Positions 1-64,000 of a stretch of 64,000 nt of DNA are shown here, one piece after another. Position numbers and translations under genes: made by a program. The stretch comes from Gemmatimonadaceae bacterium (lineage in GTDB: Bacteria > Gemmatimonadota > Gemmatimonadetes > Gemmatimonadales > Gemmatimonadaceae): contig JACVCD010000006.1 in NCBI GenBank assembly GCA_016742275.1, positions 124,001 through 188,000 on the forward strand, in the 5' to 3' direction. The notes under the pieces were generated by a model. That model had not been told where the DNA came from. It was given only the letters and a program-made list of their open reading frames with translations, and made no database searches. Position 1 is the first letter of the stretch. Every line of letters begins with the position of its first letter.

Positions 1-1346
1 GTAGCCGTGCGCACGCCGCCATTCTCCGGATGATCGCTCGCGACGTCGAAACGATAGCCGTCGCCGCGGACTCCGAGAGTGGTGCGCCACTTCGATGTCC
101 ACTGCGTTTCGAGTGCGGTCCACAGACCGACACTGCCTTGCTTCACGAGATCTGCGCGCACCATCTCGCGATATTCGCGCGACTGCGTGCGTGCCAACGA
201 CACATCCGCGTCATCCCACCGGCTCTGCAGGCCGTACCGCAGCTGATGCGTGATCGATTCCTGCGTCAGCAATCGCTGTTGTTCAACGTTCAGTCCAAAG
301 ATCGCGCGACCGTCCTGCTGGCGGATCTGATCGCCTGATTCGGAATTGTCGAGGAAGTAGGTGAAGTTGGAGAACAGTTCGAAGTCGTATCGTACGGCAA
401 ACGCTTCAATCTGTGTGCGCGTGGTGCCACGTACACGCGTGGCATCGAGTGAGAGGCTGGCGCGCGTGGTTAAGCCGCCGAGTGAGGGATCAACCTGACC
501 AAAGCGAGCCAGGCTGCCCTCGGAGACGAGTCGCTCCGGAATCTGGTCGGATGCGCTCCACGTGTTGTGATAAGCCAGGCCAAGAACAGAAACGGACTGC
601 TGATTGCCCTGCCAACTGTAGCGCGCCATGCCACTGCGCTTCGCCAGTTCCTGCGGCACTTGCCAGGGCCCGTCGTATCCCTTGGCTTCACCGCCCAACA
701 GCAGGGTGTGTGCGCCACGCGTTGTACTTCCTGCCGCTACGGCGCGGCGAAAGCCCCACGCTCCACCTTCGATCTGGGCAATGGGGCGTGGCAATGCACG
801 CACCAACTGCAACGTCGCGCCACCCGCACTGCCAAAGTCACCCAACTCGGCGTAGTACGGCCCGAGTGAGTAGTTCACATGATCGACCAACTCCGGAATG
901 AGCAGGTTGAGATCGGTGTATCCCTGGCCGTGTGCGTGCGTCGGCAGGTTGAGCGGCATGGACTCGATTCGCGTCTGAAAATCGGTGCCGTGATCGAGAT
1001 TGAAGCCGCGCACGAACATCTGATTGGCTTTGCCGTCGCCACTGTGTTGCGTGAGGATCATGCCAGGGATGACCTCGAGCAGCTCACCTTCACGCAGCAA
1101 CGGGCGCTGTCGCATGTCGGCGCGGCCGACGCGACCCTGTGCGGCGCTGCTGGCTATACCGATCAAGTCATCACGACGACCGGTCACACGGACGGCGCGC
1201 AGTTGTGTGAGTGAGTCTCGCGATGTCGTGCGCTTGGCAGAATCAGCAGAAGTCTGTGTGGTCTGTTGCGCGGACAGTGAGTCCGGCAGGGTACTGGCCG
1301 CTGCGAGCAGGGTCGAGGCGAATGTGCGTCGCAGAAGGGATGTCAT
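1..1346 (-). CDS. TonB-dependent outer-membrane receptor, C-terminal part beyond window
   Basis: About 448 codons are present and the frame stays open to the window edge, so the C-terminal part of the barrel is missing. The N-terminus is a signal peptide ([18 protein letters not shown], then an Ala-Gln-Gln type site). A plug domain follows, with VRVTGRRDDL near residue 45 (TonB-box region) and a typical plug passage including GELLEVIPGM and FVRGFNLDHG. The ATG overlaps the hypE stop as TGATG, so the gene is the last visible member of the hydrogenase operon and probably translationally coupled to hypE. TonB receptors carry scarce metals or chelates across the outer membrane. Because this one follows the nickel-enzyme maturation genes, nickel or a nickel chelate is the likeliest substrate. 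That substrate is inferred from context only. Confidence 0.85.
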   Translation of the reverse strand, partial: MTSLLRRTFASTLLAAASTLPDSLSAQQTTQTSADSAKRTTSRDSLTQLRAVRVTGRRDDLIGIASSAAQGRVGRADMRQRPLLREGELLEVIPGMILTQHSGDGKANQMFVRGFNLDHGTDFQTRIESMPLNLPTHAHGQGYTDLNLLIPELVDHVNYSLGPYYAELGDFGSAGGATLQLVRALPRPIAQIEGGAWGFRRAVAAGSTTRGAHTLLLGGEAKGYDGPWQVPQELAKRSGMARYSWQGNQQSVSVLGLAYHNTWSASDQIPERLVSEGSLARFGQVDPSLGGLTTRASLSLDATRVRGTTRTQIEAFAVRYDFELFSNFTYFLDNSESGDQIRQQDGRAIFGLNVEQQRLLTQESITHQLRYGLQSRWDDADVSLARTQSREYREMVRADLVKQGSVGLWTALETQWTSKWRTTLGVRGDGYRFDVASDHPENGGVRTA

Positions 1347-2434
1347 CAACAAATGCGTGGGAGTTGTTCGCCAATGGGCATGGTGATCACACGCCGCGCA
1401 CCGAGCCCGGTGCGCGCCACGAGCATGCCCGGATGGTCGGCCACCACGTGGCCGATGATGGCCGCATGTGTGCCGAGCGGGTGTGATCGCATGGCCGTAA
1501 GTGCGCGTTCGGCGCGCTCAGGCGGCACGATGGCCAGCAGCTTGCCTTCGTTGGCCACGAAGAAGGGGTCGAGGCCAAGCACTTCACAGGCGGCGCGCAC
1601 AGTGGTGCGAACCGGCACCGACTGTTCGTTGATGGCAATGCCCACACCGGCGTCGCTCGCGATTTCATTGAGTGAAGCCGCCACCCCGCCGCGGGTCGGG
1701 TCGCGCAGTACGTGGATGTCGGGTACTGCGGCGAGCAGATCGACTACGAGTGTGTGCAGCGCCGCCGAATCACTCTCGATGGTGGAACCGAATTCCAGTC
1801 CTTCGCGGCGACTCATGATGGCCATGCCGTGATCACCGATGTATCCGCTCAGGAGTACCGCGTCGCCAACCTGGGCGCGCTCGGGGCCGATATGTACGTC
1901 GTCAGCCAGTGCACCAATGCCGGTGGTGTTGATGTACACACCATCGCCATGTCCGCGCTCCACCACCTTGGTGTCGCCGCATACGATGCGCACACCGGCT
2001 TCGTGGGCCGCGCGTGCCATGTCGTGCACAATGCGCGCCAACTGCACCATGGGCAGCCCTTCTTCGAGCACGAATCCCGCCGTGATGGCAAGGGGGCGTG
2101 CGCCGACCATGGCGAGATCATTCACCGTGCCATGCACTGCCAGAGAGCCAATGGTGCCGCCGGGAAACTCGAGTGGCTGAACCACGAAAGTGTCAGTGGT
2201 GCAAGCAATACGTGTGCCTGGCAGGGAAAGCACCGCCGCGTCACCCAGTGCTCCCGTGGCGCCCGGTGCAAATGCCGGTCGGAAGAGGTGCTGCACCAGT
2301 TCGGCCGACAGTTGTCCACCGCCACCGTGGCCCATGACGATGGACGGATAGTCGCGCAGTGGCAGTGGGCACACCCAGGCATCAATATCGATGCTGGCGT
2401 TTGGTTCAGCTGCTGAAGTCGCGGCCGTACTCAT
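1346..2434 (-). CDS. hypE: Hydrogenase maturation factor HypE (thiocarboxamide dehydratase)
   Basis: 362 aa. HypE receives a carbamoyl group from HypF on its C-terminal cysteine and dehydrates it with ATP to a thiocyanate, the source of the CN ligands of the NiFe site. The protein ends in the diagnostic PRIC (Cys362) and has the PurM-like N-terminal glycine-rich motif GHGGGG near residues 35-40. I chose the ATG at 2434 because it overlaps the hypD stop as ATGA; the frame stays open further upstream inside hypD, but that stretch is not HypE-like. The stop overlaps the start of the TonB receptor. Length is close to the usual 330-360 aa. Confidence 0.96.
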
Positions 2435-3546
2435 CGGGTTGACACCAGACGCTCCAGCTGCACCGTGCGTCCATAGTTGAAGTAGGCCGCACATGCGCCT
2501 TCGGTGGACACCATGGTGGCACCAAGTGGTGTGCGTGGTGTGCACTGCGCACCAAAGGCCGAACACGACGTGGGCTTGATCGTGCCTTGCAGCACATCAC
2601 CGCTTCGGCACAGCGGGCTCTCCTGCGTGCGGATACCCGTCACTGAGAATCGCCGGGCCGCATCGTAGTCGCGATATGCGGCGCTCAAGTGCCAGCCGCT
2701 CTCGGGAATGACACCAATGCCACGCCATGCACGATCGCCGGTGGCAAACACTTCTTCGAGCAGCGTCTGCGCCGTGCGATTACCATCGAAGGTCACCACA
2801 CGGGCGTAGGCATTCTCCACGGCGGCTTCACCCCGCTCAAGCTGACGCACGGTGCGCAGAATGCCATCGAGCACATCCAGCGGCTCAAAGCCAGTGATCA
2901 CGATGGGCACACGATGGCGCGTCACCAATGGTGGATACTGCCAGAAGCCCATCACGCTGCACACGTGGCCGGCAGCGAGAAATGCCTGCACTCGATTGGT
3001 GGGCGAGCGCATGATGGCATCAATGGCCGGCGGCACCAGCACATGCGACACCAGCATGGAAAAGTTGCGCAGCCCCTCACGCTTGGCCACGTGCACGGCC
3101 ATGGCATTGGCCGGCGCTGTGGTCTCGAACCCAATCCCAAAGAACACCACTTCGCGATCGGGATGTTGACGCGCGAGGGCCACGGCATCGAGTGGTGAAT
3201 ACACGACACGCACATCACCGCCTTCGCTCTTCACCCGGAAGAGGTCCTTCTCCGACCCCGGCACGCGCAGCATGTCGCCGAACGAGCAGAAGATCACACC
3301 GGGCTGCGCGGCAATGGCGAGTGCCTGATCGATCACTTCCAGTGGAGTCACGCACACGGGACATCCGGGCCCGTGAATGAGCTCGATTTCCGGTGGGAGC
3401 AACTGGTCGATGCCATTCCGCATGATGCTGTGCGTCTGACCACCACACACTTCCATGATCGCCCACGGACGCGTGGTCAGCTGACGAATTTCCGCCGCCA
3501 TGCGCTGCGCGACTTCGCCATCGCGAAACTCGGTGAGGTACTTCAT
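2431..3546 (-). CDS. hypD: Hydrogenase maturation factor HypD (Fe-S scaffold)
   Basis: 371 aa, full length. HypD with HypC holds the Fe(CN)2CO unit while it is assembled. Visible hallmarks are EVCGGQTH (Cys34) and [10 protein letters not shown] (Cys62, Cys65), the catalytic thiol motifs. A C-terminal set of four cysteines (313, 328, 335, 352) fits the [4Fe-4S] site. The start overlaps the end of hypC by four bases, and the stop overlaps hypE likewise, giving a coupled hypC-hypD-hypE block. Confidence 0.97.
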
Positions 3547-3860
3547 GGCGCGACCGCTGACGATCCTGCAGATGGAATCGGGCAGGGTGCTGGCGGTGCA
3601 TACTCTTCGTCGGCTGCTTCGCCAAGTTCTTCTTCGAGAATGCCCAGTGTACGGAAGTGCCGCAGCGTTTCCTGTGCGGATGCTTCGTCGATGAGGCTGA
3701 TGGCAAACCCCACGTGCACGATGGCGTACTGCCCAATGACAGCGTCAGGCAGATATGCGAGACACACGGCTTTGGTGATACCATCGAAATCGAGTGTGGC
3801 CATGCGCATGGGACCATCCTGGTAGATGGCGGCAATGCGACCGGGAACGGCGAGGCACAT
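3543..3860 (-). CDS. hypC: Hydrogenase assembly chaperone HypC
   Basis: 105 aa. It begins with the invariant MCLAVPGRI, where Cys2 binds the iron centre after Met removal. A beta-barrel core follows ([23 protein letters not shown]). The acidic, Pro/Ala-rich tail from about residue 80 makes it longer than the usual 75-90 aa. HypC works with HypD and then delivers the Fe unit to the large subunit. The start is fixed by the MCLAVPG motif. It lies 2 bases after the NHL gene's stop codon and overlaps hypD by four bases. Confidence 0.95.
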
Positions 3861-3862
3861 CG

Positions 3863-5044
3863 TCAGATCCCCTCGGAAAAGGCAGGAGCTACAGTTGGAC
3901 CGGACCAGAGCATGACGCGATTGTTTCCGCTGTCGGCAATCGCGAGACGATCGCCATGGCTCCAGAGTCCGTACGGCCAGCACAGTGAATCGTCGACCAC
4001 GGCCTTCCAGCGATTCTCACCGGAGGCATTGAAGTCGGGTTGACCCAGCACGGCGTGTGCTTCCTGCTGAGCGCCATGTCGTGGGGGGTGATGCCAGTGC
4101 AGCACTCGGTTGTTGGCGGTATCGGCCACCAATAGGCCATGCGCACTCATGGCCGCGGCATAGGGGAAGCGCAGGCGATGCGCACCCTGCGGACGATGCG
4201 GCAGTTCTTCGGCGTGCACGAAGTCCCGCTGTCCGATCACGACATCGGCCGCGCGATCCTCCTCAGGAAGCGGCGTCCAGCCGAGAATGCGATGATTGCC
4301 GGCATCGGCAACGTAGAGTGTGTCCGCATCGCCGGTGATGGCATGCGGCCAGCGAAACGAACTGGCTGATACCGGACCGCCGCGATTTTCGAGTGCGGAG
4401 TTGGCGTCGTCTTGTCCAAGTACGACATGCGCGTGTTCGCCGGGCTCGGGCACATGCGGCCAGCCGAGCACACGCCGGTTGCCCGTGTCGGCAATCCAGA
4501 ACCATCCACCGACTACACCAAGACCGTACGGCCAGTAGAGCGTGTTGCCCTGCACACCGCCGCCGGCATTGGGATGCGCGTCGGCGAGCACGGGCTGCCC
4601 AATCGCATACGACGGTGGCGTGTCGTTCGATGTTGGCAGTGTGTTCCACACCAGTACGCGATGATGCCACGCATCGGCCACGAAGAGACGCCCTTCATGC
4701 AGCAGTACACCGGTTGGCAGGTGCAGACCATTCTCGCAGCCACGTCCACCTGCCGCCGGACCTTCACTCGTGAAATCGCGTTGCCCAAGCACGACATCAG
4801 CCTCGGCGCCGTCACGCTCTGGCCACCGGTGCCATATGAGGATGCGATGATTGCCCGAGTCGGCGACGATCACGCGCTGATCATCGAGCCATACCCCACG
4901 CGGCGCGTAGAACTGACCGCCAGTTGGCTGCGCAGATGGCAGTGCCAGACCAAATGGGGATGCAGCTCCGAGCCGTCGCAGCGGACGTGCGCCACTGGCG
5001 ATATCAGACACAACATCCGCTGGCGACGGGAGTACGGCAGTCAT
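3863..5044 (-). CDS. NHL-repeat beta-propeller protein of the hydrogenase cluster
   Basis: 393 aa. Repeated blocks are visible: RVIVADSGNHRILIW, RLFVADAWHHRVLVW, TLYVADAGNHRILGW, GLLVADTANNRVLHW and RLAIADSGNNRVMLW. Each has the ADxxNxR core of NHL repeats, and AVLGQ/VIGQRDF linkers lie between them. Five to six repeats suggest a closed propeller. No signal peptide is evident, so it is probably cytoplasmic. Its function is unknown. NHL proteins have been noted in actinobacterial-type (group 1h) hydrogenase clusters, which fits its place between the NifU/Rieske gene (4-base overlap) and hypC. A scaffold or interaction role is inference. Confidence 0.88.
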   Translation of the reverse strand: MTAVLPSPADVVSDIASGARPLRRLGAASPFGLALPSAQPTGGQFYAPRGVWLDDQRVIVADSGNHRILIWHRWPERDGAEADVVLGQRDFTSEGPAAGGRGCENGLHLPTGVLLHEGRLFVADAWHHRVLVWNTLPTSNDTPPSYAIGQPVLADAHPNAGGGVQGNTLYWPYGLGVVGGWFWIADTGNRRVLGWPHVPEPGEHAHVVLGQDDANSALENRGGPVSASSFRWPHAITGDADTLYVADAGNHRILGWTPLPEEDRAADVVIGQRDFVHAEELPHRPQGAHRLRFPYAAAMSAHGLLVADTANNRVLHWHHPPRHGAQQEAHAVLGQPDFNASGENRWKAVVDDSLCWPYGLWSHGDRLAIADSGNNRVMLWSGPTVAPAFSEGI

Positions 5045-5937
5045 TGCGCTGGACGCAACTGGATGCGGCCGTTGGTCACGCGGGCCGGTACACCTTCAAG
5101 CTGCGCCTGCGGCGCGGTGAGGCATTCACCCGATGTACAGTCGTAGCGGAAGCCGTGCCATGGACAGGTGATGGTGCGTGACTCGATATCGACCATGCCC
5201 CCGTCGAGCGGCAGCCCCATGTGTGCACAGGCATTCCACCACGCACTGATACTGTCGCCGAAACGCAGAATCACGATGCTGCGGTCCTCACTCACCTCGA
5301 AACGATACGGACGCGCGTCCTGCACATCATCGAGGGCGGGGCCATCGATCCAACCGTCGCCACGAGGTGCACGTGAGAGCGACACCAGAGCCGGCGTGTT
5401 GTCCGGCTCGTTTGGCACCACCTCGATGCGCGTGATTTCGGGGACCTGCTCCTTGAGCGCTTCTTCGATGCCGTTGCGCAGCGTGACTGACGACATGCTG
5501 CAACCATTGCACGCACCGGCGAGGCGCACGAACACGGTATCCGCAGTGACGTCCACCAGCGTCACGTCACCACCGTGAGACTGGGTGTACGGCCGCAGAT
5601 TCTCCACCACCTTGGCCACTCGTGTCCGCACATCGACTTTCACGATCCCATGCAGCGCGAACAGCGCGTACACCCCCGGATCATCGACCAGCGAGAACAA
5701 CAACTCTTTGCCGTGTGGATCCTGTTTCAGCGCGCGGACAATGGTGGTCAGTCCGGCCTTGTGAAACGCTTCCAGTGCGTCCTTGAGCGCCAGTGCACGC
5801 GTACGCTGATCGATGGGCATGCCGCGCACGTCATCGAGTGTGCGTTGCACGTTGGCGGCCAGCGTCTCAAGCGACGGTGCGGTATCGGCAGGCGCCGCCG
5901 TCTCGGGGAGGGGAGCAGTGACAGTCATGACGGTCAT
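5041..5937 (-). CDS. hhyE: NifU-like / Rieske iron-sulfur protein (HhyE-like)
   Basis: 298 aa. The central NifU-type domain carries GACNGCSMSS with Cys143 and Cys146. The C-terminal Rieske domain carries CAH (237-239) and CPWH (258-261), the Cys-x-His / Cys-x-x-His pair that binds [2Fe-2S]. Residues 1-100 are helical without a known motif. The same domain pair is found in HhyE/HucE of mycobacterial uptake hydrogenases, which are needed for H2 oxidation and proposed to carry electrons from the hydrogenase towards quinone. The context here, downstream of hhySL, supports that role. There is no signal peptide. It follows the 128-aa gene by three bases and overlaps the NHL gene by four. Confidence 0.9.
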   Translation of the reverse strand: MTVMTVTAPLPETAAPADTAPSLETLAANVQRTLDDVRGMPIDQRTRALALKDALEAFHKAGLTTIVRALKQDPHGKELLFSLVDDPGVYALFALHGIVKVDVRTRVAKVVENLRPYTQSHGGDVTLVDVTADTVFVRLAGACNGCSMSSVTLRNGIEEALKEQVPEITRIEVVPNEPDNTPALVSLSRAPRGDGWIDGPALDDVQDARPYRFEVSEDRSIVILRFGDSISAWWNACAHMGLPLDGGMVDIESRTITCPWHGFRYDCTSGECLTAPQAQLEGVPARVTNGRIQLRPAQ

Positions 5938-5940
5938 GGT

Positions 5941-6327
5941 TCAGTCGATCACCTGGAATGCGAGACGCTGCTCCAGCGCTTCTTCGGTTTTGGACACGAG
6001 GATGGCGGCGAAGATGTGTCGGGCCAGCGCCTGAATCGCATCACCCGCACTTCGTGCGGTGGACATTTGCGAAAGCGCAGCCGGTGGCACCGGGCGGCGT
6101 GACAACGCCTGCACGATGAACGCGGCACCAGCCGGATTGTCGAGCAGAAAGTCGGTGAACAAGGCCTCGACGAATTCATCCACCCAGACGCCTTCGGCAT
6201 TGGGATCGAGACGCAGACGCGTGATGGCCGGCACCGGTCCACCGCAGCGTTGTTCCAGGCGCTCAACAAAGCGCTCAACTGCGGTGTTGAAGAAGAAGTC
6301 GAACTGCTGACGCACATAGAGTTCCAT
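5941..6327 (-). CDS. Hypothetical protein of the hydrogenase operon (128 aa)
   Basis: I do not recognise a family. The product is 128 aa, mainly helical, with an aromatic start (MELYVRQQFDFFF) and an acidic middle (WVDEFVEALFTDFLLDNPAG). It has no cysteines likely to bind metal, no signal peptide and no clear membrane segment. The ATG shares one base with the stop of the TPR gene (TGATG), and the next gene starts three bases after its stop. It therefore belongs to the same transcript as the hydrogenase and should be made together with HhyE. An assembly or partner role is plausible but not shown. Confidence 0.75.
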   Translation of the reverse strand: MELYVRQQFDFFFNTAVERFVERLEQRCGGPVPAITRLRLDPNAEGVWVDEFVEALFTDFLLDNPAGAAFIVQALSRRPVPPAALSQMSTARSAGDAIQALARHIFAAILVSKTEEALEQRLAFQVID

Positions 6328-7604
6328 CAGGCGCTCCCGGCAGTGGCCAGTTGGATGTTGATGGCCTCGAGTTGATCGAGCAGGCGCTGGGCCGCATCGG
6401 GCTCTCCGTGCCAATGCAGCAGCTTGTGCGCTTCCGTGAGCTTTTCGACGGCGGGCGCGAAAATGCCCAGATGCGCCAGCGCGGTGCCCTGATTGGCGAT
6501 GATGCGGGCGTAGCCCACCGGATCCATCGCGCGCGGGCGAACGGTGAGCAGCTCCTCGTAGGCCTCCACGGCCTGCATGAGGTTTTCCTGCTGATGTGCA
6601 GACGGCATGTACTGCATCGCGTTGGCCATGTTCAGCATGGTGCTGGCCCACTCATCGGGATGCGCCTTGCGGTCGTACACCGTGAGCGCTTCGCGGAATG
6701 CCTGCAGTGCCACGGCAAGGCGCAGTTTGTCTCCTGCTTCCGACATGGGCATCGAGACGTAGGCGATGCCGAGATTGGCCTGGATGCGCGCCCACATCAT
6801 GGGGTGAGAGTCACGATCGATGCCGGCCCGTAGTGCCTCCTGATACAGCTGAATGGCTTCAACGAGACGGTGACGAAGCGACTCCGACTCCTGGTGCACC
6901 ACCATGGCGCGGCCACACAGCAATTCAGCGCGCAGGCCGGGCAGTGGTGAGTCACCAGCCAGTTGGAGTGCTTCCTGCCAAAGCGACTCGGCCGTGGCCG
7001 CGGAATCTTCGAGACCAGCACGTTGCGCAAGCAACTGTGCGGCTAGCACTGGGGATACATCGCGCGCCAGTATTGTGCCTTGCGTGAGCGCTGTCAGCGC
7101 CTCGGCAATGGCATGATGCTCGAGGTACCAGGCCGCCTGCACGGCCATCGCCTGGCCTGCGAGTTCAGCGTCGAGCGCATTGTCTATCTCCTCAGGCGAC
7201 GGCAATTCGGAGACGGCACCCTGCACGAAAGCGGCGCAGCGACTCATGATGCGCACACTCGGTGCGGTGGCACCAAGCGCTGCCGCCAGGTCACCAGCGT
7301 CGCCGGCAAGTACAAAACGATTGTAGGCCGCAACTGCCGTGTCTGGCGCCACGTCCTGAGTCGTAAGAAGCGCCATCGCCTCTTCGCGGTCGCCCTGCAA
7401 CGCCGCCGCAAAGAAGCGCCACGCGTCCGGCCAGATCTCAGGCAAGGCGCCACGCATCAGCGCCTCGTGTGCCTCACGTGCGATGGCCCGATCCGCGTCG
7501 GTCTGTGTGTCAGGCTCCGGTAGCAGCAGCAAGCCGGCCGGAAACGGATAGATGCCAATGGGCTGCGGACGAACGAGCATGGGTACGGAGAGCAAGAGGT
7601 TCAT
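6327..7604 (-). CDS. Tetratricopeptide-repeat protein of the hydrogenase operon
   Basis: 425 aa. The C-terminal half (about 200-425) contains TPR-like helix pairs, such as the stretches around EAIQLYQEALRAG, ALQAFREALTVYDRK, AVEAYEELLTVRP and AVEKLTEAHKLL. The N-terminal part is hydrophobic for its first 30 residues (LLLSVPMLVRPQ, GIYPFPAGLLLLPEP), but the prolines argue against a simple signal peptide. Starts and stops overlap both neighbours. TPR proteins are protein-binding scaffolds, and one for a cytoplasmic hydrogenase complex is a reasonable inference. No catalytic motif is seen. Confidence 0.85.
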   Translation of the reverse strand: MNLLLSVPMLVRPQPIGIYPFPAGLLLLPEPDTQTDADRAIAREAHEALMRGALPEIWPDAWRFFAAALQGDREEAMALLTTQDVAPDTAVAAYNRFVLAGDAGDLAAALGATAPSVRIMSRCAAFVQGAVSELPSPEEIDNALDAELAGQAMAVQAAWYLEHHAIAEALTALTQGTILARDVSPVLAAQLLAQRAGLEDSAATAESLWQEALQLAGDSPLPGLRAELLCGRAMVVHQESESLRHRLVEAIQLYQEALRAGIDRDSHPMMWARIQANLGIAYVSMPMSEAGDKLRLAVALQAFREALTVYDRKAHPDEWASTMLNMANAMQYMPSAHQQENLMQAVEAYEELLTVRPRAMDPVGYARIIANQGTALAHLGIFAPAVEKLTEAHKLLHWHGEPDAAQRLLDQLEAINIQLATAGSA

Positions 7605-7894
7605 GTGGCTGCGTTGAGTGCCACACGCAGTGCACTTTGGCGTTCATCCCAGAAGGCGGGGCAGACACCGGGCACGTAGCGATCATGTAGCGCTTCACGC
7701 ACCAGCACCGAGCGATCGCCGGCAGGATTGCGCTGCTTGAGCAACAATCCACCACCACCGGCGCCACGCGTGGGCAACAGCCAGAGTTCTTCGCCGCGCA
7801 GCATCGCGAGCAGCGTGTCGTTCGGGAAATACGCGTGTGCGACATCAGCACGTAGCACGAGATATCCGGCATCGGTGATTTCGATCTGCGTCAT
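7601..7894 (-). CDS. Small conserved-looking protein of the hydrogenase operon (97 aa)
   Basis: The product has 97 aa and no family I can name with certainty. The middle is Gly-rich and basic (LLPTRGAGGGGLLLKQRN), followed by GDRSVLVREAL and a C-terminal VPGVCPAFWDE with one cysteine. The ATG at 7894 overlaps the maturation-protease stop as ATGA, and the stop overlaps the TPR gene start in the same way. That coupling fixes both ends and argues strongly that it is a real gene. The frame is open upstream but lies inside the protease gene there. A helper role in hydrogenase assembly is inference. Confidence 0.78.
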   Translation of the reverse strand: MTQIEITDAGYLVLRADVAHAYFPNDTLLAMLRGEELWLLPTRGAGGGGLLLKQRNPAGDRSVLVREALHDRYVPGVCPAFWDERQSALRVALNAAT

Positions 7895-8394
7895 GCCGAT
7901 ACCGGTGTCGCAACGTCCGCTGTCGTCGACGCGGTCACGTCTGCCATAATGCGCGTGATCACCGTCTCCATCGCCGCCGCTACGCGCGGCGACAGCGGTT
8001 CGCCCGGTGCAAACTGCTCGGCTTCGATCAGCCACACATCGATGCGCGGCGGATAGTCGTCCTTGAGAATCCAACGGGCAAACGCCAGCGCGTGATCCCA
8101 GCGGAATGCGTGCAAGTTGATGCCAGCAAGTGGCGGTGTTTCCGCGTCGACACCATCGAGACGGAAGATCGCGCCCGGTTCGGAGCCGCTGGTGCAGGCA
8201 TCCACGATGATGACATGAGGCACACCACGCATCTGAAATGCCACGTCCATGCCACCGGTTCCGCCATCGGCACAACGCACGCCGTGCGGCACCCCTCTTT
8301 CCCAGAGGTGCCGCACGAGTACGGGGCCTACCGCATCGTCGCCACGCAGCAGATTGCCGCAGCCGACGATGAGCGCTTGCACCGATTGATTCAT
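7891..8394 (-). CDS. Hydrogenase maturation protease (peptidase family M52)
   Basis: 167 aa, the normal size for HyaD/HoxM-type endopeptidases. The N-terminal LIVGCGNLLRGDDAVGP is the hallmark motif, whose acidic residue contacts the nickel in the large subunit. VIIVDACTSGSEPG gives the second acidic site, and a His-containing stretch (NLHAFRWDHAL) the third ligand. The enzyme removes the C-terminal peptide of the large subunit once nickel is in place. The hhyL product just upstream carries a 19-residue tail after its last active-site histidine, so substrate and protease are adjacent. The start overlaps the hhyL stop by four bases. Confidence 0.92.
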   Translation of the reverse strand: MNQSVQALIVGCGNLLRGDDAVGPVLVRHLWERGVPHGVRCADGGTGGMDVAFQMRGVPHVIIVDACTSGSEPGAIFRLDGVDAETPPLAGINLHAFRWDHALAFARWILKDDYPPRIDVWLIEAEQFAPGEPLSPRVAAAMETVITRIMADVTASTTADVATPVSA

Positions 8395-10016
8395 CCCATC
8401 TCGCCGATGCGGAAGCGGGAGAGTTCTTTCCCGGTCTTCTCGTCGTATGCATGCACGGTGCACACCATGCACGAGTCATACGAGCGAGCGACATGCCCCA
8501 TTTCGATCGGGTCGTTGGGGTTCTGAATCTCGGCGCCGATAAAGGCCTGTTCCATCGGACCATGACGACCCAGTCGGTCTCGCGGACCGATGTTCCACGC
8601 CGTCGGTGTAATGACCTGGTAGTTCTCGATCTTGCCGTCGCTGAGCACGATCCAGTCAGACAGGGAACCACGCGCAGCTTCGGTGGAGCCAAAGCCCTTG
8701 CCCGTCGCATGCTCCACCGGCTTGGTGTAGAAACGGTCGTGCAGGTCGAGTTCATCCAGCCACCGGCGCACGAGGCCTGCATACTTGGGTGCTTCGTGCA
8801 TGCGTGCCATGACACGAACGAAGATGCTGGGGCCGACCGTCTTGATGGCGTCGAGAATGAACGGATCGGACTCCTGGTGTGCGGCGCCACCTTCGCGGCC
8901 AGCCATCACCTGCCGAGCCAGTGGGCCGACTTCAAGCGGAATCGCACCCTTGCCCGGGACATCGTAGCGTGGCGACTTGGACCACGAATACTTGCCCTGC
9001 TTGTGGCCCTCGAGTGGATCGATCGGGTCGGTCTCACCCTGCCACGGATGCAGCGACTTGTCGCCCTTGTAGAACGAATGCGCCGTGTCCTCTCGGACAT
9101 TCAAATGATCGAAATCGTGGAATCCGCTGCCGTCGTAGATGCCCGCACGCGACATGAGTGCATCGTTGCGCCCATCCACGGTGGGATGTTCGTACTTCGA
9201 CGGATCAAAGAACGTACCGGTGGCAAGGTACGCACCCACTCCCTGACCGTACTTGTCGAGACCCGCACGCTGCGCAAACCGGATGAACAGACCGCAGTCG
9301 GAGTTGCGCTGCGATTCATTCTCTTCCGCCCACGCCAGCATGTCGTTCCAGGTCTTGATCTCCATCCAGCGCTCAACCGAGCAACCCAGCCACTGCTTTT
9401 CGAGCCAGTCACGCTTCCACGCGTCGAGAATGGCAATTGAGCGTGTGACATCGCTGAGCGACGGCGCGCACATCACACCACCCGGGATCATGAAGCTCGA
9501 GTGCGGCCACTGCCCGCCAAACATCGCGTAGATCTCGACCGGCTTGGCCGACATCGTCACACCCGGTTCGAAGCTGGTGCCTACGAACGCGGCAAAGCGG
9601 CGCACGACTTCGTCGTATTCGGGGAGATGCTTGTACTTGGGATTGCAGAGGTCCACCGCAAACAACGCGTAGAACCAGCGCGGTATGGAGAGCAGCGTCT
9701 CACACGCCTGCGCAATGTTGCGAATGAGCGTGGCGTTGCGTGGTACGTGTGTCTTCCACGCCGTATCGAGCGCATACGCTGCCTTGTACAAATGGGAACC
9801 ACCACAGATACCGCAGATGCGCGGTGTCACAATGAGACCGGCCTGCGGGTCCTTGCCGCGCAGAATGATCTCGAACCCGCGGAACATGCTCGCTTCGGTC
9901 CACGCGTCGGTGACGACGCCGTCGCGGATCGTCACGCGGAGATCAAGGTCGCCCTCCACGCGCCCGAGGGGGCTGATGCGCAGGTCGGAGGGCATGGGCT
10001 GAGTCGCCGTTGCCAT
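8391..10016 (-). CDS. hhyL: Group 1h [NiFe] hydrogenase large subunit
   Basis: 541 aa. The active-site motifs are RICGICGGSH (Cys68, Cys71) and, near the end, DSCMVCTVH (Cys516, Cys519, His522). The 19 residues after His522 are the expected cleaved tail. The CGICGGSH form and DSC in place of DPC fit the actinobacterial-type high-affinity class, which oxidises H2 at atmospheric levels and tolerates O2. The ATG at 10016 begins MATATQPM; a second Met at residue 8 (MPSDLRISP) is an alternative. No Shine-Dalgarno is seen; the leader is pyrimidine-rich instead. The gene lies 67 bases after hhyS. Confidence 0.96.
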   Translation of the reverse strand: MATATQPMPSDLRISPLGRVEGDLDLRVTIRDGVVTDAWTEASMFRGFEIILRGKDPQAGLIVTPRICGICGGSHLYKAAYALDTAWKTHVPRNATLIRNIAQACETLLSIPRWFYALFAVDLCNPKYKHLPEYDEVVRRFAAFVGTSFEPGVTMSAKPVEIYAMFGGQWPHSSFMIPGGVMCAPSLSDVTRSIAILDAWKRDWLEKQWLGCSVERWMEIKTWNDMLAWAEENESQRNSDCGLFIRFAQRAGLDKYGQGVGAYLATGTFFDPSKYEHPTVDGRNDALMSRAGIYDGSGFHDFDHLNVREDTAHSFYKGDKSLHPWQGETDPIDPLEGHKQGKYSWSKSPRYDVPGKGAIPLEVGPLARQVMAGREGGAAHQESDPFILDAIKTVGPSIFVRVMARMHEAPKYAGLVRRWLDELDLHDRFYTKPVEHATGKGFGSTEAARGSLSDWIVLSDGKIENYQVITPTAWNIGPRDRLGRHGPMEQAFIGAEIQNPNDPIEMGHVARSYDSCMVCTVHAYDEKTGKELSRFRIGEMG

Positions 10017-10083
10017 GGCTGGATTGCTGGGAAGGAGAGAGAAGAAGGAGAATGAACGCAGGCAGGCCGCGTCAGACGACGGA
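10017..10083 (-). other. hhyS-hhyL spacer with pyrimidine-rich hhyL leader
   Basis: The 67 bases between the subunit genes hold a run of about 24 pyrimidines on the coding (minus) strand at about 10026-10050, including two CTCCTT copies. It ends nine bases before the hhyL ATG. No purine-rich Shine-Dalgarno is present. A C/U-rich leader could be read by ribosomal protein S1 or pair with an upstream purine tract, but I cannot tell which. Confidence 0.5.
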
Positions 10084-11055
10084 TCACACGACGAACATGT
10101 CTTCCTTGGTCCACTTGGGCGCTGCAATGCGCGCCGCTGCAGCGTGGGCCATGTACGAAACGTGATCGGTGCCGGTGGGCACTTCCTTCGGAATCGTGCC
10201 ACTCACCTTCTGCGTCTTGAACACCGTGCCCGGCTTGAGGTCATGGAACGGCCATTCGGGTTCGGTGCAGCCGGTGCAGGGCATGCCGGCGCGGGTCTTT
10301 GACGACTGTCGGTTCCACAGAATGCGATTGCACGGTGAGTGCGTCATCGGACCACGGCAGCCGAGTTCGTAGAACAGGCAACCCTGACGCGTGCCCTGGC
10401 CAAACTCCATCGTGCTCTGCTTGTATTCGAAGTACTGCACGCGCGTGCAACCGGTCTGCGTGAACGTCTTGAAGAACGTTTGCGGACGCTGCAGGTCATC
10501 AAGCGCGATATCGCCAGCGCGGCCCGAGGCAATGGCTACGAGGATCTGCGTCACCCAGTCAGGATGCGCTGGGCAGCCGGGAATGTTCACCACCGGAAGT
10601 CCCCACTTCGACTTGTAGTCGGAGCCGAGGAATCCTCCGTGACTGCGCTTCATGTACTGCAGTCCGATGTTGTCGACCGGATTGGGGTCCACCGCCGGCA
10701 GACCGCCCCAGCAAGCACAATCGCCGAGCGCAACCACCGCTCCGGCGTGCGCCGCGAGTTCCTTGACCCAATCCTTCATCGGACGGTCAGCGAACATGTT
10801 GAATCGACCCGTCTTGTTAGGGCCGAGAATGACCGTGCCTTCAAAGACGAACAGATCGAGTTGCCGACGACCGGCGGCGAGGTCGTCCAGCAACTGCCGG
10901 ACGGGCGCGCCCATTTCGATGCCAAGCGAAGGGTGCCAGAGGATGTCGATACCGAAATCCGTGACTAGATCGCACGCACTCGGCTCTTCGGCATTCAGGA
11001 AGGACATCGTGTTCCCGGAACACGCGCCACCCTGCAGCCACAACACCGTTGCCAT
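10084..11055 (-). CDS. hhyS: Group 1h [NiFe] hydrogenase small subunit
   Basis: 323 aa. It starts MATVLWLQGGACSGNTMSF, with no twin-arginine signal, as in other group 1h small subunits, which implies a cytoplasmic enzyme. Fe-S ligands are visible: Cys12, GDCAC (Cys113/115), PGCPAHPDW (Cys161) and a Cys-rich C-terminal third (CRGPMTHSPC, MPCTGCTEPEWPF) for the medial and distal clusters. The usual CxxC of the proximal site is replaced by ACSGN. In the characterised Ralstonia eutropha enzyme of this class one proximal ligand is Asp. A good ribosome-binding site (AGGAG) lies 9 bases upstream. Confidence 0.96.
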   Translation of the reverse strand: MATVLWLQGGACSGNTMSFLNAEEPSACDLVTDFGIDILWHPSLGIEMGAPVRQLLDDLAAGRRQLDLFVFEGTVILGPNKTGRFNMFADRPMKDWVKELAAHAGAVVALGDCACWGGLPAVDPNPVDNIGLQYMKRSHGGFLGSDYKSKWGLPVVNIPGCPAHPDWVTQILVAIASGRAGDIALDDLQRPQTFFKTFTQTGCTRVQYFEYKQSTMEFGQGTRQGCLFYELGCRGPMTHSPCNRILWNRQSSKTRAGMPCTGCTEPEWPFHDLKPGTVFKTQKVSGTIPKEVPTGTDHVSYMAHAAAARIAAPKWTKEDMFVV

Positions 11056-11124
11056 GTGGGAAGTCTCCTGGTGGGGAGGGCCGGACGCACCGGCGAGAGG
11101 AGGGAGGTGAATGCGGACGGCGCC

Positions 11125-11149
11125 GCATCCGAACCGGATGGCAGGATGC
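11125..11149. promoter_or_regulatory. Inverted repeat upstream of hhyS, candidate operator
   Basis: In the 141-base gap between the response-regulator gene and hhyS, gcatcc (11125-11130) pairs with ggatgc (11144-11149). Nested catccg (11126-11131) and cggatg (11135-11140) form a tight palindrome. It lies about 70-95 bases before the hhyS start. The sequence could bind a dimeric regulator, for example the adjacent response regulator, or act as an RNA hairpin. I could not find a convincing -10/-35 pair beside it. Confidence 0.35.
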
Positions 11150-11196
11150 GCCCCAACGAGGCGCGCAACAATAGCAAGAACTTGGTAGGAGACCTG

Positions 11197-11841
11197 CTAC
11201 GCCTGTCCGCCCTGCAGTACGATCAGCCCCTGACTGGCCGCGATACGTACGAGTTCCACCTGATTGTGCGCATCGAGCTTCTGCATGAGGTTGGCCCGAT
11301 GTCGCGTGGCCGTATGCGGCGAGATGTTGAGTGTTTCGGCCACCGCAGATGTGGTCAGTCCATTGGCGATGAGCTGCAACACTTCGCGCTCACGCGCGGT
11401 GAGCGTCGTTGGTCGGATACGCGACTCCTGCAGGCGCACACGATCGATGGCCGCCGCGAGATAGCGCTGCCCTCGAAGGACCGCATCGATGGCGAGGAAC
11501 AGCTCATCGTCCATCGAGTCTTTCAGCAGATAACCATTGGCACCCGACTGTAGTGCCTGACTGACCAGATGTGCTTCGTCATGCATGGACAACACCAACA
11601 CCTTGGTAGACCAGCCGCGAGCGCGCACGCGGCGGAGTGTCTCCAGCCCATCGATGCCGGGCATATTGAGATCCAGCACGATCAGATCTGGACGGTCCTG
11701 CTCGATCAATTCGAGTGCGGCTTCACCGGATGGGGTTTCACCAACCACGTCATACCGACCATCGAGACGCAACAGCACGGCCAGTCCACGGCGCACGAGT
11801 GCATGATCATCCACCAGCAGGAGGCGCGCACGGGTCATCAT
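11197..11841 (-). CDS. NarL/FixJ-type response regulator of the hydrogenase operon
   Basis: 214 aa. The receiver domain has the acidic pair DD (LLLVDDHALVRRGL), the phospho-accepting Asp in LIVLDLNMPGIDG and the conserved Lys in GYLLKDSMD. The C-terminal LuxR helix-turn-helix is LTAREREVLQLIANGLTTSA, followed by ISPHTATRHRANLM. The start overlaps the histidine-kinase stop as ATGA, so the two are a cognate pair. It sits directly upstream of hhyS and is the obvious candidate regulator of the hydrogenase genes. That target is inferred. Confidence 0.93.
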   Translation of the reverse strand: MMTRARLLLVDDHALVRRGLAVLLRLDGRYDVVGETPSGEAALELIEQDRPDLIVLDLNMPGIDGLETLRRVRARGWSTKVLVLSMHDEAHLVSQALQSGANGYLLKDSMDDELFLAIDAVLRGQRYLAAAIDRVRLQESRIRPTTLTAREREVLQLIANGLTTSAVAETLNISPHTATRHRANLMQKLDAHNQVELVRIAASQGLIVLQGGQA

Positions 11842-13541
11842 CGACAGGGCAATTGCACACGGACCTGTGTGCCCGCACCTGGTTGACTGATCAGCTCCAA
11901 CTGTCCATTGAGCTGGTGCACCCGTTCGGCAATTCCACGCAGGCCGAGCCCCTGCGACTGCGCCTGCACATCGAAGCCACGTCCGTCATCCAGCACTGCC
12001 ACCTGCAGGAACCCATTGCTCTGCATGACGTGCACCTGCACTTCCGTTGCCCCCGCATGCGTGGAGACGTTGGTGAGTGCTTCCTGCACGATACGGAACA
12101 CCGCCGTTTCGTGGGCCGGGAATCGACGATCATCGAACCCCTCGATTTCGAGTTGTACAGCGAAACCGCTGCGCTGTTCGGTGTCATGCACCAACTGCGC
12201 GAGAGCCGTGCCGAGCCCATGCTGATCGAGCGCCGGTGGACGCAAACGCCGCGCGAGCTGGCGGAATCGTGCCGTGGCCTGATTGACCTGCACACGCAGC
12301 TCGTCGAGCGGAGCACGCATCGCAGGCGCATCGTCCGGCATGACGCGCGACAGCACTTGCAGCGCGAGTTTGACACCAACCAGGGCCTGACCCGCTTCGT
12401 CGTGCAATTCGCGTGCAATATGCTGACGCTCTTCCTCGATACGTTCAGCATGTTGTGCGAACAACCGTCGCACTTCGGCATTTTTGGCGGCGAGCGCACT
12501 CACCAGTCGTGAATTCTCGATGGCCATAGCCGTAGTGTCGGCCAGCGCTTCGAGAAAGGCCGCGTCATTCCAGGTGAACGCCGCTCGATCCACGCCGCGG
12601 TGCAACTCGAGAAAGCCTACCACCTGATGCGATGTGTCGCGCAGGGGGACGCAGACCACGTGCTGCACACTCTCCTGCTCGACCAAATTGCCGTCTCGTG
12701 CCAGGTCATGCGGATAGTCGGCCGTGAGATACGCGAACTCGTGGTCGAGCACTCGTCCGGGAATGCCTTCGCCACGAGCCCAGCGCATGACATGCCGCCG
12801 CCACTGACCGCTTCGCCAATAGGCATCGGATTCGAGGACTACGTCTCCGGTTTCCGATGCCGATGACAGCCCACCACGACCACCATCGGCTTTCAAAAAT
12901 TGCGCCGCATGCTCCACCATCTCGTGTATCAACGCCACTGGCTCCCGGTGCCGATGCACGGCACCGGAGAACGCAAGCAATGCTTCCATGCCATTCGACC
13001 ACTCGGCCAACCGCGCCAGCAGATCCGAACGATCGAGCGCAACCGAAAGGTGATTGGCGACCACGTCGAGCATTTGCAGCGCACGTTCGCTGCACGTGAT
13101 GTGAGCTGGTCCTGCAATGCAAAGCACCGCTACCGGATGTCCTGCGTGGTGCAGAACGGGCAGGGCAACGAGACTTTCCCACCCGAACGACTCGGGGGTG
13201 ATACGGGTGCCGGCCACCGGTTCGTCTGCTGTGCGCGACACGTGTCGCGCACGCCGGGCCGTCACCACGCGCATGATGTTGCGAAGCGCGGGTTGGATAT
13301 CGAATCCGCCATCCGATCCGGCTACCGAGACGGCTTGCACATCACCCTCGTGCACCGTGCCCAGTGCCACGAATGGCAGCGCCAGATGCAGTGCCATGGT
13401 TCGGCACAGTGTGGCGCGCATTGTGGCCCCATCGGGTTCGCGCGCCAGTGCGTCCGACACGGCGGCAAGCAAGTCAAGCTCGCCGGACGTGGGCGTACGG
13501 TGCGTCGATGCTTCAAACACGAGTCGGGGAACTACGGACAC
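11838..13541 (-). CDS. Soluble GAF-domain sensor histidine kinase (HisKA_3 type)
   Basis: About 567 aa from the chosen GTG. Two GAF-like domains (about 15-180 and 195-345) precede a DHp helix with ERQHIARELHDEAGQALVG (phosphorylated His in the ELHDE motif) and an HATPase_c domain with EALTNVSTHAGA and DDGRGFD. There is no transmembrane segment, so it senses a cytoplasmic cue, perhaps redox state, a small molecule or energy status. The start is uncertain: GTG at 13541 lies 19 bases after the hypB stop, GTG at 13523 is an alternative, and no Met is available between hypB and the domains. It is coupled to the response regulator gene by a 4-base overlap. Confidence 0.88.
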   Translation of the reverse strand: MSVVPRLVFEASTHRTPTSGELDLLAAVSDALAREPDGATMRATLCRTMALHLALPFVALGTVHEGDVQAVSVAGSDGGFDIQPALRNIMRVVTARRARHVSRTADEPVAGTRITPESFGWESLVALPVLHHAGHPVAVLCIAGPAHITCSERALQMLDVVANHLSVALDRSDLLARLAEWSNGMEALLAFSGAVHRHREPVALIHEMVEHAAQFLKADGGRGGLSSASETGDVVLESDAYWRSGQWRRHVMRWARGEGIPGRVLDHEFAYLTADYPHDLARDGNLVEQESVQHVVCVPLRDTSHQVVGFLELHRGVDRAAFTWNDAAFLEALADTTAMAIENSRLVSALAAKNAEVRRLFAQHAERIEEERQHIARELHDEAGQALVGVKLALQVLSRVMPDDAPAMRAPLDELRVQVNQATARFRQLARRLRPPALDQHGLGTALAQLVHDTEQRSGFAVQLEIEGFDDRRFPAHETAVFRIVQEALTNVSTHAGATEVQVHVMQSNGFLQVAVLDDGRGFDVQAQSQGLGLRGIAERVHQLNGQLELISQPGAGTQVRVQLPCR

Positions 13542-13560
13542 GATGCGTACGACGATGTCT

Positions 13561-14262
13561 TCAGGCTGTGGACGGCAGCGCGCGGTGCCAGCGATCACGC
13601 GCTGCATCGAGCGTGGCCAACCACTCGTCGAGCCCCTGACTTGTGCGCGTGGAGCATGCAAGCACCGGCATGCCTGGTCGCACCGACGCGATGGACGACT
13701 CCGCGGCCGCCCGATCAAATTCACACGGAATGGCGAGATCGTACTTGGTGATCATGGCCAGGTCCGCCGAATTGAACATGGTCGGATACTTGAGCGGTTT
13801 GTCTTCGCCTTCGGTCACTGACAGCAGCACAAGACGCAACGCTTCGCCAAGATCGTACGATGCCGGACACACCAGATTGCCCACGTTCTCGACGAATAAC
13901 ACATCAAGTGATGCGAGATCCCACCCCTCGAGATGCTGCTCGATCATCTCGGCTTCGAGATGACAACGCCCATGGGTGTTGATCTGCCGGACGGGTGCAC
14001 CACTGCGAGCAAGACGCTGCGCATCGTTGTCCGTTGCCAGATCACCCACCAGCGCGGCTACACGCACACCACGCGAGTGCAGCGCTGTCAGTGTCCACTC
14101 GAGGAAGGCGGTTTTTCCGGTGCCGGGGCTCGAGACCAGATTCACGACAAATACGCCGGCGTCGACGAATCGGCTGCGCAGACCTCGCGCCAGCTCATCG
14201 TTCTTGCGCAGAATGCCGGCGCGCACTTCGACGATGCGCGTGGTGGGAGCGGTCGTGGTCAC
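13561..14262 (-). CDS. hypB: Hydrogenase nickel-incorporation GTPase HypB
   Basis: 233 aa. Walker A SSPGTGKT lies at 44-51. Switch and metal residues include [13 protein letters not shown] and [12 protein letters not shown] (the Cys-His pair at the dimer nickel/zinc site), and [17 protein letters not shown] is the conserved G3-like stretch. HypB with HypA inserts nickel into the large subunit using GTP. The N-terminus has neither the histidine-rich nickel store nor the CxxCGC motif found in some HypB proteins. Start and stop are clear, with a 4-base overlap with hypA. Confidence 0.96.
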
Positions 14263-14669
14263 GACAGTGGATCCGTGGAAGACACAAAGAATGAAGAGCC
14301 CAGTGACGGTGCGACGTCATCAGGTTCGTCCAACTCGAGGCGCGTGAGATCGAGCTCGCGACCACGCCGGATATCGGCGCTGGGTGTATCACACACCGGA
14401 CAGCGGAATCGGTTCACGCCTGGCAACTCGCGCACCGTGTCGCATGGTGCGCATTGGATGGCGATGGGTACATCCTCGATCACCAGTCGCGAGCCCGCGA
14501 GCAGCGTGCCATCGGTGACGAGGTCGTAGGAGAACTCGAGGGCGCCGGCTTCCACACCGCTCAGACGTCCTACCGCAAGGTACACCGCGTGCACGTGTGT
14601 CGCTCCGAGGCGCGTGGCTTCCGCCGTGGCGATTTCCACGAGACCCTGAGCGATCGACAGTTCGTGCAT
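14259..14669 (-). CDS. hypA: Hydrogenase nickel-insertion protein HypA
   Basis: 136 aa. The [12 protein letters not shown] start provides the N-terminal amine/His2 nickel site. The zinc site is two CxxC pairs (Cys73/76 and Cys90/93). About 40 residues follow the second pair, making the protein longer than the usual ~115 aa; the tail ends in low-complexity Ser/Phe and overlaps hypB by four bases. HypA delivers nickel with HypB. It follows the DUF1641-like gene after 29 bases. Confidence 0.95.
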
Positions 14670-14698
14670 CAGCGATGGTCAGCGATAGACGATGATGA

Positions 14699-15487
14699 TC
14701 AGCGCGCGAGCGACTGACCGTACGACTTGGAGAATCGCACGGCGAACTGCACAACGCGCGCGATATCCGGGTCGCGCAGCGCCTTGAGCATCGCCAGCAC
14801 ACCCATGGGTTTTTCATCTGATGCTGCCGCGTGGGCTTCATCATACGATGCTGCCGCTGAACGCCCCATGGTAGCCAGCACCTCCACCGTGCGTGGTTCC
14901 AGCATGCCGGATTTGACCAGCGTCTGACCCGCTGCGACAAGCGGAGGCAACGCGGCCAGCACGTCCTTGAGCTTCACGAAGTCTGTTTGCGACGCACGCT
15001 TCAGTTCTTCCACGTCATCGGCCAGCGCCGTCGCGATCGTGTCGCCGCGGCGCAGGAATCCATCGATGGCTTCGAGTGTGAACGCGGCGAGTTCGAGTCG
15101 GTCGAGCACCGCTTTCACGGCGTCGATCGTCTTCTCCTCTCCCAATCGTTCGATCAATCCCGAATCAATCAGTCGCTGAAACGCCGGCGTTGCTGACACA
15201 TCGGCCAACTGCACGCCAACACGCGCCAACTGCGGAATACGACCGATCACATCACCGGTGGCGGTTTCTTCGCCGGTGAGTTTCTTGAAATCCGACACGC
15301 TCTCCGCCACACTCTCGGCGACGACGTTTGCACGCGCAAGAAATCCGTCCAGGGCATCGGCGACAAACGCGATGACCTCGAGCCGGTCCAGCAGGCGATT
15401 GAGTGAATCGATGGTTTTCTCTTCCGACAGGCGGGCCAGCAGCTGCTCGTGGGCAGCACTGGATGCGGAAGGCAACGCGGTCCCCAT
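14699..15487 (-). CDS. DUF1641-like protein, first gene of the hydrogenase operon
   Basis: 262 aa. Two tandem copies of an ~85-residue unit are visible: RLSEEKTIDSLNRLLDRLEV...DALDGFLAR and RLGEEKTIDAVKAVLDRLEL...EAIDGFLRR. A C-terminal third with KPMGVLAMLKALRDPDIAR follows, a form I associate with DUF1641. DUF1641 proteins occur next to membrane-linked oxidoreductases (for example B. subtilis YrhD beside YrhE), but their role is unknown. Helices are amphipathic with no clear membrane span. The start at 15487 is set by GGAGG six bases upstream; an earlier in-frame Met at 15523 lacks such a site. Being first, it may help join the hydrogenase to the membrane, which is speculation. Confidence 0.82.
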   Translation of the reverse strand: MGTALPSASSAAHEQLLARLSEEKTIDSLNRLLDRLEVIAFVADALDGFLARANVVAESVAESVSDFKKLTGEETATGDVIGRIPQLARVGVQLADVSATPAFQRLIDSGLIERLGEEKTIDAVKAVLDRLELAAFTLEAIDGFLRRGDTIATALADDVEELKRASQTDFVKLKDVLAALPPLVAAGQTLVKSGMLEPRTVEVLATMGRSAAASYDEAHAAASDEKPMGVLAMLKALRDPDIARVVQFAVRFSKSYGQSLAR

Positions 15488-15603
15488 GGAGGTCCTCCAG
15501 GGATCGGGGTGAGATTCGGGCAACTTTACGCGCTCACACCCCCGCCCGTCATGGCAAGATCATGCTATTTCCACCCTGAACCTCCGTTGACGACGTTCCG
15601 GGT
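15488..15603. promoter_or_regulatory. Divergent promoter region, hydrogenase operon versus hypF
   Basis: This 116-base gap separates the two divergent transcription units. On the minus strand ATGACG (15547-15552), an 18-base spacer and TAAAGT (15523-15528) form a weak -35/-10 candidate, giving a short leader of about 30 bases before the 15487 start. No equally good pair is seen for hypF. The motif assignment is tentative; that promoters lie here follows from the divergent layout. Confidence 0.4.
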
Positions 15604-18081
15604 GTGTCATTCCCCTCCGTCAGCGCCCCCGCGGTCACCACCACCACGCGGCGCCGTATCGCCATTCGACTTGACGGCATCGTACAAGGTGTCGGCTTTC
15701 GGCCATATGTCCATCGGCTCGCAGTTTCCGAGTCGTTGTCAGGCTCTGTCTGCAATGCTGGTTCGGAGGTTCTTGTTGATGTCGAGGGGGAGTCGTCGGC
15801 GGTTGATCGATTTTTGCAGCGACTTCCCATCGAATTGCCCGGAGCCGCACGCATCGATCACTGCCATGTCATCGATGCGTTGCTGAGTGGGCAGACGGGC
15901 TTTTCGATCGCACCAAGTCGTGCCGCTGCGACACATGTCGCGCGTGCTGCAGATGTCGCAGGCGAGAGCTGCGCCGGAGGGCGCGACGCATCGAGCGACG
16001 CATGGCGTGATTTAGAACCTGCCGTCATGCCGATTGCACCGGATCTGGCCACGTGTGACGATTGTTGGTCAGAGTTTCATGATCCGGCCAATCGTCGCTA
16101 TCACTATCCGTTCCTCAACTGCACACAGTGCGGTCCGCGTTACACGATCGTCACTGGTGTGCCATACGATCGGGCGCGTACGACCATGGCACGATTTGCC
16201 ATGTGCGTGGAGTGCCAGCGCGAATACGACAATCCGGCGGACCGGCGATTCCACGCCGAACCGACCGCATGTCGCACCTGCGGGCCGCAGCTCATCTGGC
16301 GTGCAACACCGAAAGAGGTATCGGCAGAGAGTTCACAGCTCGCCGAGTGCGCGCTGCATGCTGCGCACGCGGTCTTGCAAGTGGGTGGCGTGATTGCCGC
16401 CAAAGGCCTCGGCGGATATCACCTGTTGTGTCGCGCGGACAACCATGACGCGGTAGCCCGGTTGCGTCGCGACAAGGCGCGCCCCGACAAGCCGCTGGCC
16501 ATTCTGGCGGCAACACTCGATGACGCGCGGCGAATGGCGGAGGTGAGCGACGCGGCTGCCCGTGCGCTGACGTCGCCGGCTCATCCCATCGTCCTGCTGC
16601 CGCGCAGAGAGCATGGCGTGCTCGCGGACAACATTGCACCGGGTCTCGACGAAATCGGCATCATGTTGCCGGCCTTGCCGCTGCATGCGCTTCTGGCCAC
16701 GATGGGTCCCCTGGTCTGCACCAGCGGCAATCTGTCAGAAGAGCCCATTGCGTGGCGCGACATCGATGCTCTCGGTCGCCTGTCCAATCTGGTTGATGGT
16801 GTTCTGACACACGAGCGCGACATCGTCCTGCCCTGCGACGATTCGGTGGTGCGGGTTGATCACGCAGGCCACGTGACTCCACTACGTCGCGCTCGCGGAT
16901 ACGCGCCCCTGGCGATCAAGGCCGGAAGTGTCGGCACACGTGGCGTGGTGCTCGCTGTTGGTGCCGAACTCAAGTCCGCCCCCGCGCTGCTGTGGCGCGA
17001 TCAGGTCGTGCTGGCGCCGCACCTTGGTGATGTCGCCAGCCCTGACACACTCGATGCGCTCACGCACGCGACCGAGCGACTGGAGACGTCGTACGGTGCG
17101 TCGCCGGATGTCATCGCCTGTGATCTGCATCCGGACTATCTCTCGTCGCGATGGGCGGTCACGCGTGCGGCAAAAACTGGGCGGCCGGTGGTACGCGTGC
17201 AACATCACCATGCTCACCTCGCCGCCTTGCATGCTGAAGGCGTGGCACGTCGACAGATCGCTTCCGATGACACGCTGACCGCCTTCACGTTCGATGGTAC
17301 TGGATACGGTCCCGATGGTACGATCTGGGGCGGTGAGGTATTGCGCGGTAACGCGGCGCGCTTCGAGCGCCTCGCATCACTGCGCCCATTTCTCCTTCCC
17401 GGTGGTGATGCGGCGGTCAGGCAGCCATGGCGCTCGGCGCTCGGTGTATTGACCGCCAGTGATTGCGTCGATGCGGCGTCGATGCTGTTTGCCACGCAGC
17501 TTCCTCACGAGACACTCGCGATCGTTCGACATCAACTCGATCGACAGTTGGCCTGCGCCAGCACCACAAGCATGGGACGCTGGTTCGACGCGTGCGCGGC
17601 GCTGTGTGGTATTGCGTTGCATGTCACCTACGAAGGCCAGGCGGCCATGCACCTCGAAGCACTGGCTGCGCGATGCGCGGTGCCACACAAGGCGCCGCGA
17701 TATCGCTTTCACATCACGCACACACGATTCGACTTTGCTCCAGTCGTGCACGCACTGCTCGATGATGTCGCGCATCTGCGCTCTCGCGGCGAGGCATGGG
17801 GCTCCAACGCGTTTGCTGCTCTGGCCTACGCCGTCCATGACGCCGTCGCGCACGCGATGCGTGCGCTCGCCGCAGAGCATGCGCCGGGTGCATCCATCGG
17901 ACTGACCGGTGGCGTCTTTCAGAATCGTTTGCTCACGCGCCTTGCGGCGCAGCAGATGGAATCCGCCGGTCATGCGGTGCTCACGCATCGTCTCGTGCCG
18001 TGCAACGATGGTGGACTCGCGCTCGGACAGGCGCTGATCGCATCGCATGCCCACTCTGCTCGTCACGTCATTCCGACATGA
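15604..18081 (+). CDS. hypF: Carbamoyltransferase HypF
   Basis: 825 aa. Domains in order: acylphosphatase-like (GIVQGVGFRPYVHRL, residues 25-39); a 35-residue linker; two C4 zinc fingers (Cys151/154/173/176 and Cys201/204/223/226); a YrdC-like domain (KGLGGYHLLC, RRDKARPDKPLAIL, TSGNLSEEPI); and a Kae1-like carbamoyltransferase domain with VQHHHAHLAAL near 535 and GLTGGVFQN near the end. HypF makes carbamoyl-adenylate and loads HypE for CN synthesis. The start is GTG at 15604; no other start lies before the first domain. It is transcribed away from the main hydrogenase operon and followed after 19 bases by a nickel permease. Confidence 0.96.
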   Translation: MSFPSVSAPAVTTTTRRRIAIRLDGIVQGVGFRPYVHRLAVSESLSGSVCNAGSEVLVDVEGESSAVDRFLQRLPIELPGAARIDHCHVIDALLSGQTGFSIAPSRAAATHVARAADVAGESCAGGRDASSDAWRDLEPAVMPIAPDLATCDDCWSEFHDPANRRYHYPFLNCTQCGPRYTIVTGVPYDRARTTMARFAMCVECQREYDNPADRRFHAEPTACRTCGPQLIWRATPKEVSAESSQLAECALHAAHAVLQVGGVIAAKGLGGYHLLCRADNHDAVARLRRDKARPDKPLAILAATLDDARRMAEVSDAAARALTSPAHPIVLLPRREHGVLADNIAPGLDEIGIMLPALPLHALLATMGPLVCTSGNLSEEPIAWRDIDALGRLSNLVDGVLTHERDIVLPCDDSVVRVDHAGHVTPLRRARGYAPLAIKAGSVGTRGVVLAVGAELKSAPALLWRDQVVLAPHLGDVASPDTLDALTHATERLETSYGASPDVIACDLHPDYLSSRWAVTRAAKTGRPVVRVQHHHAHLAALHAEGVARRQIASDDTLTAFTFDGTGYGPDGTIWGGEVLRGNAARFERLASLRPFLLPGGDAAVRQPWRSALGVLTASDCVDAASMLFATQLPHETLAIVRHQLDRQLACASTTSMGRWFDACAALCGIALHVTYEGQAAMHLEALAARCAVPHKAPRYRFHITHTRFDFAPVVHALLDDVAHLRSRGEAWGSNAFAALAYAVHDAVAHAMRALAAEHAPGASIGLTGGVFQNRLLTRLAAQQMESAGHAVLTHRLVPCNDGGLALGQALIASHAHSARHVIPT

Positions 18082-18100
18082 CCCTCTTCATCGACCTCTC

Positions 18101-18811
18101 ATGATTGCCACTCTGCTTCCGGCACTCGGCCTCGGATTTCTGGTCGGCTTTCGACATGCCTTCGAGCCCGATCATCTGGCGGCCGTTACTACCATGGCCA
18201 GTCACGAGCGCGGTGTTGCTCGCGCAGCCAAGCTGGGTGTGGCGTGGGGCATTGGTCACACGATCAGCGTGGGATTGGTGGCGACGATTCTCGTCATTCT
18301 CGGCGTTAATGTTCCTGAAAGATTTCACACGGTGGCCGAACTGGGTGTGGCCGTCATGCTCATCGTGCTTGGCATGGGAACGCTGATTGCCGATGTGCGC
18401 AGACATCGCGGGGCGCATGGCGTCTCACATGGCCATGCTCATGCCACGAATGCCGCGCATCAGCACGTGCAAGTCGCTTCTGGAACCAGCGGGTTGCGGG
18501 TTGGCGGCGTGCTTGCAGGACATCCGCGCGCATTGGGTTTCGGCATTTTGCACGGCCTCGCGGGAAGCGGTGCCGTGATTGTGCTGGCGATTGCCGCCGC
18601 GACGGAGCAACGCACGCAGCTCGGATATCTGCTGACCTTTGGTATTGGAAGCATTGCCGGCATGGCCATCGTGTCCGCATTGTCCGGCGCCACGGTGGGT
18701 TGGGTGGGCAGGTCCAACACGACGGCGCTCCGATACGTGCGCATGGGGGCCGCCAGCCTGAGTGCGATCGTGGGTGTCATGCTGGGGACCGAAGTGCTGC
18801 GAGGCTGGTAG
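18101..18811 (+). CDS. Nickel/cobalt permease (NicO/UreH-like)
   Basis: 236 aa, about six membrane segments. The first segment has RHAFEPDHLAA, matching the HX4DH nickel-binding signature (His19, Asp24, His25) of Ni/Co transporters. A cytoplasmic or periplasmic loop around 108-130 is histidine-rich (HRGAHGVSHGHAHATNAAHQH), and GILHGLAGSGAVI follows, typical of UreH-like members. The gene follows hypF after 19 bases and likely shares its transcript, so it supplies nickel for the hydrogenase. The direction is inferred as import; some NicO proteins such as RcnA export. Confidence 0.9.
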   Translation: MIATLLPALGLGFLVGFRHAFEPDHLAAVTTMASHERGVARAAKLGVAWGIGHTISVGLVATILVILGVNVPERFHTVAELGVAVMLIVLGMGTLIADVRRHRGAHGVSHGHAHATNAAHQHVQVASGTSGLRVGGVLAGHPRALGFGILHGLAGSGAVIVLAIAAATEQRTQLGYLLTFGIGSIAGMAIVSALSGATVGWVGRSNTTALRYVRMGAASLSAIVGVMLGTEVLRGW

Positions 18812-18887
18812 TCGGACATTGCGGCGATGTGTGGGCGGAGTGGGAACACCGATGTAACTTTCGGATTCCCCCCAATCCCTTCCCGAC

Positions 18888-20522
18888 ATGTCCAACACCC
18901 GTCGAGACTTTCTCAAGACCGGCGCCACGGTGGCGGCAGGCACTCTGGTGGCGAGCTCGCCCCTGTTTGCCGAGTCCCGTCTCGTTGTGCCCGGTCCGCT
19001 GGCCGATCTCCCCCGCCCCGACGATCCGGCCATCAAAGCGCTCATGGAAGTCGCGCTCAATACCGCGAAATCCGGTGGTGCTTCGTACGCCGACGTACGC
19101 GTCGCCGCGCGGCGCCAGCAGAACGTCAACACGCGTGATCGCATCGTGCAGGGTGTGAGCGATACCGACACCTACGGTCTCGGTGTGCGCACGCTGGTGG
19201 ATGGCGCCTGGGGTTTCGCGGCAACGAGCAAGCTCGATCGCGACAGCATTGCCAACGCCACCAAGGCGGCACTCGAGCAGGCACGCGCCAATCGTGCGTC
19301 GCAGCTCAAGCCCGTGGTGCTTGCGCCCACGCCGGGCAATCAGGTGGGCGAATGGAAGAGCCCCATCAAGGTCGACCCGTTCACCGTCGCCATCACCGAC
19401 AAGGTCGCGTACTTGCTCGCGGCCAATGAAGCGGCGCTCAAGGTGAAGGGCGTTCGGAACGTCACGTCGAGCATGTTCTTCCTGCGCGAAGAGAAGTCGC
19501 TCATGACGACCGACGGCTCGTATCTCGTGCAGACGATCTATCGCACGTCGCCGAGCATGGGCATCACGGCCGTGTCGCCGGACTTCCGTGACTTCCAGAC
19601 GGTGCAGAGCAATGAAGTCGCGCCGATGGGCCTCGGTTACGAACACGTCACCAACAGCCGACTCGCCGAACGTGCGCCGGAGTGGGGTGAGCTCGCGGTG
19701 CAGAAGCTCACAGCCAAGCCGGTCGATCCGGGCCGCTACGATCTGCTGCTGCATCCGTCGAATCTGTGGCTCACCATTCACGAAGTGATTGGTCACCCCA
19801 CAGAACTCGACCGCGCGCTTGGATTCGAAGCCAACTACGCTGGCACCAGCTTCCTGTCGCCGCCAGCCAGTGTGTTGGGCAAGCTCAAGTACGGCACGGA
19901 GCTCATGAACATCGTTGGCGATCGTGAGCAGCCTGGTTCGCTCGGCGCGATTGGTTGGGACGACGAAGGTGTGAAGCCCACGAAGTTCGATATCGTGAAG
20001 AACGGCATCTTCGTGGACTATCAGACCACGCGTGAGCAGGCGCCCATGCTGGCTGACTACTACAAGAGTGTGGGCAAGGAAGTACGCTCGTACGGCTGCT
20101 CGTATGCACAGAGCTGGGCCGACGTGCAGTTCCAGCGCATGCCGAATGTGAGTCAGCTGCCTGGCAACAACGACGACACGTGGGAGTCGATGATCGCCAA
20201 GATGGACAAGGGCATCGCCATCGTAGGTGATGGTTCCTTCTCCATCGACCAGCAGCGCTACAATGGCCAGTTCGCCGGCCAGATCTTCTATGAAGTGAAG
20301 GGCGGCAAGATCGTGGGCCAGCTCAAGGATGTGGCCTACCAGTTCCGCACGCCGGAGTTCTGGAATTCGCTCAAGGCCATTGGTGGCCCGCGCAGCTATC
20401 ACCTGGGCGGCGCCTTTGGCGACGGCAAGGGACAGCCAAGCCAGTCCAACTCCGTGAGCCATGGCTGCGTGCCTTCGCTCTTCACGAACGTGAACATCAT
20501 CAATACCGGGAGAACGGCATGA
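18888..20522 (+). CDS. tldD: TldD-family metallopeptidase with Tat signal
   Basis: 544 aa. It opens with MSNTRRDFLKTGATVAAGTL, a twin-arginine signal (RRDFLK) ending near ESRLV. The zinc motif HEVIGH lies at residues 298-303 and the C-terminal glycine/cysteine-rich stretch includes SHGCVPS. TldD forms a heterodimer with TldE and degrades unfolded or modified peptides in E. coli. Most family members are cytoplasmic, so the export signal is a lineage feature. The stop overlaps the tldE start by four bases. Confidence 0.92.
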   Translation: MSNTRRDFLKTGATVAAGTLVASSPLFAESRLVVPGPLADLPRPDDPAIKALMEVALNTAKSGGASYADVRVAARRQQNVNTRDRIVQGVSDTDTYGLGVRTLVDGAWGFAATSKLDRDSIANATKAALEQARANRASQLKPVVLAPTPGNQVGEWKSPIKVDPFTVAITDKVAYLLAANEAALKVKGVRNVTSSMFFLREEKSLMTTDGSYLVQTIYRTSPSMGITAVSPDFRDFQTVQSNEVAPMGLGYEHVTNSRLAERAPEWGELAVQKLTAKPVDPGRYDLLLHPSNLWLTIHEVIGHPTELDRALGFEANYAGTSFLSPPASVLGKLKYGTELMNIVGDREQPGSLGAIGWDDEGVKPTKFDIVKNGIFVDYQTTREQAPMLADYYKSVGKEVRSYGCSYAQSWADVQFQRMPNVSQLPGNNDDTWESMIAKMDKGIAIVGDGSFSIDQQRYNGQFAGQIFYEVKGGKIVGQLKDVAYQFRTPEFWNSLKAIGGPRSYHLGGAFGDGKGQPSQSNSVSHGCVPSLFTNVNIINTGRTA

Positions 20523-21913
20523 GCACCAACGGTCCCCGTTCCCTGTTTGCGCCGGTCAATGTGCTCTCACGCGCCGAGGCACAGGAACTTGTGCAGCGCG
20601 TATTGCGCAATTCGCCGGCGGAAGAAACGCGTGTCACGATCAACAGTGCCGCGCGCGCCGACACACGCTTTGCGCTCAATCAGGTCACCACGTCCGGCGA
20701 GAATCAGGACACGCAGATCACGATCACCGCGTACGCCGGCAATCGTTCGGCGAGCGTGAACACGAATCGTGTGGATGAAGCATCGTTGGCCGCTGCGGCC
20801 AAGCAGGCGTACGAGATTGCGCAGTTGGTGCCGCCCAATCCCGAGCGCATGCCGGAGCTCACGCAGCAGAATTATCCGGCCGCACGTGAGCGGGCCATGA
20901 GCATGCCCACGCCCACCGAGCGTGCAGCCGCAGCCAAGATCGTGACTGAACTGGCGCGCGCTAACGATCTCGTGGCCACGGGTTTCATCGAGAGCCGCGC
21001 CGGTGCTACGGCACTGGCCAACTCGAAGGGTTTGTTTGCGTACGACGCGAGCGCGTCGGTGACCATGACGGCCACCGTGCGTTCGCCCGATGGTACCGGT
21101 TCTGGCTGGGCGTGCAGCGACGGCAACAGCTTTGGCGATCTCGATCCCGCGACGCTTGCAGCAACAGCGGTGCAGAAGGCCAAGGAGTCGCGCAATCCGG
21201 TGGCCATCGAACCCGGTCGCTACACCACGATTCTCGAGCCAACGGCTACAGGCAATCTGGTGCAGCTCATTGCCAACGCCACACAGGCGCGTGCGGCCGA
21301 TGAAGGACGTTCGTTCTTCTCGAAGCCGGGCGGCGGCAACAAGATCGGACTCAAGGTGGTCGACGAGCGTGTCACGCTGCTCACTGATCCGGCCGATTCA
21401 CCGAGTCTGACTGGCGGCTACGATGGCGATGGCATGCCGCTCGAAAAGGTGACGTGGATCGAGAACGGCGTGGTGAAAAATCTCAACTACGATCGGTTCT
21501 GGGCTGAGAAGCAGAAGGTGCAGGCCACACGTGCCGGCGGCGGTGGCTTTGGCGGTGCGCGCACGCTGCGCATGCTCGGCGGAACAACTGGCATTGCCGA
21601 CATGATCAAGGGAACCGAGCGTGGCGTACTCGTCACACGCTTCTGGTACATTCGCAGCGTGGACCCGCGCACGATCCTGTTCACTGGCCTCACGCGCGAC
21701 GGCACGTTCCTCATCGAGAACGGCAAGGTCACACGCTCGATCAAGAACTTCCGTTTCAACGAAAGCCCGATCTTCTTCCTGAACAATCTCGAAGCCATCG
21801 GACCGACAGTTCGTATCAACTCGTCGGAAAATCTTTCGGCCGGCGGTTCGGTGTGGATGCCGCCCATCAAGGTGCGGGACTTCTCGTTTACGTCTCTGTC
21901 GGACGCGGTTTAA
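20519..21913 (+). CDS. tldE: TldE/PmbA-family protein, partner of TldD
   Basis: 464 aa. This is the TldE-type partner, lacking the HExxxH zinc motif where TldD has it. It contains a typical family core (ATGFIESRAGATALANSKG, GSGWACSDGNSFGDLD) and the C-terminal conserved stretch with LEAIGPTVRINSSENLSAGG. There is no signal peptide of its own. If it works with the Tat-tagged TldD it may be carried out as a folded complex. Its ATG overlaps the tldD stop. A strong hairpin follows 48 bases downstream. Confidence 0.9.
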   Translation: MSTNGPRSLFAPVNVLSRAEAQELVQRVLRNSPAEETRVTINSAARADTRFALNQVTTSGENQDTQITITAYAGNRSASVNTNRVDEASLAAAAKQAYEIAQLVPPNPERMPELTQQNYPAARERAMSMPTPTERAAAAKIVTELARANDLVATGFIESRAGATALANSKGLFAYDASASVTMTATVRSPDGTGSGWACSDGNSFGDLDPATLAATAVQKAKESRNPVAIEPGRYTTILEPTATGNLVQLIANATQARAADEGRSFFSKPGGGNKIGLKVVDERVTLLTDPADSPSLTGGYDGDGMPLEKVTWIENGVVKNLNYDRFWAEKQKVQATRAGGGGFGGARTLRMLGGTTGIADMIKGTERGVLVTRFWYIRSVDPRTILFTGLTRDGTFLIENGKVTRSIKNFRFNESPIFFLNNLEAIGPTVRINSSENLSAGGSVWMPPIKVRDFSFTSLSDAV

Positions 21914-21961
21914 GAACAACAAGAACAACAGTTATCAGTTTCGAGTATTCAGTACAAAGTG

Positions 21962-22005
21962 AAAGTGGGGAGCCTCGGGCCAGATCGCCCGGAGCTCCCC
22001 ACTTT
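21962..22005. terminator. Bidirectional terminator hairpin
   Basis: Arms 21962-21980 and 21987-22005 pair over 17 of 19 positions around a 6-base loop. The plus strand ends in a T run (acttttac). It lies between the convergent tldE and the DsrE-like gene, so it probably serves both. Confidence 0.85.
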
Positions 22006-22074
22006 TACTGGCACCTGTAAACTCGCTACTGAGAACTGTAGTTCATGCAGTTCCTGCAGTAGCAGTTCCCGCAA

Positions 22075-22806
22075 TCAGACCGCCTGCACGAATACGCATC
22101 CCGCCTGCTGTGCCATCACATTCGCAAAAATGCCGCTGGGCTGCATGATGACACCCGGCACCAGCATCGAGTCGGCTTTCTTCTTCGCTTCCGCCGGCGT
22201 CGACTTGTCCTTCTGCTGGATGTGACTGATGATCGAGCGATAGGCGAGATTGCATCCCAATACGATCGTCCCCTTCGCGATCTGTGAGTCGAGCATGTAA
22301 GCCGACATCCCGGAGCCCGCCTCAGCACCCGGCTGCAACAGCACCGGATTGAACTTCATGGGCTTGTCCTTCTCGCCCTTGATCTTGAATTCCTTGCCCA
22401 CCTCGTAGGTGGTCCAGAATTCCTGATTCATGGCGAGCGGAATGGCCGAATGCCGAATCACGACCACCGACGTCATCTCGCCGGCCTGTGGTTTGAGCAC
22501 ATCGTTGTACTGGCGCTGCCAGATGGCCGAACGCATCACACCGGCGCCGCCTTCCACTTCGGGCACATCGAACATGGCCTTGTGTGTGCCAACCACGCGC
22601 TTGGTCCAGCTGGTATCCCACGGTTCGGCCGGGGGCTGCTCTTCGAGGGAAGCAAAGTAAGCCTCGGCTTCCTGCATGGCAGCGGTTGACTCTTCCTGGA
22701 GTGTCAGCGGGTCGGCGGACAGCGCCCGACTGGACGAAGGAAGCGCCGCAAAAGCGGCGGCGCCGATGCCGGCGTGCTTGAGGAACGTGCGACGCGGCGA
22801 GGTCAT
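22075..22806 (-). CDS. Tat-exported DsrE-like protein
   Basis: 243 aa. MTSPRRTFLKHAGIGAAAFAALPSSS carries a twin-arginine signal ending around residue 30. The mature part has a DsrE/F-like pattern: SVVVIRHSAIPLAMN, then a glycine-containing helix, then MLVPGVIMQPSGIFANVMAQQAGCVFVQA at the C-terminus with one cysteine. DsrE-fold proteins handle sulfur or bind small molecules; the exact function here is unknown. I chose the ATG at 22806 because GGAG lies just upstream and the signal peptide starts there. It follows the TonB receptor gene on the same strand, with a hairpin in between. Confidence 0.72.
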   Translation of the reverse strand: MTSPRRTFLKHAGIGAAAFAALPSSSRALSADPLTLQEESTAAMQEAEAYFASLEEQPPAEPWDTSWTKRVVGTHKAMFDVPEVEGGAGVMRSAIWQRQYNDVLKPQAGEMTSVVVIRHSAIPLAMNQEFWTTYEVGKEFKIKGEKDKPMKFNPVLLQPGAEAGSGMSAYMLDSQIAKGTIVLGCNLAYRSIISHIQQKDKSTPAEAKKKADSMLVPGVIMQPSGIFANVMAQQAGCVFVQAV

Positions 22807-22828
22807 GCTGGAACTCCGGGAAAAGGTT

Positions 22829-22880
22829 CGCGCGGTGGACGCCTTTCGGCTCACGCCTCATGATGGCGACCCACCGCGCG
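22829..22880 (-). terminator. Hairpin between TonB receptor gene and DsrE-like gene
   Basis: Ten-base perfect arms (22829-22838 and 22871-22880) with a 32-base loop. On the minus strand the stem is followed by AACCTTTTCC. It could end most receptor transcripts and let a fraction through to the DsrE-like gene. Confidence 0.55.
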
Positions 22881-22907
22881 ATTGTCACGCTCCCAGAGGA
22901 CGAACGG

Positions 22908-25124
22908 TCAGAAATCGATGCTCGTCGACAGCCAGAGACGGCGGCCTTCCTGGTGATTGTTGTACAGGTTGGTGTACAGGGTCTGCGTGCCGCTCTGATA
23001 GCTGGCAAACTGCAGGAAGTCGGTGCCGAGCACGTTGTTCACCGAAGCGCGCACCCGGACGATCGGAGCGACTTGTGCCGTGATGCCGAGATTCAGAACG
23101 GTGTAGCCCTTGAAGTCACCAAGCGCGTCGAAAGCGGGATTAGCCGCGGAAGACATGCGACGAGCGCGGCTGCTGCGATACTCCGCTGCCGTCCAGAGGT
23201 CGAGTCGCGACGTGACCGGGCCGGCCAGGCGCACATTGGCCATGTGGCGCGGTGTATTGGCCAACGGGAAACCAATGCTGCCGCCGCTCAACTGCTCGCT
23301 GAACGTGTGTGTGTAGTTGCCACTCGCCTGCCAGGTGTTGAGGACTGGCACACGCAGGCTCACTTCCGCGCCGCGGGTGATGGCCTTGTCCACGTTCACA
23401 CTCTGCGAGAAGAACTCCTGCGTGGGGAAGCTGCCGTAGTTCGCACAGCCCGGGCGATTGGGCGCCCCGGTAAACGTGCAATTCGCGATCGGGGTTCCGC
23501 CGGTGATCTTGTCGTTGAAGTCGTTATTGAACAGCGACAGGCTGGCACCAATGCCCTGTGTGCCTTCAAAGACAAAGCCGATTTCGCTGCTCACGCTCGT
23601 TTCTGGCTTGAGCCCCGGCGTACCGATGGTGGCCGTGCGACCCTGCGCGGTGAAGCCGATGATGCCGTCGACCAATTGCTCGAGACGCGGCGTCTTGTAG
23701 CCGGCACTTACACCGGCCTTGAGCGACAGCGTGGGGTGCACCTTCCACACCGCATAGGCGCGCGGGCTGGTGTGGTCACCGAACGAGTCGTGCTGATCGC
23801 GGCGCACGCCGAGTGTGAGCGTGACATTCGCGGGCAGCGACCACTGATCTTCGGCGAAGATTGACCACTGCGTCTGTTCAAACGGCTGTAGTGCCACACC
23901 GTCCACCATCTTCGCATCCCAGTACTGACCACCAACGGTGAGCAGGTGACGACCCAGCATGCTCACGAGACGCGTGTCGAGTACATCGCTGGTGGACTCG
24001 AGTGTACGCGGCGCGCCAGCCGGCTTGTTTGGAGCACCGCTGCCCGGCAACCCACCCGGCGTACCACTCGGCAGCGTACGACCGATGGTCTCGGTCACAT
24101 TGTGCATCAGGCTCGACTCGAGACGTCCACGACCGAAGCGCCACGTATGGGCCACGGCGGCCTGCGAGCGATTGAAGCGGAGTTCAGGACCGTAGCCGTT
24201 GAATGACGGCGGCGTACCGGCGGCGTTGTCGAGCGTGCCCAATTGCGCCGCATCGTTTTCATAGCGCTGACGCGCGTCGTCAAAGTCGAGCGAGAGCTCG
24301 TGCGAACGACCGGGCGTGAAGCGCAGCTTGGCGCCGAGCGTCTGCACGATGCCTTCCACCGGGCTCGGGCCACGCATGCTGATGGTGGTGTTGTCGGCGA
24401 ATTCACCCGTGGGTTCAAGCGCGGAAGCCGCGCGCTGCAAAAGCGAGCCACGAACGGAGAGCTGTAGCGACCGGGTGACCAGTGGACCCGAGGCAAACAG
24501 GTTGCCGCTGTAGATGTTGCCGAAGCCTTCGGTCTGCTGGAGGGTGGCGTCGCTGGTGAAGGAGCCGGTCCAACGCGGGGTGGAGCGGCGGGTGATGATG
24601 TTGATCACGCCGCCCATGGCGTCGGAGCCGTACAGCGTGGCCATGGGGCCACGAATCACTTCGATGCGCTCGATGGCGGCTACCGGCGGCAGGAAGCTGG
24701 TGCTGGTTTCGCCGAAGCCGTTCGGGGTGATCGAGCCGGCGCTGTTCTGGCGACGGCCATCGATCAGGATGAGCGTGTAGTCCGACGGCATGCCGCGCAC
24801 GCTGATATTGAGTCCGCCGGTCTTGCCCTGCGTGTCCCCAACGTCCACGCCTTCGATGGAGCGGAGGGCTTCAGCAAGGCTGCCATTTCGCTGCTGGAGC
24901 ATCTGCTCGCGGGTGAGCACCGTGATCGATGCTGGGGCAGCGGCGCGTTGCTGATCTGTTCCTGACGCAGAAATGACGACTTGAGAGAGATTTTGTGCTC
25001 TCGATGTGTCGCGTTGCTGCGCTTCAAGCCTGTTGGCGGCAAATGGAACTACAGCAAACGGCAGCGCGAGGACGGTGAGTCGAGCCTTGCGGCTGGCCCG
25101 ACTGGAGGGGCGGTGGCGTGACAT
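22908..25124 (-). CDS. TonB-dependent siderophore/iron-type receptor
   Basis: 738 aa, full length. A signal peptide (ending near NRLEAQQ) precedes a TonB-box-like QVVISASG and a plug domain with RSIEGVDVGDTQGKTGGLNISVR positions, LILIDGRRQNS and ERIEVIRGPMATLYGSDAMGG, the FepA/CirA-type signature. The barrel ends in a terminal Phe (WLSTSIDF), as expected for outer-membrane insertion. A Fur-like palindrome sits inside its promoter, so iron-chelate uptake is likely. The ligand itself cannot be read from sequence. Confidence 0.93.
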   Translation of the reverse strand: MSRHRPSSRASRKARLTVLALPFAVVPFAANRLEAQQRDTSRAQNLSQVVISASGTDQQRAAAPASITVLTREQMLQQRNGSLAEALRSIEGVDVGDTQGKTGGLNISVRGMPSDYTLILIDGRRQNSAGSITPNGFGETSTSFLPPVAAIERIEVIRGPMATLYGSDAMGGVINIITRRSTPRWTGSFTSDATLQQTEGFGNIYSGNLFASGPLVTRSLQLSVRGSLLQRAASALEPTGEFADNTTISMRGPSPVEGIVQTLGAKLRFTPGRSHELSLDFDDARQRYENDAAQLGTLDNAAGTPPSFNGYGPELRFNRSQAAVAHTWRFGRGRLESSLMHNVTETIGRTLPSGTPGGLPGSGAPNKPAGAPRTLESTSDVLDTRLVSMLGRHLLTVGGQYWDAKMVDGVALQPFEQTQWSIFAEDQWSLPANVTLTLGVRRDQHDSFGDHTSPRAYAVWKVHPTLSLKAGVSAGYKTPRLEQLVDGIIGFTAQGRTATIGTPGLKPETSVSSEIGFVFEGTQGIGASLSLFNNDFNDKITGGTPIANCTFTGAPNRPGCANYGSFPTQEFFSQSVNVDKAITRGAEVSLRVPVLNTWQASGNYTHTFSEQLSGGSIGFPLANTPRHMANVRLAGPVTSRLDLWTAAEYRSSRARRMSSAANPAFDALGDFKGYTVLNLGITAQVAPIVRVRASVNNVLGTDFLQFASYQSGTQTLYTNLYNNHQEGRRLWLSTSIDF

Positions 25125-25132
25125 GGCGGTGA

Positions 25133-25161
25133 GTTATGTGAGAGTCGTTCTCAACTGACAA
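25133..25161 (-). promoter_or_regulatory. Promoter with Fur-box-like palindrome upstream of TonB receptor
   Basis: On the minus strand TTGTCA (25156-25161), a 17-base spacer and CATAAC (25133-25138) fit a sigma-70 type promoter. The spacer contains TGAGAGTCGTTCTCA (25139-25153), which matches about 10 of 14 positions of the 7-1-7 Fur consensus. Transcription would begin only a few bases before the ATG at 25124, so the leader would be very short. Bound Fur would block the promoter when iron is plentiful. Confidence 0.5.
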
Positions 25162-25211
25162 CTCAACCTTAGTCGCATTACCCGACATGTTAAATCGGGA
25201 TTAATACGGAA

Positions 25212-26051
25212 TTAATTTGTCGGCTTTCCCCACTTCACTCGCGTATAGACGGGACGGAAGCCGGCACGCTGTGCATTCTTCTGCGACGTACTGCCCGGGG
25301 CGGCCACCATCATGGCCAGGTCGCAACCCACGTGGGTGGCGTACGACAGGCGGGCATCGAACAGCGCCCGCTGAGCGCCCTGCCGCCTGGCATCGGGGCG
25401 AGTGCTGGCGCCGGCAAACAATGCGACGCCTTCGTGAATGTGCAGCGCCCCCGATGCGACATCGGCGTTCCCAATGGATGCCAGAAAACTCCACGTGCCA
25501 TCGGCTCGCGCGCTGACTTGGCCGAGCGAACGCATGAAGTCCGCGAGCTCAGGAGTCTCACCCCATCCTTCGGCAGCAACGGCCGCCCAATGGTCTGCTT
25601 CATCGGCGTTCACCACGCGCACGCGAGGTCCACTTGCGTTGAGCGGAATCTCCTTGCTCCCGACGTTTGCGAAGTCTTGAGACAGCGGACGCACCAGCAC
25701 AGTGGACCACTCCACCACCGCGTAACCGCGACTGGCCAGGAGTGGCAACAATGCCATGTCCGCCATCGGACTCACTTCGTGCATCACATCGGCGCCACGT
25801 TCGGCAAAGAACGCCTCGATCGCATCGAGTTGTTCGGCGTCCGGCGTATCGAACACGCCAAGTCCGAATGTCTGTGTGAGCGGAGACCCCACACCATCGA
25901 ACATGGCCCAGCAACCACGCATATCGCGCCACGTGGCACCCGATTCGGGAGTGAGTGACGCGCGGGCTTCGACAAACGCCGCATTGGCGTGGGCTTCAGT
26001 GCGCTCGAGTCGTTGTGCGAGCGCCAGATCAGCAAAGAGAAGATCGGTCAT
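25212..26051 (-). CDS. GNAT-family N-acetyltransferase
   Basis: 279 aa. The C-terminal half has the acetyl-CoA-binding pattern of GNAT enzymes: ALFAGASTRPDARRQGAQRAL (R-R-Q-G-A motif), then MMVAAPGSTSQKNAQRAGF. The N-terminal half looks like a degenerate second GNAT fold. The substrate is unknown. It lies upstream of the TonB receptor on the same strand, separated by the receptor promoter, so they are probably separate units. Confidence 0.82.
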   Translation of the reverse strand: MTDLLFADLALAQRLERTEAHANAAFVEARASLTPESGATWRDMRGCWAMFDGVGSPLTQTFGLGVFDTPDAEQLDAIEAFFAERGADVMHEVSPMADMALLPLLASRGYAVVEWSTVLVRPLSQDFANVGSKEIPLNASGPRVRVVNADEADHWAAVAAEGWGETPELADFMRSLGQVSARADGTWSFLASIGNADVASGALHIHEGVALFAGASTRPDARRQGAQRALFDARLSYATHVGCDLAMMVAAPGSTSQKNAQRAGFRPVYTRVKWGKPTN

Positions 26052-26077
26052 GGAAGTGGTCTGACTATATTGTGCTC

Positions 26078-26368
26078 ATGTATCACCCGCACATGCTCGC
26101 ATTTGTCACGCAGGCCGTGGACTCCGCCGGACGTTACACCGGCGGCGGACTGCCCAAGGGCGGTGTGATGATCGTCGTGCTGGTGCTGCTGTATCTGCTG
26201 CCATCAATGTTGGCCTGGTCTCGTCGCAGCAGTCGTCGCTGGAAGGTGACACTCATCAATGTGCTGCTCGGCTGGACCGTGATTGGGTGGATTGCATCCA
26301 TGGTGATGACTTTCATGTGGGAAGCACCGCCCAACGGGGAAGTGGATACGCCCCATCACCGCTCGTAG
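26078..26368 (+). CDS. Small membrane protein, superinfection-immunity-like family
   Basis: 96 aa with two membrane helices (MIVVLVLLYLLPSMLAW and INVLLGWTVIGWIASMVMTF) joined by a basic loop. The LLPSMLAW ... NVLLGWTVIGWI pattern is that of the Imm_superinfect family, named after phage T4 Imm but widespread in bacterial chromosomes with unknown function. The start ATG at 26078 lies just after a TATATT-like box; a later Met (MLAF) is possible. Its 3' end overlaps the convergent malQ by 13 bases. Confidence 0.75.
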   Translation: MYHPHMLAFVTQAVDSAGRYTGGGLPKGGVMIVVLVLLYLLPSMLAWSRRSSRRWKVTLINVLLGWTVIGWIASMVMTFMWEAPPNGEVDTPHHRS

Positions 26369-27840
26369 GTACGCACCAGGTCGCGCAGTCGTGTCGTGAT
26401 GTCGGCGGTGAGTTGTTCCCAGGTGAATCGGAAACTCCAGTTGCCTGACGTGCGCCCTGGCATGTTCATGCGGGCATCGTTGCCCAGTCCGAGAACATCC
26501 TGCATGGGTACGAGCACCGTGTTGGCGACGGACGCCATGGCGGCGCGCATGAGCGTCCAGTGCATTTCCGGTGCGGCGTCTGCCGTGGTGTCCACACCGA
26601 GATAGCGCAACGCGCGCGCCTTTTCTTCCATCACTTCGTCGAGCGCGCGTGTGGAATCGCCGCCGGTGGATTGCCACCAACCCATCGTCGTATCGTTGTC
26701 GTGGGTGCCGGTATACACGACGAGATTGCGCACGAAGCGGTGAGGCAGAAACTCCGAGCTCTCGCCTGCAAATGCGAATTGCAGAATGGCCATGCCGGGA
26801 AATCCGCAGGCATCACGCAGCGCGGCCACATCAGGCGTGATGAGACCCAGGTCTTCGGCGATGATAGGCAGTGGTCCGAGTGCACGCGTGAGCGCGTCGA
26901 ACAGCGATTGACCGGGACCATCCACCCAGCGGCCATTCACGGCTGTGTCCGCGTCGCCCGGAACTTCCCAGTACGCCGCAAAGCCGCGGAAGTGATCGAG
27001 GCGCACGACATCGAATTGCCGGAACGCCGCACGCATGCGCGCTGTCCACCAGCGGAAATCGTTGTCTTCCATGTACTGCCACGTGTACAGCGGATTGCCC
27101 CATAACTGACCGGTGGCACTGAAGTAGTCGGGAGGCACGCCCGCCTGCACAATGAGCGAACCATCGGGGTGTAACTGAAACAGTTCGCGATGCGCCCATA
27201 CGTCGGCCGAGTCGTGCGCCACGTAGATGGGCACATCACCCATGAGTTGAATGCCGTACGTGGCACATTGCTCGCGCAGTGCACGCAACTGCGAATGAAA
27301 TACGAACTGTTCCTTGTAGCATCGCTGCATTTCGGTCTGCAGCGTACGCCGCGCTGTAGTCAGAGCATCCGGTTGGCGATCTGCCAATTCACGCGGCCAT
27401 TCGGTCCAAGCGGCACCACCCTGCGCGCCCTTGATGGCCATGAACAGCGCGTAGTCGGGCAGCCACTGCGATTCTTGTTCGACGAATGCGCGGATGGTCG
27501 TGTCGTAGGGCAATGCATCGAGCCAGGCATCGAGCGCGGCACGTTTGGCCGGAATGACGGTAGCGAAGTCGACATGCGCCGCATCAGTGATCGTGGGCGC
27601 CGAAACGCCGAACCCCGGCACATGAATCAGCAGCGGATTGCCGGCGAATGCCGAAAAACACTGATACGGCGAATCGCCGTAGCCGGTGGGGCCAAGCGGA
27701 AGCACCTGCCACAATCGTAGCCCGACACCGGCCATCCATTCCACAAACCGATGGGCATCAGGGCCGAGGTCGCCAATGCCGCCTGGGGACGGCAGTGAGG
27801 TGGGGTGCAGGAGAACGCCTGCTGCGCGAGGAAACGCCAT
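26356..27840 (-). CDS. malQ: 4-alpha-glucanotransferase (amylomaltase, GH77)
   Basis: 494 aa, normal length. Family motifs are LLHPTSLPSPGGIGDLG at the N-terminus, LGPTGYGDSPYQ, GDVPIYVAHDSADVW, the nucleophile region VVRLDHFRGF, the acid/base IIAEDLGLITPDV and GTHDNDT. The enzyme moves alpha-1,4-glucan segments in maltodextrin and glycogen metabolism. The start is the ATG at 27840, giving MAFPRAAGVLLHP; an upstream in-frame Met at 27885 adds residues not typical of the family. No other glycogen gene is nearby. Confidence 0.95.
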   Translation of the reverse strand: MAFPRAAGVLLHPTSLPSPGGIGDLGPDAHRFVEWMAGVGLRLWQVLPLGPTGYGDSPYQCFSAFAGNPLLIHVPGFGVSAPTITDAAHVDFATVIPAKRAALDAWLDALPYDTTIRAFVEQESQWLPDYALFMAIKGAQGGAAWTEWPRELADRQPDALTTARRTLQTEMQRCYKEQFVFHSQLRALREQCATYGIQLMGDVPIYVAHDSADVWAHRELFQLHPDGSLIVQAGVPPDYFSATGQLWGNPLYTWQYMEDNDFRWWTARMRAAFRQFDVVRLDHFRGFAAYWEVPGDADTAVNGRWVDGPGQSLFDALTRALGPLPIIAEDLGLITPDVAALRDACGFPGMAILQFAFAGESSEFLPHRFVRNLVVYTGTHDNDTTMGWWQSTGGDSTRALDEVMEEKARALRYLGVDTTADAAPEMHWTLMRAAMASVANTVLVPMQDVLGLGNDARMNMPGRTSGNWSFRFTWEQLTADITTRLRDLVRTYER

Positions 27841-28014
27841 GAGGGCAGCGGAGTACAGACGAAGTGGTGCGGAGGGCGTGCGCAAACAGCGTGCGCAGAT
27901 GTGCCTTCAAACATGTGGCACGGCGCAGGCAATGACAGTACCGCAGGCGCGCCCCAATGAACGTGGGGCGAGTTGAAACGGCCGGAGGGGAATCCCGTAA
28001 TAACGTATACCTTT

Positions 28015-29016
28015 ATGACCACATCTATTCTGCACCTCTTCGCGCCGCAGCGCGCGTTTCCGGTCGCCCTCTCGGCCGCGTGCACCCTGACGCTGCTCCT
28101 CGGCTGCTCCTCCACGCCGCAGAGCGCCAACGCAACCGGCAATTCGGTGTCCAGCGTGCTCGCCGCACCGGCACGTATCACGCCGGCCACCGTGGCCGAT
28201 GAGGTACTGCGAGCCGATCGTGACTTCGCGCGCAACGCGGCGAATCGTCCGTTTCGCGATGCGTTGCGGGCCATGTTCCGGCCGGATGTCATGATGCCCG
28301 CACCGCCAACCCGTGTGCTGACAGGCGTTGACGCGGTACTCGGCGCATTTGCCACGTCGCCTGATACCAGTGCGCGACTCAATTGGACTCCCATTCGAGT
28401 GGGTCTCTCATCCGACGGCGCCCATGCTTACACCATTGGTGTGGGCACACTGGTCCGGCCGGATGGCACACGCGGTCAGTTCAAGTATCTGTCGTACTGG
28501 ATTCGTGAACGGGATACATGGCGGGTGGCTGCCTGGCGTCGACGCGCCGTGAATGCCGATGTGGCGCTCGATTCCACGATGCTCGCGCCGCATTTGCCTG
28601 AGCGCATCGTGACTGCCGCGGTGCCGGATGCTTCGATCACGTCAATGCGCCACGATCTCATGGCAGCGGAGCAGGGATTCTCCGACCTGGCGCAGCGTAT
28701 TGGTGTTGGTAGTGCCTTTGCGGAGATGGGCGCTGACGATGCGGTTAATGTTGGACCGCCAACGCTTGGGCGATTCGTTGTTGGTGCGCAAGCCATTGCC
28801 GCGAGTGTGGCGGGAAGTCAGCCGCTCAATGCGCCGAGCACGATTACATGGAAGGCCGACATGGCGTTGGTCGCTCCCGGTGGCGACCTCGGTATCACGT
28901 TCGGCGTGATCCGCCCCAAGCAGCCGCCTGCGGACAACCCCGATGCGGGCGCGTCATTCTTTACGATCTGGAGAAAATCTTCACGATCCGCACCATGGCG
29001 ATACGTCGCGGAGTGA
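28015..29016 (+). CDS. Lipoprotein with two NTF2/SnoaL-like domains
   Basis: 333 aa. The signal peptide ends in TLLLGCSS, a lipobox with the lipidated Cys at about residue 31. Two similar ~120-residue units follow, each opening with an RADRDFA / AAEQGFS helix and ending in a Trp-Arg-Val-Ala type strand (DTWRVAAWRR; APWRYVAE), like DUF4440 or SnoaL folds. Such domains bind small ligands or do simple catalysis; no activity can be assigned. The ATG at 28015 is chosen over 27973 because the signal peptide fits. The ABC exporter gene starts 14 bases after the stop. Confidence 0.78.
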   Translation: MTTSILHLFAPQRAFPVALSAACTLTLLLGCSSTPQSANATGNSVSSVLAAPARITPATVADEVLRADRDFARNAANRPFRDALRAMFRPDVMMPAPPTRVLTGVDAVLGAFATSPDTSARLNWTPIRVGLSSDGAHAYTIGVGTLVRPDGTRGQFKYLSYWIRERDTWRVAAWRRRAVNADVALDSTMLAPHLPERIVTAAVPDASITSMRHDLMAAEQGFSDLAQRIGVGSAFAEMGADDAVNVGPPTLGRFVVGAQAIAASVAGSQPLNAPSTITWKADMALVAPGGDLGITFGVIRPKQPPADNPDAGASFFTIWRKSSRSAPWRYVAE

Positions 29017-29030
29017 CGCTAGCGTAGAGC

Positions 29031-31043
29031 ATGAACGCGCCAACGTCATCGCGATCGCGGTACAAGGACTTCGTGCGGCAGTATGCCGCCGGCACGCTGG
29101 GGAAAGACAAGGAAAAGGCAGAGGGCAGTGATACGAAACGGGGTGACCCCGACGCGTCGCTGCCCACGCCCGCTGTCGAAGGATCGCGTTTCACACGTTG
29201 GCGTGAGCGCTTGCTCGGCGGCAAACGCAAAGGCTACCTGCGTGAGTATCTGCGATGGTTGGCACCGCACCGGAAGCGACTGAGCGCACTGGTTGTTCTG
29301 GCGCTCATGGCGGCCGGCATTCAGATGCTCGAGCCGCTGTTCATGCGGTATATCATCGACCAGGTGCTGCTGGCACCCGGACTTGAGCAAAGCACGCGCG
29401 TGTGGCGTCTCAATGCGGCCGGTAGTGCGTTCCTGGCCATGGTGGTGATCTCGGCACTGGTCACGGTGGCCAAGGATTACACGCAGCGCATTCTCAATGT
29501 GCGCATCGTACTCGCACTCCGGCGCGCGCTCTACGAGCGGTTCCTGCACCTGCCGCTGCCGTCGCTATGGGAAATGAAGACGGGTGGTCTATTGTCGCGT
29601 CTGTCGGGTGACGTGGAAACCACCACCGGCCTGTTGCAGATGGCGGTGGTGTCGCCGTCGATCTCGGTGATTCGTTTGCTCATTGCCATGGGTGTGCTGT
29701 TCACACTCAACTGGCGATTGGCGCTCATGGCACTCGCGGTCATCCCGGGCGCCATGATCATGAGCTTTACCTTCGCGCGTCGCATCCGCCCCATCTATCG
29801 TGTGGTGCGCGAAGACGCCGAGCAAATCGATGGACGTGTTGGTGAAGCCTTTGGCGGCATTCGTGTGGTGCGTGCGTTCCGTCAGGAAACGCGCGAACTA
29901 TTGGCCTACCTGCAGGGCCGACACACTGTACTCCGCAAGGAGTTGTTCGCGCATCGCCGCGAACTGGTACTCTGGACTTCGTGGGGATTGCTCACCGCTG
30001 CCGTGAATGTGGTGATCGTGTGGTACGGTGGTCATCTCACACTCGCCGGCCGCGCCAGCGTGGGCGACATCATGGCGTTCCAGTGGTACACGTTCCTGCT
30101 CATGGGGCCCGTGTGGAACATCGTGAATTCGTTCAGCGAAACGCAGCGTGCGCTGGCGGCCATGGAGCGGGTGTTTGCCGTGCTGGCCATGGCGCCGGAC
30201 AAGCCGGACAAGGTCGATGCGAGTGCGGCACCTGAGCACTTCAACGAGGTACGTTTCGATCAAGTGACATTTGCCTACCACGAAGGCAAGCCCGTGCTGC
30301 ATGCACTGGATCTCACCATTCCCGGCGGAACGGTGGTCGCACTCGTTGGGAGAAGTGGCGCCGGCAAGACCACGGTCACCGATCTCGTGGCGCGATTCCA
30401 CGATCCCACGAGCGGTCGCATCCTCGTGAATGGCACGGACATTCGTGACTATCGTCTGGCTACGTACCGCGCGCGCCTGGCCATCGTGCAGCAGGATGTC
30501 TTTCTCTTTGACGGTACCGTGCGCGATAACATCGCGTATGGCCGCCACGATGCGACCCAGGAAGAAGTGGAGGCAGCGGCACGGCGTGCCAACGCGCACG
30601 AATTCATCGTGCACCTGCTCAAGGGCTATGACACCATCGTCGGCGAGCGCGGTGTCAAACTCTCTGGCGGACAGAAACAACGTCTCGCCATTGCCCGCGC
30701 CATTCTGGCTGATCCGGCACTGCTCATTCTCGACGAAGCCACCAGCAATCTCGACACCGAGAGTGAACAACTCATTCAGGCATCACTCGGTGATCTGGTG
30801 CAGGGGCGTACGACGTTCATCATTGCCCATCGTCTCTCCACCATTCGCAAGGCTGACATGATTCTGCTGCTGCATGAAGGCCGCGTGATCGAACAAGGCA
30901 CACACGAGCAGCTCATGGCACGCGGCGAACGCTATGCCGAGATGGTGCGGCGCCAGCAAAACAATGAGACGGGAGAGATGGGATGGGAGAGTTCGGAGTC
31001 GGAAATTGGGATGGAAATAGACATTGAGAAATCAGCAACGTAG
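29031..31043 (+). CDS. ABC exporter, fused permease and ATPase (MsbA-like)
   Basis: 670 aa. A basic, charged N-terminal extension of about 75 residues precedes six membrane helices (ABC_membrane type I, about 85-365) and an ATPase domain with Walker A GRSGAGKTT, signature LSGGQKQR, Walker B LLILDEATSNLD and the H-loop HRLST. It probably works as a homodimer exporting lipid, drug or peptide; MsbA-like lipid export is one option. The C-terminal tail is acidic. A strong terminator follows. Confidence 0.93.
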   Translation: MNAPTSSRSRYKDFVRQYAAGTLGKDKEKAEGSDTKRGDPDASLPTPAVEGSRFTRWRERLLGGKRKGYLREYLRWLAPHRKRLSALVVLALMAAGIQMLEPLFMRYIIDQVLLAPGLEQSTRVWRLNAAGSAFLAMVVISALVTVAKDYTQRILNVRIVLALRRALYERFLHLPLPSLWEMKTGGLLSRLSGDVETTTGLLQMAVVSPSISVIRLLIAMGVLFTLNWRLALMALAVIPGAMIMSFTFARRIRPIYRVVREDAEQIDGRVGEAFGGIRVVRAFRQETRELLAYLQGRHTVLRKELFAHRRELVLWTSWGLLTAAVNVVIVWYGGHLTLAGRASVGDIMAFQWYTFLLMGPVWNIVNSFSETQRALAAMERVFAVLAMAPDKPDKVDASAAPEHFNEVRFDQVTFAYHEGKPVLHALDLTIPGGTVVALVGRSGAGKTTVTDLVARFHDPTSGRILVNGTDIRDYRLATYRARLAIVQQDVFLFDGTVRDNIAYGRHDATQEEVEAAARRANAHEFIVHLLKGYDTIVGERGVKLSGGQKQRLAIARAILADPALLILDEATSNLDTESEQLIQASLGDLVQGRTTFIIAHRLSTIRKADMILLLHEGRVIEQGTHEQLMARGERYAEMVRRQQNNETGEMGWESSESEIGMEIDIEKSAT

Positions 31044-31056
31044 AGCCGAGAAACGA

Positions 31057-31099
31057 GAAGCTCGGCGGCAGGAGACTGCAGTCCTGTCCGCCGAGCTTC
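31057..31099. terminator. Bidirectional terminator hairpin
   Basis: Twelve-base perfect arms (31057-31068 and 31088-31099), with further CAGGA/TCCTG pairing inside. It lies between the ABC exporter and the convergent MFS gene; ctctgttttg follows on the plus strand. Confidence 0.8.
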
Positions 31100-31136
31100 C
31101 GAATTCTCACCTCTGTTTTGCTGACCCTCTCATTGT

Positions 31137-32420
31137 CTATTTCGACACGCCGCCAGTCTGAACTCTCGGCGCATACTTCTCCAGGTCCCGGCCCATCGCC
31201 AGCGTGCCCAGCACCATAGCTGCCGAAATCCAGAACGGGCTGGCTTGACCCGTGGCGTCGAAGGCCATGCCCAGGATGATCGGAAACGCCACACGAGTAA
31301 TGCCGCCGTAAGTCTGCTGCACACCCATGTACAAGCCGCGCTCGGTGCTGCTCACCACGCGTGACAGCATGGCCGTGACGCACGGGAACGTGAATGCCGT
31401 ACCGAGTGGCAGAAGACCCACGGCAATGGCCAGCGTGAAGTAGTCGCGCGAGAACGAGATGCCCAGCAAGCCAGCGGCCAGCAGCACAAGGCCGACGCGA
31501 CTGAGACGCGGCTCACCGAAACGGTCCACCACCTTGCCAAGCAGCAGCGCACGCACGACCACGCTCAGAGTGCCGATGTACATGAACACGTAGCCGATCG
31601 TGTTTTCGGTGACGCCGAAACGCCACGCGAGAAACAACGCAAGAATGGCTGTGGTGCCCTGAAACGCACCGATCGAAAGCGCATAGATCAGCACAAGTCG
31701 CGAGGCTGGTTCACTCGGATGACTGATGACGCGCAGCACCGCTTCCCGTGAACCACGACGCACCGACTTGCTGCCATCCTGCGCCACATTCGGCTTTCGA
31801 ATCTCCGTGAGATAACGCCAGGCAAATGCCATGTTCACGATACACAACACGGCAGCCACGAGACCGGGTGTGTGTTTGCTCCAGACCTGCACCCACGAGC
31901 CGATCACTGGACCGAGCGCCACGCCGGCGTTGGTCGCCGCGGAAAGCCACCCAAGACTCTTGGCGCGGTCTTCCGGGCGCGTAGCATCGGCCACGTAGGC
32001 CTGAATCACGCTGACCGTGCCGCCGCCAGCGCCCTGCACGATGCGCGACAGGAACAGCAGCCAGAGGCTGTCGGCAAATGCAAACACCACATACGCCACC
32101 GCACTCGCGCCGAGACCCACCATGAGTGCCGGACGCCGGCCGTACTTGTCGCTGAAACGTCCCCAGATCGGCGCGCTCAGTAGCTGCGCCACGCTGAAGG
32201 AACTCACCAGGAGACCGACCACCAGACCGCCGGCGCCAAGACTCTTGGCGTAGAACGGCAACAGCGGCAGGATCATCAGCATGCCTAGCATGTCGATGAA
32301 TGCGGCCACCATCAGCACGGCCAACTTGCCAAATGCTGATTTGCCGTCGTCTACGGGATGTTCGCCGGTCTGCTGAGAAGGAGTGGTAGAACCCGATTGT
32401 GGAACGGGGGAAGAACTCAC
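31137..32420 (-). CDS. MFS transporter (DHA1-like) at the end of the ABC operon
   Basis: 427 aa, twelve predicted helices. The conserved motif A is GRFSDKYGRRPALMVG after helix 2, and motif C-like glycine-rich GWLSAATNAGVALGPVIG in helix 5 suggests an antiporter or exporter. I place the start at GTG 32420, which overlaps the upstream permease stop as GTGA; the open frame further upstream lies inside the permease gene. Following four nucleoside-ABC genes, it may export a related compound, but the substrate is not visible. Confidence 0.87.
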   Translation of the reverse strand: MSSSPVPQSGSTTPSQQTGEHPVDDGKSAFGKLAVLMVAAFIDMLGMLMILPLLPFYAKSLGAGGLVVGLLVSSFSVAQLLSAPIWGRFSDKYGRRPALMVGLGASAVAYVVFAFADSLWLLFLSRIVQGAGGGTVSVIQAYVADATRPEDRAKSLGWLSAATNAGVALGPVIGSWVQVWSKHTPGLVAAVLCIVNMAFAWRYLTEIRKPNVAQDGSKSVRRGSREAVLRVISHPSEPASRLVLIYALSIGAFQGTTAILALFLAWRFGVTENTIGYVFMYIGTLSVVVRALLLGKVVDRFGEPRLSRVGLVLLAAGLLGISFSRDYFTLAIAVGLLPLGTAFTFPCVTAMLSRVVSSTERGLYMGVQQTYGGITRVAFPIILGMAFDATGQASPFWISAAMVLGTLAMGRDLEKYAPRVQTGGVSK

Positions 32421-33295
32421 TCCGTCTTCCCCAGTGCCGCAGGTGCTGTGCTGCGTCCCACCAGTCCTGCCAGCGCAATGATGGTGAGCACGTATGGGAT
32501 CATCTCTACGAATTGACTTGGCACGAGCTGAGCACCCTGCAACTGGATTTGCAATGTTTCCGCGGCGGCAAACAGCAGACAGGCCACCGCAACACGCACC
32601 GGCTCCCAACGGCCAAAGATGACCGCGGCCAATGCAATGAAGCCACGACCGGCTGTCATGCCGTCCGTGAACTGATGTTGATCGAGTGCGAGATAGGCAC
32701 CGCCCAGCGCGGCCATGGCGCCGGCCACATAGAGACCGACTACGCGAAGGCGCATGACGTTCACGCCCAGCGACACTGCAGCCTCCGGCTTTTCACCTAC
32801 GGCACGCACGCGCAGTCCAAACGGCGTGCGATAGAGTACCCAACCAAGCGCGGGCAGTGTCACGAGTCCAATCCACACGACGGGATTCGTGAACGACGCC
32901 AGCATCGCATTGCCAATACTTTCACCACCAAAGCCGGCAACGCGCGGTGAATTGCTGGAGCTGTCGAACACAAGACGCAGGAAATACCGCGTACCAGCCA
33001 CCACAATGAGATTGATGGCTACACCAACCACGACCTGATTGGCCTTGAAGCGCAGCGTGGCCACGGCGAGCACCGTGGTCATGACAGCGCCGGCTACCAA
33101 TGCACCAAGGAGTCCGGCCCACGCACTGTCCCCGTAGTATGCGCCCAATGCCGCGCCAAATGCGCCAGACAGCATGAGGCCTTCAAGGCCGAGGGCAATG
33201 ACACCCACACGTTCAGATAACACACCACCCGCCGCTGCCAACAGATATGGCACGGCAATGCGAATGGTCTGAAGGAGAAAGGCCAGGGCGATCAT
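32417..33295 (-). CDS. Nucleoside-type ABC transporter permease (NupQ/RnsD-like)
   Basis: 292 aa, about 9 helices, BPD_transp_2 fold. LSERVGVIALGLEGLMLSGAFGAA and RAVGEKPEAAVSLGVNV are typical of the second permease of BMP-type nucleoside importers. It overlaps the other permease by four bases and forms the membrane channel with it. The ATP-binding and BMP genes lie upstream in the same transcript. Confidence 0.92.
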   Translation of the reverse strand: MIALAFLLQTIRIAVPYLLAAAGGVLSERVGVIALGLEGLMLSGAFGAALGAYYGDSAWAGLLGALVAGAVMTTVLAVATLRFKANQVVVGVAINLIVVAGTRYFLRLVFDSSSNSPRVAGFGGESIGNAMLASFTNPVVWIGLVTLPALGWVLYRTPFGLRVRAVGEKPEAAVSLGVNVMRLRVVGLYVAGAMAALGGAYLALDQHQFTDGMTAGRGFIALAAVIFGRWEPVRVAVACLLFAAAETLQIQLQGAQLVPSQFVEMIPYVLTIIALAGLVGRSTAPAALGKTE

Positions 33296-34434
33296 CCGTG
33301 ACCCTCCTTGCTGCGCTGTGTTCTGGTAAGTGCGGCCATGGTGCTCGCCGCTGCCGCGCGCAACTGTCGCTGTACTTCAGGAACTGCTGTTGCGACGGAA
33401 AGAATCACGGCCGCTGTGAGAATATCGGTGAGCTGCTTGGGCACGATGGCGTTGACCGCGAGGCCACCCTGCGAAAGGGTAGCAAACAGCATCGCCGACA
33501 GCAGAATGCCGAGCGGATGATTACGGCCTACCAGCGCCACGGCGATGCCGAGGAAGCCCGCGCCGCCGGCAAATCCATCTTCGTAGTAGCCCTTGTACCC
33601 GAGCACAAAGTTCACGCCGCCCAACCCGGCGAGTGCACCGGACAGCGCCATCGTTCCCAGAATCACGCGTGGCACATGTACGCCGCCGTACTCCGCCGCG
33701 TCGGGCTGCAATCCCACTGCACGCAGTTCATAACCGTTGCGTGTGCGGAAGAGATACCACCACGTGGCTACCGCTGCGGCGATGGCGATGAGCAACACCA
33801 TGTTGGCCGCGCTGCCGCTGAACATCGTGAACAGATCGGCCAGACGCGGCAGACGTCCGGCGTGAATGTCCGGTGTGCGCAGCGTCTCGGGCAGATGGAG
33901 TTTGGCCGACACAATCCAGTTGAGCAGCGCGAGCACAATGAAGTTGAGCATGATCGTCACGATCACTTCGCTCGCGCCGAATCGGGCGCGCAGCGCACCG
34001 GGTACCGCGCCAACACTGCCGCCCACGATCATGGCGGCCATCACGCAGATCGGCACTGCGAGCAGCGCCGGTGTTGCTTCAGGCAGTAGCAAGCCAACAA
34101 CGGCTGCACCAAATCCGCCCGCCGCCAACTGTCCTTCAGCGCCAACATTGAACAGCCCCGCACGTCCCGCGAGCGCGAAGGCGAGACCCGTGCAGGTGAG
34201 GGTGGTGGTCTTGTAGAGCACCTGACCAATGCCGTATGGGTTGCCCCAAGTGCCCTTGAGCAGCATGGTAAACACTGCGGCAGGCGACTCGCCGAACGAC
34301 AGAATGAGCAGGTCGCCAATCACTGCGGCCAGGCACAGCGCCACGATGGGTGGCAGCACGGCTTCCCACAGGCGAAGTGACATCAACTCGCGCGAACCAG
34401 CGGTGCGCCATGCGGATGTGGTGGATGTACTCAT
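33292..34434 (-). CDS. Nucleoside-type ABC transporter permease (NupP/RnsC-like)
   Basis: 380 aa, about 9-10 helices. It has the family stretches GLFNVGAEGQLAAGGFGAA, YELRAVGLQPDAAEYGGVHV and GFLGIAVALVGRNHPLG. The ATG at 34434 overlaps the ATPase stop as ATGA, which decides the start over an in-frame Met at 34479. It partners the 32417-33295 permease. Confidence 0.92.
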   Translation of the reverse strand: MSTSTTSAWRTAGSRELMSLRLWEAVLPPIVALCLAAVIGDLLILSFGESPAAVFTMLLKGTWGNPYGIGQVLYKTTTLTCTGLAFALAGRAGLFNVGAEGQLAAGGFGAAVVGLLLPEATPALLAVPICVMAAMIVGGSVGAVPGALRARFGASEVIVTIMLNFIVLALLNWIVSAKLHLPETLRTPDIHAGRLPRLADLFTMFSGSAANMVLLIAIAAAVATWWYLFRTRNGYELRAVGLQPDAAEYGGVHVPRVILGTMALSGALAGLGGVNFVLGYKGYYEDGFAGGAGFLGIAVALVGRNHPLGILLSAMLFATLSQGGLAVNAIVPKQLTDILTAAVILSVATAVPEVQRQLRAAAASTMAALTRTQRSKEGHG

Positions 34435-35990
34435 GCCGCGGCCCCCGTCATGTAAGGGCCGAGCAGTTCCGGTGTGCACTGTGAGGCAGGCAGTACGGCC
34501 ACGAACTTGCCGCCGTACATCACGGCCACTCGATCAGCGAGTGCCAGTACTTCCGGCAGATCGGCGCTGACGAGCAGAATGGCTTTGCCTGCGCTGCGTG
34601 CCGCACGCAGTTGTTCGTGAATGAATTCGATGGCACCCACGTCTACGCCACGCGTGGGCTGTGCGGCCAGCAGCACACGGAAATCACGACCCATTTCGCG
34701 GGCAATCACGATCTTTTGCTGATTGCCACCCGACAACGCGCGCGCCGCGAGATCAGGCAGCGGCGGACGAATATCGAATCGGGATACCTGATCCAACGCA
34801 TGTCGCGCGATACGTGCCTGATCAAGTCCGGCACGTGAGGAAAATCGATGTTGCTGGCCGAGGATGAGATTGTCGGCGATGGAGTAGTCGAGCACTAGGC
34901 CGCGGCGGTGACGATCCTCGGGGATGTGCGACAAACCGGAGTCAGCACGCTGGCGCACTGACATGCCTTCGAATGCCGTGCTCCCCAGAGTGATCGAACC
35001 ACTGCGCCAACCACGCAAACCGGCAATGGCTTCGAGTAGCTCGGTTTGCCCGTTGCCTTCCACGCCAGCCACACCCAGGATCTCACCGGCGTGTACATCG
35101 AAAGACAAACCGCTCACGGCCTGCGTGCCGCGATCCGATGTGACGTGCAGGTCCTTCACGGACAGCAGCACGGGGCCGCGTGACACGGGAGCCGCCTCAG
35201 CGTCGCCGCCCTCAAGCACCGCCCCCATTGCGTCGAGATGCAGATTGACATCGCGTCCGACCATGGCGCGCGCGATATCCCGCGGTGTGGTGCCGGCGGT
35301 CGCGAAGCGCGAGACTGTCGCGCCAGCGCGCATCACCGTGATGGCGTCGGATACGGCGATCACTTCATCGAGCTTGTGCGTGATCAGCACCACCGTGCCA
35401 CCGTCATCGCGCAGCGCGCGCAGCACACTCCAGAGTTCCTGCACTTCCGGCGGCGACAGCACGGCCGTGGGTTCGTCGAGAATGAGCACCTTGGCGCCGC
35501 GATAGAGCGCCTTGAGAATCTCGACACGCTGCGCTTCACCTACGGACAGGTCGGCCACCAGCGCACGCGGATCGACATGCAGTCCGCACTTGTGGCAGAG
35601 CGACTCCACTTCAATCACAGCGCGGTGGAGATCGACGCGCCATCCGTTCACGGGCTCGATGCCCAGCACCACGTTCTCTGCCACCGTGAGCGTGGGCACG
35701 AGCATGAAGTGCTGATGCACCATGCCCACACCCGCCGCAATTGCCTCGGTGGTCTTCCAACCGGTCACGTCGCGGCCATTCACCTGTACACGGCCATCAT
35801 CTGGCGCATACATGCCCGACAGCACCCGCATCAGCGTGCTTTTGCCCGCGCCATTTTCGCCAACCAGCGCGTGGATCTCGCCGCGCGGCACCTCGAGTGA
35901 CGCGTCGCGATTGGCGACCACACCACCAAAGGTCTTGACCACGCCGCTGATTTCGATGGCGAGTGGTGTCGTGACTCGCGGTGCGCTCAT
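34431..35990 (-). CDS. Nucleoside-type ABC transporter ATP-binding protein, two ABC domains (NupO/RnsB-like)
   Basis: 519 aa. The first ABC domain has GENGAGKST, the degenerate signature LSVGEAQRVEI and LILDEPTAVL; the second lacks a normal Walker A (GVEGNGQTEL) but has LSGGNQQK. That asymmetry is normal for sugar/nucleoside importers of this class. It powers the two permeases downstream. Its start overlaps the BMP gene stop by four bases. Confidence 0.94.
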   Translation of the reverse strand: MSAPRVTTPLAIEISGVVKTFGGVVANRDASLEVPRGEIHALVGENGAGKSTLMRVLSGMYAPDDGRVQVNGRDVTGWKTTEAIAAGVGMVHQHFMLVPTLTVAENVVLGIEPVNGWRVDLHRAVIEVESLCHKCGLHVDPRALVADLSVGEAQRVEILKALYRGAKVLILDEPTAVLSPPEVQELWSVLRALRDDGGTVVLITHKLDEVIAVSDAITVMRAGATVSRFATAGTTPRDIARAMVGRDVNLHLDAMGAVLEGGDAEAAPVSRGPVLLSVKDLHVTSDRGTQAVSGLSFDVHAGEILGVAGVEGNGQTELLEAIAGLRGWRSGSITLGSTAFEGMSVRQRADSGLSHIPEDRHRRGLVLDYSIADNLILGQQHRFSSRAGLDQARIARHALDQVSRFDIRPPLPDLAARALSGGNQQKIVIAREMGRDFRVLLAAQPTRGVDVGAIEFIHEQLRAARSAGKAILLVSADLPEVLALADRVAVMYGGKFVAVLPASQCTPELLGPYMTGAAA

Positions 35991-37036
35991 TTCGATCCCT
36001 CACGCGTCGACGGCACCACGATGCGTCCGGCAATGATCTCGACCGTCAACGCATCCAGTTTCGTGCGCACCGAATCCGGAATCATCGCGCGATTGTTGTC
36101 GTCGTACACGTAGCCCACACCCTTCTCGGCCAGACCGAATTGCTGAATGCCACCAGTGAATGTGCCTTCCTTCACGGCCTTCACCGCCTGAAACACCGAT
36201 TCATCGATGCCCTTCACCATACTGGTGAGAATGAATCCGGGGGCTTCGCTGTACTGATCAGCGTCCACACCGATGGCGAGCTTGCGCGCTGTGCGCGCGG
36301 CTTCGAACACGCCAAGACCCGTGGAGCCCGAGGCGTGGAAGATCACGTTCACGCCCTGGTTGTACATGGCGAGCGCCATTTCCTTGCCGCGGCCCGGATT
36401 GCGAAAGGCTTCCGGCGTCACGCCGGCATAGTTGGCGATGACCTGACAGTCGGGGCAGACGTGATGCACACCAGCGCGAAATCCCGCCTCGAACTTGTGA
36501 ATGAGCGCGATGTCCATGCCGCCCACAAAGCCGACCTTCTTGCTGTTGCCCACCATGGCCGACAGTGCGCCCACGAGGAACGAGCCTTCTTCCTCGCGGA
36601 ACTTGAGTGCCTTGAGATTGGTCGGCAGCGGCAACGGATTGCCCGCATCGTCGCTCGGCACTGAGAGATCCACATCCGCAAAGCGGATGTTCGGATACTC
36701 CTTGGCCAGCGTAAGGATGTCATCGGTGAAGATGAAACCGACACCGATCACGAGGTCCATGCCCTCGGCGGCCAAAAGACGGAGGCCCGCCTCACGATCG
36801 GATCCTTCGCCGGGTTCGATGTAGGTGACGCGCGCGCCAAGATCCCGGGCGGCGCGTTCGCCACCCAGATAGGCACCATCATTGAATGACTTGTCGCCGC
36901 GCCCACCGACATCGAATACGATGCCGACATCGAGGCCTTCGGTGGTATCGGTGACCGTGGCTCCCGAGGGGCGGACGGTCAGCAGGGCGACGTGGGCGAG
37001 GAGGAGCGCCCCGATCAGGAGGAGGGTACGACGCAT
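35987..37036 (-). CDS. BMP-family substrate-binding protein (nucleoside importer)
   Basis: 349 aa with an N-terminal signal or membrane anchor (LLLIGALLLAHVALL); no lipobox is seen, unlike many Bmp lipoproteins. Family stretches are GIVFDVGGRGDKSFNDGAY, KKVGFVGGMDIALIHKFEAGF, VNVIFHASGSTGLGVFEA and AIGVDADQY. It captures purine or other nucleosides in the periplasm for the ABC importer encoded by the next three genes. It is the first gene of that operon. Confidence 0.93.
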   Translation of the reverse strand: MRRTLLLIGALLLAHVALLTVRPSGATVTDTTEGLDVGIVFDVGGRGDKSFNDGAYLGGERAARDLGARVTYIEPGEGSDREAGLRLLAAEGMDLVIGVGFIFTDDILTLAKEYPNIRFADVDLSVPSDDAGNPLPLPTNLKALKFREEEGSFLVGALSAMVGNSKKVGFVGGMDIALIHKFEAGFRAGVHHVCPDCQVIANYAGVTPEAFRNPGRGKEMALAMYNQGVNVIFHASGSTGLGVFEAARTARKLAIGVDADQYSEAPGFILTSMVKGIDESVFQAVKAVKEGTFTGGIQQFGLAEKGVGYVYDDNNRAMIPDSVRTKLDALTVEIIAGRIVVPSTREGSK

Positions 37037-37094
37037 GACCCCGAAGGTTCGCCGCTGGACCCCTGATCGGGAAGACCCTGTGTTCGTGTCGCGC

Positions 37095-38330
37095 CTATCG
37101 CGTGACGGGCGTAGCGCGCCAGAGCCCGTTCAGCATGTCGCTGGCGAAAAAGCCGCTGGACGACCAGTGCACACCCCAGACATAGACCGATCCGCCGCCG
37201 CCCCCCGTGTAGGCGGCCTTTTCGCGTCCCATGCGCGCCAGATCGCAGCGCCCGTCGCTGGTACGCTGCGCAGCCGTGCAACTCGAGAGATCTCCGCGAA
37301 TGTCGAGCACCCGCACACCGGCGTTGTAATACGCGACGTAGGCAAAGCCATTTGCCTCGTCTACGGAAAAATTGTGCGTACCAGCGCCCGGAACGCTGTA
37401 TACCGCCACGGCGCGCGGATTGGCGAGATCTGACACGTCCACCACATGCACGTCACCGCTGCTGGCTGAGCCAATAACGCCCGGCCCTTCTTGACCCACC
37501 AGCAGCCAGCGCTTCGAGCCATTGGAGGGATCGTGCACCCACCAGGCGTTGTGCGCCTGTCCGCCCACGGTATTGGCGCGACCAATAAGCCGCGGCGACT
37601 GCACACTGCCACCACGTGCACCGATATCCCAGATGCCCACACCATCATTCCAGTCGGCCGTGAACAGCAGACCGTCACGAACGAACACGTCATGCACGAA
37701 CGGATTACCCATCTCCTGCGACCACACTGTACGCGGATTGCGCGGATCGCTGAGATCGAGCACAACGAGACGGGCCGGTACGCCATTGGCGGGGTCGACG
37801 GCGCAAAATGCGTACAGCACACCATTCACTCGCGCGAGTTCGGCTGTATGCACACCAAACCGAAGCTCACCTCCGGTTGTGCGCACGAGTAGCTGTGGTG
37901 CGCGTGGGTTGGCCATGCTGTAGAGCGCAATACCACCATTCGGATTGGACTCGATGGCGACGAGCATGAGCGACCCATCATCCGCGACCTGTATATCACC
38001 GGTGGTGGTGGCGTTGGACACGATAAGGCTGTCCACCAATCGCGGTTGCGTGGCGCTCACATCCCAGATCTTGATGGCATTGCCGCGGTTGATACCGCGT
38101 GTGCCCCACGTAGACGTATACGCGGTGGAGCCTCGCACCCAGAGCTCGGCGGTGTAGCGCTCGGGTACGTTGCCAATGCCCAGGTGGGTCAGAGAGCCGC
38201 TACCTGTAGGCGGACCCGTCGGTGGCGGCGTACCGTCATCCGCATTCTCGTCACCGCCCGAGCAGGCGCTGGCCAGGCACGTGGCGAGAGCGACAAATGC
38301 GACGCTACTCCGGAAAAACCGACGTGTCAT
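37095..38330 (-). CDS. LVIVD-repeat lipoprotein (beta-propeller)
   Basis: 411 aa. The signal peptide ends LATCLASACSGGD, giving a lipidated Cys near residue 23, then a Pro/Gly/Asp-rich linker. Repeats such as AIKIWDVSATQPRLVDSL, RLVVLDLSDPRNPRTVW, DVHVVDVSDLANPRAVAVY and GVRVLDIRGDL are LVIVD type and imply a seven-bladed propeller on the cell surface or periplasmic face. Function unknown. Its start overlaps the stop of the upstream outer-membrane protein by four bases. Confidence 0.85.
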   Translation of the reverse strand: MTRRFFRSSVAFVALATCLASACSGGDENADDGTPPPTGPPTGSGSLTHLGIGNVPERYTAELWVRGSTAYTSTWGTRGINRGNAIKIWDVSATQPRLVDSLIVSNATTTGDIQVADDGSLMLVAIESNPNGGIALYSMANPRAPQLLVRTTGGELRFGVHTAELARVNGVLYAFCAVDPANGVPARLVVLDLSDPRNPRTVWSQEMGNPFVHDVFVRDGLLFTADWNDGVGIWDIGARGGSVQSPRLIGRANTVGGQAHNAWWVHDPSNGSKRWLLVGQEGPGVIGSASSGDVHVVDVSDLANPRAVAVYSVPGAGTHNFSVDEANGFAYVAYYNAGVRVLDIRGDLSSCTAAQRTSDGRCDLARMGREKAAYTGGGGGSVYVWGVHWSSSGFFASDMLNGLWRATPVTR

Positions 38331-39634
38331 TGTAGTTCAGGAGTGGATTTTGTCTGATGATGTCCGTGCGCAGCACTCGCACCGAGTCCATGCGCTGCAT
38401 CCAGTACACCATAGCGCCCCATACGGGATCGCATACTACCAACATGCCATCGTGTGCCAAGCGTCACGGACCATTGTGTGGCGTTGCCATAGAAAACCGA
38501 CGGTTGGAATACTGCCGGTTCACGGCGGGCCGCGGCGTGGGCGCGACCAATCTCCACGAACGGCTGCCACATGGATTTGGCCAGCGTGACGGTCGGAGCC
38601 GCTATGCGGGTCGATAGCACAGACCACCGTGTGACGCCTATGATCTGAAAATCGATGTGACCAGCGTTGGTGCGAAAGAGATCGAGCAATCGCTCGTTCT
38701 CTGGTCGCTCTGTTCGTTCGATACGTGTCGACCAGAGCCAACCATGCCAACCCACCGTGCCTTCGGCGAGCACGGATTCGAATCGGAACACGGACTGGCG
38801 GCCGAGGCCTTCATCTGTTCGCGCGTACTCCGCGAGACCACCAAGCCACTGTGGACCGGTGGTCGTGCCACCTGGTGTCCGCGCGTGACGAAGCGACGTA
38901 CTCCACTGCCGATGATCGAACGTACCACCCTGCGTGATACCGGGACTGCGCACGAATGCGTGACTGCCTTGCCACTCCCAGCCATCATGTGGCACAACTG
39001 TGAGACGAGTGGCGCGTGAGTCTCCGAAGCGAGACCACTGCGGCGCATTGAACGGTGATGTGGGTTCGTCGCCATTGAACCACCCATGCTCCAGCGTGAC
39101 CTGTCGCATACCGCGTGACCACTGCAGTGCGCCCAGTGCCTGCACACGCTCGATGATTTGCGCGTGATGATGATTGACCGGGTATTTCACGAACGGCCGC
39201 ACCATGGGGTCGTCGGTGCCGTAGGGTGTGAAACCGCGTCCGGCTGCGAGTGATGCGCGCCACCCACCACCAAGGACAGGTGTGGTTGCTGACACCATCG
39301 CTTCATGCACCAGCGTGTGAGGATGACGGCGATCGACATAGCCCTCGCCATACATCCCGGCATTCAATTCGCCGCGCTTCAACGTGTAGCCTTCAGCGTT
39401 GAGCGTGCCCGTGAATCGCAGTCCACCGAGTCCGACGGCTCCCATCAGCATGGGCTGTGTGAGATAGCCTTCGGTAAGTGCGCGTCCACTTACGGCGGGT
39501 GAGGCATGTGTGAGCACACCCACGGCCATCGCACCGAGCTCGGAGCGTAGCGTTTTCGTTTCTTGAGCAATACAAACGCCGAAGCTCGCCGGCAACATGC
39601 CCAGAAGGGCAGCACCAGCGAGCTTCCACGTCAC
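38327..39634 (-). CDS. Predicted outer-membrane beta-barrel protein, unknown function
   Basis: 435 aa from GTG 39634. The signal peptide ends at about SFGVCIAQETK. The body alternates strands rich in Trp/Tyr/Arg with glycine turns (LRFTGTLNAEGYTL, GWRASLAAGRGFTPYG, WQPFVEIGRAHA, WSVTLGTRWHVG), as in barrels. I do not recognise a family. The GTG start is chosen because it lies 14 bases after the upstream TPR gene's stop and is followed at once by a signal peptide. It is translationally coupled to the LVIVD lipoprotein gene, suggesting the two act together. Confidence 0.7.
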   Translation of the reverse strand: MTWKLAGAALLGMLPASFGVCIAQETKTLRSELGAMAVGVLTHASPAVSGRALTEGYLTQPMLMGAVGLGGLRFTGTLNAEGYTLKRGELNAGMYGEGYVDRRHPHTLVHEAMVSATTPVLGGGWRASLAAGRGFTPYGTDDPMVRPFVKYPVNHHHAQIIERVQALGALQWSRGMRQVTLEHGWFNGDEPTSPFNAPQWSRFGDSRATRLTVVPHDGWEWQGSHAFVRSPGITQGGTFDHRQWSTSLRHARTPGGTTTGPQWLGGLAEYARTDEGLGRQSVFRFESVLAEGTVGWHGWLWSTRIERTERPENERLLDLFRTNAGHIDFQIIGVTRWSVLSTRIAAPTVTLAKSMWQPFVEIGRAHAAARREPAVFQPSVFYGNATQWSVTLGTRWHVGSMRSRMGRYGVLDAAHGLGASAAHGHHQTKSTPELQ

Positions 39635-39647
39635 GCTTACAGAATCC

Positions 39648-41162
39648 TTACTTGATGGGCTTGTAGCGATACCCGTAGATCTTGTCGCCAGCACCCTTGA
39701 AGGAGACTTCCTTCTTCGCACCCTTCTTGATCGGGCCCGACTGTTCGGTTGCCGTGGCCACGACATTGCCGGCCTGGTCGAGGAACTCCACCGTGACCGA
39801 GTAGTTGCCGTCGGCCGCAGCGACCTGCTCGAGCGCAAGCTGCAGCGTCGAGTTGGCACCGCCACGCGAGAAGCCCGTCACGTCCACCTTGACCGGAAGG
39901 CCTTCAGCGATCGTGTTGTACTTCACGAGCGTATCCGTCCACGCCTTCTTCTCCGCCGGCGCCTTGGCGTTCTTGCCGAGACCCTGCGCCGCATACGCAA
40001 ACATCATCCATGCGTCGTAGTTGTTCGGATCGATTTCAACGAGCTTCTTCGACGGTGCAAACATCTCGTTGAACTTCTCGAGGCCGTAGTACGTCGCTGC
40101 CAGATTGCGGAGACCATCGCGGCTGGTCGGATTCTTCTTCACGGCTTCTTCGAACAGCTTCACCGCATCAGCGTTCTTGTTGGCGCGCGTGGCAATCACA
40201 CCACCCATCGTAAGCGTGATGTCGTTGGCCTTGTCCGGCGCGCTCAGGAGACCCGCGTACACCTGCGAGATGTTCGCCGTGTCCTTGGCCAGCGTGAGGG
40301 CATCCGCCCATCCGTTGTACAGATTGGCAGCATCCGGGCTCTCCGGATTCGCTTCGAGCGTCGCCTTGAAGGCTTCCGCGGCTTCCTTGGCCAGCGTCTG
40401 CTGTTCGGCGCCCTGCGCACCACTCGCCAGTTCCAGCTTGGTCATGGCGACATAGTACAGCGAGCCGTTCTTGAGGTCGCGATACGAGGTGTCGCTTCCC
40501 GCGAACTGGACCACATGGCCCCAGTGCAGCACGGCCGTCTTCTTGTCGTTGCGCGCGTTAGCCACGTTGGCCAGCACATAGTGCGGGTACGGGCTTTCAC
40601 CGCTCAGCTTCATCGACGACTTGGCATAGTATTCGGCCGAGTCGAGCTTGCCGCCGTTGGACGCGCTGAGTGCAGCCTGCGTCATAGCCAGCCACGCTTC
40701 GTTCTGACGCAGATCCTTCACGTCGCCCGCGCATTCGGGCGCAGCAGCCGTCATCGCCTTGAACGACTTGTCGAGACCATCGACGATGTCATACGGCTCG
40801 GCCGGATTGGTCACGAAACCAATCGATCCGCGCGTCGGTGTGGGGCCAACACCCGGCTCCACGGCCCACATCACGAGGGCCTGCGAGAGCATGTAGTTGT
40901 AACCCAACGGATTCTTGGCGAAGCGCTCCGGCTTCGTATCCAGTTCTTTGAGAACAGCCGTGAGGACCTTCTTGCGGTCGTCCGGATTCTGCGCCGTCTT
41001 GGCGCGCTGGAACGCCAGCGACTGCATGGCGAGTTCCTTCGGGTTGTTCGGGTCGATGGAGCAGGCGGCCGAAACCCCACCAGGCTGCGCGGCACTGATG
41101 GCCGGGAGCATCAGGGTAGCAGTCGCAGCAGCCATGGCACCGGCCATGAACGTCAGACGCAT
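39648..41162 (-). CDS. Exported TPR protein
   Basis: 504 aa. The signal peptide is MRLTFMAGAMAAATATLMLPAISAAQ. TPR units cover about 40-400, for example around SAEYYAKSSMKLSGESPYPHY, EAFKATLEANPESPDAANLY, VKLFEEAVKKNPTSRDGL and PSKKLVEIDPNNYDAWMM. The C-terminal 100 residues form a beta-rich domain (VDVTGFSRGGANSTLQLALEQ) resembling FxLYD-type modules. It is probably periplasmic. No enzyme motif is seen. It is divergent from nadB. Confidence 0.85.
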   Translation of the reverse strand: MRLTFMAGAMAAATATLMLPAISAAQPGGVSAACSIDPNNPKELAMQSLAFQRAKTAQNPDDRKKVLTAVLKELDTKPERFAKNPLGYNYMLSQALVMWAVEPGVGPTPTRGSIGFVTNPAEPYDIVDGLDKSFKAMTAAAPECAGDVKDLRQNEAWLAMTQAALSASNGGKLDSAEYYAKSSMKLSGESPYPHYVLANVANARNDKKTAVLHWGHVVQFAGSDTSYRDLKNGSLYYVAMTKLELASGAQGAEQQTLAKEAAEAFKATLEANPESPDAANLYNGWADALTLAKDTANISQVYAGLLSAPDKANDITLTMGGVIATRANKNADAVKLFEEAVKKNPTSRDGLRNLAATYYGLEKFNEMFAPSKKLVEIDPNNYDAWMMFAYAAQGLGKNAKAPAEKKAWTDTLVKYNTIAEGLPVKVDVTGFSRGGANSTLQLALEQVAAADGNYSVTVEFLDQAGNVVATATEQSGPIKKGAKKEVSFKGAGDKIYGYRYKPIK

Positions 41163-41238
41163 GACGAATCCTCTAGAAGCGGAGAGAAGCGGTAAACAAC
41201 GGGCGAGCCTGACCGCAGGGCGGGCAGGGGTTCAGTTG

Positions 41239-41253
41239 AGGACGTAATGTCCT
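41239..41253. promoter_or_regulatory. Palindrome upstream of nadB, candidate operator
   Basis: AGGAC (41239-41243) and GTCCT (41249-41253) flank GTAAT, 15 bases before the nadB ATG. The site lies in the divergent gap between the TPR gene and the NAD operon. A regulator of NAD synthesis could bind it, but it does not match a consensus I know. Confidence 0.3.
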
Positions 41254-41268
41254 TTGATTGAAACTACT

Positions 41269-42792
41269 ATGACCGACCGGATCCGCACGCGGTTCCTTGT
41301 CATCGGCAGTGGAGTGGCCGGATTGCATGCCGCCTGGCGTGCTTCCGCCCACGGTCCGGTGACGGTGCTCACAAAACGCACGTTGTTCGACTCCGCCACC
41401 GCCTACGCGCAGGGGGGGATCGCCGCCGCCTTGGGGGCGGGGGATTCTCCTGAACTGCACCGGGAGGATACGCTTGCCGCCGGCGCGGCGCTGTGCGACC
41501 GGGAGGCAGTGCAGGTCCTGGTGGAGGAAGGGCCGGCCCGCGTCCGCGAATTGCAGGCCGCCGGTGCCCGCTTCGATCTGGACCCCGACGGGGACTTCAA
41601 GCTGGGCAAGGAAGCTGCCCACTCGCGTCACCGTATTGTGCACGCCCACGGCGACCAGACAGGTGCCGAAGTCGCGCGCACGCTGGTGGAGAAGGTACGT
41701 GAGTCGTCTGCCATCACCGTGCGCGAAACGGCTCGTGTTCTTGACCTGTTACTGGTGCGGGACGAAAGCGGTGTACAGTGTGCCGGAGTGCGTGCGTCCA
41801 TCGCCGGGCGCCCGGTTGAGATCGTTGCCGACGCCACGGTGATCGCGACCGGCGGCTGCGGCCAGATCTTCCGATACACCACCAATCCGCAGGTGGCCAC
41901 TGGGGACGGATTTGCCATCGCGCACCGCGCTGGTGCCCGATTGGCCGACATGGAATTCGTGCAGTTCCATCCCACGGCGCTCGACACACCGGAAAATCCG
42001 CTCGTCCTGATCTCCGAGGCGGTTCGTGGCGAAGGGGCCGTTCTGCTCAACGCCCGTGGTCAGCGGTTCATGCGCAAGCGCCATCGACTGGCTGAGCTTG
42101 CCCCGCGCGATGTGGTGGCGCGTGAGATCTTCCGTGAGCAACAGGCTACCGGACGAGTGTTTCTCGACGCCACCAAGCTGGGTGCAGGATTCCGCGATCG
42201 ATTCCCGGGCATCTATCAGTTGTGCCGTGCCCGTGGTATCGACCCGACCTGCGAACCGATTCCGGTCATTCCGGCTGCCCACTACATGATGGGTGGTATC
42301 GTGACCGACCTGGCGGGACGCTCGAGTATTCCGCGGCTCTATGCCGTGGGCGAAGTGGCGCGCACCGGGGTACATGGAGCGAACCGTCTGGCGTCGAACT
42401 CGCTACTTGAAGGGCTGGTTTTTGCGGAACGGGTGGCGCGCGACATGCTCGACACTCCGGAGAACTTGCCGGAGCCACCGATGGAGACCTGGGCTGTGCC
42501 GCCTCTCGACGATCGTGGCGCCGCGCAGGTGGCCGCCGACGAGGTTCGGCAGGTCATGTGGGACTTTGCCAGTATCGCGAGAACAGCCGCCGGCCTGCGC
42601 CGGTGTCTGGCTGCACTCGAACAGTTGGGAGAACGACTCACGCCCGGCGCCACCGAAGAACGCAATCTCCACACAACAGCGACGCTCGTGGCTGAAGCCG
42701 CACTCATGCGCAAGGAGTCGCGTGGAGGCCACTTCCGGAGCGATTTTCCCAAGACCCGCCGTAAATGGCAGGGTCGGCACATCACTTGGTAG
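41269..42792 (+). CDS. nadB: L-aspartate oxidase
   Basis: 507 aa. FAD-binding GSGVAG lies at residues 13-18, followed by the family motifs TAYAQGGIAAALG, EAAHSRHRIVHAHGDQTG, ATGGCGQIF, EFVQFHPTAL, ISEAVRGEGA, PAAHYMMGGI and GVHGANRLASNSLLEG. It oxidises L-aspartate to iminoaspartate, the first step of de novo NAD synthesis. I chose ATG 41269; a TTG five codons upstream is possible. nadA follows after 52 bases. Confidence 0.96.
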   Translation: MTDRIRTRFLVIGSGVAGLHAAWRASAHGPVTVLTKRTLFDSATAYAQGGIAAALGAGDSPELHREDTLAAGAALCDREAVQVLVEEGPARVRELQAAGARFDLDPDGDFKLGKEAAHSRHRIVHAHGDQTGAEVARTLVEKVRESSAITVRETARVLDLLLVRDESGVQCAGVRASIAGRPVEIVADATVIATGGCGQIFRYTTNPQVATGDGFAIAHRAGARLADMEFVQFHPTALDTPENPLVLISEAVRGEGAVLLNARGQRFMRKRHRLAELAPRDVVAREIFREQQATGRVFLDATKLGAGFRDRFPGIYQLCRARGIDPTCEPIPVIPAAHYMMGGIVTDLAGRSSIPRLYAVGEVARTGVHGANRLASNSLLEGLVFAERVARDMLDTPENLPEPPMETWAVPPLDDRGAAQVAADEVRQVMWDFASIARTAAGLRRCLAALEQLGERLTPGATEERNLHTTATLVAEAALMRKESRGGHFRSDFPKTRRKWQGRHITW

Positions 42793-42844
42793 GCACCTGG
42801 TGGTAGTCACCCGGTAACCGACCTCGCAGGGTTCTCATTTTTTC

Positions 42845-43852
42845 ATGACGATACTCGAAGCGCATTACGATCCCGCTCTCGCTGCAGAGATCCGCGAACT
42901 CGCCAAGGCAAAGAACGCGGTCATTCTCGCCCACAACTACGAACGTCCGGAAATTCAGGACGTCGCGGACTATGTGGGCGACTCGCTCGGTCTCTCGCGC
43001 GAAGCCGCCAGCACCGATGCCGATGTCATCGTGTTCTGCGGTGTGCACTTCATGGCGGAAACGGCGGCCATTCTGTCGCCTACCAAGACCGTGCTGCTGC
43101 CGGATCTGGCGGCCGGCTGTTCACTCGCCAGCACCATCGACGCCGCACAGCTGCGCGCGTGGAAGGCCGAGCACCCAGGTGCGATTGTGGTGTCGTATGT
43201 GAACACCACTGCCGAAGTGAAGGCAGAGAGCGACTATTGCTGCACGTCGGGCAACGCGGTGGAAGTCATCAACGCCATTCCACGCGACAAGGAAATTCTT
43301 TTCCTTCCCGACATGTTCCTCGGCGCGCACGTGCGCCGCGAAACGGGGCGCGACAACATCCATGTGTGGATGGGCGAGTGTCATGTGCATGCGGGTATCG
43401 ATCCCGAGCACATCTCGCGTACGCGGGCGCAGCATCCGGGTGCGGAATTCCTCATTCACCCTGAATGCGGTTGTGCCACGCCGGTTGTGGAAGCCATCAG
43501 CGCTGGTGCGGTGGACAAGGAGAACGTGCACATCCTGTCCACGGAAGGCATGATCAAGCGCCCGCAGCAGACGGAGCAGGACACGTTCATCGTGGCCACG
43601 GAAATCGGCATTCTGCATCGTCTGCGCCGCGAGAATCCCAACAAGCGCTTCATTGCTGCAAATGATCGCGCGCAGTGCACGTACATGAAGGTCACCACGC
43701 TCGAGAAGGTGCGCGACGCGCTCGAGTACATGCAACATCCCATCACCGTACCGGTTGCCGTGGCTGCACGTGCCCGCAAGGCCATCGAGCGTATGGTCGC
43801 CATCGGTGGATCAGGTCCCAGCCCGTTTGGTCCAGAGGATCCCGGCGAATGA
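42845..43852 (+). CDS. nadA: Quinolinate synthase
   Basis: 335 aa. It condenses iminoaspartate with dihydroxyacetone phosphate to quinolinate using a [4Fe-4S] cluster. The expected three ligands are present at Cys92 (AAGCSLAS), Cys208 (HPECGC) and Cys278 (AQCTYMK), with the pseudo-repeat motifs HNYERPEIQDVADYVGDSL and YVNTTAEVKAESDYCC. The stop overlaps the nadC start as ATGA, so the operon is coupled. Confidence 0.97.
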   Translation: MTILEAHYDPALAAEIRELAKAKNAVILAHNYERPEIQDVADYVGDSLGLSREAASTDADVIVFCGVHFMAETAAILSPTKTVLLPDLAAGCSLASTIDAAQLRAWKAEHPGAIVVSYVNTTAEVKAESDYCCTSGNAVEVINAIPRDKEILFLPDMFLGAHVRRETGRDNIHVWMGECHVHAGIDPEHISRTRAQHPGAEFLIHPECGCATPVVEAISAGAVDKENVHILSTEGMIKRPQQTEQDTFIVATEIGILHRLRRENPNKRFIAANDRAQCTYMKVTTLEKVRDALEYMQHPITVPVAVAARARKAIERMVAIGGSGPSPFGPEDPGE

Positions 43853-44808
43853 GTCCCTACCACCCGCCATTGCGTCCCACACCGCCGCATTCGATGTCGG
43901 CAGTGTCCCCGCAGACCATCACGCCGCTTGGCGTGCCTGCGGTATCTCCGTCGCCACTCATGTTTCCATTGAGTGCTGAAGAGATCACGGCGCAGGTGCG
44001 GGTGGCGTTGCTGGAAGACGAAGCGTTCAACGACGTTTCAACCGTGGCGACCGTCGTGAGTGGGCGGCATGTGCGTTGCGCTATCGTATCAAGACGCGAT
44101 GGTGTGATCAGCGGCGTGGCGATGGCGGTCGAGGCTTTCAAGCAGCTTGATCCCAACATCAGCATCCGTGTGGATGCTGACGATGGTACGCGGGTGCGTG
44201 GCGGAACGACGGTAATGGTGCTGAGCGGTCATGCGCGCGGCATTCTGTCGGCCGAGCGCACCGCGCTCAATTACATGCAGCATCTGTCGGGCATCGCGTC
44301 GCTCACATGGAAGTTTGTGCAGGCCATCGAGGGCACAAACGCGCAGATCCTCGATACACGAAAGACCACACCGGGATGGCGACATCTCGAGAAGTTCGCG
44401 GTGCGCTGTGGTGGCGGGCTTAATCACCGTATGGATCTACGCAGTGGTGTGCTCATCAAGGACAACCACCTCGCCGCCATTGGTGGTGACATTGCCACAG
44501 CCGTGAGCCGCGCGCGTCAGTTGGCGCTGCCCGGCACGCCGGTGCAGGTGGAGTGTGATACCATCGACCAGGTCGAAGCGGCGGTTGCCGCAGGAGCCGA
44601 CTGGGTCCTGCTCGACAACATGTCTCCCGAGCGTTTGCGCGATGCCGTGCAGCGCTGTGCTGGCCGATGCATTACCGAAGCATCGGGCGGCGTTTCACTT
44701 GACACTGTGCGTGCCATCGCCGAGACAGGTGTCGATCGGATTTCGATCGGCGCGCTGACGCACTCGGCACCGGCGCTCGACCTCGGCCTCGACTTCGACG
44801 GGCTTTGA
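43849..44808 (+). CDS. nadC: Nicotinate-nucleotide pyrophosphorylase (carboxylating)
   Basis: 319 aa. It converts quinolinate and PRPP to nicotinate mononucleotide. Motifs are AERTALNYMQHLSGIA, DTRKTTPGWRHLEKFAVRCGGG, NHRMDLRSGVLIKDNH, QVECDTIDQ and LLDNMSPERL. The first ~40 residues are Pro/Ser-rich and not typical, so a start at the Met of MFPLSAEE (about residue 38) would also fit the family; the ATGA overlap with nadA favours the longer form. Confidence 0.95.
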   Translation: MSPYHPPLRPTPPHSMSAVSPQTITPLGVPAVSPSPLMFPLSAEEITAQVRVALLEDEAFNDVSTVATVVSGRHVRCAIVSRRDGVISGVAMAVEAFKQLDPNISIRVDADDGTRVRGGTTVMVLSGHARGILSAERTALNYMQHLSGIASLTWKFVQAIEGTNAQILDTRKTTPGWRHLEKFAVRCGGGLNHRMDLRSGVLIKDNHLAAIGGDIATAVSRARQLALPGTPVQVECDTIDQVEAAVAAGADWVLLDNMSPERLRDAVQRCAGRCITEASGGVSLDTVRAIAETGVDRISIGALTHSAPALDLGLDFDGL

Positions 44809-44825
44809 GCAGCACGGTGCATCAC

Positions 44826-44844
44826 CGGCCGCGCTGAGCGGCCG
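44826..44844. other. Small hairpin between nadC and the 313-aa gene
   Basis: Seven-base perfect arms CGGCCGC/GCGGCCG around GCTGA, 12 bases before the next ATG. There is no T run, so it is not a standard terminator; it could affect translation of the downstream gene. Confidence 0.4.
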
Positions 44845-44856
44845 AGGATTCGGATC

Positions 44857-45798
44857 ATGCCTGTACGTCTCCCGCCCCTCGCCGATCCCGCGTCGGTTAT
44901 CCTGTTGGAAGCGATGGTCGACTACGCCGGACTCTATCCGCCGGCGGCGTTGGCCATGCCAGCTGCGGTGCGCAACTATGCGCACTATCGCGCGAGCGGT
45001 TCCGGTTGGATGCTCGGACGGTTTGTGTGTCCAGCAAATCAGCTCGAATTGTTTTCGGAGAAAGCCGATCCGTTGCTGCCGCGCGACGCGGGCGCCATTC
45101 CCTGGCGTCTGGCGGTGACCAGTAGCGGTGATGTGTCCGCCGATCTGGCTGGCATTGCCGCATTCAACGAGCGGCATCGTGTGTGTTTCGATGAGTGTGG
45201 CGCCAAGGTCGATGTGTACGAAGCCAAGGCGCAGACGGTCGAAGATGTGCAGCGTCTGGCGTCCTTGGTGCCGCAGGAGCTGGTGTTGTATATCGAACTG
45301 CCGGTGAACGACGATATCGATGCGCTCGTGCAGGCAGTCGCTGCGGCGGGACGACGGGCGAAGATTCGCACCGGTGGTGTCACGGCGGATGCTTTCCCTG
45401 CAGCAGCACAGATTGTGCGCTTTCTGCGCGCCTGCCTGGCTCACGATGTGCCGGCCAAGGCGACGGCGGGTCTCCATCATCCACTGCGCGGTGCCTATCG
45501 TCTCACGTATGACGTGGATGCGACCACCGGCAAGATGTTCGGTTTCCTGAATGTGTTGCTCGCGAGCGCGCTGCTGTCCCAGGGTGGGAGTGATGCCGAT
45601 GCGGTCGCGCTGCTGGAAGAGTCTGATGGCGCCGCATTCGAGATTGGCGATACGCAGATCACATGGCGCAATGCGCTCGGGTCGCATGTGTTCAGCAAAC
45701 ACGTGCTGCGGCAGTCGCGTGAACATGTGCTCACCAGTGTTGGCTCCTGCTCGTTCACGGAACCGGTCGACGAGTCGCGTGCACTCGGTTGGCTTTGA
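44857..45798 (+). CDS. Conserved-looking protein of unknown function (313 aa)
   Basis: I cannot name a family. The protein is soluble, with alternating strand and helix segments such as MLGRFVCPANQLELF, VLYIELPVND, AKIRTGGVTADAFPAAAQIVRFL and VPAKATAGLHHPLRG. The ordering and the conserved-looking Arg/Thr/His residues suggest a TIM-barrel-like enzyme. It sits 42 bases before fumarylacetoacetase on the same strand, so a link to aromatic amino-acid breakdown is possible. No signal peptide. Confidence 0.75.
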   Translation: MPVRLPPLADPASVILLEAMVDYAGLYPPAALAMPAAVRNYAHYRASGSGWMLGRFVCPANQLELFSEKADPLLPRDAGAIPWRLAVTSSGDVSADLAGIAAFNERHRVCFDECGAKVDVYEAKAQTVEDVQRLASLVPQELVLYIELPVNDDIDALVQAVAAAGRRAKIRTGGVTADAFPAAAQIVRFLRACLAHDVPAKATAGLHHPLRGAYRLTYDVDATTGKMFGFLNVLLASALLSQGGSDADAVALLEESDGAAFEIGDTQITWRNALGSHVFSKHVLRQSREHVLTSVGSCSFTEPVDESRALGWL

Positions 45799-45840
45799 TC
45801 GATTGAAACTCCTGTTTGTCCCCTCCAGCACATACAGCAC

Positions 45841-47157
45841 ATGATGTCGACGTCGTGGGTGGCCTCGGCCAATGGCCACTCGGATTTCCCGCTGCAGAAT
45901 CTCCCGTTTGGCGTGTTTCGTCGCGCGGGTTCGGCAGAAGCACCGCGTGTTGGTGTTGCCATCGGCGATGATGTGCTCGATGTCGCCGCGTGTCTTGCGG
46001 CTGGCCTGCTGGACGACGCGGCAGTGGAGGCGCAGCGTGGTGCGCGAGCCTGTGCGTCGCCTTCGCTCAATGCGCTGATGGCGCTTGGGTCGACGGTGCG
46101 TCGCGCCTTGCGTGATGCACTGATGGCTCTGCTGTCGAGCGATGTGGCGGAACACAAGCGACTGGTGGAACAGCACGCGTTGGTCGCGCAGCGCGAAGCG
46201 GAAATGTTTCTGCCAGTGCAGGTCGGCGACTACACGGACTTCTATGCGTCGGTGCATCACGCCACCAACGTGGGCAGCATGTTCCGTCCGGACAATCCAC
46301 TGTTGCCCAACTACAAGTGGGTGCCGATCGGTTATCACGGACGGGCATCGAGCATTGTCGTGTCGGACACGCCGGTAGCGCGTCCGAATGGACAGCGTAA
46401 AGGCCCGGATGACGCGGCGCCAACATTCGGTGCGTCACGATTGCTCGACTACGAACTTGAGCTTGGCGCGTTTGTTGGCACCGGCAATCCGCTGGGATCC
46501 ACGATTCCGTTGTCAGAGGTGGAAAACCACCTGTGGGGGCTCTGTCTGCTGAACGATTGGTCGGCACGCGATATCCAGAGCTGGGAGTATCAGCCGCTCG
46601 GCCCGTTCCTCGCCAAGAACTTCGCCAGCACGATCAGTCCGTGGGTGGTGACACTCGAGGCGCTCGAGCCCTTCCGTGCACCGCTGGCCGCCCGTGCCGA
46701 CGGCGATCCGGCACCGCTGCCATATCTCACGCACGAGAGTGATCAAACGCGCGGCGGGTTTTCTCTCACACTGGAAGTGTGGCTCGAGACCTCGCGCATG
46801 CGTGCTGCAGGCGAAGCGCCGGTACGCATTTCGCGCGGTAGCAGTCTCGATCTCTACTGGAGTTTTGGGCAGATGTTGGCGCACCACGCCAGCAATGGTT
46901 GCAACATGCGATCGGGCGATCTGCTTGGGAGCGGTACCATCTCCGGGGCAAGCAAGGACAGCCGTGGATGTCTTCTTGAACTCACATGGCGAGGTGCTGA
47001 ACCGATCACGCTTCCCAATGGAGAGCAGCGCAAGTTCCTCGAAGACGGCGACACGTTGTCGATGACAGCGTACGCCGAGCGTGAAGGTGCCGTGCGTATC
47101 GGATTTGGCTGGTGCCGCGGGACGATTGCGGTTCCGTCAGTGAGTTCGGCCTCGTAG
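45841..47157 (+). CDS. fahA: Fumarylacetoacetase
   Basis: 438 aa, full length. It hydrolyses fumarylacetoacetate to fumarate and acetoacetate, the last step of tyrosine/homogentisate breakdown. Motifs are YTDFYASVHHATNVGSMFRP (the catalytic His and Ca-site region), WVPIGYHGRASS, RLLDYELELGAFVG, LLNDWSARDIQSWEYQPLGP and NGCNMRSGDLLGSGTISG. The start could be either of two adjacent ATGs (45841 or 45844). The rest of the homogentisate pathway is not in the window. Confidence 0.96.
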   Translation: MMSTSWVASANGHSDFPLQNLPFGVFRRAGSAEAPRVGVAIGDDVLDVAACLAAGLLDDAAVEAQRGARACASPSLNALMALGSTVRRALRDALMALLSSDVAEHKRLVEQHALVAQREAEMFLPVQVGDYTDFYASVHHATNVGSMFRPDNPLLPNYKWVPIGYHGRASSIVVSDTPVARPNGQRKGPDDAAPTFGASRLLDYELELGAFVGTGNPLGSTIPLSEVENHLWGLCLLNDWSARDIQSWEYQPLGPFLAKNFASTISPWVVTLEALEPFRAPLAARADGDPAPLPYLTHESDQTRGGFSLTLEVWLETSRMRAAGEAPVRISRGSSLDLYWSFGQMLAHHASNGCNMRSGDLLGSGTISGASKDSRGCLLELTWRGAEPITLPNGEQRKFLEDGDTLSMTAYAEREGAVRIGFGWCRGTIAVPSVSSAS

Positions 47158-47166
47158 TTTCTGCAG

Positions 47167-47862
47167 ATGCGCCCCGACCTCATTCGTGTCGTGCTGATCG
47201 ACGACCACCAGATCGTGCGTGCCGGCCTCAAGGCTGTGCTGGCCACAGCCAAGGACATCACCGTTGTTGGTGAAGGCGGCAATGGCAAGGAAGCGTTGGT
47301 GCTCGCTGAACGGCTCAATCCGCATGTCATTGTGATGGATCTCTCCATGCCCGACATGGATGGACTCACGGCCACGCGGGAGCTGCAGAAGGCGAACGCT
47401 GCGCGCACGGTGGCGCCGGATGATGAGGTCACGCGTCGTGTACTGGTGCTCACGATGCACACCGAAGACGAACATCTTGTGGCGCTGCTCGAGGCTGGCG
47501 CGGGTGGTTATCTGCTCAAGTCGGTCGCCGACCGTGAGCTGGTTGATGCGGTGCGCACCGTGGCCGCCGGTGATGTGTATGTGCAGCCAACGGCAGCGCG
47601 TGCGCTGGCACGCGGTCTCGCCAAGCGCGATGGCACCGCTGAGGAGCGGACGCGTTTCGAGAAACTCACCGATCGTGAGCAGGTGGTGCTCAAGATGGTG
47701 GCTGAAGGGTACACCGCGCCCGAGATCGGAGAGCATCTCACCATTTCGCCGAAGACTGTCGATACGTACAAACAGCGTATCGGCGAAAAGCTCGGGCTCA
47801 CGCATCGCACCGACTACGTGAAGTTTGCGCTCAAGCTGGGTCTCTTGAAAAACGACAGTTGA
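47167..47862 (+). CDS. NarL/FixJ-type response regulator, orphan
   Basis: 231 aa. The receiver has LIDDHQIVRAGLKAVL, the phospho-Asp in VIVMDLSMPDMDG, Thr in VLTMHTEDEH and Lys in GYLLKSVAD. An insertion of about 12 residues (NAARTVAPDDEV) sits between receiver strands. The LuxR HTH is LTDREQVVLKMVAEGYTAPE then ISPKTVDTYKQRI. No histidine kinase is adjacent. It starts 9 bases after fahA and is followed after one base by a zinc-ribbon gene, so the three may be co-transcribed. Confidence 0.93.
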   Translation: MRPDLIRVVLIDDHQIVRAGLKAVLATAKDITVVGEGGNGKEALVLAERLNPHVIVMDLSMPDMDGLTATRELQKANAARTVAPDDEVTRRVLVLTMHTEDEHLVALLEAGAGGYLLKSVADRELVDAVRTVAAGDVYVQPTAARALARGLAKRDGTAEERTRFEKLTDREQVVLKMVAEGYTAPEIGEHLTISPKTVDTYKQRIGEKLGLTHRTDYVKFALKLGLLKNDS

Positions 47863-47863
47863 T

Positions 47864-48067
47864 ATGTCGGCCGCGTGTCATCTGGAGCGTGTCGCGTTGT
47901 ACACGCATGGTGCAGTGAGCGCTGATGCAGCGCTTGCGCCCACGCTGCCTCAAGCTGTAGCGGTGGAGACATGTGAGTACTGCGCCTCACCGCAACTCAC
48001 CTGGCGCAAGTGCAAGCAGATCTGCGTGAACTGCGGTCAGATCAATCGTTCCTGCGCGGATCTCTGA
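47864..48067 (+). CDS. Small zinc-ribbon protein (67 aa)
   Basis: 67 aa. The C-terminal half has CEYC (37-40) and CVNC (54-57), spaced like a four-cysteine zinc ribbon; two more cysteines (Cys50, Cys64) and a lysine-rich stretch (WRKCKQI) lie nearby. The N-terminal half is plain. It starts one base after the response regulator stop. Its size and coupling suggest an accessory or anti-regulator protein, but nothing in the sequence proves this. Confidence 0.65.
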   Translation: MSAACHLERVALYTHGAVSADAALAPTLPQAVAVETCEYCASPQLTWRKCKQICVNCGQINRSCADL

Positions 48068-48097
48068 GCGAGCCGCGCAGGATGCGACGTGCCTCGA

Positions 48098-49945
48098 CTA
48101 GAGACCGAGGTGCTTTTCCTGCTCCTGCCGCGTGAGGCTGAAACCCGCCAGCGGCGGAACCGGAACATCGAGCAACGCATCACCACTGCGATAACCACCC
48201 TCGGTGCGCACACGCGCTGCGATCTGGAGACGCAGCGCATCGATCTGCTCGCCTGATTCGCTGTCCAGCTCTTCGCGCCACGCGCGGAAGCGGCGTCCTG
48301 ACTGCAGACAGAAGAGTTCCGTGAGTGCGATCTCACGCGCGCAGGCATCCACTCCACGCTCTTCGATCAAACGCTGCGTGCGGGCAATGGTGGTGCAGCG
48401 GGCGTAGAGCTCGGTGGCCATGTCGGCCAGGCGCTCGACGACCAGCTGCTTCTGCAGAATTTCTTTCTTGTGGCGGGTGATTGCGTCCTGTGTCGCCTTG
48501 GCCAGTTCGGCCGTATGGCGTTCCACGTAGTCCGCGTGTTTGCGCAGTGATGCGTGCAGTGGTTTGACAAGACGATCACGTTTGCCCAGCGCGCTCGCCA
48601 CGCGGCCCGCGGCGAAACTCGACACCATCACCCAGTTCTGAATGGGATTGCGCAGTGCGCCGGCAATTTCCTTGAGCTCTTCGGCTGGCCCCTGAATGCC
48701 GTTGAGGCCAACGAACAGGCGAAGAATGTCGTTCGCGCCTTCGAAAATTCGATTGATGCGCGCGTCGCGCAGCCAACGCTCGTACGGCCACGGCTTCACG
48801 AATCCACGTCCACCGGCCAGCTGGACCATCTCGTCGGCGGTGCGCCAGACCAGTTCGCTCGCAAATACCTTCACGCACGCGGCCTCAAGTGCCACGTCCA
48901 CTTCTTCGCCATCAATGGCTGCAGCCAACGCGCCCACCATGGAATCGGCGGCGTACGTGTCGGCCGCAATCGATGCCATCTTGCGCTGCGTGATCTCGAA
49001 GCTCGCCAGCGGTCCGCCAAACTGGGTACGTGCTTCGGCATAGCGCGTGAATTCATCGAGAATGCGCTTGCACCCCTGCGCACATCCGGAGGCCAGCGAC
49101 AAACGACCGGCGTTGAGTGCGTTCACGGCCACGCGGAATCCCTTGCCCACTTCACCCAACACGTGATCATCGGGCACGAAGAGATTTTCGTAGACCAGTT
49201 CACCCTGCGTCGAACCACGAATGCCCATCTTGCGCACAGTGCCATCGACGCGGAATCCGGGCATGTCGGGCCGAATGATGAACGCCGTCGGACGGGTGGT
49301 CATCTTGCCGTCGCGCTCGATCGGCGTCTGCGCAAACGTGGCAATCACACCCGCGCGCTGACCGTTGCCGATCCAGTGCTTGCGGCCATTCAAAATCCAG
49401 CCCTTGCCATCGGGGCTGCGTTCGGCGCGCGTGACGATGTTCTGCGCGTCAGAACCTGTTTCCGGTTCGGTGAGCGCGTACGCGGCCAGTGTCTCACCGC
49501 GTGCCAACATGGGGAGATAACGTGCCTTCTGCTCGTCGTTGCCGGCGATCACCACGGCCTTGCTACCCAGGCCACAGTGCACACCAATGAGCACACCAAG
49601 CGAGGCATCCACCGCGGCCACCGCGCCGAATACACGCGCATAGCCGCTCGCTGACAGTCCGAGTCCGCCGTATTCCTTGGGAATGGTCAGCGCGAGGAGA
49701 CCTGTGCGGGCGAACTCCTGAATGACTTCCTCGTCGAGTCGCTCCTGCTCGTCGAACCGGCGCGAGTCGATGAGACCGGACGCCACCATTGCATTGAGCG
49801 ACGCTACCAGACGTTTCACCGTTTCTGCTTCCTCCGCGCGCCGGACATCAATGGGCGCGGGATACGGGAAGAGCAGGGACTCGTTGATGTCGCCGGTGAA
49901 CAGATCGCGCAGGAACGACGGGGCGCTGGTGGCCGTGGTGCTCAT
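48098..49945 (-). CDS. Acyl-CoA dehydrogenase, long-chain (VLCAD/ACAD9-like)
   Basis: 615 aa. The N-terminal and middle domains carry PKEYGGLGLSASGYARV and AYALTEPETGSDAQNI (FAD contact). The C-terminal catalytic segment is INRIFEGANDILRLF, whose Glu is the expected base. About 180 further residues form the extension seen in VLCAD and ACAD9, which bind membranes. It catalyses the first step of beta-oxidation of long-chain acyl-CoA. The start ATG 49945 has GGAG six bases upstream; an in-frame Met at 49999 lies in the preceding terminator. It is alone on this strand, convergent with the zinc-ribbon gene. Confidence 0.94.
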   Translation of the reverse strand: MSTTATSAPSFLRDLFTGDINESLLFPYPAPIDVRRAEEAETVKRLVASLNAMVASGLIDSRRFDEQERLDEEVIQEFARTGLLALTIPKEYGGLGLSASGYARVFGAVAAVDASLGVLIGVHCGLGSKAVVIAGNDEQKARYLPMLARGETLAAYALTEPETGSDAQNIVTRAERSPDGKGWILNGRKHWIGNGQRAGVIATFAQTPIERDGKMTTRPTAFIIRPDMPGFRVDGTVRKMGIRGSTQGELVYENLFVPDDHVLGEVGKGFRVAVNALNAGRLSLASGCAQGCKRILDEFTRYAEARTQFGGPLASFEITQRKMASIAADTYAADSMVGALAAAIDGEEVDVALEAACVKVFASELVWRTADEMVQLAGGRGFVKPWPYERWLRDARINRIFEGANDILRLFVGLNGIQGPAEELKEIAGALRNPIQNWVMVSSFAAGRVASALGKRDRLVKPLHASLRKHADYVERHTAELAKATQDAITRHKKEILQKQLVVERLADMATELYARCTTIARTQRLIEERGVDACAREIALTELFCLQSGRRFRAWREELDSESGEQIDALRLQIAARVRTEGGYRSGDALLDVPVPPLAGFSLTRQEQEKHLGL

Positions 49946-49960
49946 CGAAGCTCCGGAATG

Positions 49961-49999
49961 AAAAGCAAAATGGGGTGCCCGGCAGCGCGGACACCCCAT
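49961..49999 (-). terminator. Rho-independent terminator after the Ig-like lipoprotein gene
   Basis: Eight-base arms (49970-49977 and 49992-49999), with CCG/CGG pairing inside, are followed on the minus strand by TTTTGCTTTTC. It lies just past the stop at 50045 and before the acyl-CoA dehydrogenase start. Confidence 0.85.
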
Positions 50000-50044
50000 G
50001 CAAACTACTCTGTGAACCGCGGCGATGACTTGCCTGACGACAAC

Positions 50045-51787
50045 CTACTCGAGCGGAGGGCCGGATCTTGCGTTGGCCCGAACCCCAGGTGTTGTGGGAG
50101 GCGCGTTCACGTTGATCACGATGCGACTCGGCTTGCCCTGATTGCGGTTGTTGGCGTCGACGGCCTGCAATGTCAGGATCGTCGTGCCGACCGTGATGCC
50201 CTGGACTTGCACGGTGGTGGATTGGGTCCCCGCAAGACCGACGGCCACATTGGGCTGGGTGCTGGTGACGACGATGTTGCGATTGCGCAGCACGTTGCCC
50301 TGTGCATCACGCAACTCGATGGCAAATGCACTCTGCGTGTTCACGGTCAGGTTGAACGTGTCGCGCACGACGATCGTGTCCACTGGAATCTGCTGGATGA
50401 CCAGATTGGCCTGCCCAATGCGTGTTTCGACTTCTGCAAACACAGTCACTGCGCCGCTGGCAGTGGCGGTAACCAGGCCATTCTGCGTGATCGAGGCCTT
50501 GGTCGGATCACTCACCAACCATTCGACCGTTCGGTCCGTGACCTCGGTTCCGGTGGAGTCCGTCACACGCGCACGGAACTGCGCTGTCTGTCCTTCGAAT
50601 ACCGTGGCCTGCAGCGGCGTCAGTGTCACCGAAGTCACCGGGATACGTGTGACCGGAAGCGTCACGGTATCTGCCACACCCTCGGAAGTCGCGATGATGC
50701 GCGCGGTGCCCAGTGCGAGGGGTGTCGCGATGCCAAGCTGTGTGATCTGGATAATGCTCGGTGTGTTCGTGCTCCAGGTAACCACACGACCCGACGGGAT
50801 CTCACCGCCGACCGAGTCACGCAGGAAGTATCCAAAGGCCTTGGGGATGCCGAGTCGGAATGATCCTACTCGGGGGGTGATGCCAATGCTCACGATACGT
50901 GGATCGACCGCTTCCACCGATGCCGTGCACTCGATCGCCGGATATTCCACGGAAGTGGCTTTGATTACAGTCGTGCCAGCACGCCGCGTAGTGGCTACGC
51001 CAGTGTTGGAGACTAGAGCAACCACTTCATTGCTGCTGGTCCAGCTGATAGGACGACCAGATGAAGGAATCACATTCTCTGCCGTATCGCGCAGCACAAT
51101 CGTTGGCTGTGCGAGCTGACCCACGGTCACCTTGAAAGAGATTGGCGTAAGGCTGCACTTCCCAATCGGAATCGGCGTAACCGTGATTGTAGCCTGACCG
51201 ACGGTTTGATCGCTCTCCGCCGTGATCACCACATTGCCTGGCGTCAGCGCGCTGACTCGACCTGTCTGGTCGACCGATGCGATGGCCGTGTTGCTCGAAT
51301 TCCAACGGAACGTGCGTCCCGTGATGATCACATTCTGATTGTTGCGTGCGGTCGCCGTGAGCTGGCGTGAATCACTGGTCCGCAGGGTGAGCGTGCTGGG
51401 CGTGACCGTCACCGTAGCCGCCTGCTCCGGCGTCACCGTGACCTGCGTGCTCGCGCTCTTGCCATCAGATGTGGCCGAGATCGTGGCCGATCCGACAGCG
51501 ACGGCAAGTACCTGGCCCTCAGTGGTCACCGTAGCGACAGCCGAATTGTTGGACGAGAAGCTCGGCCGCTTGTTGCGAATGCTATTGCCATCGCAGTTGA
51601 AGGCCGTAGCGACAATCGTCGCCGAGCCATTTACCGGCAGCGACAAACTGGTAGGCGCCACCGTGACCGAGCAGGCCTGTGGCGGCTTGAGATCGAGGCA
51701 GCCGGCGCTGACCACCAGCGCGGCGCACAGCAGAGAAGTGGCAATCCGGCGTGACGACATCGACACAATGCCTGGCGCGACCCGCAT
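50045..51787 (-). CDS. Surface lipoprotein with bacterial Ig-like (BIG2) domains
   Basis: 580 aa. The signal peptide has a lipobox (LVVSAGC), Cys at about 29. Five to six BIG2 repeats follow: ATVTVTPSTLTLRTSDSRQL, SVGITPRV-type openings, and closers such as GRVSALTPGNVVITAES, GVATTRRAGTTVIKATS and GLVTATASGAVTVFAE. Such repeats make rod-like adhesive or structural surface proteins. The start is ATG 51787 (MRVAPGIVSM), though the Met at 51760 (MSSRRIATS) is a good alternative. The open frame extends upstream without a plausible start signal. Confidence 0.85.
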   Translation of the reverse strand: MRVAPGIVSMSSRRIATSLLCAALVVSAGCLDLKPPQACSVTVAPTSLSLPVNGSATIVATAFNCDGNSIRNKRPSFSSNNSAVATVTTEGQVLAVAVGSATISATSDGKSASTQVTVTPEQAATVTVTPSTLTLRTSDSRQLTATARNNQNVIITGRTFRWNSSNTAIASVDQTGRVSALTPGNVVITAESDQTVGQATITVTPIPIGKCSLTPISFKVTVGQLAQPTIVLRDTAENVIPSSGRPISWTSSNEVVALVSNTGVATTRRAGTTVIKATSVEYPAIECTASVEAVDPRIVSIGITPRVGSFRLGIPKAFGYFLRDSVGGEIPSGRVVTWSTNTPSIIQITQLGIATPLALGTARIIATSEGVADTVTLPVTRIPVTSVTLTPLQATVFEGQTAQFRARVTDSTGTEVTDRTVEWLVSDPTKASITQNGLVTATASGAVTVFAEVETRIGQANLVIQQIPVDTIVVRDTFNLTVNTQSAFAIELRDAQGNVLRNRNIVVTSTQPNVAVGLAGTQSTTVQVQGITVGTTILTLQAVDANNRNQGKPSRIVINVNAPPTTPGVRANARSGPPLE

Positions 51788-52090
51788 GCAGGTCCGTCCT
51801 TGAGAAACAAGAGTGGGAAACGGGCCCGGCGAGTGCCGGGACCGGTGGGGCGACAAGAAAACCTGGATACCGCTAGGGATACCGCTACGGAACATGACGC
51901 CCGGCCAAGGAAGGTCGTAACCGGACGACACTGTCACACCGCGGGCACGGCACCCAGACAACCTGAAGAAACGCCAAGGCGGGAGCAAGCGGGCGATTGG
52001 CGCGCGGCAGTCATACCCGCGGCCCGGTGACAGGGTGCCCCAAAGTGGCCGCTCCATTCGTCGCCAATTCGTCACTAGTATTGTTACATC
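51788..52090. other. 303-base divergent intergenic region
   Basis: This lies between the Ig-like lipoprotein and the glycosyltransferase gene. It holds a hairpin (arms 51825-51830 and 51835-51840) and a 12-base tandem pair containing GGATACCGCTA (51865-51875 and 51877-51887). An AT-rich stretch sits just before 52091 that may carry the plus-strand promoter. I see no convincing gene or known riboswitch. Confidence 0.5.
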
Positions 52091-53665
52091 ATGGCCGACG
52101 ACACTCCGCGCCGACACTGGATACATGCCCTGGGCTGGATTGCCGGAGCGGCGCTGTTTCGTGCGGTGCTGTCGGCGCTCGTCCCACTGCTTCCGGACGA
52201 GACGTACTACTGGGAATGGTCCCGGCGACTTGAAGCTGGCTACTTCGACCATCCGCCCGGCGTCGCGTTCCTTATTGCACTAGGGGCGGCGCTCTTTGGA
52301 CCGACCCACGGTGGTGTGCGATTTGGCCCCGTGGTGGCCGCCTATCTCACTCACATCGTTACTGTCGTGGCCGCCTGGCAGTTGGCGGGGCGGGGACTCG
52401 AAGGAGCGCGCAGTGCCAAGCGTGCGGCCATCCTGGTCTCACTGCTGCCGATTGCCACACTCGGTCTGGTGTTGGCCACTCCGGATGCGCTGCTCTTCCT
52501 GAGTACCACGACGGCCTTGCTGGCCGTTGAGCGTGCACTGGCCGCTCCCGTACGCTCACTGCGCGGCACGGGCTGGTGGACACTCGCCGGTGTCGCGCTG
52601 GGTGGTGCGTTTGTGGCCAAGTACACCGCTGTGCTGCTGCCATTCGCACTCGTTGTGGCCTGCGTGGCTCATCCCGCACTGCGGCGCCGATTTGCTGATG
52701 CAGGACCGTGGATGGCGAGTGCGATCGCGCTCGGATTGTTTGCACCAGTGGTGGTGTGGAACTGGTTCAACGACTGGGTGTCGTTTCGCTTTCAGCTGGG
52801 TCATGGATTCAATCCCGCGCACGGCAATCCACTGTTGCGCGAACTCGAGATGGTCGGCGGGCAGATCGGATTGGCATCGCCGATTCTGTTTGTCCTCATG
52901 TCGGTCGTCATTTGGCACGCCCTGCGTGATGGATGGCGCATGCGGCACACGTTGACTGCCACCGATGTGGCTACACGCCGGTTTGCCCTGGCCGTCGTTG
53001 CCGTTGTGCCCCTGCTGTTCTTCGCTGTGAGTGCGTGGCGTCGTCCGGTGGAAGCCAATTGGCCCGCCATGATCTATCCGGCGGCCATCATTCTTCTGGC
53101 GACAGCGCCGGTCACACACGCGCTCGTGCACGGGCACTGGTGGAGGCGCGGTCTCACATTCGCGGGTGCAATTCTTGGCATTGCCGTGCTGCAGGCTGCA
53201 GCACCCGTATTGCCGGTGAAGGCACAAGACGATCCCATCGCGCGCGCCTATGGATGGGACTCACTAGCCACGGCCGTGGATCGTGCGCGTCACGATCCCT
53301 GGCTCGATGGCACGGTGGATCGCTGGGTGGCTGGCAATATCTACCAGGACGCGTCGGAACTGGCCTTTCATCTGCCGGATCACCCCACGGTGTTTTCGCT
53401 CAATCTGGTCGTGCGCACCAATCAGTACGACGTGTGGCGCAACGCCTGGGGACGAGTGCGCCCCGGCGATGGGCTGGTGCTGGCAATCGAGAACAACACC
53501 AAGGGTGATTCGCTCGCCCGGGTGATCGGCACGTGGTTCGATGATACCAAACGCGGGGAGACGGTTGCGCTCAGACGTGGCGACGGCGAAATCACGACGC
53601 GTCAGCTGTGGCTCTATCGCATAGCGCGGGATTTCCCACGCGAAAAACCTCCGTTCGATCCCTGA
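52091..53665 (+). CDS. GT39/ArnT-type membrane glycosyltransferase
   Basis: 524 aa with about 10 membrane helices and a periplasmic C-terminal domain. The first loop has LPDETYYWEWSRRLEAGYFD, with the Asp-Glu pair found in GT-C enzymes (Dol-P-Man mannosyltransferase and ArnT families), and DHPPGVAF follows. They transfer sugar from a polyprenyl-phosphate donor to a lipid or protein. The acceptor is unknown. The dipeptidase gene follows after 19 bases. Confidence 0.88.
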   Translation: MADDTPRRHWIHALGWIAGAALFRAVLSALVPLLPDETYYWEWSRRLEAGYFDHPPGVAFLIALGAALFGPTHGGVRFGPVVAAYLTHIVTVVAAWQLAGRGLEGARSAKRAAILVSLLPIATLGLVLATPDALLFLSTTTALLAVERALAAPVRSLRGTGWWTLAGVALGGAFVAKYTAVLLPFALVVACVAHPALRRRFADAGPWMASAIALGLFAPVVVWNWFNDWVSFRFQLGHGFNPAHGNPLLRELEMVGGQIGLASPILFVLMSVVIWHALRDGWRMRHTLTATDVATRRFALAVVAVVPLLFFAVSAWRRPVEANWPAMIYPAAIILLATAPVTHALVHGHWWRRGLTFAGAILGIAVLQAAAPVLPVKAQDDPIARAYGWDSLATAVDRARHDPWLDGTVDRWVAGNIYQDASELAFHLPDHPTVFSLNLVVRTNQYDVWRNAWGRVRPGDGLVLAIENNTKGDSLARVIGTWFDDTKRGETVALRRGDGEITTRQLWLYRIARDFPREKPPFDP

Positions 53666-53684
53666 TTCGTTCCTGGCTCACTCC

Positions 53685-55076
53685 ATGTCCAGCATTCCTG
53701 CCGATCTCGCCGCGTGGTGCACCGCCAACGAAGCGCGCGCACTCGATGAACTCTGCGCCTGGTTGCGTATCCCCTCGGTGTCGGCGCGCAGCGAACACGC
53801 GGCCGATTGTGCAGATGCCGCGCAGTTTCTTGCAACCGAACTCACGCGGATCGGATTTACAACGTCCATTGAGCCAACACCCGGTCATCCCATCGTCGTC
53901 GGTGAGTGGCGCGCGGCAGGGCCGAATGCTCCCACGCTGTTGATTTACGGGCACTATGATGTGCAGCCCGCTGAACCTCTCGAACTGTGGACGACACCGG
54001 CGTTTGAGCCCACCATTCGCGACGGGCGCCTGTACGCACGCGGGTCAGTCGATGACAAGGGTCAGTTGCATCTGCACATCAAGGCGCTCGAAGCGCACAT
54101 GGCCACGCGTGGCGCATTGCCGTGCAATGTCATTGTGTTGGCGGAAGGGGAGGAAGAAGTTGGCAGTGTGAATCTCGAAGCGTTTCTCGAGCGTGAACGC
54201 GATCGGCTGGCGTGTGATGCCGTGGTGATTTCCGACAGCACCATGTTTGCGCCCGGTATCCCGAGCATTCTTTCGAGTCTGCGCGGCATGGCGTATCTGC
54301 AGATCGATGTGCGCGGCGCCAATGGGGATCTGCACAGTGGCATGTATGGTGGCGCGGTGGTGAATCCGGCCATGGCACTCGCGCGCATCCTCGCCACCAT
54401 GCACGATGAGACGGGGCGTATTGCCATTCCGGGCTTCTACGATGAGGTGCGTCCGTTCCCCGATCATGTGCGCGCGCAGATGCGTGAACTGCCATTCAGC
54501 GATGACGCACTGATGCACGAGGTGGGCGTGTCGGCGCTCGGCGGAGAGCCGGGCTATACCACGCTCGAACGCCTGTGGACACGTCCGACCTGCGAAGTGA
54601 ACGGCTTGCTCTCCGGCTACACGGGTGAGGGTGCCAAGACGGTGCTTCCTGCCGTCAGTATGGCCAAAGTGAGCTTCCGTCTCGTGCCCGATCAGCATCC
54701 GGAGCGCATTGCGGATCTCGTGCGCGCGCATGTGGAGCGTGTCGCGCCAGCGGGCGTCACCGTCACCGTGACGCATTTGCATGGCGGACGGCCATGGCGT
54801 GCAGAACTCAAGGGTCCCATCATCGACGCCGGCAAGGCAGCACTCGAAGCCGCATTCGGACGCGAACCCGTCATCACCGGCGAAGGCGGCAGTATTCCCG
54901 TAGTCGGTGACTTCGAGCGCATTCTTGGCGCACCGGTATTGCTTATGGGCTTCGGGTTGCCGGGCGAAAATGCCCACGCCCCCGACGAATGGATCAGCGT
55001 GGAGAACTACACGCTCGGCATTCGTGCCGGTGCGGTGTTGTACGATGAGTTCGCACGTCGCGCGGCGCGGAGCTAG
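53685..55076 (+). CDS. M20-family dipeptidase/peptidase
   Basis: 463 aa. The zinc ligands and catalytic residues are visible: LLIYGHYDVQPAEP (His, Asp), ARGSVDDKGQL, LAEGEEEVGSVN (catalytic Glu pair) and a late His in GENAHAPDEWIS. A dimerisation domain occupies roughly 190-355. It resembles CNDP-type dipeptidases and is probably a cytoplasmic Xaa-dipeptidase. It ends just before an array of hairpins and repeats. Confidence 0.94.
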   Translation: MSSIPADLAAWCTANEARALDELCAWLRIPSVSARSEHAADCADAAQFLATELTRIGFTTSIEPTPGHPIVVGEWRAAGPNAPTLLIYGHYDVQPAEPLELWTTPAFEPTIRDGRLYARGSVDDKGQLHLHIKALEAHMATRGALPCNVIVLAEGEEEVGSVNLEAFLERERDRLACDAVVISDSTMFAPGIPSILSSLRGMAYLQIDVRGANGDLHSGMYGGAVVNPAMALARILATMHDETGRIAIPGFYDEVRPFPDHVRAQMRELPFSDDALMHEVGVSALGGEPGYTTLERLWTRPTCEVNGLLSGYTGEGAKTVLPAVSMAKVSFRLVPDQHPERIADLVRAHVERVAPAGVTVTVTHLHGGRPWRAELKGPIIDAGKAALEAAFGREPVITGEGGSIPVVGDFERILGAPVLLMGFGLPGENAHAPDEWISVENYTLGIRAGAVLYDEFARRAARS

Positions 55077-55110
55077 ATCGCGGCTTCGCTTGAACTGACC
55101 AACACGGATG

Positions 55111-55177
55111 ACACGGACAAAAAAGGAAACCACAGGATCGATAGCAATTGATCCTGTGGTTTCTCTGTTGTCCGTGT
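55111..55177. terminator. Long nested hairpin, bidirectional terminator
   Basis: Inner arms 55126-55139 and 55150-55163 are perfect over 14 bases. Outer arms 55111-55118 and 55170-55177 pair over 8. A poly-A run (plus strand) lies between the left arms, which reads as a T run on the minus strand. It separates the convergent dipeptidase and PstS-like genes. Confidence 0.8.
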
Positions 55178-55238
55178 TGTCCGTGTTGTCCGCGTGAATC
55201 TGTTAGCGGACCTACCGCGTGAATCAGTTAGCGGACCT
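55167..55238. repeat. Short direct repeats next to the terminator
   Basis: Three consecutive 9-base copies of TTGTCCGTG/TTGTCCGCG begin near 55168. They are followed by two 24-base direct repeats (55190-55213 and 55215-55238) that differ at one base and are separated by one base. All lie in the gap before the PstS-like gene. This is not a CRISPR, as there are no spacers. Confidence 0.75.
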
Positions 55239-55248
55239 GCCAACGGTG

Positions 55249-55677
55249 TTACTTGACGTCAACGACCTTCACACCGGCCGTCGAGGCACCCGCGCTGACG
55301 TAGCCGATCGCGCCGGCGTTCGCCTTCACGTACGCCACCACTTCGTCATCCGACGCCTTGGTTGGCGGTGGCACATCCTTGCCCGAGAAGATCTGCTGCT
55401 GCCAGTACGACTCGACAGCGCCGACAGCGCGGCCAAGCACGCTCTTGGAGAACGCGGCGCGCGCGCTGCTGCTCTTGCCCTGATCCACTGGCTGGGCAGC
55501 CGTACCGTTCGGGAACTTCGCGCTCTGCTTGAGGAACAGCTTGGTCACCACGTCGCCCGACAAGTCTGACACGCTGTTGGCGCTGTTCACGATAACCTTC
55601 ACGTCCTGCGCCGCGGCCGGCGTGCTCACGACACAGAGCACCAGGGTCGCCAGGACGGCGATGAGTTTACGCGTCAT
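55249..55677 (-). CDS. Small PstS-like periplasmic protein (142 aa)
   Basis: 142 aa with a signal peptide (ending TPAAAQ). The mature part resembles one lobe of a phosphate-binding protein: VIVNSANSVSDLSGDVVTKLFL, KSSSARAAFSKSVLGRAVGAVESYW, and AYVKANAGAIGYVSAG. Full PstS is about 320 residues, so this is a single-domain relative, perhaps a binding or signalling protein and not a transporter component. The start is ATG 55677. It follows the porin gene by 10 bases. Confidence 0.8.
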   Translation of the reverse strand: MTRKLIAVLATLVLCVVSTPAAAQDVKVIVNSANSVSDLSGDVVTKLFLKQSAKFPNGTAAQPVDQGKSSSARAAFSKSVLGRAVGAVESYWQQQIFSGKDVPPPTKASDDEVVAYVKANAGAIGYVSAGASTAGVKVVDVK

Positions 55678-55687
55678 GTTCGGATCC

Positions 55688-56845
55688 TCAGAAGCTGAAG
55701 GCGACTGAGACGAGCCCGTAGAACGTCTTCGATGCCGGAGCCAGACGCGCCACAAGGGGCGGCGCTGTGGGCGGAATCACGGACGGTACGGCACGATCGA
55801 ACTGATAACCTTCCACGCGATGGCCTTCGAGCTTGAACGCGATCTGCGCCGACGGCTTGAACGCCACACCAAGTGCGATGTCCTGGTTGAGCGGCAGATC
55901 GATGTTCGGGATCTGCGTGCCAGCAAAGCGCACCACATTGCGGCCATCATTGTACTCGGCCGTCAGCGTCAACTGTTCCGTGGGCGTGATACCAGCCTGC
56001 ACATAGTACGACGCGAAGTCCACGAAGTTCGGCGACTTAGTCTGCTTGAAGGTCGTGTATTCGCCGCGGGCGAACGCCTTCGAGAACACCGCTTCGGCCG
56101 AATAGAGCAGCGTCGTGGTGCGATTGGGGCGCTGCGCTTCCGGCAACGTGGAGCTCGGCGTGCTCATGTAGTTGTTCGCGAACGCACCGACACGCACACC
56201 ATCGATCGGCGTATTGAGCCACACCTGGCCGCCAATCGTGTTTTCGTTGCGCGTGTTCACCACCGATACACCGCTGGCGCTCGGAATCTGTGCGCGCAGA
56301 TCGTAGCCACCACCGAATACCGTCGCGTCGATCTTCCAATCGTTGCCGAGATCAAACGGCTTGCGCACGACGACACCGTCCACGAACTCGAGCGTCTCAC
56401 CGTACACGGCGTTGCCCACGCGGAACAACGGGAGCAGCGTGCCGATGTAGCGGATTTCGTTGAAGATGCCGCGCGGCAGCGGATTGCGGCCGGCCTTGAG
56501 CGACACGCCGTTATCGAAGCGGTGCTCGTAGAACGCCCATACCGGCTCGATGGCAGGTACGATGGCGTTGAGTGGGCTGCTGCCAATCTTGCGATGCAGC
56601 AACTGCGTTACGACACGATCCTTGTCGGAAATCTTGTAACCGAACTGCAGCGCGAGGAGGCGATAGTCGGACGTGCCGTCCTTCGTGATGCCGGTGACCG
56701 GCAGATTGTCAGCCTTGCCGTAGGCGATGGTGGCGGAGCCGTGGACGCTGAGGCGCTCATCCTGAGCCTCGAGGGTCATCGAGAGAGTGGTGCTCGCAAG
56801 GAGCACAGTGGCGGCAATCCGGCCGCCGAAACGCAGCGTGAACAT
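55688..56845 (-). CDS. Outer-membrane porin-like protein
   Basis: 385 aa. The signal peptide ends near MTLEAQD. The body has regular strand-turn-strand pattern (LLALQFGYKISDKDRVVTQL, VSLKAGRNPLPRGIFNEI, IGGQVWLNTPIDGVRVGAF) and a terminal Phe (LVSVAFSF), as in 16- to 18-strand porins. It is co-transcribed with the PstS-like protein downstream, so phosphate or another anion might be its solute. This substrate is inference. Confidence 0.8.
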   Translation of the reverse strand: MFTLRFGGRIAATVLLASTTLSMTLEAQDERLSVHGSATIAYGKADNLPVTGITKDGTSDYRLLALQFGYKISDKDRVVTQLLHRKIGSSPLNAIVPAIEPVWAFYEHRFDNGVSLKAGRNPLPRGIFNEIRYIGTLLPLFRVGNAVYGETLEFVDGVVVRKPFDLGNDWKIDATVFGGGYDLRAQIPSASGVSVVNTRNENTIGGQVWLNTPIDGVRVGAFANNYMSTPSSTLPEAQRPNRTTTLLYSAEAVFSKAFARGEYTTFKQTKSPNFVDFASYYVQAGITPTEQLTLTAEYNDGRNVVRFAGTQIPNIDLPLNQDIALGVAFKPSAQIAFKLEGHRVEGYQFDRAVPSVIPPTAPPLVARLAPASKTFYGLVSVAFSF

Positions 56846-56895
56846 GAAGGAGAAAATCGGATGGGTCCAGCGGAATTACGTCGTTCCACTGTGCA

Positions 56896-56931
56896 AAACG
56901 GGCGGTGGATCCCTGTGAGACCACCGCCCGT
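56896..56931 (-). terminator. Terminator after the chemoreceptor gene
   Basis: Perfect 12-base arms (56896-56907 and 56920-56931), plus outer GTGCAA/TTGCAC pairing. It lies in the gap between the chemoreceptor stop and the porin start on the minus strand. Confidence 0.8.
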
Positions 56932-56954
56932 TGTTGCACATCACCTGCGTCGGA

Positions 56955-59120
56955 TCAGAACGACTCGAGAATGCCGTCGGTGTCCCCGTCTTCATCGAAC
57001 GGGATGAGTGCGGCCGCACTCACCGGGAACACATCGTCGGACTTCTCAGCAGCGGCGACACCGCTGCGGGCCGGTGCGGCGCTACGCGCCGGGGCCGGTC
57101 GACCCGAACCGCGCGTCGCGGTGCGGGAAGTTGCAGGGGCCGTGGCCGCCCGACGCGCCGCCGACGTGACCGCAGGGGCCGACGCCTGATGGCTGATCGA
57201 ACGACCACGGTCGCCCAGTTCGAACTGCGCGGCCAGCTCCTGCATTTCCGCTGACTGCGCCGACAGCTCGGCCGCCGCGCTCGCCGACTCTTCGGCGTTG
57301 GCGGCAGTGCGCTGCGTAAGACCACTGATCTGCGACATCGCGCTGGTGACTTCGGCGAGCTCCTTCTCCTGCTCGACGGCGCCTTCGGCAATGTTGTTCA
57401 TGATGGTGGTGGCGCGGAGCACACCGGTGCGGATCTCTTCGAGACGACGCTTCACGCTCTCGTTGAGCTGCACACCCGTCTCCGCCTTCGCCACCGACTC
57501 TTCGATGAGCGTCGCCGTGTTGCGCGAGGCTTCCGAGGCACGGATGGCGAGGCTGCGCACTTCATCGGCCACGACCGCGAAGCCCTTGCCTGCATCACCG
57601 GCACGCGCCGCTTCAACCGCAGCATTCAGCGCCAGCAGGTTGGTCTGGAACGCGATCTCGTCGATCGTCTTCACGATCTTGGCCGTCGCGTCCGCCGACT
57701 TCTTGATCTCGCCGACTGCGTCAGCAAGAGCCGTCATGCGCTCCACACCCTGCTCGGTAGTCTGCGTGGCCTTGTCCATCGCGGCACGCGCTTCTGCAGC
57801 GTCGGCAGCATTCGCCTTCGTACGCTCGTCCACCACCTTGATGCGGTTCGACACCTGATCGATTGCGCCGGCCTGATCCGCCGCGCCGCTCGCCAGTTCC
57901 TGGCTGCCGTCACCGATCTCACGAGCCGCCGAGTTCACCTGGCTGATAGCCTGCGTCAGCGACGCAAACACTTCCGCGATGTTCTCGAGCGCCGTATTGA
58001 GCGACTCCTTGATCGCGGCATGCTCGCCGACATAGTTGCCCTTCACGCGGGCCGACAGATCACGCGCCGCCACACGGGCCAGTACATCCTTGGCTTCGGT
58101 GATCGGCTCGATGACCGCATCGAGCGTGGAGTTCGTACCCGACACGAGCTCGGCGTATGCACCGCGGAAGTTGTCCGGGTTGCCGCGCTTCGCGAGGTCG
58201 CCATGCTTGGCCGCCTCGATAACTCCATTGATTTCACCAACCACACCCTGCAGCGTGTCCGTCGCGCCATTGATGCTGCGCGAGAGCACGTCGTGTTCGC
58301 TGCGCACTTCAACCTTGGCGCTCAGGTCACCCGTCGCGAGACGATCTGCCGCGCGAGCCACACCGCCGATGTACGACAGCATGCCGCGGAAGGCTTCGGC
58401 GAGGTCGCCGATTTCGTCCTTCGAACGGATGTCCACCTGCAGATCGATCTTGCCGCGGGCGATGTCACGTCCCGTATCGGAGAGCGTGCGCATGGCGCCG
58501 ATTACGCTGTTGAGCGTGCCCCAGGCGAGCACACCGAGTGCGGCCAGAGCAACAACCAGCACCGCCGTGGTCACGTAGAACTGCGTGCTCTGCAAGCCGC
58601 TCGCCGAAGCGAACGCCTTCGTGATGGCAGTATCCTGCTGCGCGATCTGCGTGTTCAACGCGGTCGACAGCGACGCATACTTTTCCTTCACCGACGTCAT
58701 GCCGCCCATGAGATCTTCCATGGAGCCGGTGATCATGCCGGTGCTGGCAGACTTGGCCGCTTCAGCGTAGGAGGTGAAATCCTCGCCGAGCTTGTGCACG
58801 GCGGCGGAATCGGTCACATCGTTCGCGGAGAGCGAGTCATTCACAGCCTTGAACTGCGCAATCAGGGCATCGGCCGCACCAATGGCGCCCGTGTCGCTCG
58901 CGCCAACAGCGTCACGCAATGCACGCTGATACGTCTCGAGTGTCGCCAGCTGGCGACGGCTCTGCTCAAGCGCTGGCGAATAGCCCGTATGAATGGTGGT
59001 CAATTCGGACTGGGCGCGCCGGCCGAGTACCATGGTCGTGCCCAGCGTCACCAGGAAGCCCAGCGCGGCGACAACGGGGAGGGCCAGAATCTTGGCCTTC
59101 AATGTGAGTGATCGAAACAT
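56955..59120 (-). CDS. Methyl-accepting chemotaxis protein with multiple HAMP domains
   Basis: 721 aa. The first membrane helix (about 15-35) is followed by a periplasmic four-helix-bundle-like domain (about 36-190) and a second helix (about 195-220). At least three HAMP-like units then appear (about 220-395). The signalling tip is canonical (EIAFQTNLLALNAAVEAARAG, GKGFAVVADEVRSLA). A Pro/Ala/Arg-rich tail ends in IPFDEDGDTDGILESF. No che genes are nearby, so it is an orphan receptor. The start is ATG 59120, since the earlier in-frame Met would precede the membrane helix by 45 residues. Confidence 0.93.
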   Translation of the reverse strand: MFRSLTLKAKILALPVVAALGFLVTLGTTMVLGRRAQSELTTIHTGYSPALEQSRRQLATLETYQRALRDAVGASDTGAIGAADALIAQFKAVNDSLSANDVTDSAAVHKLGEDFTSYAEAAKSASTGMITGSMEDLMGGMTSVKEKYASLSTALNTQIAQQDTAITKAFASASGLQSTQFYVTTAVLVVALAALGVLAWGTLNSVIGAMRTLSDTGRDIARGKIDLQVDIRSKDEIGDLAEAFRGMLSYIGGVARAADRLATGDLSAKVEVRSEHDVLSRSINGATDTLQGVVGEINGVIEAAKHGDLAKRGNPDNFRGAYAELVSGTNSTLDAVIEPITEAKDVLARVAARDLSARVKGNYVGEHAAIKESLNTALENIAEVFASLTQAISQVNSAAREIGDGSQELASGAADQAGAIDQVSNRIKVVDERTKANAADAAEARAAMDKATQTTEQGVERMTALADAVGEIKKSADATAKIVKTIDEIAFQTNLLALNAAVEAARAGDAGKGFAVVADEVRSLAIRASEASRNTATLIEESVAKAETGVQLNESVKRRLEEIRTGVLRATTIMNNIAEGAVEQEKELAEVTSAMSQISGLTQRTAANAEESASAAAELSAQSAEMQELAAQFELGDRGRSISHQASAPAVTSAARRAATAPATSRTATRGSGRPAPARSAAPARSGVAAAEKSDDVFPVSAAALIPFDEDGDTDGILESF

Positions 59121-59350
59121 GGGGGGTGAGTGCGGAGATCGGTTGCCATCGGTGCGGGCCACTGCCCACACACGCCTCGGTTGCGGGTATCGGAGCGGAT
59201 CCCTCTGCACTTGAGCGTCAATGCGTATTTCCCGGCGAGACCGTCACGCCACCGGCACAAGTATCATTTCTGTGTTAGGCCCATACTGATTTGAAACGGC
59301 CAACATGCCCGGAACCCGGGCAGATCAATCGGACAAGCTGGGTGGAAAAG

Positions 59351-59394
59351 CTGAACCCCCGGCACCGGTCACAAGGACCAGGCCGGGGGTTCAG
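59351..59394 (-). terminator. Terminator after rho
   Basis: Perfect 13-base arms (59351-59363 and 59382-59394). On the minus strand CTTTTCC follows. It lies 22 bases past the rho stop. Confidence 0.85.
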
Positions 59395-59415
59395 AACTAC
59401 CGGAACGACAACGAC

Positions 59416-61482
59416 TCAGAGCCCGTCGAGCAGCGAATCGTTGTTGGTGGTGGCGGCAATGCGTTTGATCAGCCACTCCATGCCGGCCTGCGGCGGCAAC
59501 TGATGCAGACCGCGGCGGAGCAGATGCACCTTATCCAGCTGATCGGGACGATAGAGCTTCTCTTCGCGACGCGTGCCACTGGTGGCGATGTCGAACGCAG
59601 GGAAGATGCGGCGATCGGCCAGCGAACGATCAAGCTTGATCTCGCAATTGCCGGTGCCCTTGAACTCTTCAAAGATCACGTCGTCCATGCGTGAACCGGT
59701 TTCGACGAGTGCCGTGGCAATGATGGTGAGCGATCCACCACCATGCTGCGGGGCAATCATGCGCGCCGAACCAAAGAACGCCTTGGGCTTCTGCATGGCG
59801 GTGGCATCGAGACCACCGGACATGGTGCGACCCGTGCCGCGATCGACCGTGTTGTGGGCACGCGCGAGACGCGTGATGGAGTCCAGCACGATCACCACAT
59901 CCTTTCCGGTCTCCACGAGACGGCGCGCGCGTTCGAGAGTCATCTCGGCCACTTCCACGTGACGCTTGGGCGGCATGTCGAAGCTCGAAGCCACGACTTC
60001 GCCATAACCCCACGTGATCATCTCGCTCACTTCCTCCGGGCGCTCATCTACGAGAAGCACGAGCAGCACGGCCTGCGGATGATTGACCGACACACCTTCG
60101 ACGATGGCCTGCAGCAACGTGGTCTTACCGGCGCGTGCCGGTGCCACGATGAGAGCACGCTGACCGTAGCCAATGGGCGCAATGAGATCGATCGCGCGAC
60201 GCGTGAGTTCGGGGCCGGTCTTGGCCGGACGTCCCGTTTCCAGCGTGAGCTTCCGGTCGGGATAGCTCGCAATCAGTGTGTTGAAGTCGAGACGCTTGTC
60301 GAGAATGACGGGTGAACCATCATTGAGCTGCTGAACCTCGACCACACTGTAGCGACCGCGATGGTCGCGGCCATACGTCACATCGAGCTTGTCGCCACGA
60401 CGCAACTGGTGCAGGCGCACGAGCGCCGGCGAAACAAATGGATCGGTCGGGTCGGGCAGGTAGCTGTTGACGGCGCGGCGGAGGAAGCCGCCATCGCGCG
60501 AGGGGTCGAACCAACCCGACATCGTACCTTCGACCGCGAGAGCCGATGCCGGCGCCCGATCGATTGGACCTTCCGGTGCAGCGCCCTGTTCCGCGCCACC
60601 TTCACGACGGAAACGATTGCGACCCCGCCGTCCATTGCGACGGAAGCCCCGTTCATTGTTGTCGAACCGGTCGTTGCGCTCGCCGCGTTCGGCGCCGCCC
60701 TCAGGTCCCTGACGCTCCGCACCGGCTACACGCTCCGGCCGATGATGACGCTCCGGACGATCTCCAACCGGGCGATCGCCTCCGCGGTCATTTCGATCAT
60801 TGCGGAAGCGGTTGTTGTTATTGTTGCGACCGCGGCGGCGTCCGCCACGCTCACGGCGGTCATTGAAGGGACGCTCTGGTCGATCACCACGTCCTTCGGG
60901 TCGCTCCTGGCGATCCGGGCGTTCGGCGGCCGGACGATCCACCTTGTCGAAGGCGCGATCATAACGATTGCCGCCTTCCAGCTGCTCTCGTGAGATCCGT
61001 TCCGCCGGATCCCAGATTGGTGCCGCCATGGGTTCGCCACGGTTTTCCGGTCGGGGCTCGAAGGCCCGCTCAAACCGCGGATCCAGTGGGCGCTCCGGCC
61101 GCTCGGGGCGGACGTCGGGGCGGACGTCGGGGCGCGGCTCCGGGTGGGACTCGGCTCGCGGTTCAGCCCGCGGCTCTCGCGGCTCGCGCGGCGGACGCGG
61201 CTCACGGACTTCCCGCGCCGGTGCGCTGGTCGCTTCCGGTGCCGATTCAGCATCGGCCTTCGGGCGACGGGGCTGGCGAGGGCGGCGCGGACGTTCCGCA
61301 TCAGGTGCGGACGAGGCGGCGGGAGGTGCTTCGACTGGAGCCTCGGGAGCGGCCTTTGCCGCTTTGGCCGCGGTCTTGCGCGGGGCCCGCTTCACGGGCG
61401 CATCGAGGTATGGATTGTCATCCCCGGCTGTTTCCGGGGCGGGCCGCGTACGAGGGCGGCGGGTCGGCTTCGGTTCGGTCAT
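59416..61482 (-). CDS. rho: Transcription termination factor Rho with long disordered N-terminus
   Basis: 688 aa against about 420 in E. coli. Residues 1 to about 312 are low complexity, rich in Arg, Pro, Glu, Asn and Gly (RERGGRRRGRNNNNNRFRND). The N-terminal helical domain of E. coli Rho is not recognisable. The RNA-binding OB fold is about 315-390 (MSGWFDPSRDGGFLRR, FVSPALVRLHQLRRGD). Walker A APARAGKT lies at 447-454. The catalytic and RNA loops are intact (VLLVDERPEEVSEM, MSGGLDATAMQKPKAFFG, FEEFKGTGN). It ends RNA synthesis at unstructured C-rich sites. Confidence 0.96.
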   Translation of the reverse strand: MTEPKPTRRPRTRPAPETAGDDNPYLDAPVKRAPRKTAAKAAKAAPEAPVEAPPAASSAPDAERPRRPRQPRRPKADAESAPEATSAPAREVREPRPPREPREPRAEPRAESHPEPRPDVRPDVRPERPERPLDPRFERAFEPRPENRGEPMAAPIWDPAERISREQLEGGNRYDRAFDKVDRPAAERPDRQERPEGRGDRPERPFNDRRERGGRRRGRNNNNNRFRNDRNDRGGDRPVGDRPERHHRPERVAGAERQGPEGGAERGERNDRFDNNERGFRRNGRRGRNRFRREGGAEQGAAPEGPIDRAPASALAVEGTMSGWFDPSRDGGFLRRAVNSYLPDPTDPFVSPALVRLHQLRRGDKLDVTYGRDHRGRYSVVEVQQLNDGSPVILDKRLDFNTLIASYPDRKLTLETGRPAKTGPELTRRAIDLIAPIGYGQRALIVAPARAGKTTLLQAIVEGVSVNHPQAVLLVLLVDERPEEVSEMITWGYGEVVASSFDMPPKRHVEVAEMTLERARRLVETGKDVVIVLDSITRLARAHNTVDRGTGRTMSGGLDATAMQKPKAFFGSARMIAPQHGGGSLTIIATALVETGSRMDDVIFEEFKGTGNCEIKLDRSLADRRIFPAFDIATSGTRREEKLYRPDQLDKVHLLRRGLHQLPPQAGMEWLIKRIAATTNNDSLLDGL

Positions 61483-61940
61483 TCGACTACTGCGAGTGGT
61501 ACAAAAGGCGTTCGCCCGATCGGACGACGCACGGCGTCAGTCCGTACTGCCAGAGGCATATGCCAAAGGCGGCACGGCAGTTGGCCACGAGGCGCTGGAG
61601 CCCAATGGATCCAGAAAGGCGCTGAGGCGCAAAAGCTCTTGTGCGGGATACTGAGGGGACGGAAGGATCGGCCGTCTCACTGCCGACGACGCGTAAGCGC
61701 GTTGCCGGTACCGCTGGGGGGAACACACGGAGGGCAATCCTCCGGTCTCTCGAGAGGGGCCGCTTTTGGGGCAATGTCGGGGCACACTCTGGTCGGGCGC
61801 CGCGACGTCACGTCTTCCTTCGAGTTCCTGTGAGTATTGCGCGCCCCGGCCGTTCGCGCAACCCTCGCCTTCTACCCCATCAGGTATCGAAATGTTCTCG
61901 GGCCCGGAAACGGCTTCCGGTACCGCCTAAGTTTGGTGAC
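61483..61940. other. 458-base divergent intergenic region (rho leader)
   Basis: This gap separates rho (minus) from a TPR gene (plus). No open frame in it has a credible start or composition. It contains short hairpins (for example GGAGGGCAATCCTCC at about 61732-61746 and a CCGGAA/TTCCGG stem at about 61905-61919). Rho genes are commonly autoregulated through a long leader, so most of it is probably rho 5' untranslated RNA plus both promoters. That assignment is inference. Confidence 0.5.
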
Positions 61941-62534
61941 ATGATTGCTCCCCTGCTCGATCTCCCAGCCGCCCTCGCTGAGTCCGTGGCCGCCTACGAA
62001 GTCACCGGCAACGTGGGCGCCCTCATGGAACGCCTCCATCACCTGCGGGCCGGTGCCATGCCCGACGCCATCGTCGCCGCCACCGAAACCTGGCTGCACA
62101 TGCCGGAAGTTGCCGGCCCTCTTTATGAAAAGGTGGTCGATGAGCAGCCCAACAATGTTCGGGCGCTCGTCATCCTCGCCAACGCCTACTGGCTGTCCGG
62201 TCGCGGCCCCGAGTTGGTTGGAGAACTGGCCAACCGCGCCCTCACCATCGATCCGACTAATCGCGGTGCCTGGCATCTGTGGGCACTGACCGAAGGCAAC
62301 CAGCGCGATCGTACTGTGCGTTGGCTGCAGGTGACACAACGCTTCCATGATGACATGCTGGCCAAGGCCGCCCTGGCCGACAACGCCGCATCGCTGGCTG
62401 CCGCCGAGCATGACAAGGAAGCACTCGCACTGGCCATCACGACCTACGAAGAGCTCTGGAACAACTCGCCCACCGAACAGCAGCGGGCGGCGCTCGAAAC
62501 AGCGCTCACGACACTCCGCAACTACAAGTTCTGA
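61941..62534 (+). CDS. TPR-like protein
   Basis: 197 aa. Helical, with TPR-type units around 55-195 (EKVVDEQPNNVRALVILANAYW, ANRALTIDPTNRGAWHLWAL, AITTYEELWNNSPTEQQRAAL). No signal peptide. I chose ATG 61941 (MIAPLLDLP), because the in-frame sequence upstream is of noncoding character. The function is unknown; it precedes the AhpD-like gene by 30 bases. Confidence 0.8.
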   Translation: MIAPLLDLPAALAESVAAYEVTGNVGALMERLHHLRAGAMPDAIVAATETWLHMPEVAGPLYEKVVDEQPNNVRALVILANAYWLSGRGPELVGELANRALTIDPTNRGAWHLWALTEGNQRDRTVRWLQVTQRFHDDMLAKAALADNAASLAAAEHDKEALALAITTYEELWNNSPTEQQRAALETALTTLRNYKF

Positions 62535-62564
62535 TCCCCATCTGACTCACGAGCGCGCATCATC

Positions 62565-62990
62565 ATGAGTGACAGCACCGCAGGTGGCCCGCCGCACGAT
62601 CATACGGCTTCGGGAGGCAATCTCCCGGGGGAGAGCAACGCCCTGGCCGAATTCCGTCAGTATCGCGAGAAGATGAACACCCGCATTCTCGGCGAGAACA
62701 ATCTCGTCATGAATCGGTTCTTCAATCTTGATGGTCGGGCGTATGAAAACGGCGCGCTCGATGTGAAGACCAAGGAGTTGCTTGGTCTTGTCGCATCACT
62801 CGTGCTGCGCTGCGACGATTGCATCACCTACCACATCGTGCGCTGTGCAGAAGAAGGGGTGACGAAAGACGAAGTGTTCGAGACCATGAGCATTGGACTC
62901 ATTGTTGGGGGCAGTATTGTCATTCCCCATCTGCGGCGAGCGGTAGATAGATGGGATGAATGCGAAAAGATGCGAGGGACGGCGCAGTAG
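62565..62990 (+). CDS. Carboxymuconolactone decarboxylase-family protein (AhpD-like)
   Basis: 141 aa. After a Gly/His-rich N-terminus (about 25 residues) comes the family core: VKTKELLGLVASLVLRCDDC, with the CxxC pair (CDDC) and a His six residues later (ITYHIVRCAEEG). AhpD relatives use this pair for peroxidase or disulfide-reductase activity. The long palindrome starts immediately after its stop. Confidence 0.88.
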   Translation: MSDSTAGGPPHDHTASGGNLPGESNALAEFRQYREKMNTRILGENNLVMNRFFNLDGRAYENGALDVKTKELLGLVASLVLRCDDCITYHIVRCAEEGVTKDEVFETMSIGLIVGGSIVIPHLRRAVDRWDECEKMRGTAQ

Positions 62991-62991
62991 G

Positions 62992-63204
62992 AACTGCGGT
63001 TGGGGTTAAGAGTTCGCTCGCGACTTGCTGTGGGCTTTGAGCCGTGGGCTGTGGGCCGGGGTTGTGCGAGCGAATAGGCGCAGCGGCGCGTGGTATTGCT
63101 TACCCCTCGCCGTCGCGCCTCCGACGATGCACAACCCCGGCCCACAGCTCATAGCCCACGGCCCACAGCAAGTCGCGAGAAAAACCCCAACCCAAACCGC
63201 AGTT
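62992..63204. repeat. 213-base long imperfect palindrome
   Basis: The outer arms, 62992-63001 and 63195-63204, pair over 10 bases. A second pair of 51-base arms (63017-63067 and 63129-63179) matches over about 43 positions, and an inner AGGCGC/GCGCCT stem closes the loop. Together they fill the gap between two convergent genes almost exactly. The repeated GTGGGC motifs suggest a REP-like element as well as a bidirectional terminator. Confidence 0.8.
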
Positions 63205-64000
63205 AAGGCTTCGCTACAGTCTTGGGATTCCCGTCTGATACATAGCGAGCCCATTTGCCCGCTTTGTCCATTTCATTGAGTGTCGTCGTCAAATTAGTCC
63301 CCCCTTGCAGCGGCACCCGCGGCAACTTGCCGGCGTCGAACAACGGATCATGCGGACTGCGCGCCGGTCCCCCGGCCACTTCGAATACCGCTTCGTGGGT
63401 GTAACGCACGACGCGTTTCGACTTGGGATCGGTCCATGATCCTGCCTTGGTGAGCGCGCGATTCTTGGGCCACAAACCATACGGCAACGCCATGCCACGC
63501 ACGTTGTAGCCCGGTACGGCGGAGTCGATCGCCATCAATCCGCGCGCAAACTGCTCCTGCACCACAGCGTCGGAGTATTTGCTGAGCTTCGCATGCCAGA
63601 GCGTGTGATTGCACAGCTCGAACCCGAGCTCGTGCAACTGCTTCACTTTCTTCATCCGCCATTCGCTCTTCTGCCCGTCGATGCCCTTGTTGCCGAAGAA
63701 CGCATGACCGGCATCGGCCGCGGGCAGCATGCAAAAGACCCCCCGTGGCTTCCAGTCGGGGTGAGTCTTGATGAAGTCCAGCAGGATGCCCAGAGCGCTC
63801 GTCGGGTCGATGACCAGCTGCCCGTTGCGCTCCAGGTACCTGAACTGACTCGGCGACGCGTCGTCGAAAGTAAAAAGTACCGGCGATTTGCCAACCGGAA
63901 TGTCGATTTGCTTGTCCAAGTAGGATGCCAGCGAAATCGGCACATACCCCCGGCGATGCAACTCTTCCAGCTCAGCTCGGAAGCGCTCACGGGACACCTT
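63203..64000 (-). CDS. Polysaccharide deacetylase-family protein, N-terminal part beyond window
   Basis: About 265 residues are present and the frame is open to the right edge, so the N-terminus is missing (a GTG at 63997 is internal by context). The NodB-type core is visible: VLFTFDDASPSQFRYL (Asp-Asp catalytic/metal), CNHTLWHAKLS (His-x4-His metal ligands) and ALPYGLWPKN. These enzymes remove N- or O-acetyl groups from peptidoglycan, chitin or exopolysaccharide. The substrate is unknown. Confidence 0.85.
   Translation of the reverse strand, partial: KVSRERFRAELEELHRRGYVPISLASYLDKQIDIPVGKSPVLFTFDDASPSQFRYLERNGQLVIDPTSALGILLDFIKTHPDWKPRGVFCMLPAADAGHAFFGNKGIDGQKSEWRMKKVKQLHELGFELCNHTLWHAKLSKYSDAVVQEQFARGLMAIDSAVPGYNVRGMALPYGLWPKNRALTKAGSWTDPKSKRVVRYTHEAVFEVAGGPARSPHDPLFDAGKLPRVPLQGGTNLTTTLNEMDKAGKWARYVSDGNPKTVAKP

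Follow-up and report, generated by a model that had tools for sequence, protein, structure and literature searches.

A histidine kinase gene and a response regulator gene lie inside the hydrogenase gene cluster of a soil bacterium of the Gemmatimonas group. The locus raises the question of whether this pair controls the hydrogenase and which signal it would read. In a sequence-only reading, the window (the whole 64-kb stretch of DNA that was analysed) had been described as carrying a soluble GAF-GAF kinase and a LuxR-type regulator between hyp and hydrogenase structural genes. Pfam matches, a structural model, hydropathy and gene order all confirmed this description. The pair had been placed between hypB and "hhyS"; the place is correct but the name is not, as the genes called hhyS and hhyL are hucS and hucL of a group 2a enzyme. 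The coordinates are listed in Table 1.

Table 1. Genes and predicted regulatory sites of the huc cluster in the window.
Feature	Position	Strand	Basis or remark
hucL, group 2a hydrogenase large subunit	8391-10034	-	870 bits to M. smegmatis HucL 7uus/7utd, 118 to HofG 5aa5
hucS, group 2a hydrogenase small subunit	10084-11055	-	588 bits to HucS 7uur_D, 93 to HofK 5aa5_A
DUF1641 protein, HucM homologue (membrane-associated Huc subunit)	14699-15487	-	Pfam; 7uus_Q HucM E 2.7e-10; likely ATG start 15487
hypA	14259-14669	-	TIGR00100 above cut-off
hypB	13561-14262	-	TIGR00073 above cut-off
Sensor histidine kinase (soluble)	11838-13541	-	GAF1 ~17-175, GAF2 ~178-345, HisKA_3 (H380), HATPase_c
NarL/LuxR-type response regulator	11197-11841	-	Pfam REC and GerE HTH above curated cut-offs; recognition helix SPHTATRHRANLM
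Hydrogenase maturation protease	7891-8472	-	TIGR00072 above cut-off
NifU-Rieske protein, HucE-like	5041-5937	-	Pfam NifU and Rieske; HucE association in PMC7784904
Homologue of huc-cluster NHL-repeat proteins	3863-5044	-	56% to region annotated NHL repeat protein in locus L024
hypD	about 2470-3513		further along from the huc genes
hypF, divergent from the box 2 operon	15604-18081	+	resembles HypF-annotated genes of plasmid relatives
Huc box 1 (TCCTACCAAGTTCTTGCTATTGT)	11168-11190	-	hucS promoter; 28.7 bits, best match in 64 kb
Huc box 2 (AAATAGCATGATCTTGCCATGAC)	15548-15570	-	hucM-hypA-hypB-kinase-regulator promoter; 25.6-25.8 bits (two strands), second-best place in 64 kb
-10-like hexamer CATCCT	11143-11148	-	32 nt after box 1 dyad centre
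-10 hexamer TAAAGT	15523-15528	-	32 nt after box 2 dyad centre

The group 1h (Hhy) assignment made earlier was rejected by comparison with solved structures: the large and small subunits reach 870 and 588 bits with M. smegmatis Huc but 118 and 93 bits with the actinobacterial-type HofG/HofK enzyme (5aa5). It is also contradicted by published work that places the G. aurantiaca enzyme in group 2a (PMC7784904). The similarity to HucL and HucS extends over the full length of the proteins, and the window enzyme stands with Thermus, Sulfobacillus and mycobacterial HucL in a HucL tree. HucM, a Rieske HucE and an NHL protein are all encoded at the locus; the association of group 2a hydrogenase with Rieske HucE and an NHL protein has been described (PMC7784904). 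A TPR-region protein is also part of the cluster. By sequence comparison, the hydrogenase is group 2a (Huc), an enzyme that lets the bacterium live partly on hydrogen from air. The contrast drawn earlier with starvation-controlled group 1h enzymes falls, because the enzyme is group 2a and hucL of G. aurantiaca peaks during exponential growth, with a 51-fold drop in stationary phase (PMC7784904, Islam et al.). Moreover, there is already a precedent for a GAF-GAF/NarL-type system with a group 1h target: DosST/DosR modulates the Hhy (group 1h) and Hyh hydrogenase genes in M. smegmatis (PMC13098282). Within the HucM homologue a segment is duplicated in tandem (40% identity across 80 residues), one copy sitting ahead of the part matching M. 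smegmatis HucM.

The kinase has 567 aa and a GTG start codon. Its Pfam matches, all above curated cut-offs, are GAF/GAF_2 in two stretches, HisKA_3 (371-438) and HATPase_c (478-565), and it is classified as a HisKA_3 histidine kinase by the conserved histidine in HisKA_3 together with HATPase_c. In the AlphaFold2 model (mean pLDDT 79.8), two GAF folds precede a kinase core that resembles DesK and VraS. No transmembrane segment was found in the kinase, the maximum 19-residue hydropathy being 1.64. H380 is invariant in an alignment with 18 relatives. The regulator is of the NarL/FixJ type, with a REC domain whose phospho-acceptor is D57 and a GerE HTH; the closest solved structure is NarL (1a04, 122 bits). 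Both genes are complete and the catalytic residues H380 and D57 are intact. Such a combination of GAF kinase and NarL-type regulator is an already known type of system. The gene order is hypB-kinase-regulator-hucS, with 19 bases between the end of hypB and the kinase and a 4-base overlap between kinase and regulator. The window encodes one more response regulator of the NarL type at 47182-47847 (+), distant from the hydrogenase cluster and sharing 42% identity with the huc regulator.

Hydrogenase matches were found in 12 of 149 relatives, and 11 of these 12 genomes (window included) carry a close HucL (78-100%). Comparing the same position in relatives, as proposed earlier, refuted a general absence of the pair there: it is present between hypB and hucS in all 10 other family genomes with close HucL as well as in Acidobacteriota and Planctomycetota. 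The twelfth genome, with a HucL of 55% (G055), lacks the pair. Of the 149 relatives, 12 have a regulator orthologue: all 11 genomes with a close HucL, among them that of the window, plus one further genome. By a scan and a gene-order table, the order hypB-kinase-regulator-hucS was also found in the Acidobacteriota groups Holophagales, Bryobacterales and Acidobacteriaceae, and it recurs in the Planctomycetota loci L038 and L041. In the planctomycetes L035 and L039 the entire hucM-hypA-hypB-kinase-regulator block is inverted and directed away from hucS. The pair is absent from the examined huc clusters of Chloroflexus, Caldilineaceae, Thermus, Sulfobacillus, Sphingopyxis, Bacteroidota and actinobacteria. 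Relative G020 encodes a 90% identical HucL at 471 kb and has the pair in its cluster; it very probably represents a cultured species, Gemmatimonas aurantiaca (T-27).

A tree was built from the HucL of 47 loci. All 18 that bear the pair fall into one clade (SH-aLRT 99), and pair presence requires one change on the tree against a mean of 14.5 in shuffles. The pair occurs in 18/18 distinct loci of this clade, which spans Gemmatimonadota, Acidobacteriota and Planctomycetota, and in none of the examined huc clusters outside it. The earlier view of the pair as part of the hydrogenase cluster, and very probably its regulator, is supported. The distances calculated for regulator, kinase, HypB and HucL correlate strongly with one another (r 0.81-0.86). 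Regulators at the same place in the other phyla share 53-66% identity with the Gemmatimonadaceae queries, compared with 43% for the nearest regulator paralogue within its own genome. From the single clade, the correlated distances and these identities, the history would be explained most simply if the pair was gained once and then kept with the cluster, including an apparent transfer between phyla suggested by the grouping of Holophagales HucL with Gemmatimonadota HucL. A Gemmatimonadota genome of another family (G319; L144, 1-9000) has a different huc type (HucL 62-64%) with neither pair nor box; the phylum thus has at least two huc lineages.

The sequence-only reading had named 11056-11196 and 15488-15603 as regions to which the regulator might bind, and conserved dyads, the putative operators, were found exactly there. 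An 18-base dyad (ATAGCATG-TT-CATGCYAT) precedes both hucS and the hucM/hyp/kinase operon. Alignment of intergenic regions gave the consensus rAATAGCAwGTTCwTGCYATtG, with 8-base arms and a 2-base centre. The matrix used to score the two window boxes was built solely from Acidobacteriota and Planctomycetota sites, and the next-best place in the window after the two boxes reached 14.6 bits. In the reverse test, a matrix from Gemmatimonadota alone recovered the Acidobacteriota and Planctomycetota sites. With a combined matrix, trained on most of the loci it scores, at least one box (17-36 bits) was found in 18/18 loci with the pair; with the same matrix no match above 15.0 bits was found in 74 huc loci without the pair. 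The planctomycetes L039 and L041 have a box before hucM alone and none before hucS. The near-invariance of the regulator recognition helix across all orthologues in the alignment is expected if all of them read the same box. A second palindrome (CTACCATGTC-ACG-GACATGGTAG) is present besides the box upstream of hucS in one Gemmatimonadaceae genome (L022, about 10144-10166).

The dyad resembles NarL-type 7-2-7 sites in having two arms of 7-8 bases around a 2-base centre, and the left arm TACCAAG resembles the NarL heptamer TACYNMT. It differs from NarL systems in the arm sequence TAGCATG, and the kinase here is a soluble GAF protein, not a membrane nitrate sensor. No earlier report of the huc pair was found in the text of the literature searched (Fig. 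S4 of PMC7784904 may draw these genes). What is new here is the 18-base dyad as predicted operator for the huc-associated pair. The box enables the recognition of Huc operons under such control in metagenomes. With a regulator and predicted sites in three phyla, including a cultured species, the control of a globally important process can be tested directly and cheaply.

The spacing between dyad and promoter is fixed. A -10-like hexamer (nAnnnT) starts exactly 32 nt past the dyad centre in 28 of 33 promoters, and at any other offset it is found in 0-4 of the 33. If this hexamer corresponds to -12 to -7, the dyad centre would lie near -43.5 and the -35 region would be covered, which is the layout of a class II activator. 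Box 2 was also considered as a promoter element for the divergent hypF and rejected, as no -10 at the same spacing toward hypF was seen by eye. Because the box overlaps the -35 region in both promoters, and NarL-type regulators can repress as well as activate, the regulator might instead be a huc repressor that blocks polymerase at -35 until the signal relieves it. Repressor sites do not need fixed spacing, however, and a dyad near -43 at a strictly fixed distance to a weak -10 is the usual arrangement of class II activation; we regard repression as unlikely.

A second alternative is that the pair is a passenger of the cluster and chiefly controls genes elsewhere, the box being read by another regulator. 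This has some basis in G025 (93% complete, 8 contigs), a relative in which kinase and regulator are intact, with 57% and 68% identity, respectively, across the aligned parts. Beside that pair (L143, 9100-11524) neither huc nor hyp genes were found, and no HucL in the genome; nor was there a box above 15 bits among the pattern matches retrieved. The G025 pair adjoins a 4-alpha-glucanotransferase-like gene and tldD/tldE, two genes that lie next to the window's huc cluster as well. The pair may be a relic that outlived deletion of huc, or it may have a second role or target. A pair kept after the loss of both huc and box is the main point against a dedicated activator. Against the passenger explanation, pair and box occur in one clade and are both missing from other huc clusters, and no equally good boxes were retrieved elsewhere in the window genome or in G020. 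In both genomes the two huc sites outscore the other genome-wide pattern matches retrieved (in the window genome 28.0 and 24.0 bits, the next best retrieved match being 21.2). We therefore consider a passenger role improbable. A wider regulon was also examined and rejected: the loose pattern was no more frequent in the genomes than the same pattern reversed as a control, and of the matches that were scored, the two huc sites alone had high scores.

The pair, its gene order, the box, the promoter geometry and the confinement of both pair and box to one shared HucL clade are all read from sequence, and on this comparative basis the regulatory link from the pair to huc is well supported. Phosphotransfer, binding of the regulator to the box and activation rather than repression are what we infer from it, the position of the box being the single observation that gives the sign. 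The pair is likely to be a two-component activator that is autoregulated and dedicated to the group 2a (Huc) oxidase of atmospheric hydrogen, along with the maturation genes of this enzyme. The tandem GAF domains of the kinase would be altered by a signal from the cytoplasm, and the kinase would autophosphorylate at H380 and pass the phosphate to D57 of the regulator. At each of two promoters, a regulator dimer would then bind the 18-base Huc box, which would lie roughly 43 bases ahead of the start site (predicted at about 11136 and 15516). Box 1 would drive hucS, then hucL and the accessory genes; box 2 would drive hucM-hypA-hypB-kinase-regulator. Since box 2 is upstream of the operon that includes the pair, the pair would control its own synthesis in a feedback loop.

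A cytoplasmic signal fits the soluble kinase. GAF1 is hypervariable between lineages and GAF2 is much better conserved in the orthologue alignment (invariant residues W247, G259, G262, E268, F269 and W324), which makes GAF2 the better candidate for a conserved input. By profile, GAF2 is nearest to GAF domains of cyclic-nucleotide PDEs and of DosT/DosS. The GAF2 model matches many GAF folds about equally (free-methionine-sulfoxide reductases, PtsP, PDE, DosS), and the modelled fold was accordingly rejected as a means of naming the ligand.

The kinase could be a haem sensor of O2, NO or CO of the DosS/DosT type, an alternative that concerns the signal and not the target. It shares with DosS/DosT the layout of two GAF domains, HisKA_3 and a NarL-type partner; GAF2 matches the DosT profile (E 2.6e-7) and that of DosS; the structural match to DosS GAF-A has Z 16.7 (139 aligned, rmsd 2.7, 19% identity); and DosST/DosR acts on hydrogenases in M. 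smegmatis (PMC13098282). The conserved proximal haem histidine of DosS/DosT is missing, however. The stretch aligned to the DosT histidines contains none, no histidine is conserved throughout GAF1 or GAF2, and no fully conserved His or Cys was found in kinase residues 1-350 of 18 orthologues. Haem sensing is thus unsupported and we consider it quite doubtful. Other differences from the mycobacterial system, which has the same soluble two-GAF kinase, HisKA_3 core and NarL-type regulator, are the group 2a target, the location of the genes within the target cluster, and the few dedicated sites predicted here compared with a broad regulon of more than 50 genes there.

Input from an H2-sensing regulatory hydrogenase, on the model of Cupriavidus HoxBC-HoxJ-HoxA, is suggested by the location of the pair with an H2-uptake enzyme and is very improbable, because the Huc enzyme is the single [NiFe] hydrogenase in the whole genome, no second, sensory one was found there, and hucL of G. 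aurantiaca, a species with no other hydrogenase, is unaffected by 10% H2 (PMC7784904). HoxJ-HoxA with its regulatory hydrogenase and RegB-RegA are likewise two-component controls of uptake hydrogenases, but they depend on an additional, sensory hydrogenase or on a redox kinase in the membrane, whereas here the kinase is soluble and there is one hydrogenase.

The reported growth-phase profile of hucL suggests that the dedicated activator system is active during growth. We put forward more tentatively, at somewhat less than an even chance, that the tandem-GAF kinase, the NarL-type regulator and the Huc box form a self-contained module acquired once by one Huc clade and since moved between phyla. 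This module would read a cytosolic metabolite or redox signal via a ligand-binding GAF2, so that atmospheric H2 oxidation follows growth rather than starvation.

The huc clusters of M. smegmatis, Thermus and Chloroflexus share the backbone of DUF1641/hucM, hypAB, hucSL, protease, TPR, NifU-Rieske (HucE) and NHL genes, but they have no pair between hypB and hucS and no box. A different pair was found close upstream in mycobacterial huc clusters (L076, 5127-7033; L099, 6839-8697; L057, 3-2098), within about 2 kb of hucM/hucS in L076, L085 and L099. Here the NarL-type regulator comes first and a HisKA_3-like kinase that has a GAF-like region comes second, so the gene order is opposite; identity is about 34%. 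This pair is a candidate for the missing mycobacterial huc regulator. In a Pyrinomonadaceae huc cluster (L046, 2919-5235), a kinase with a PAS-like sensor and a NarL-type regulator are found upstream of hucM-hypA-hypB, which suggests that huc clusters have gained such pairs on more than one occasion. Other regulators in or near huc clusters belong to the AraC family, the TetR family and sigma-54 activators (L024, 9040-10095; L027, 9111-10795; L028, 7147-8589). Given this variety, control of huc seems to have been swapped repeatedly.
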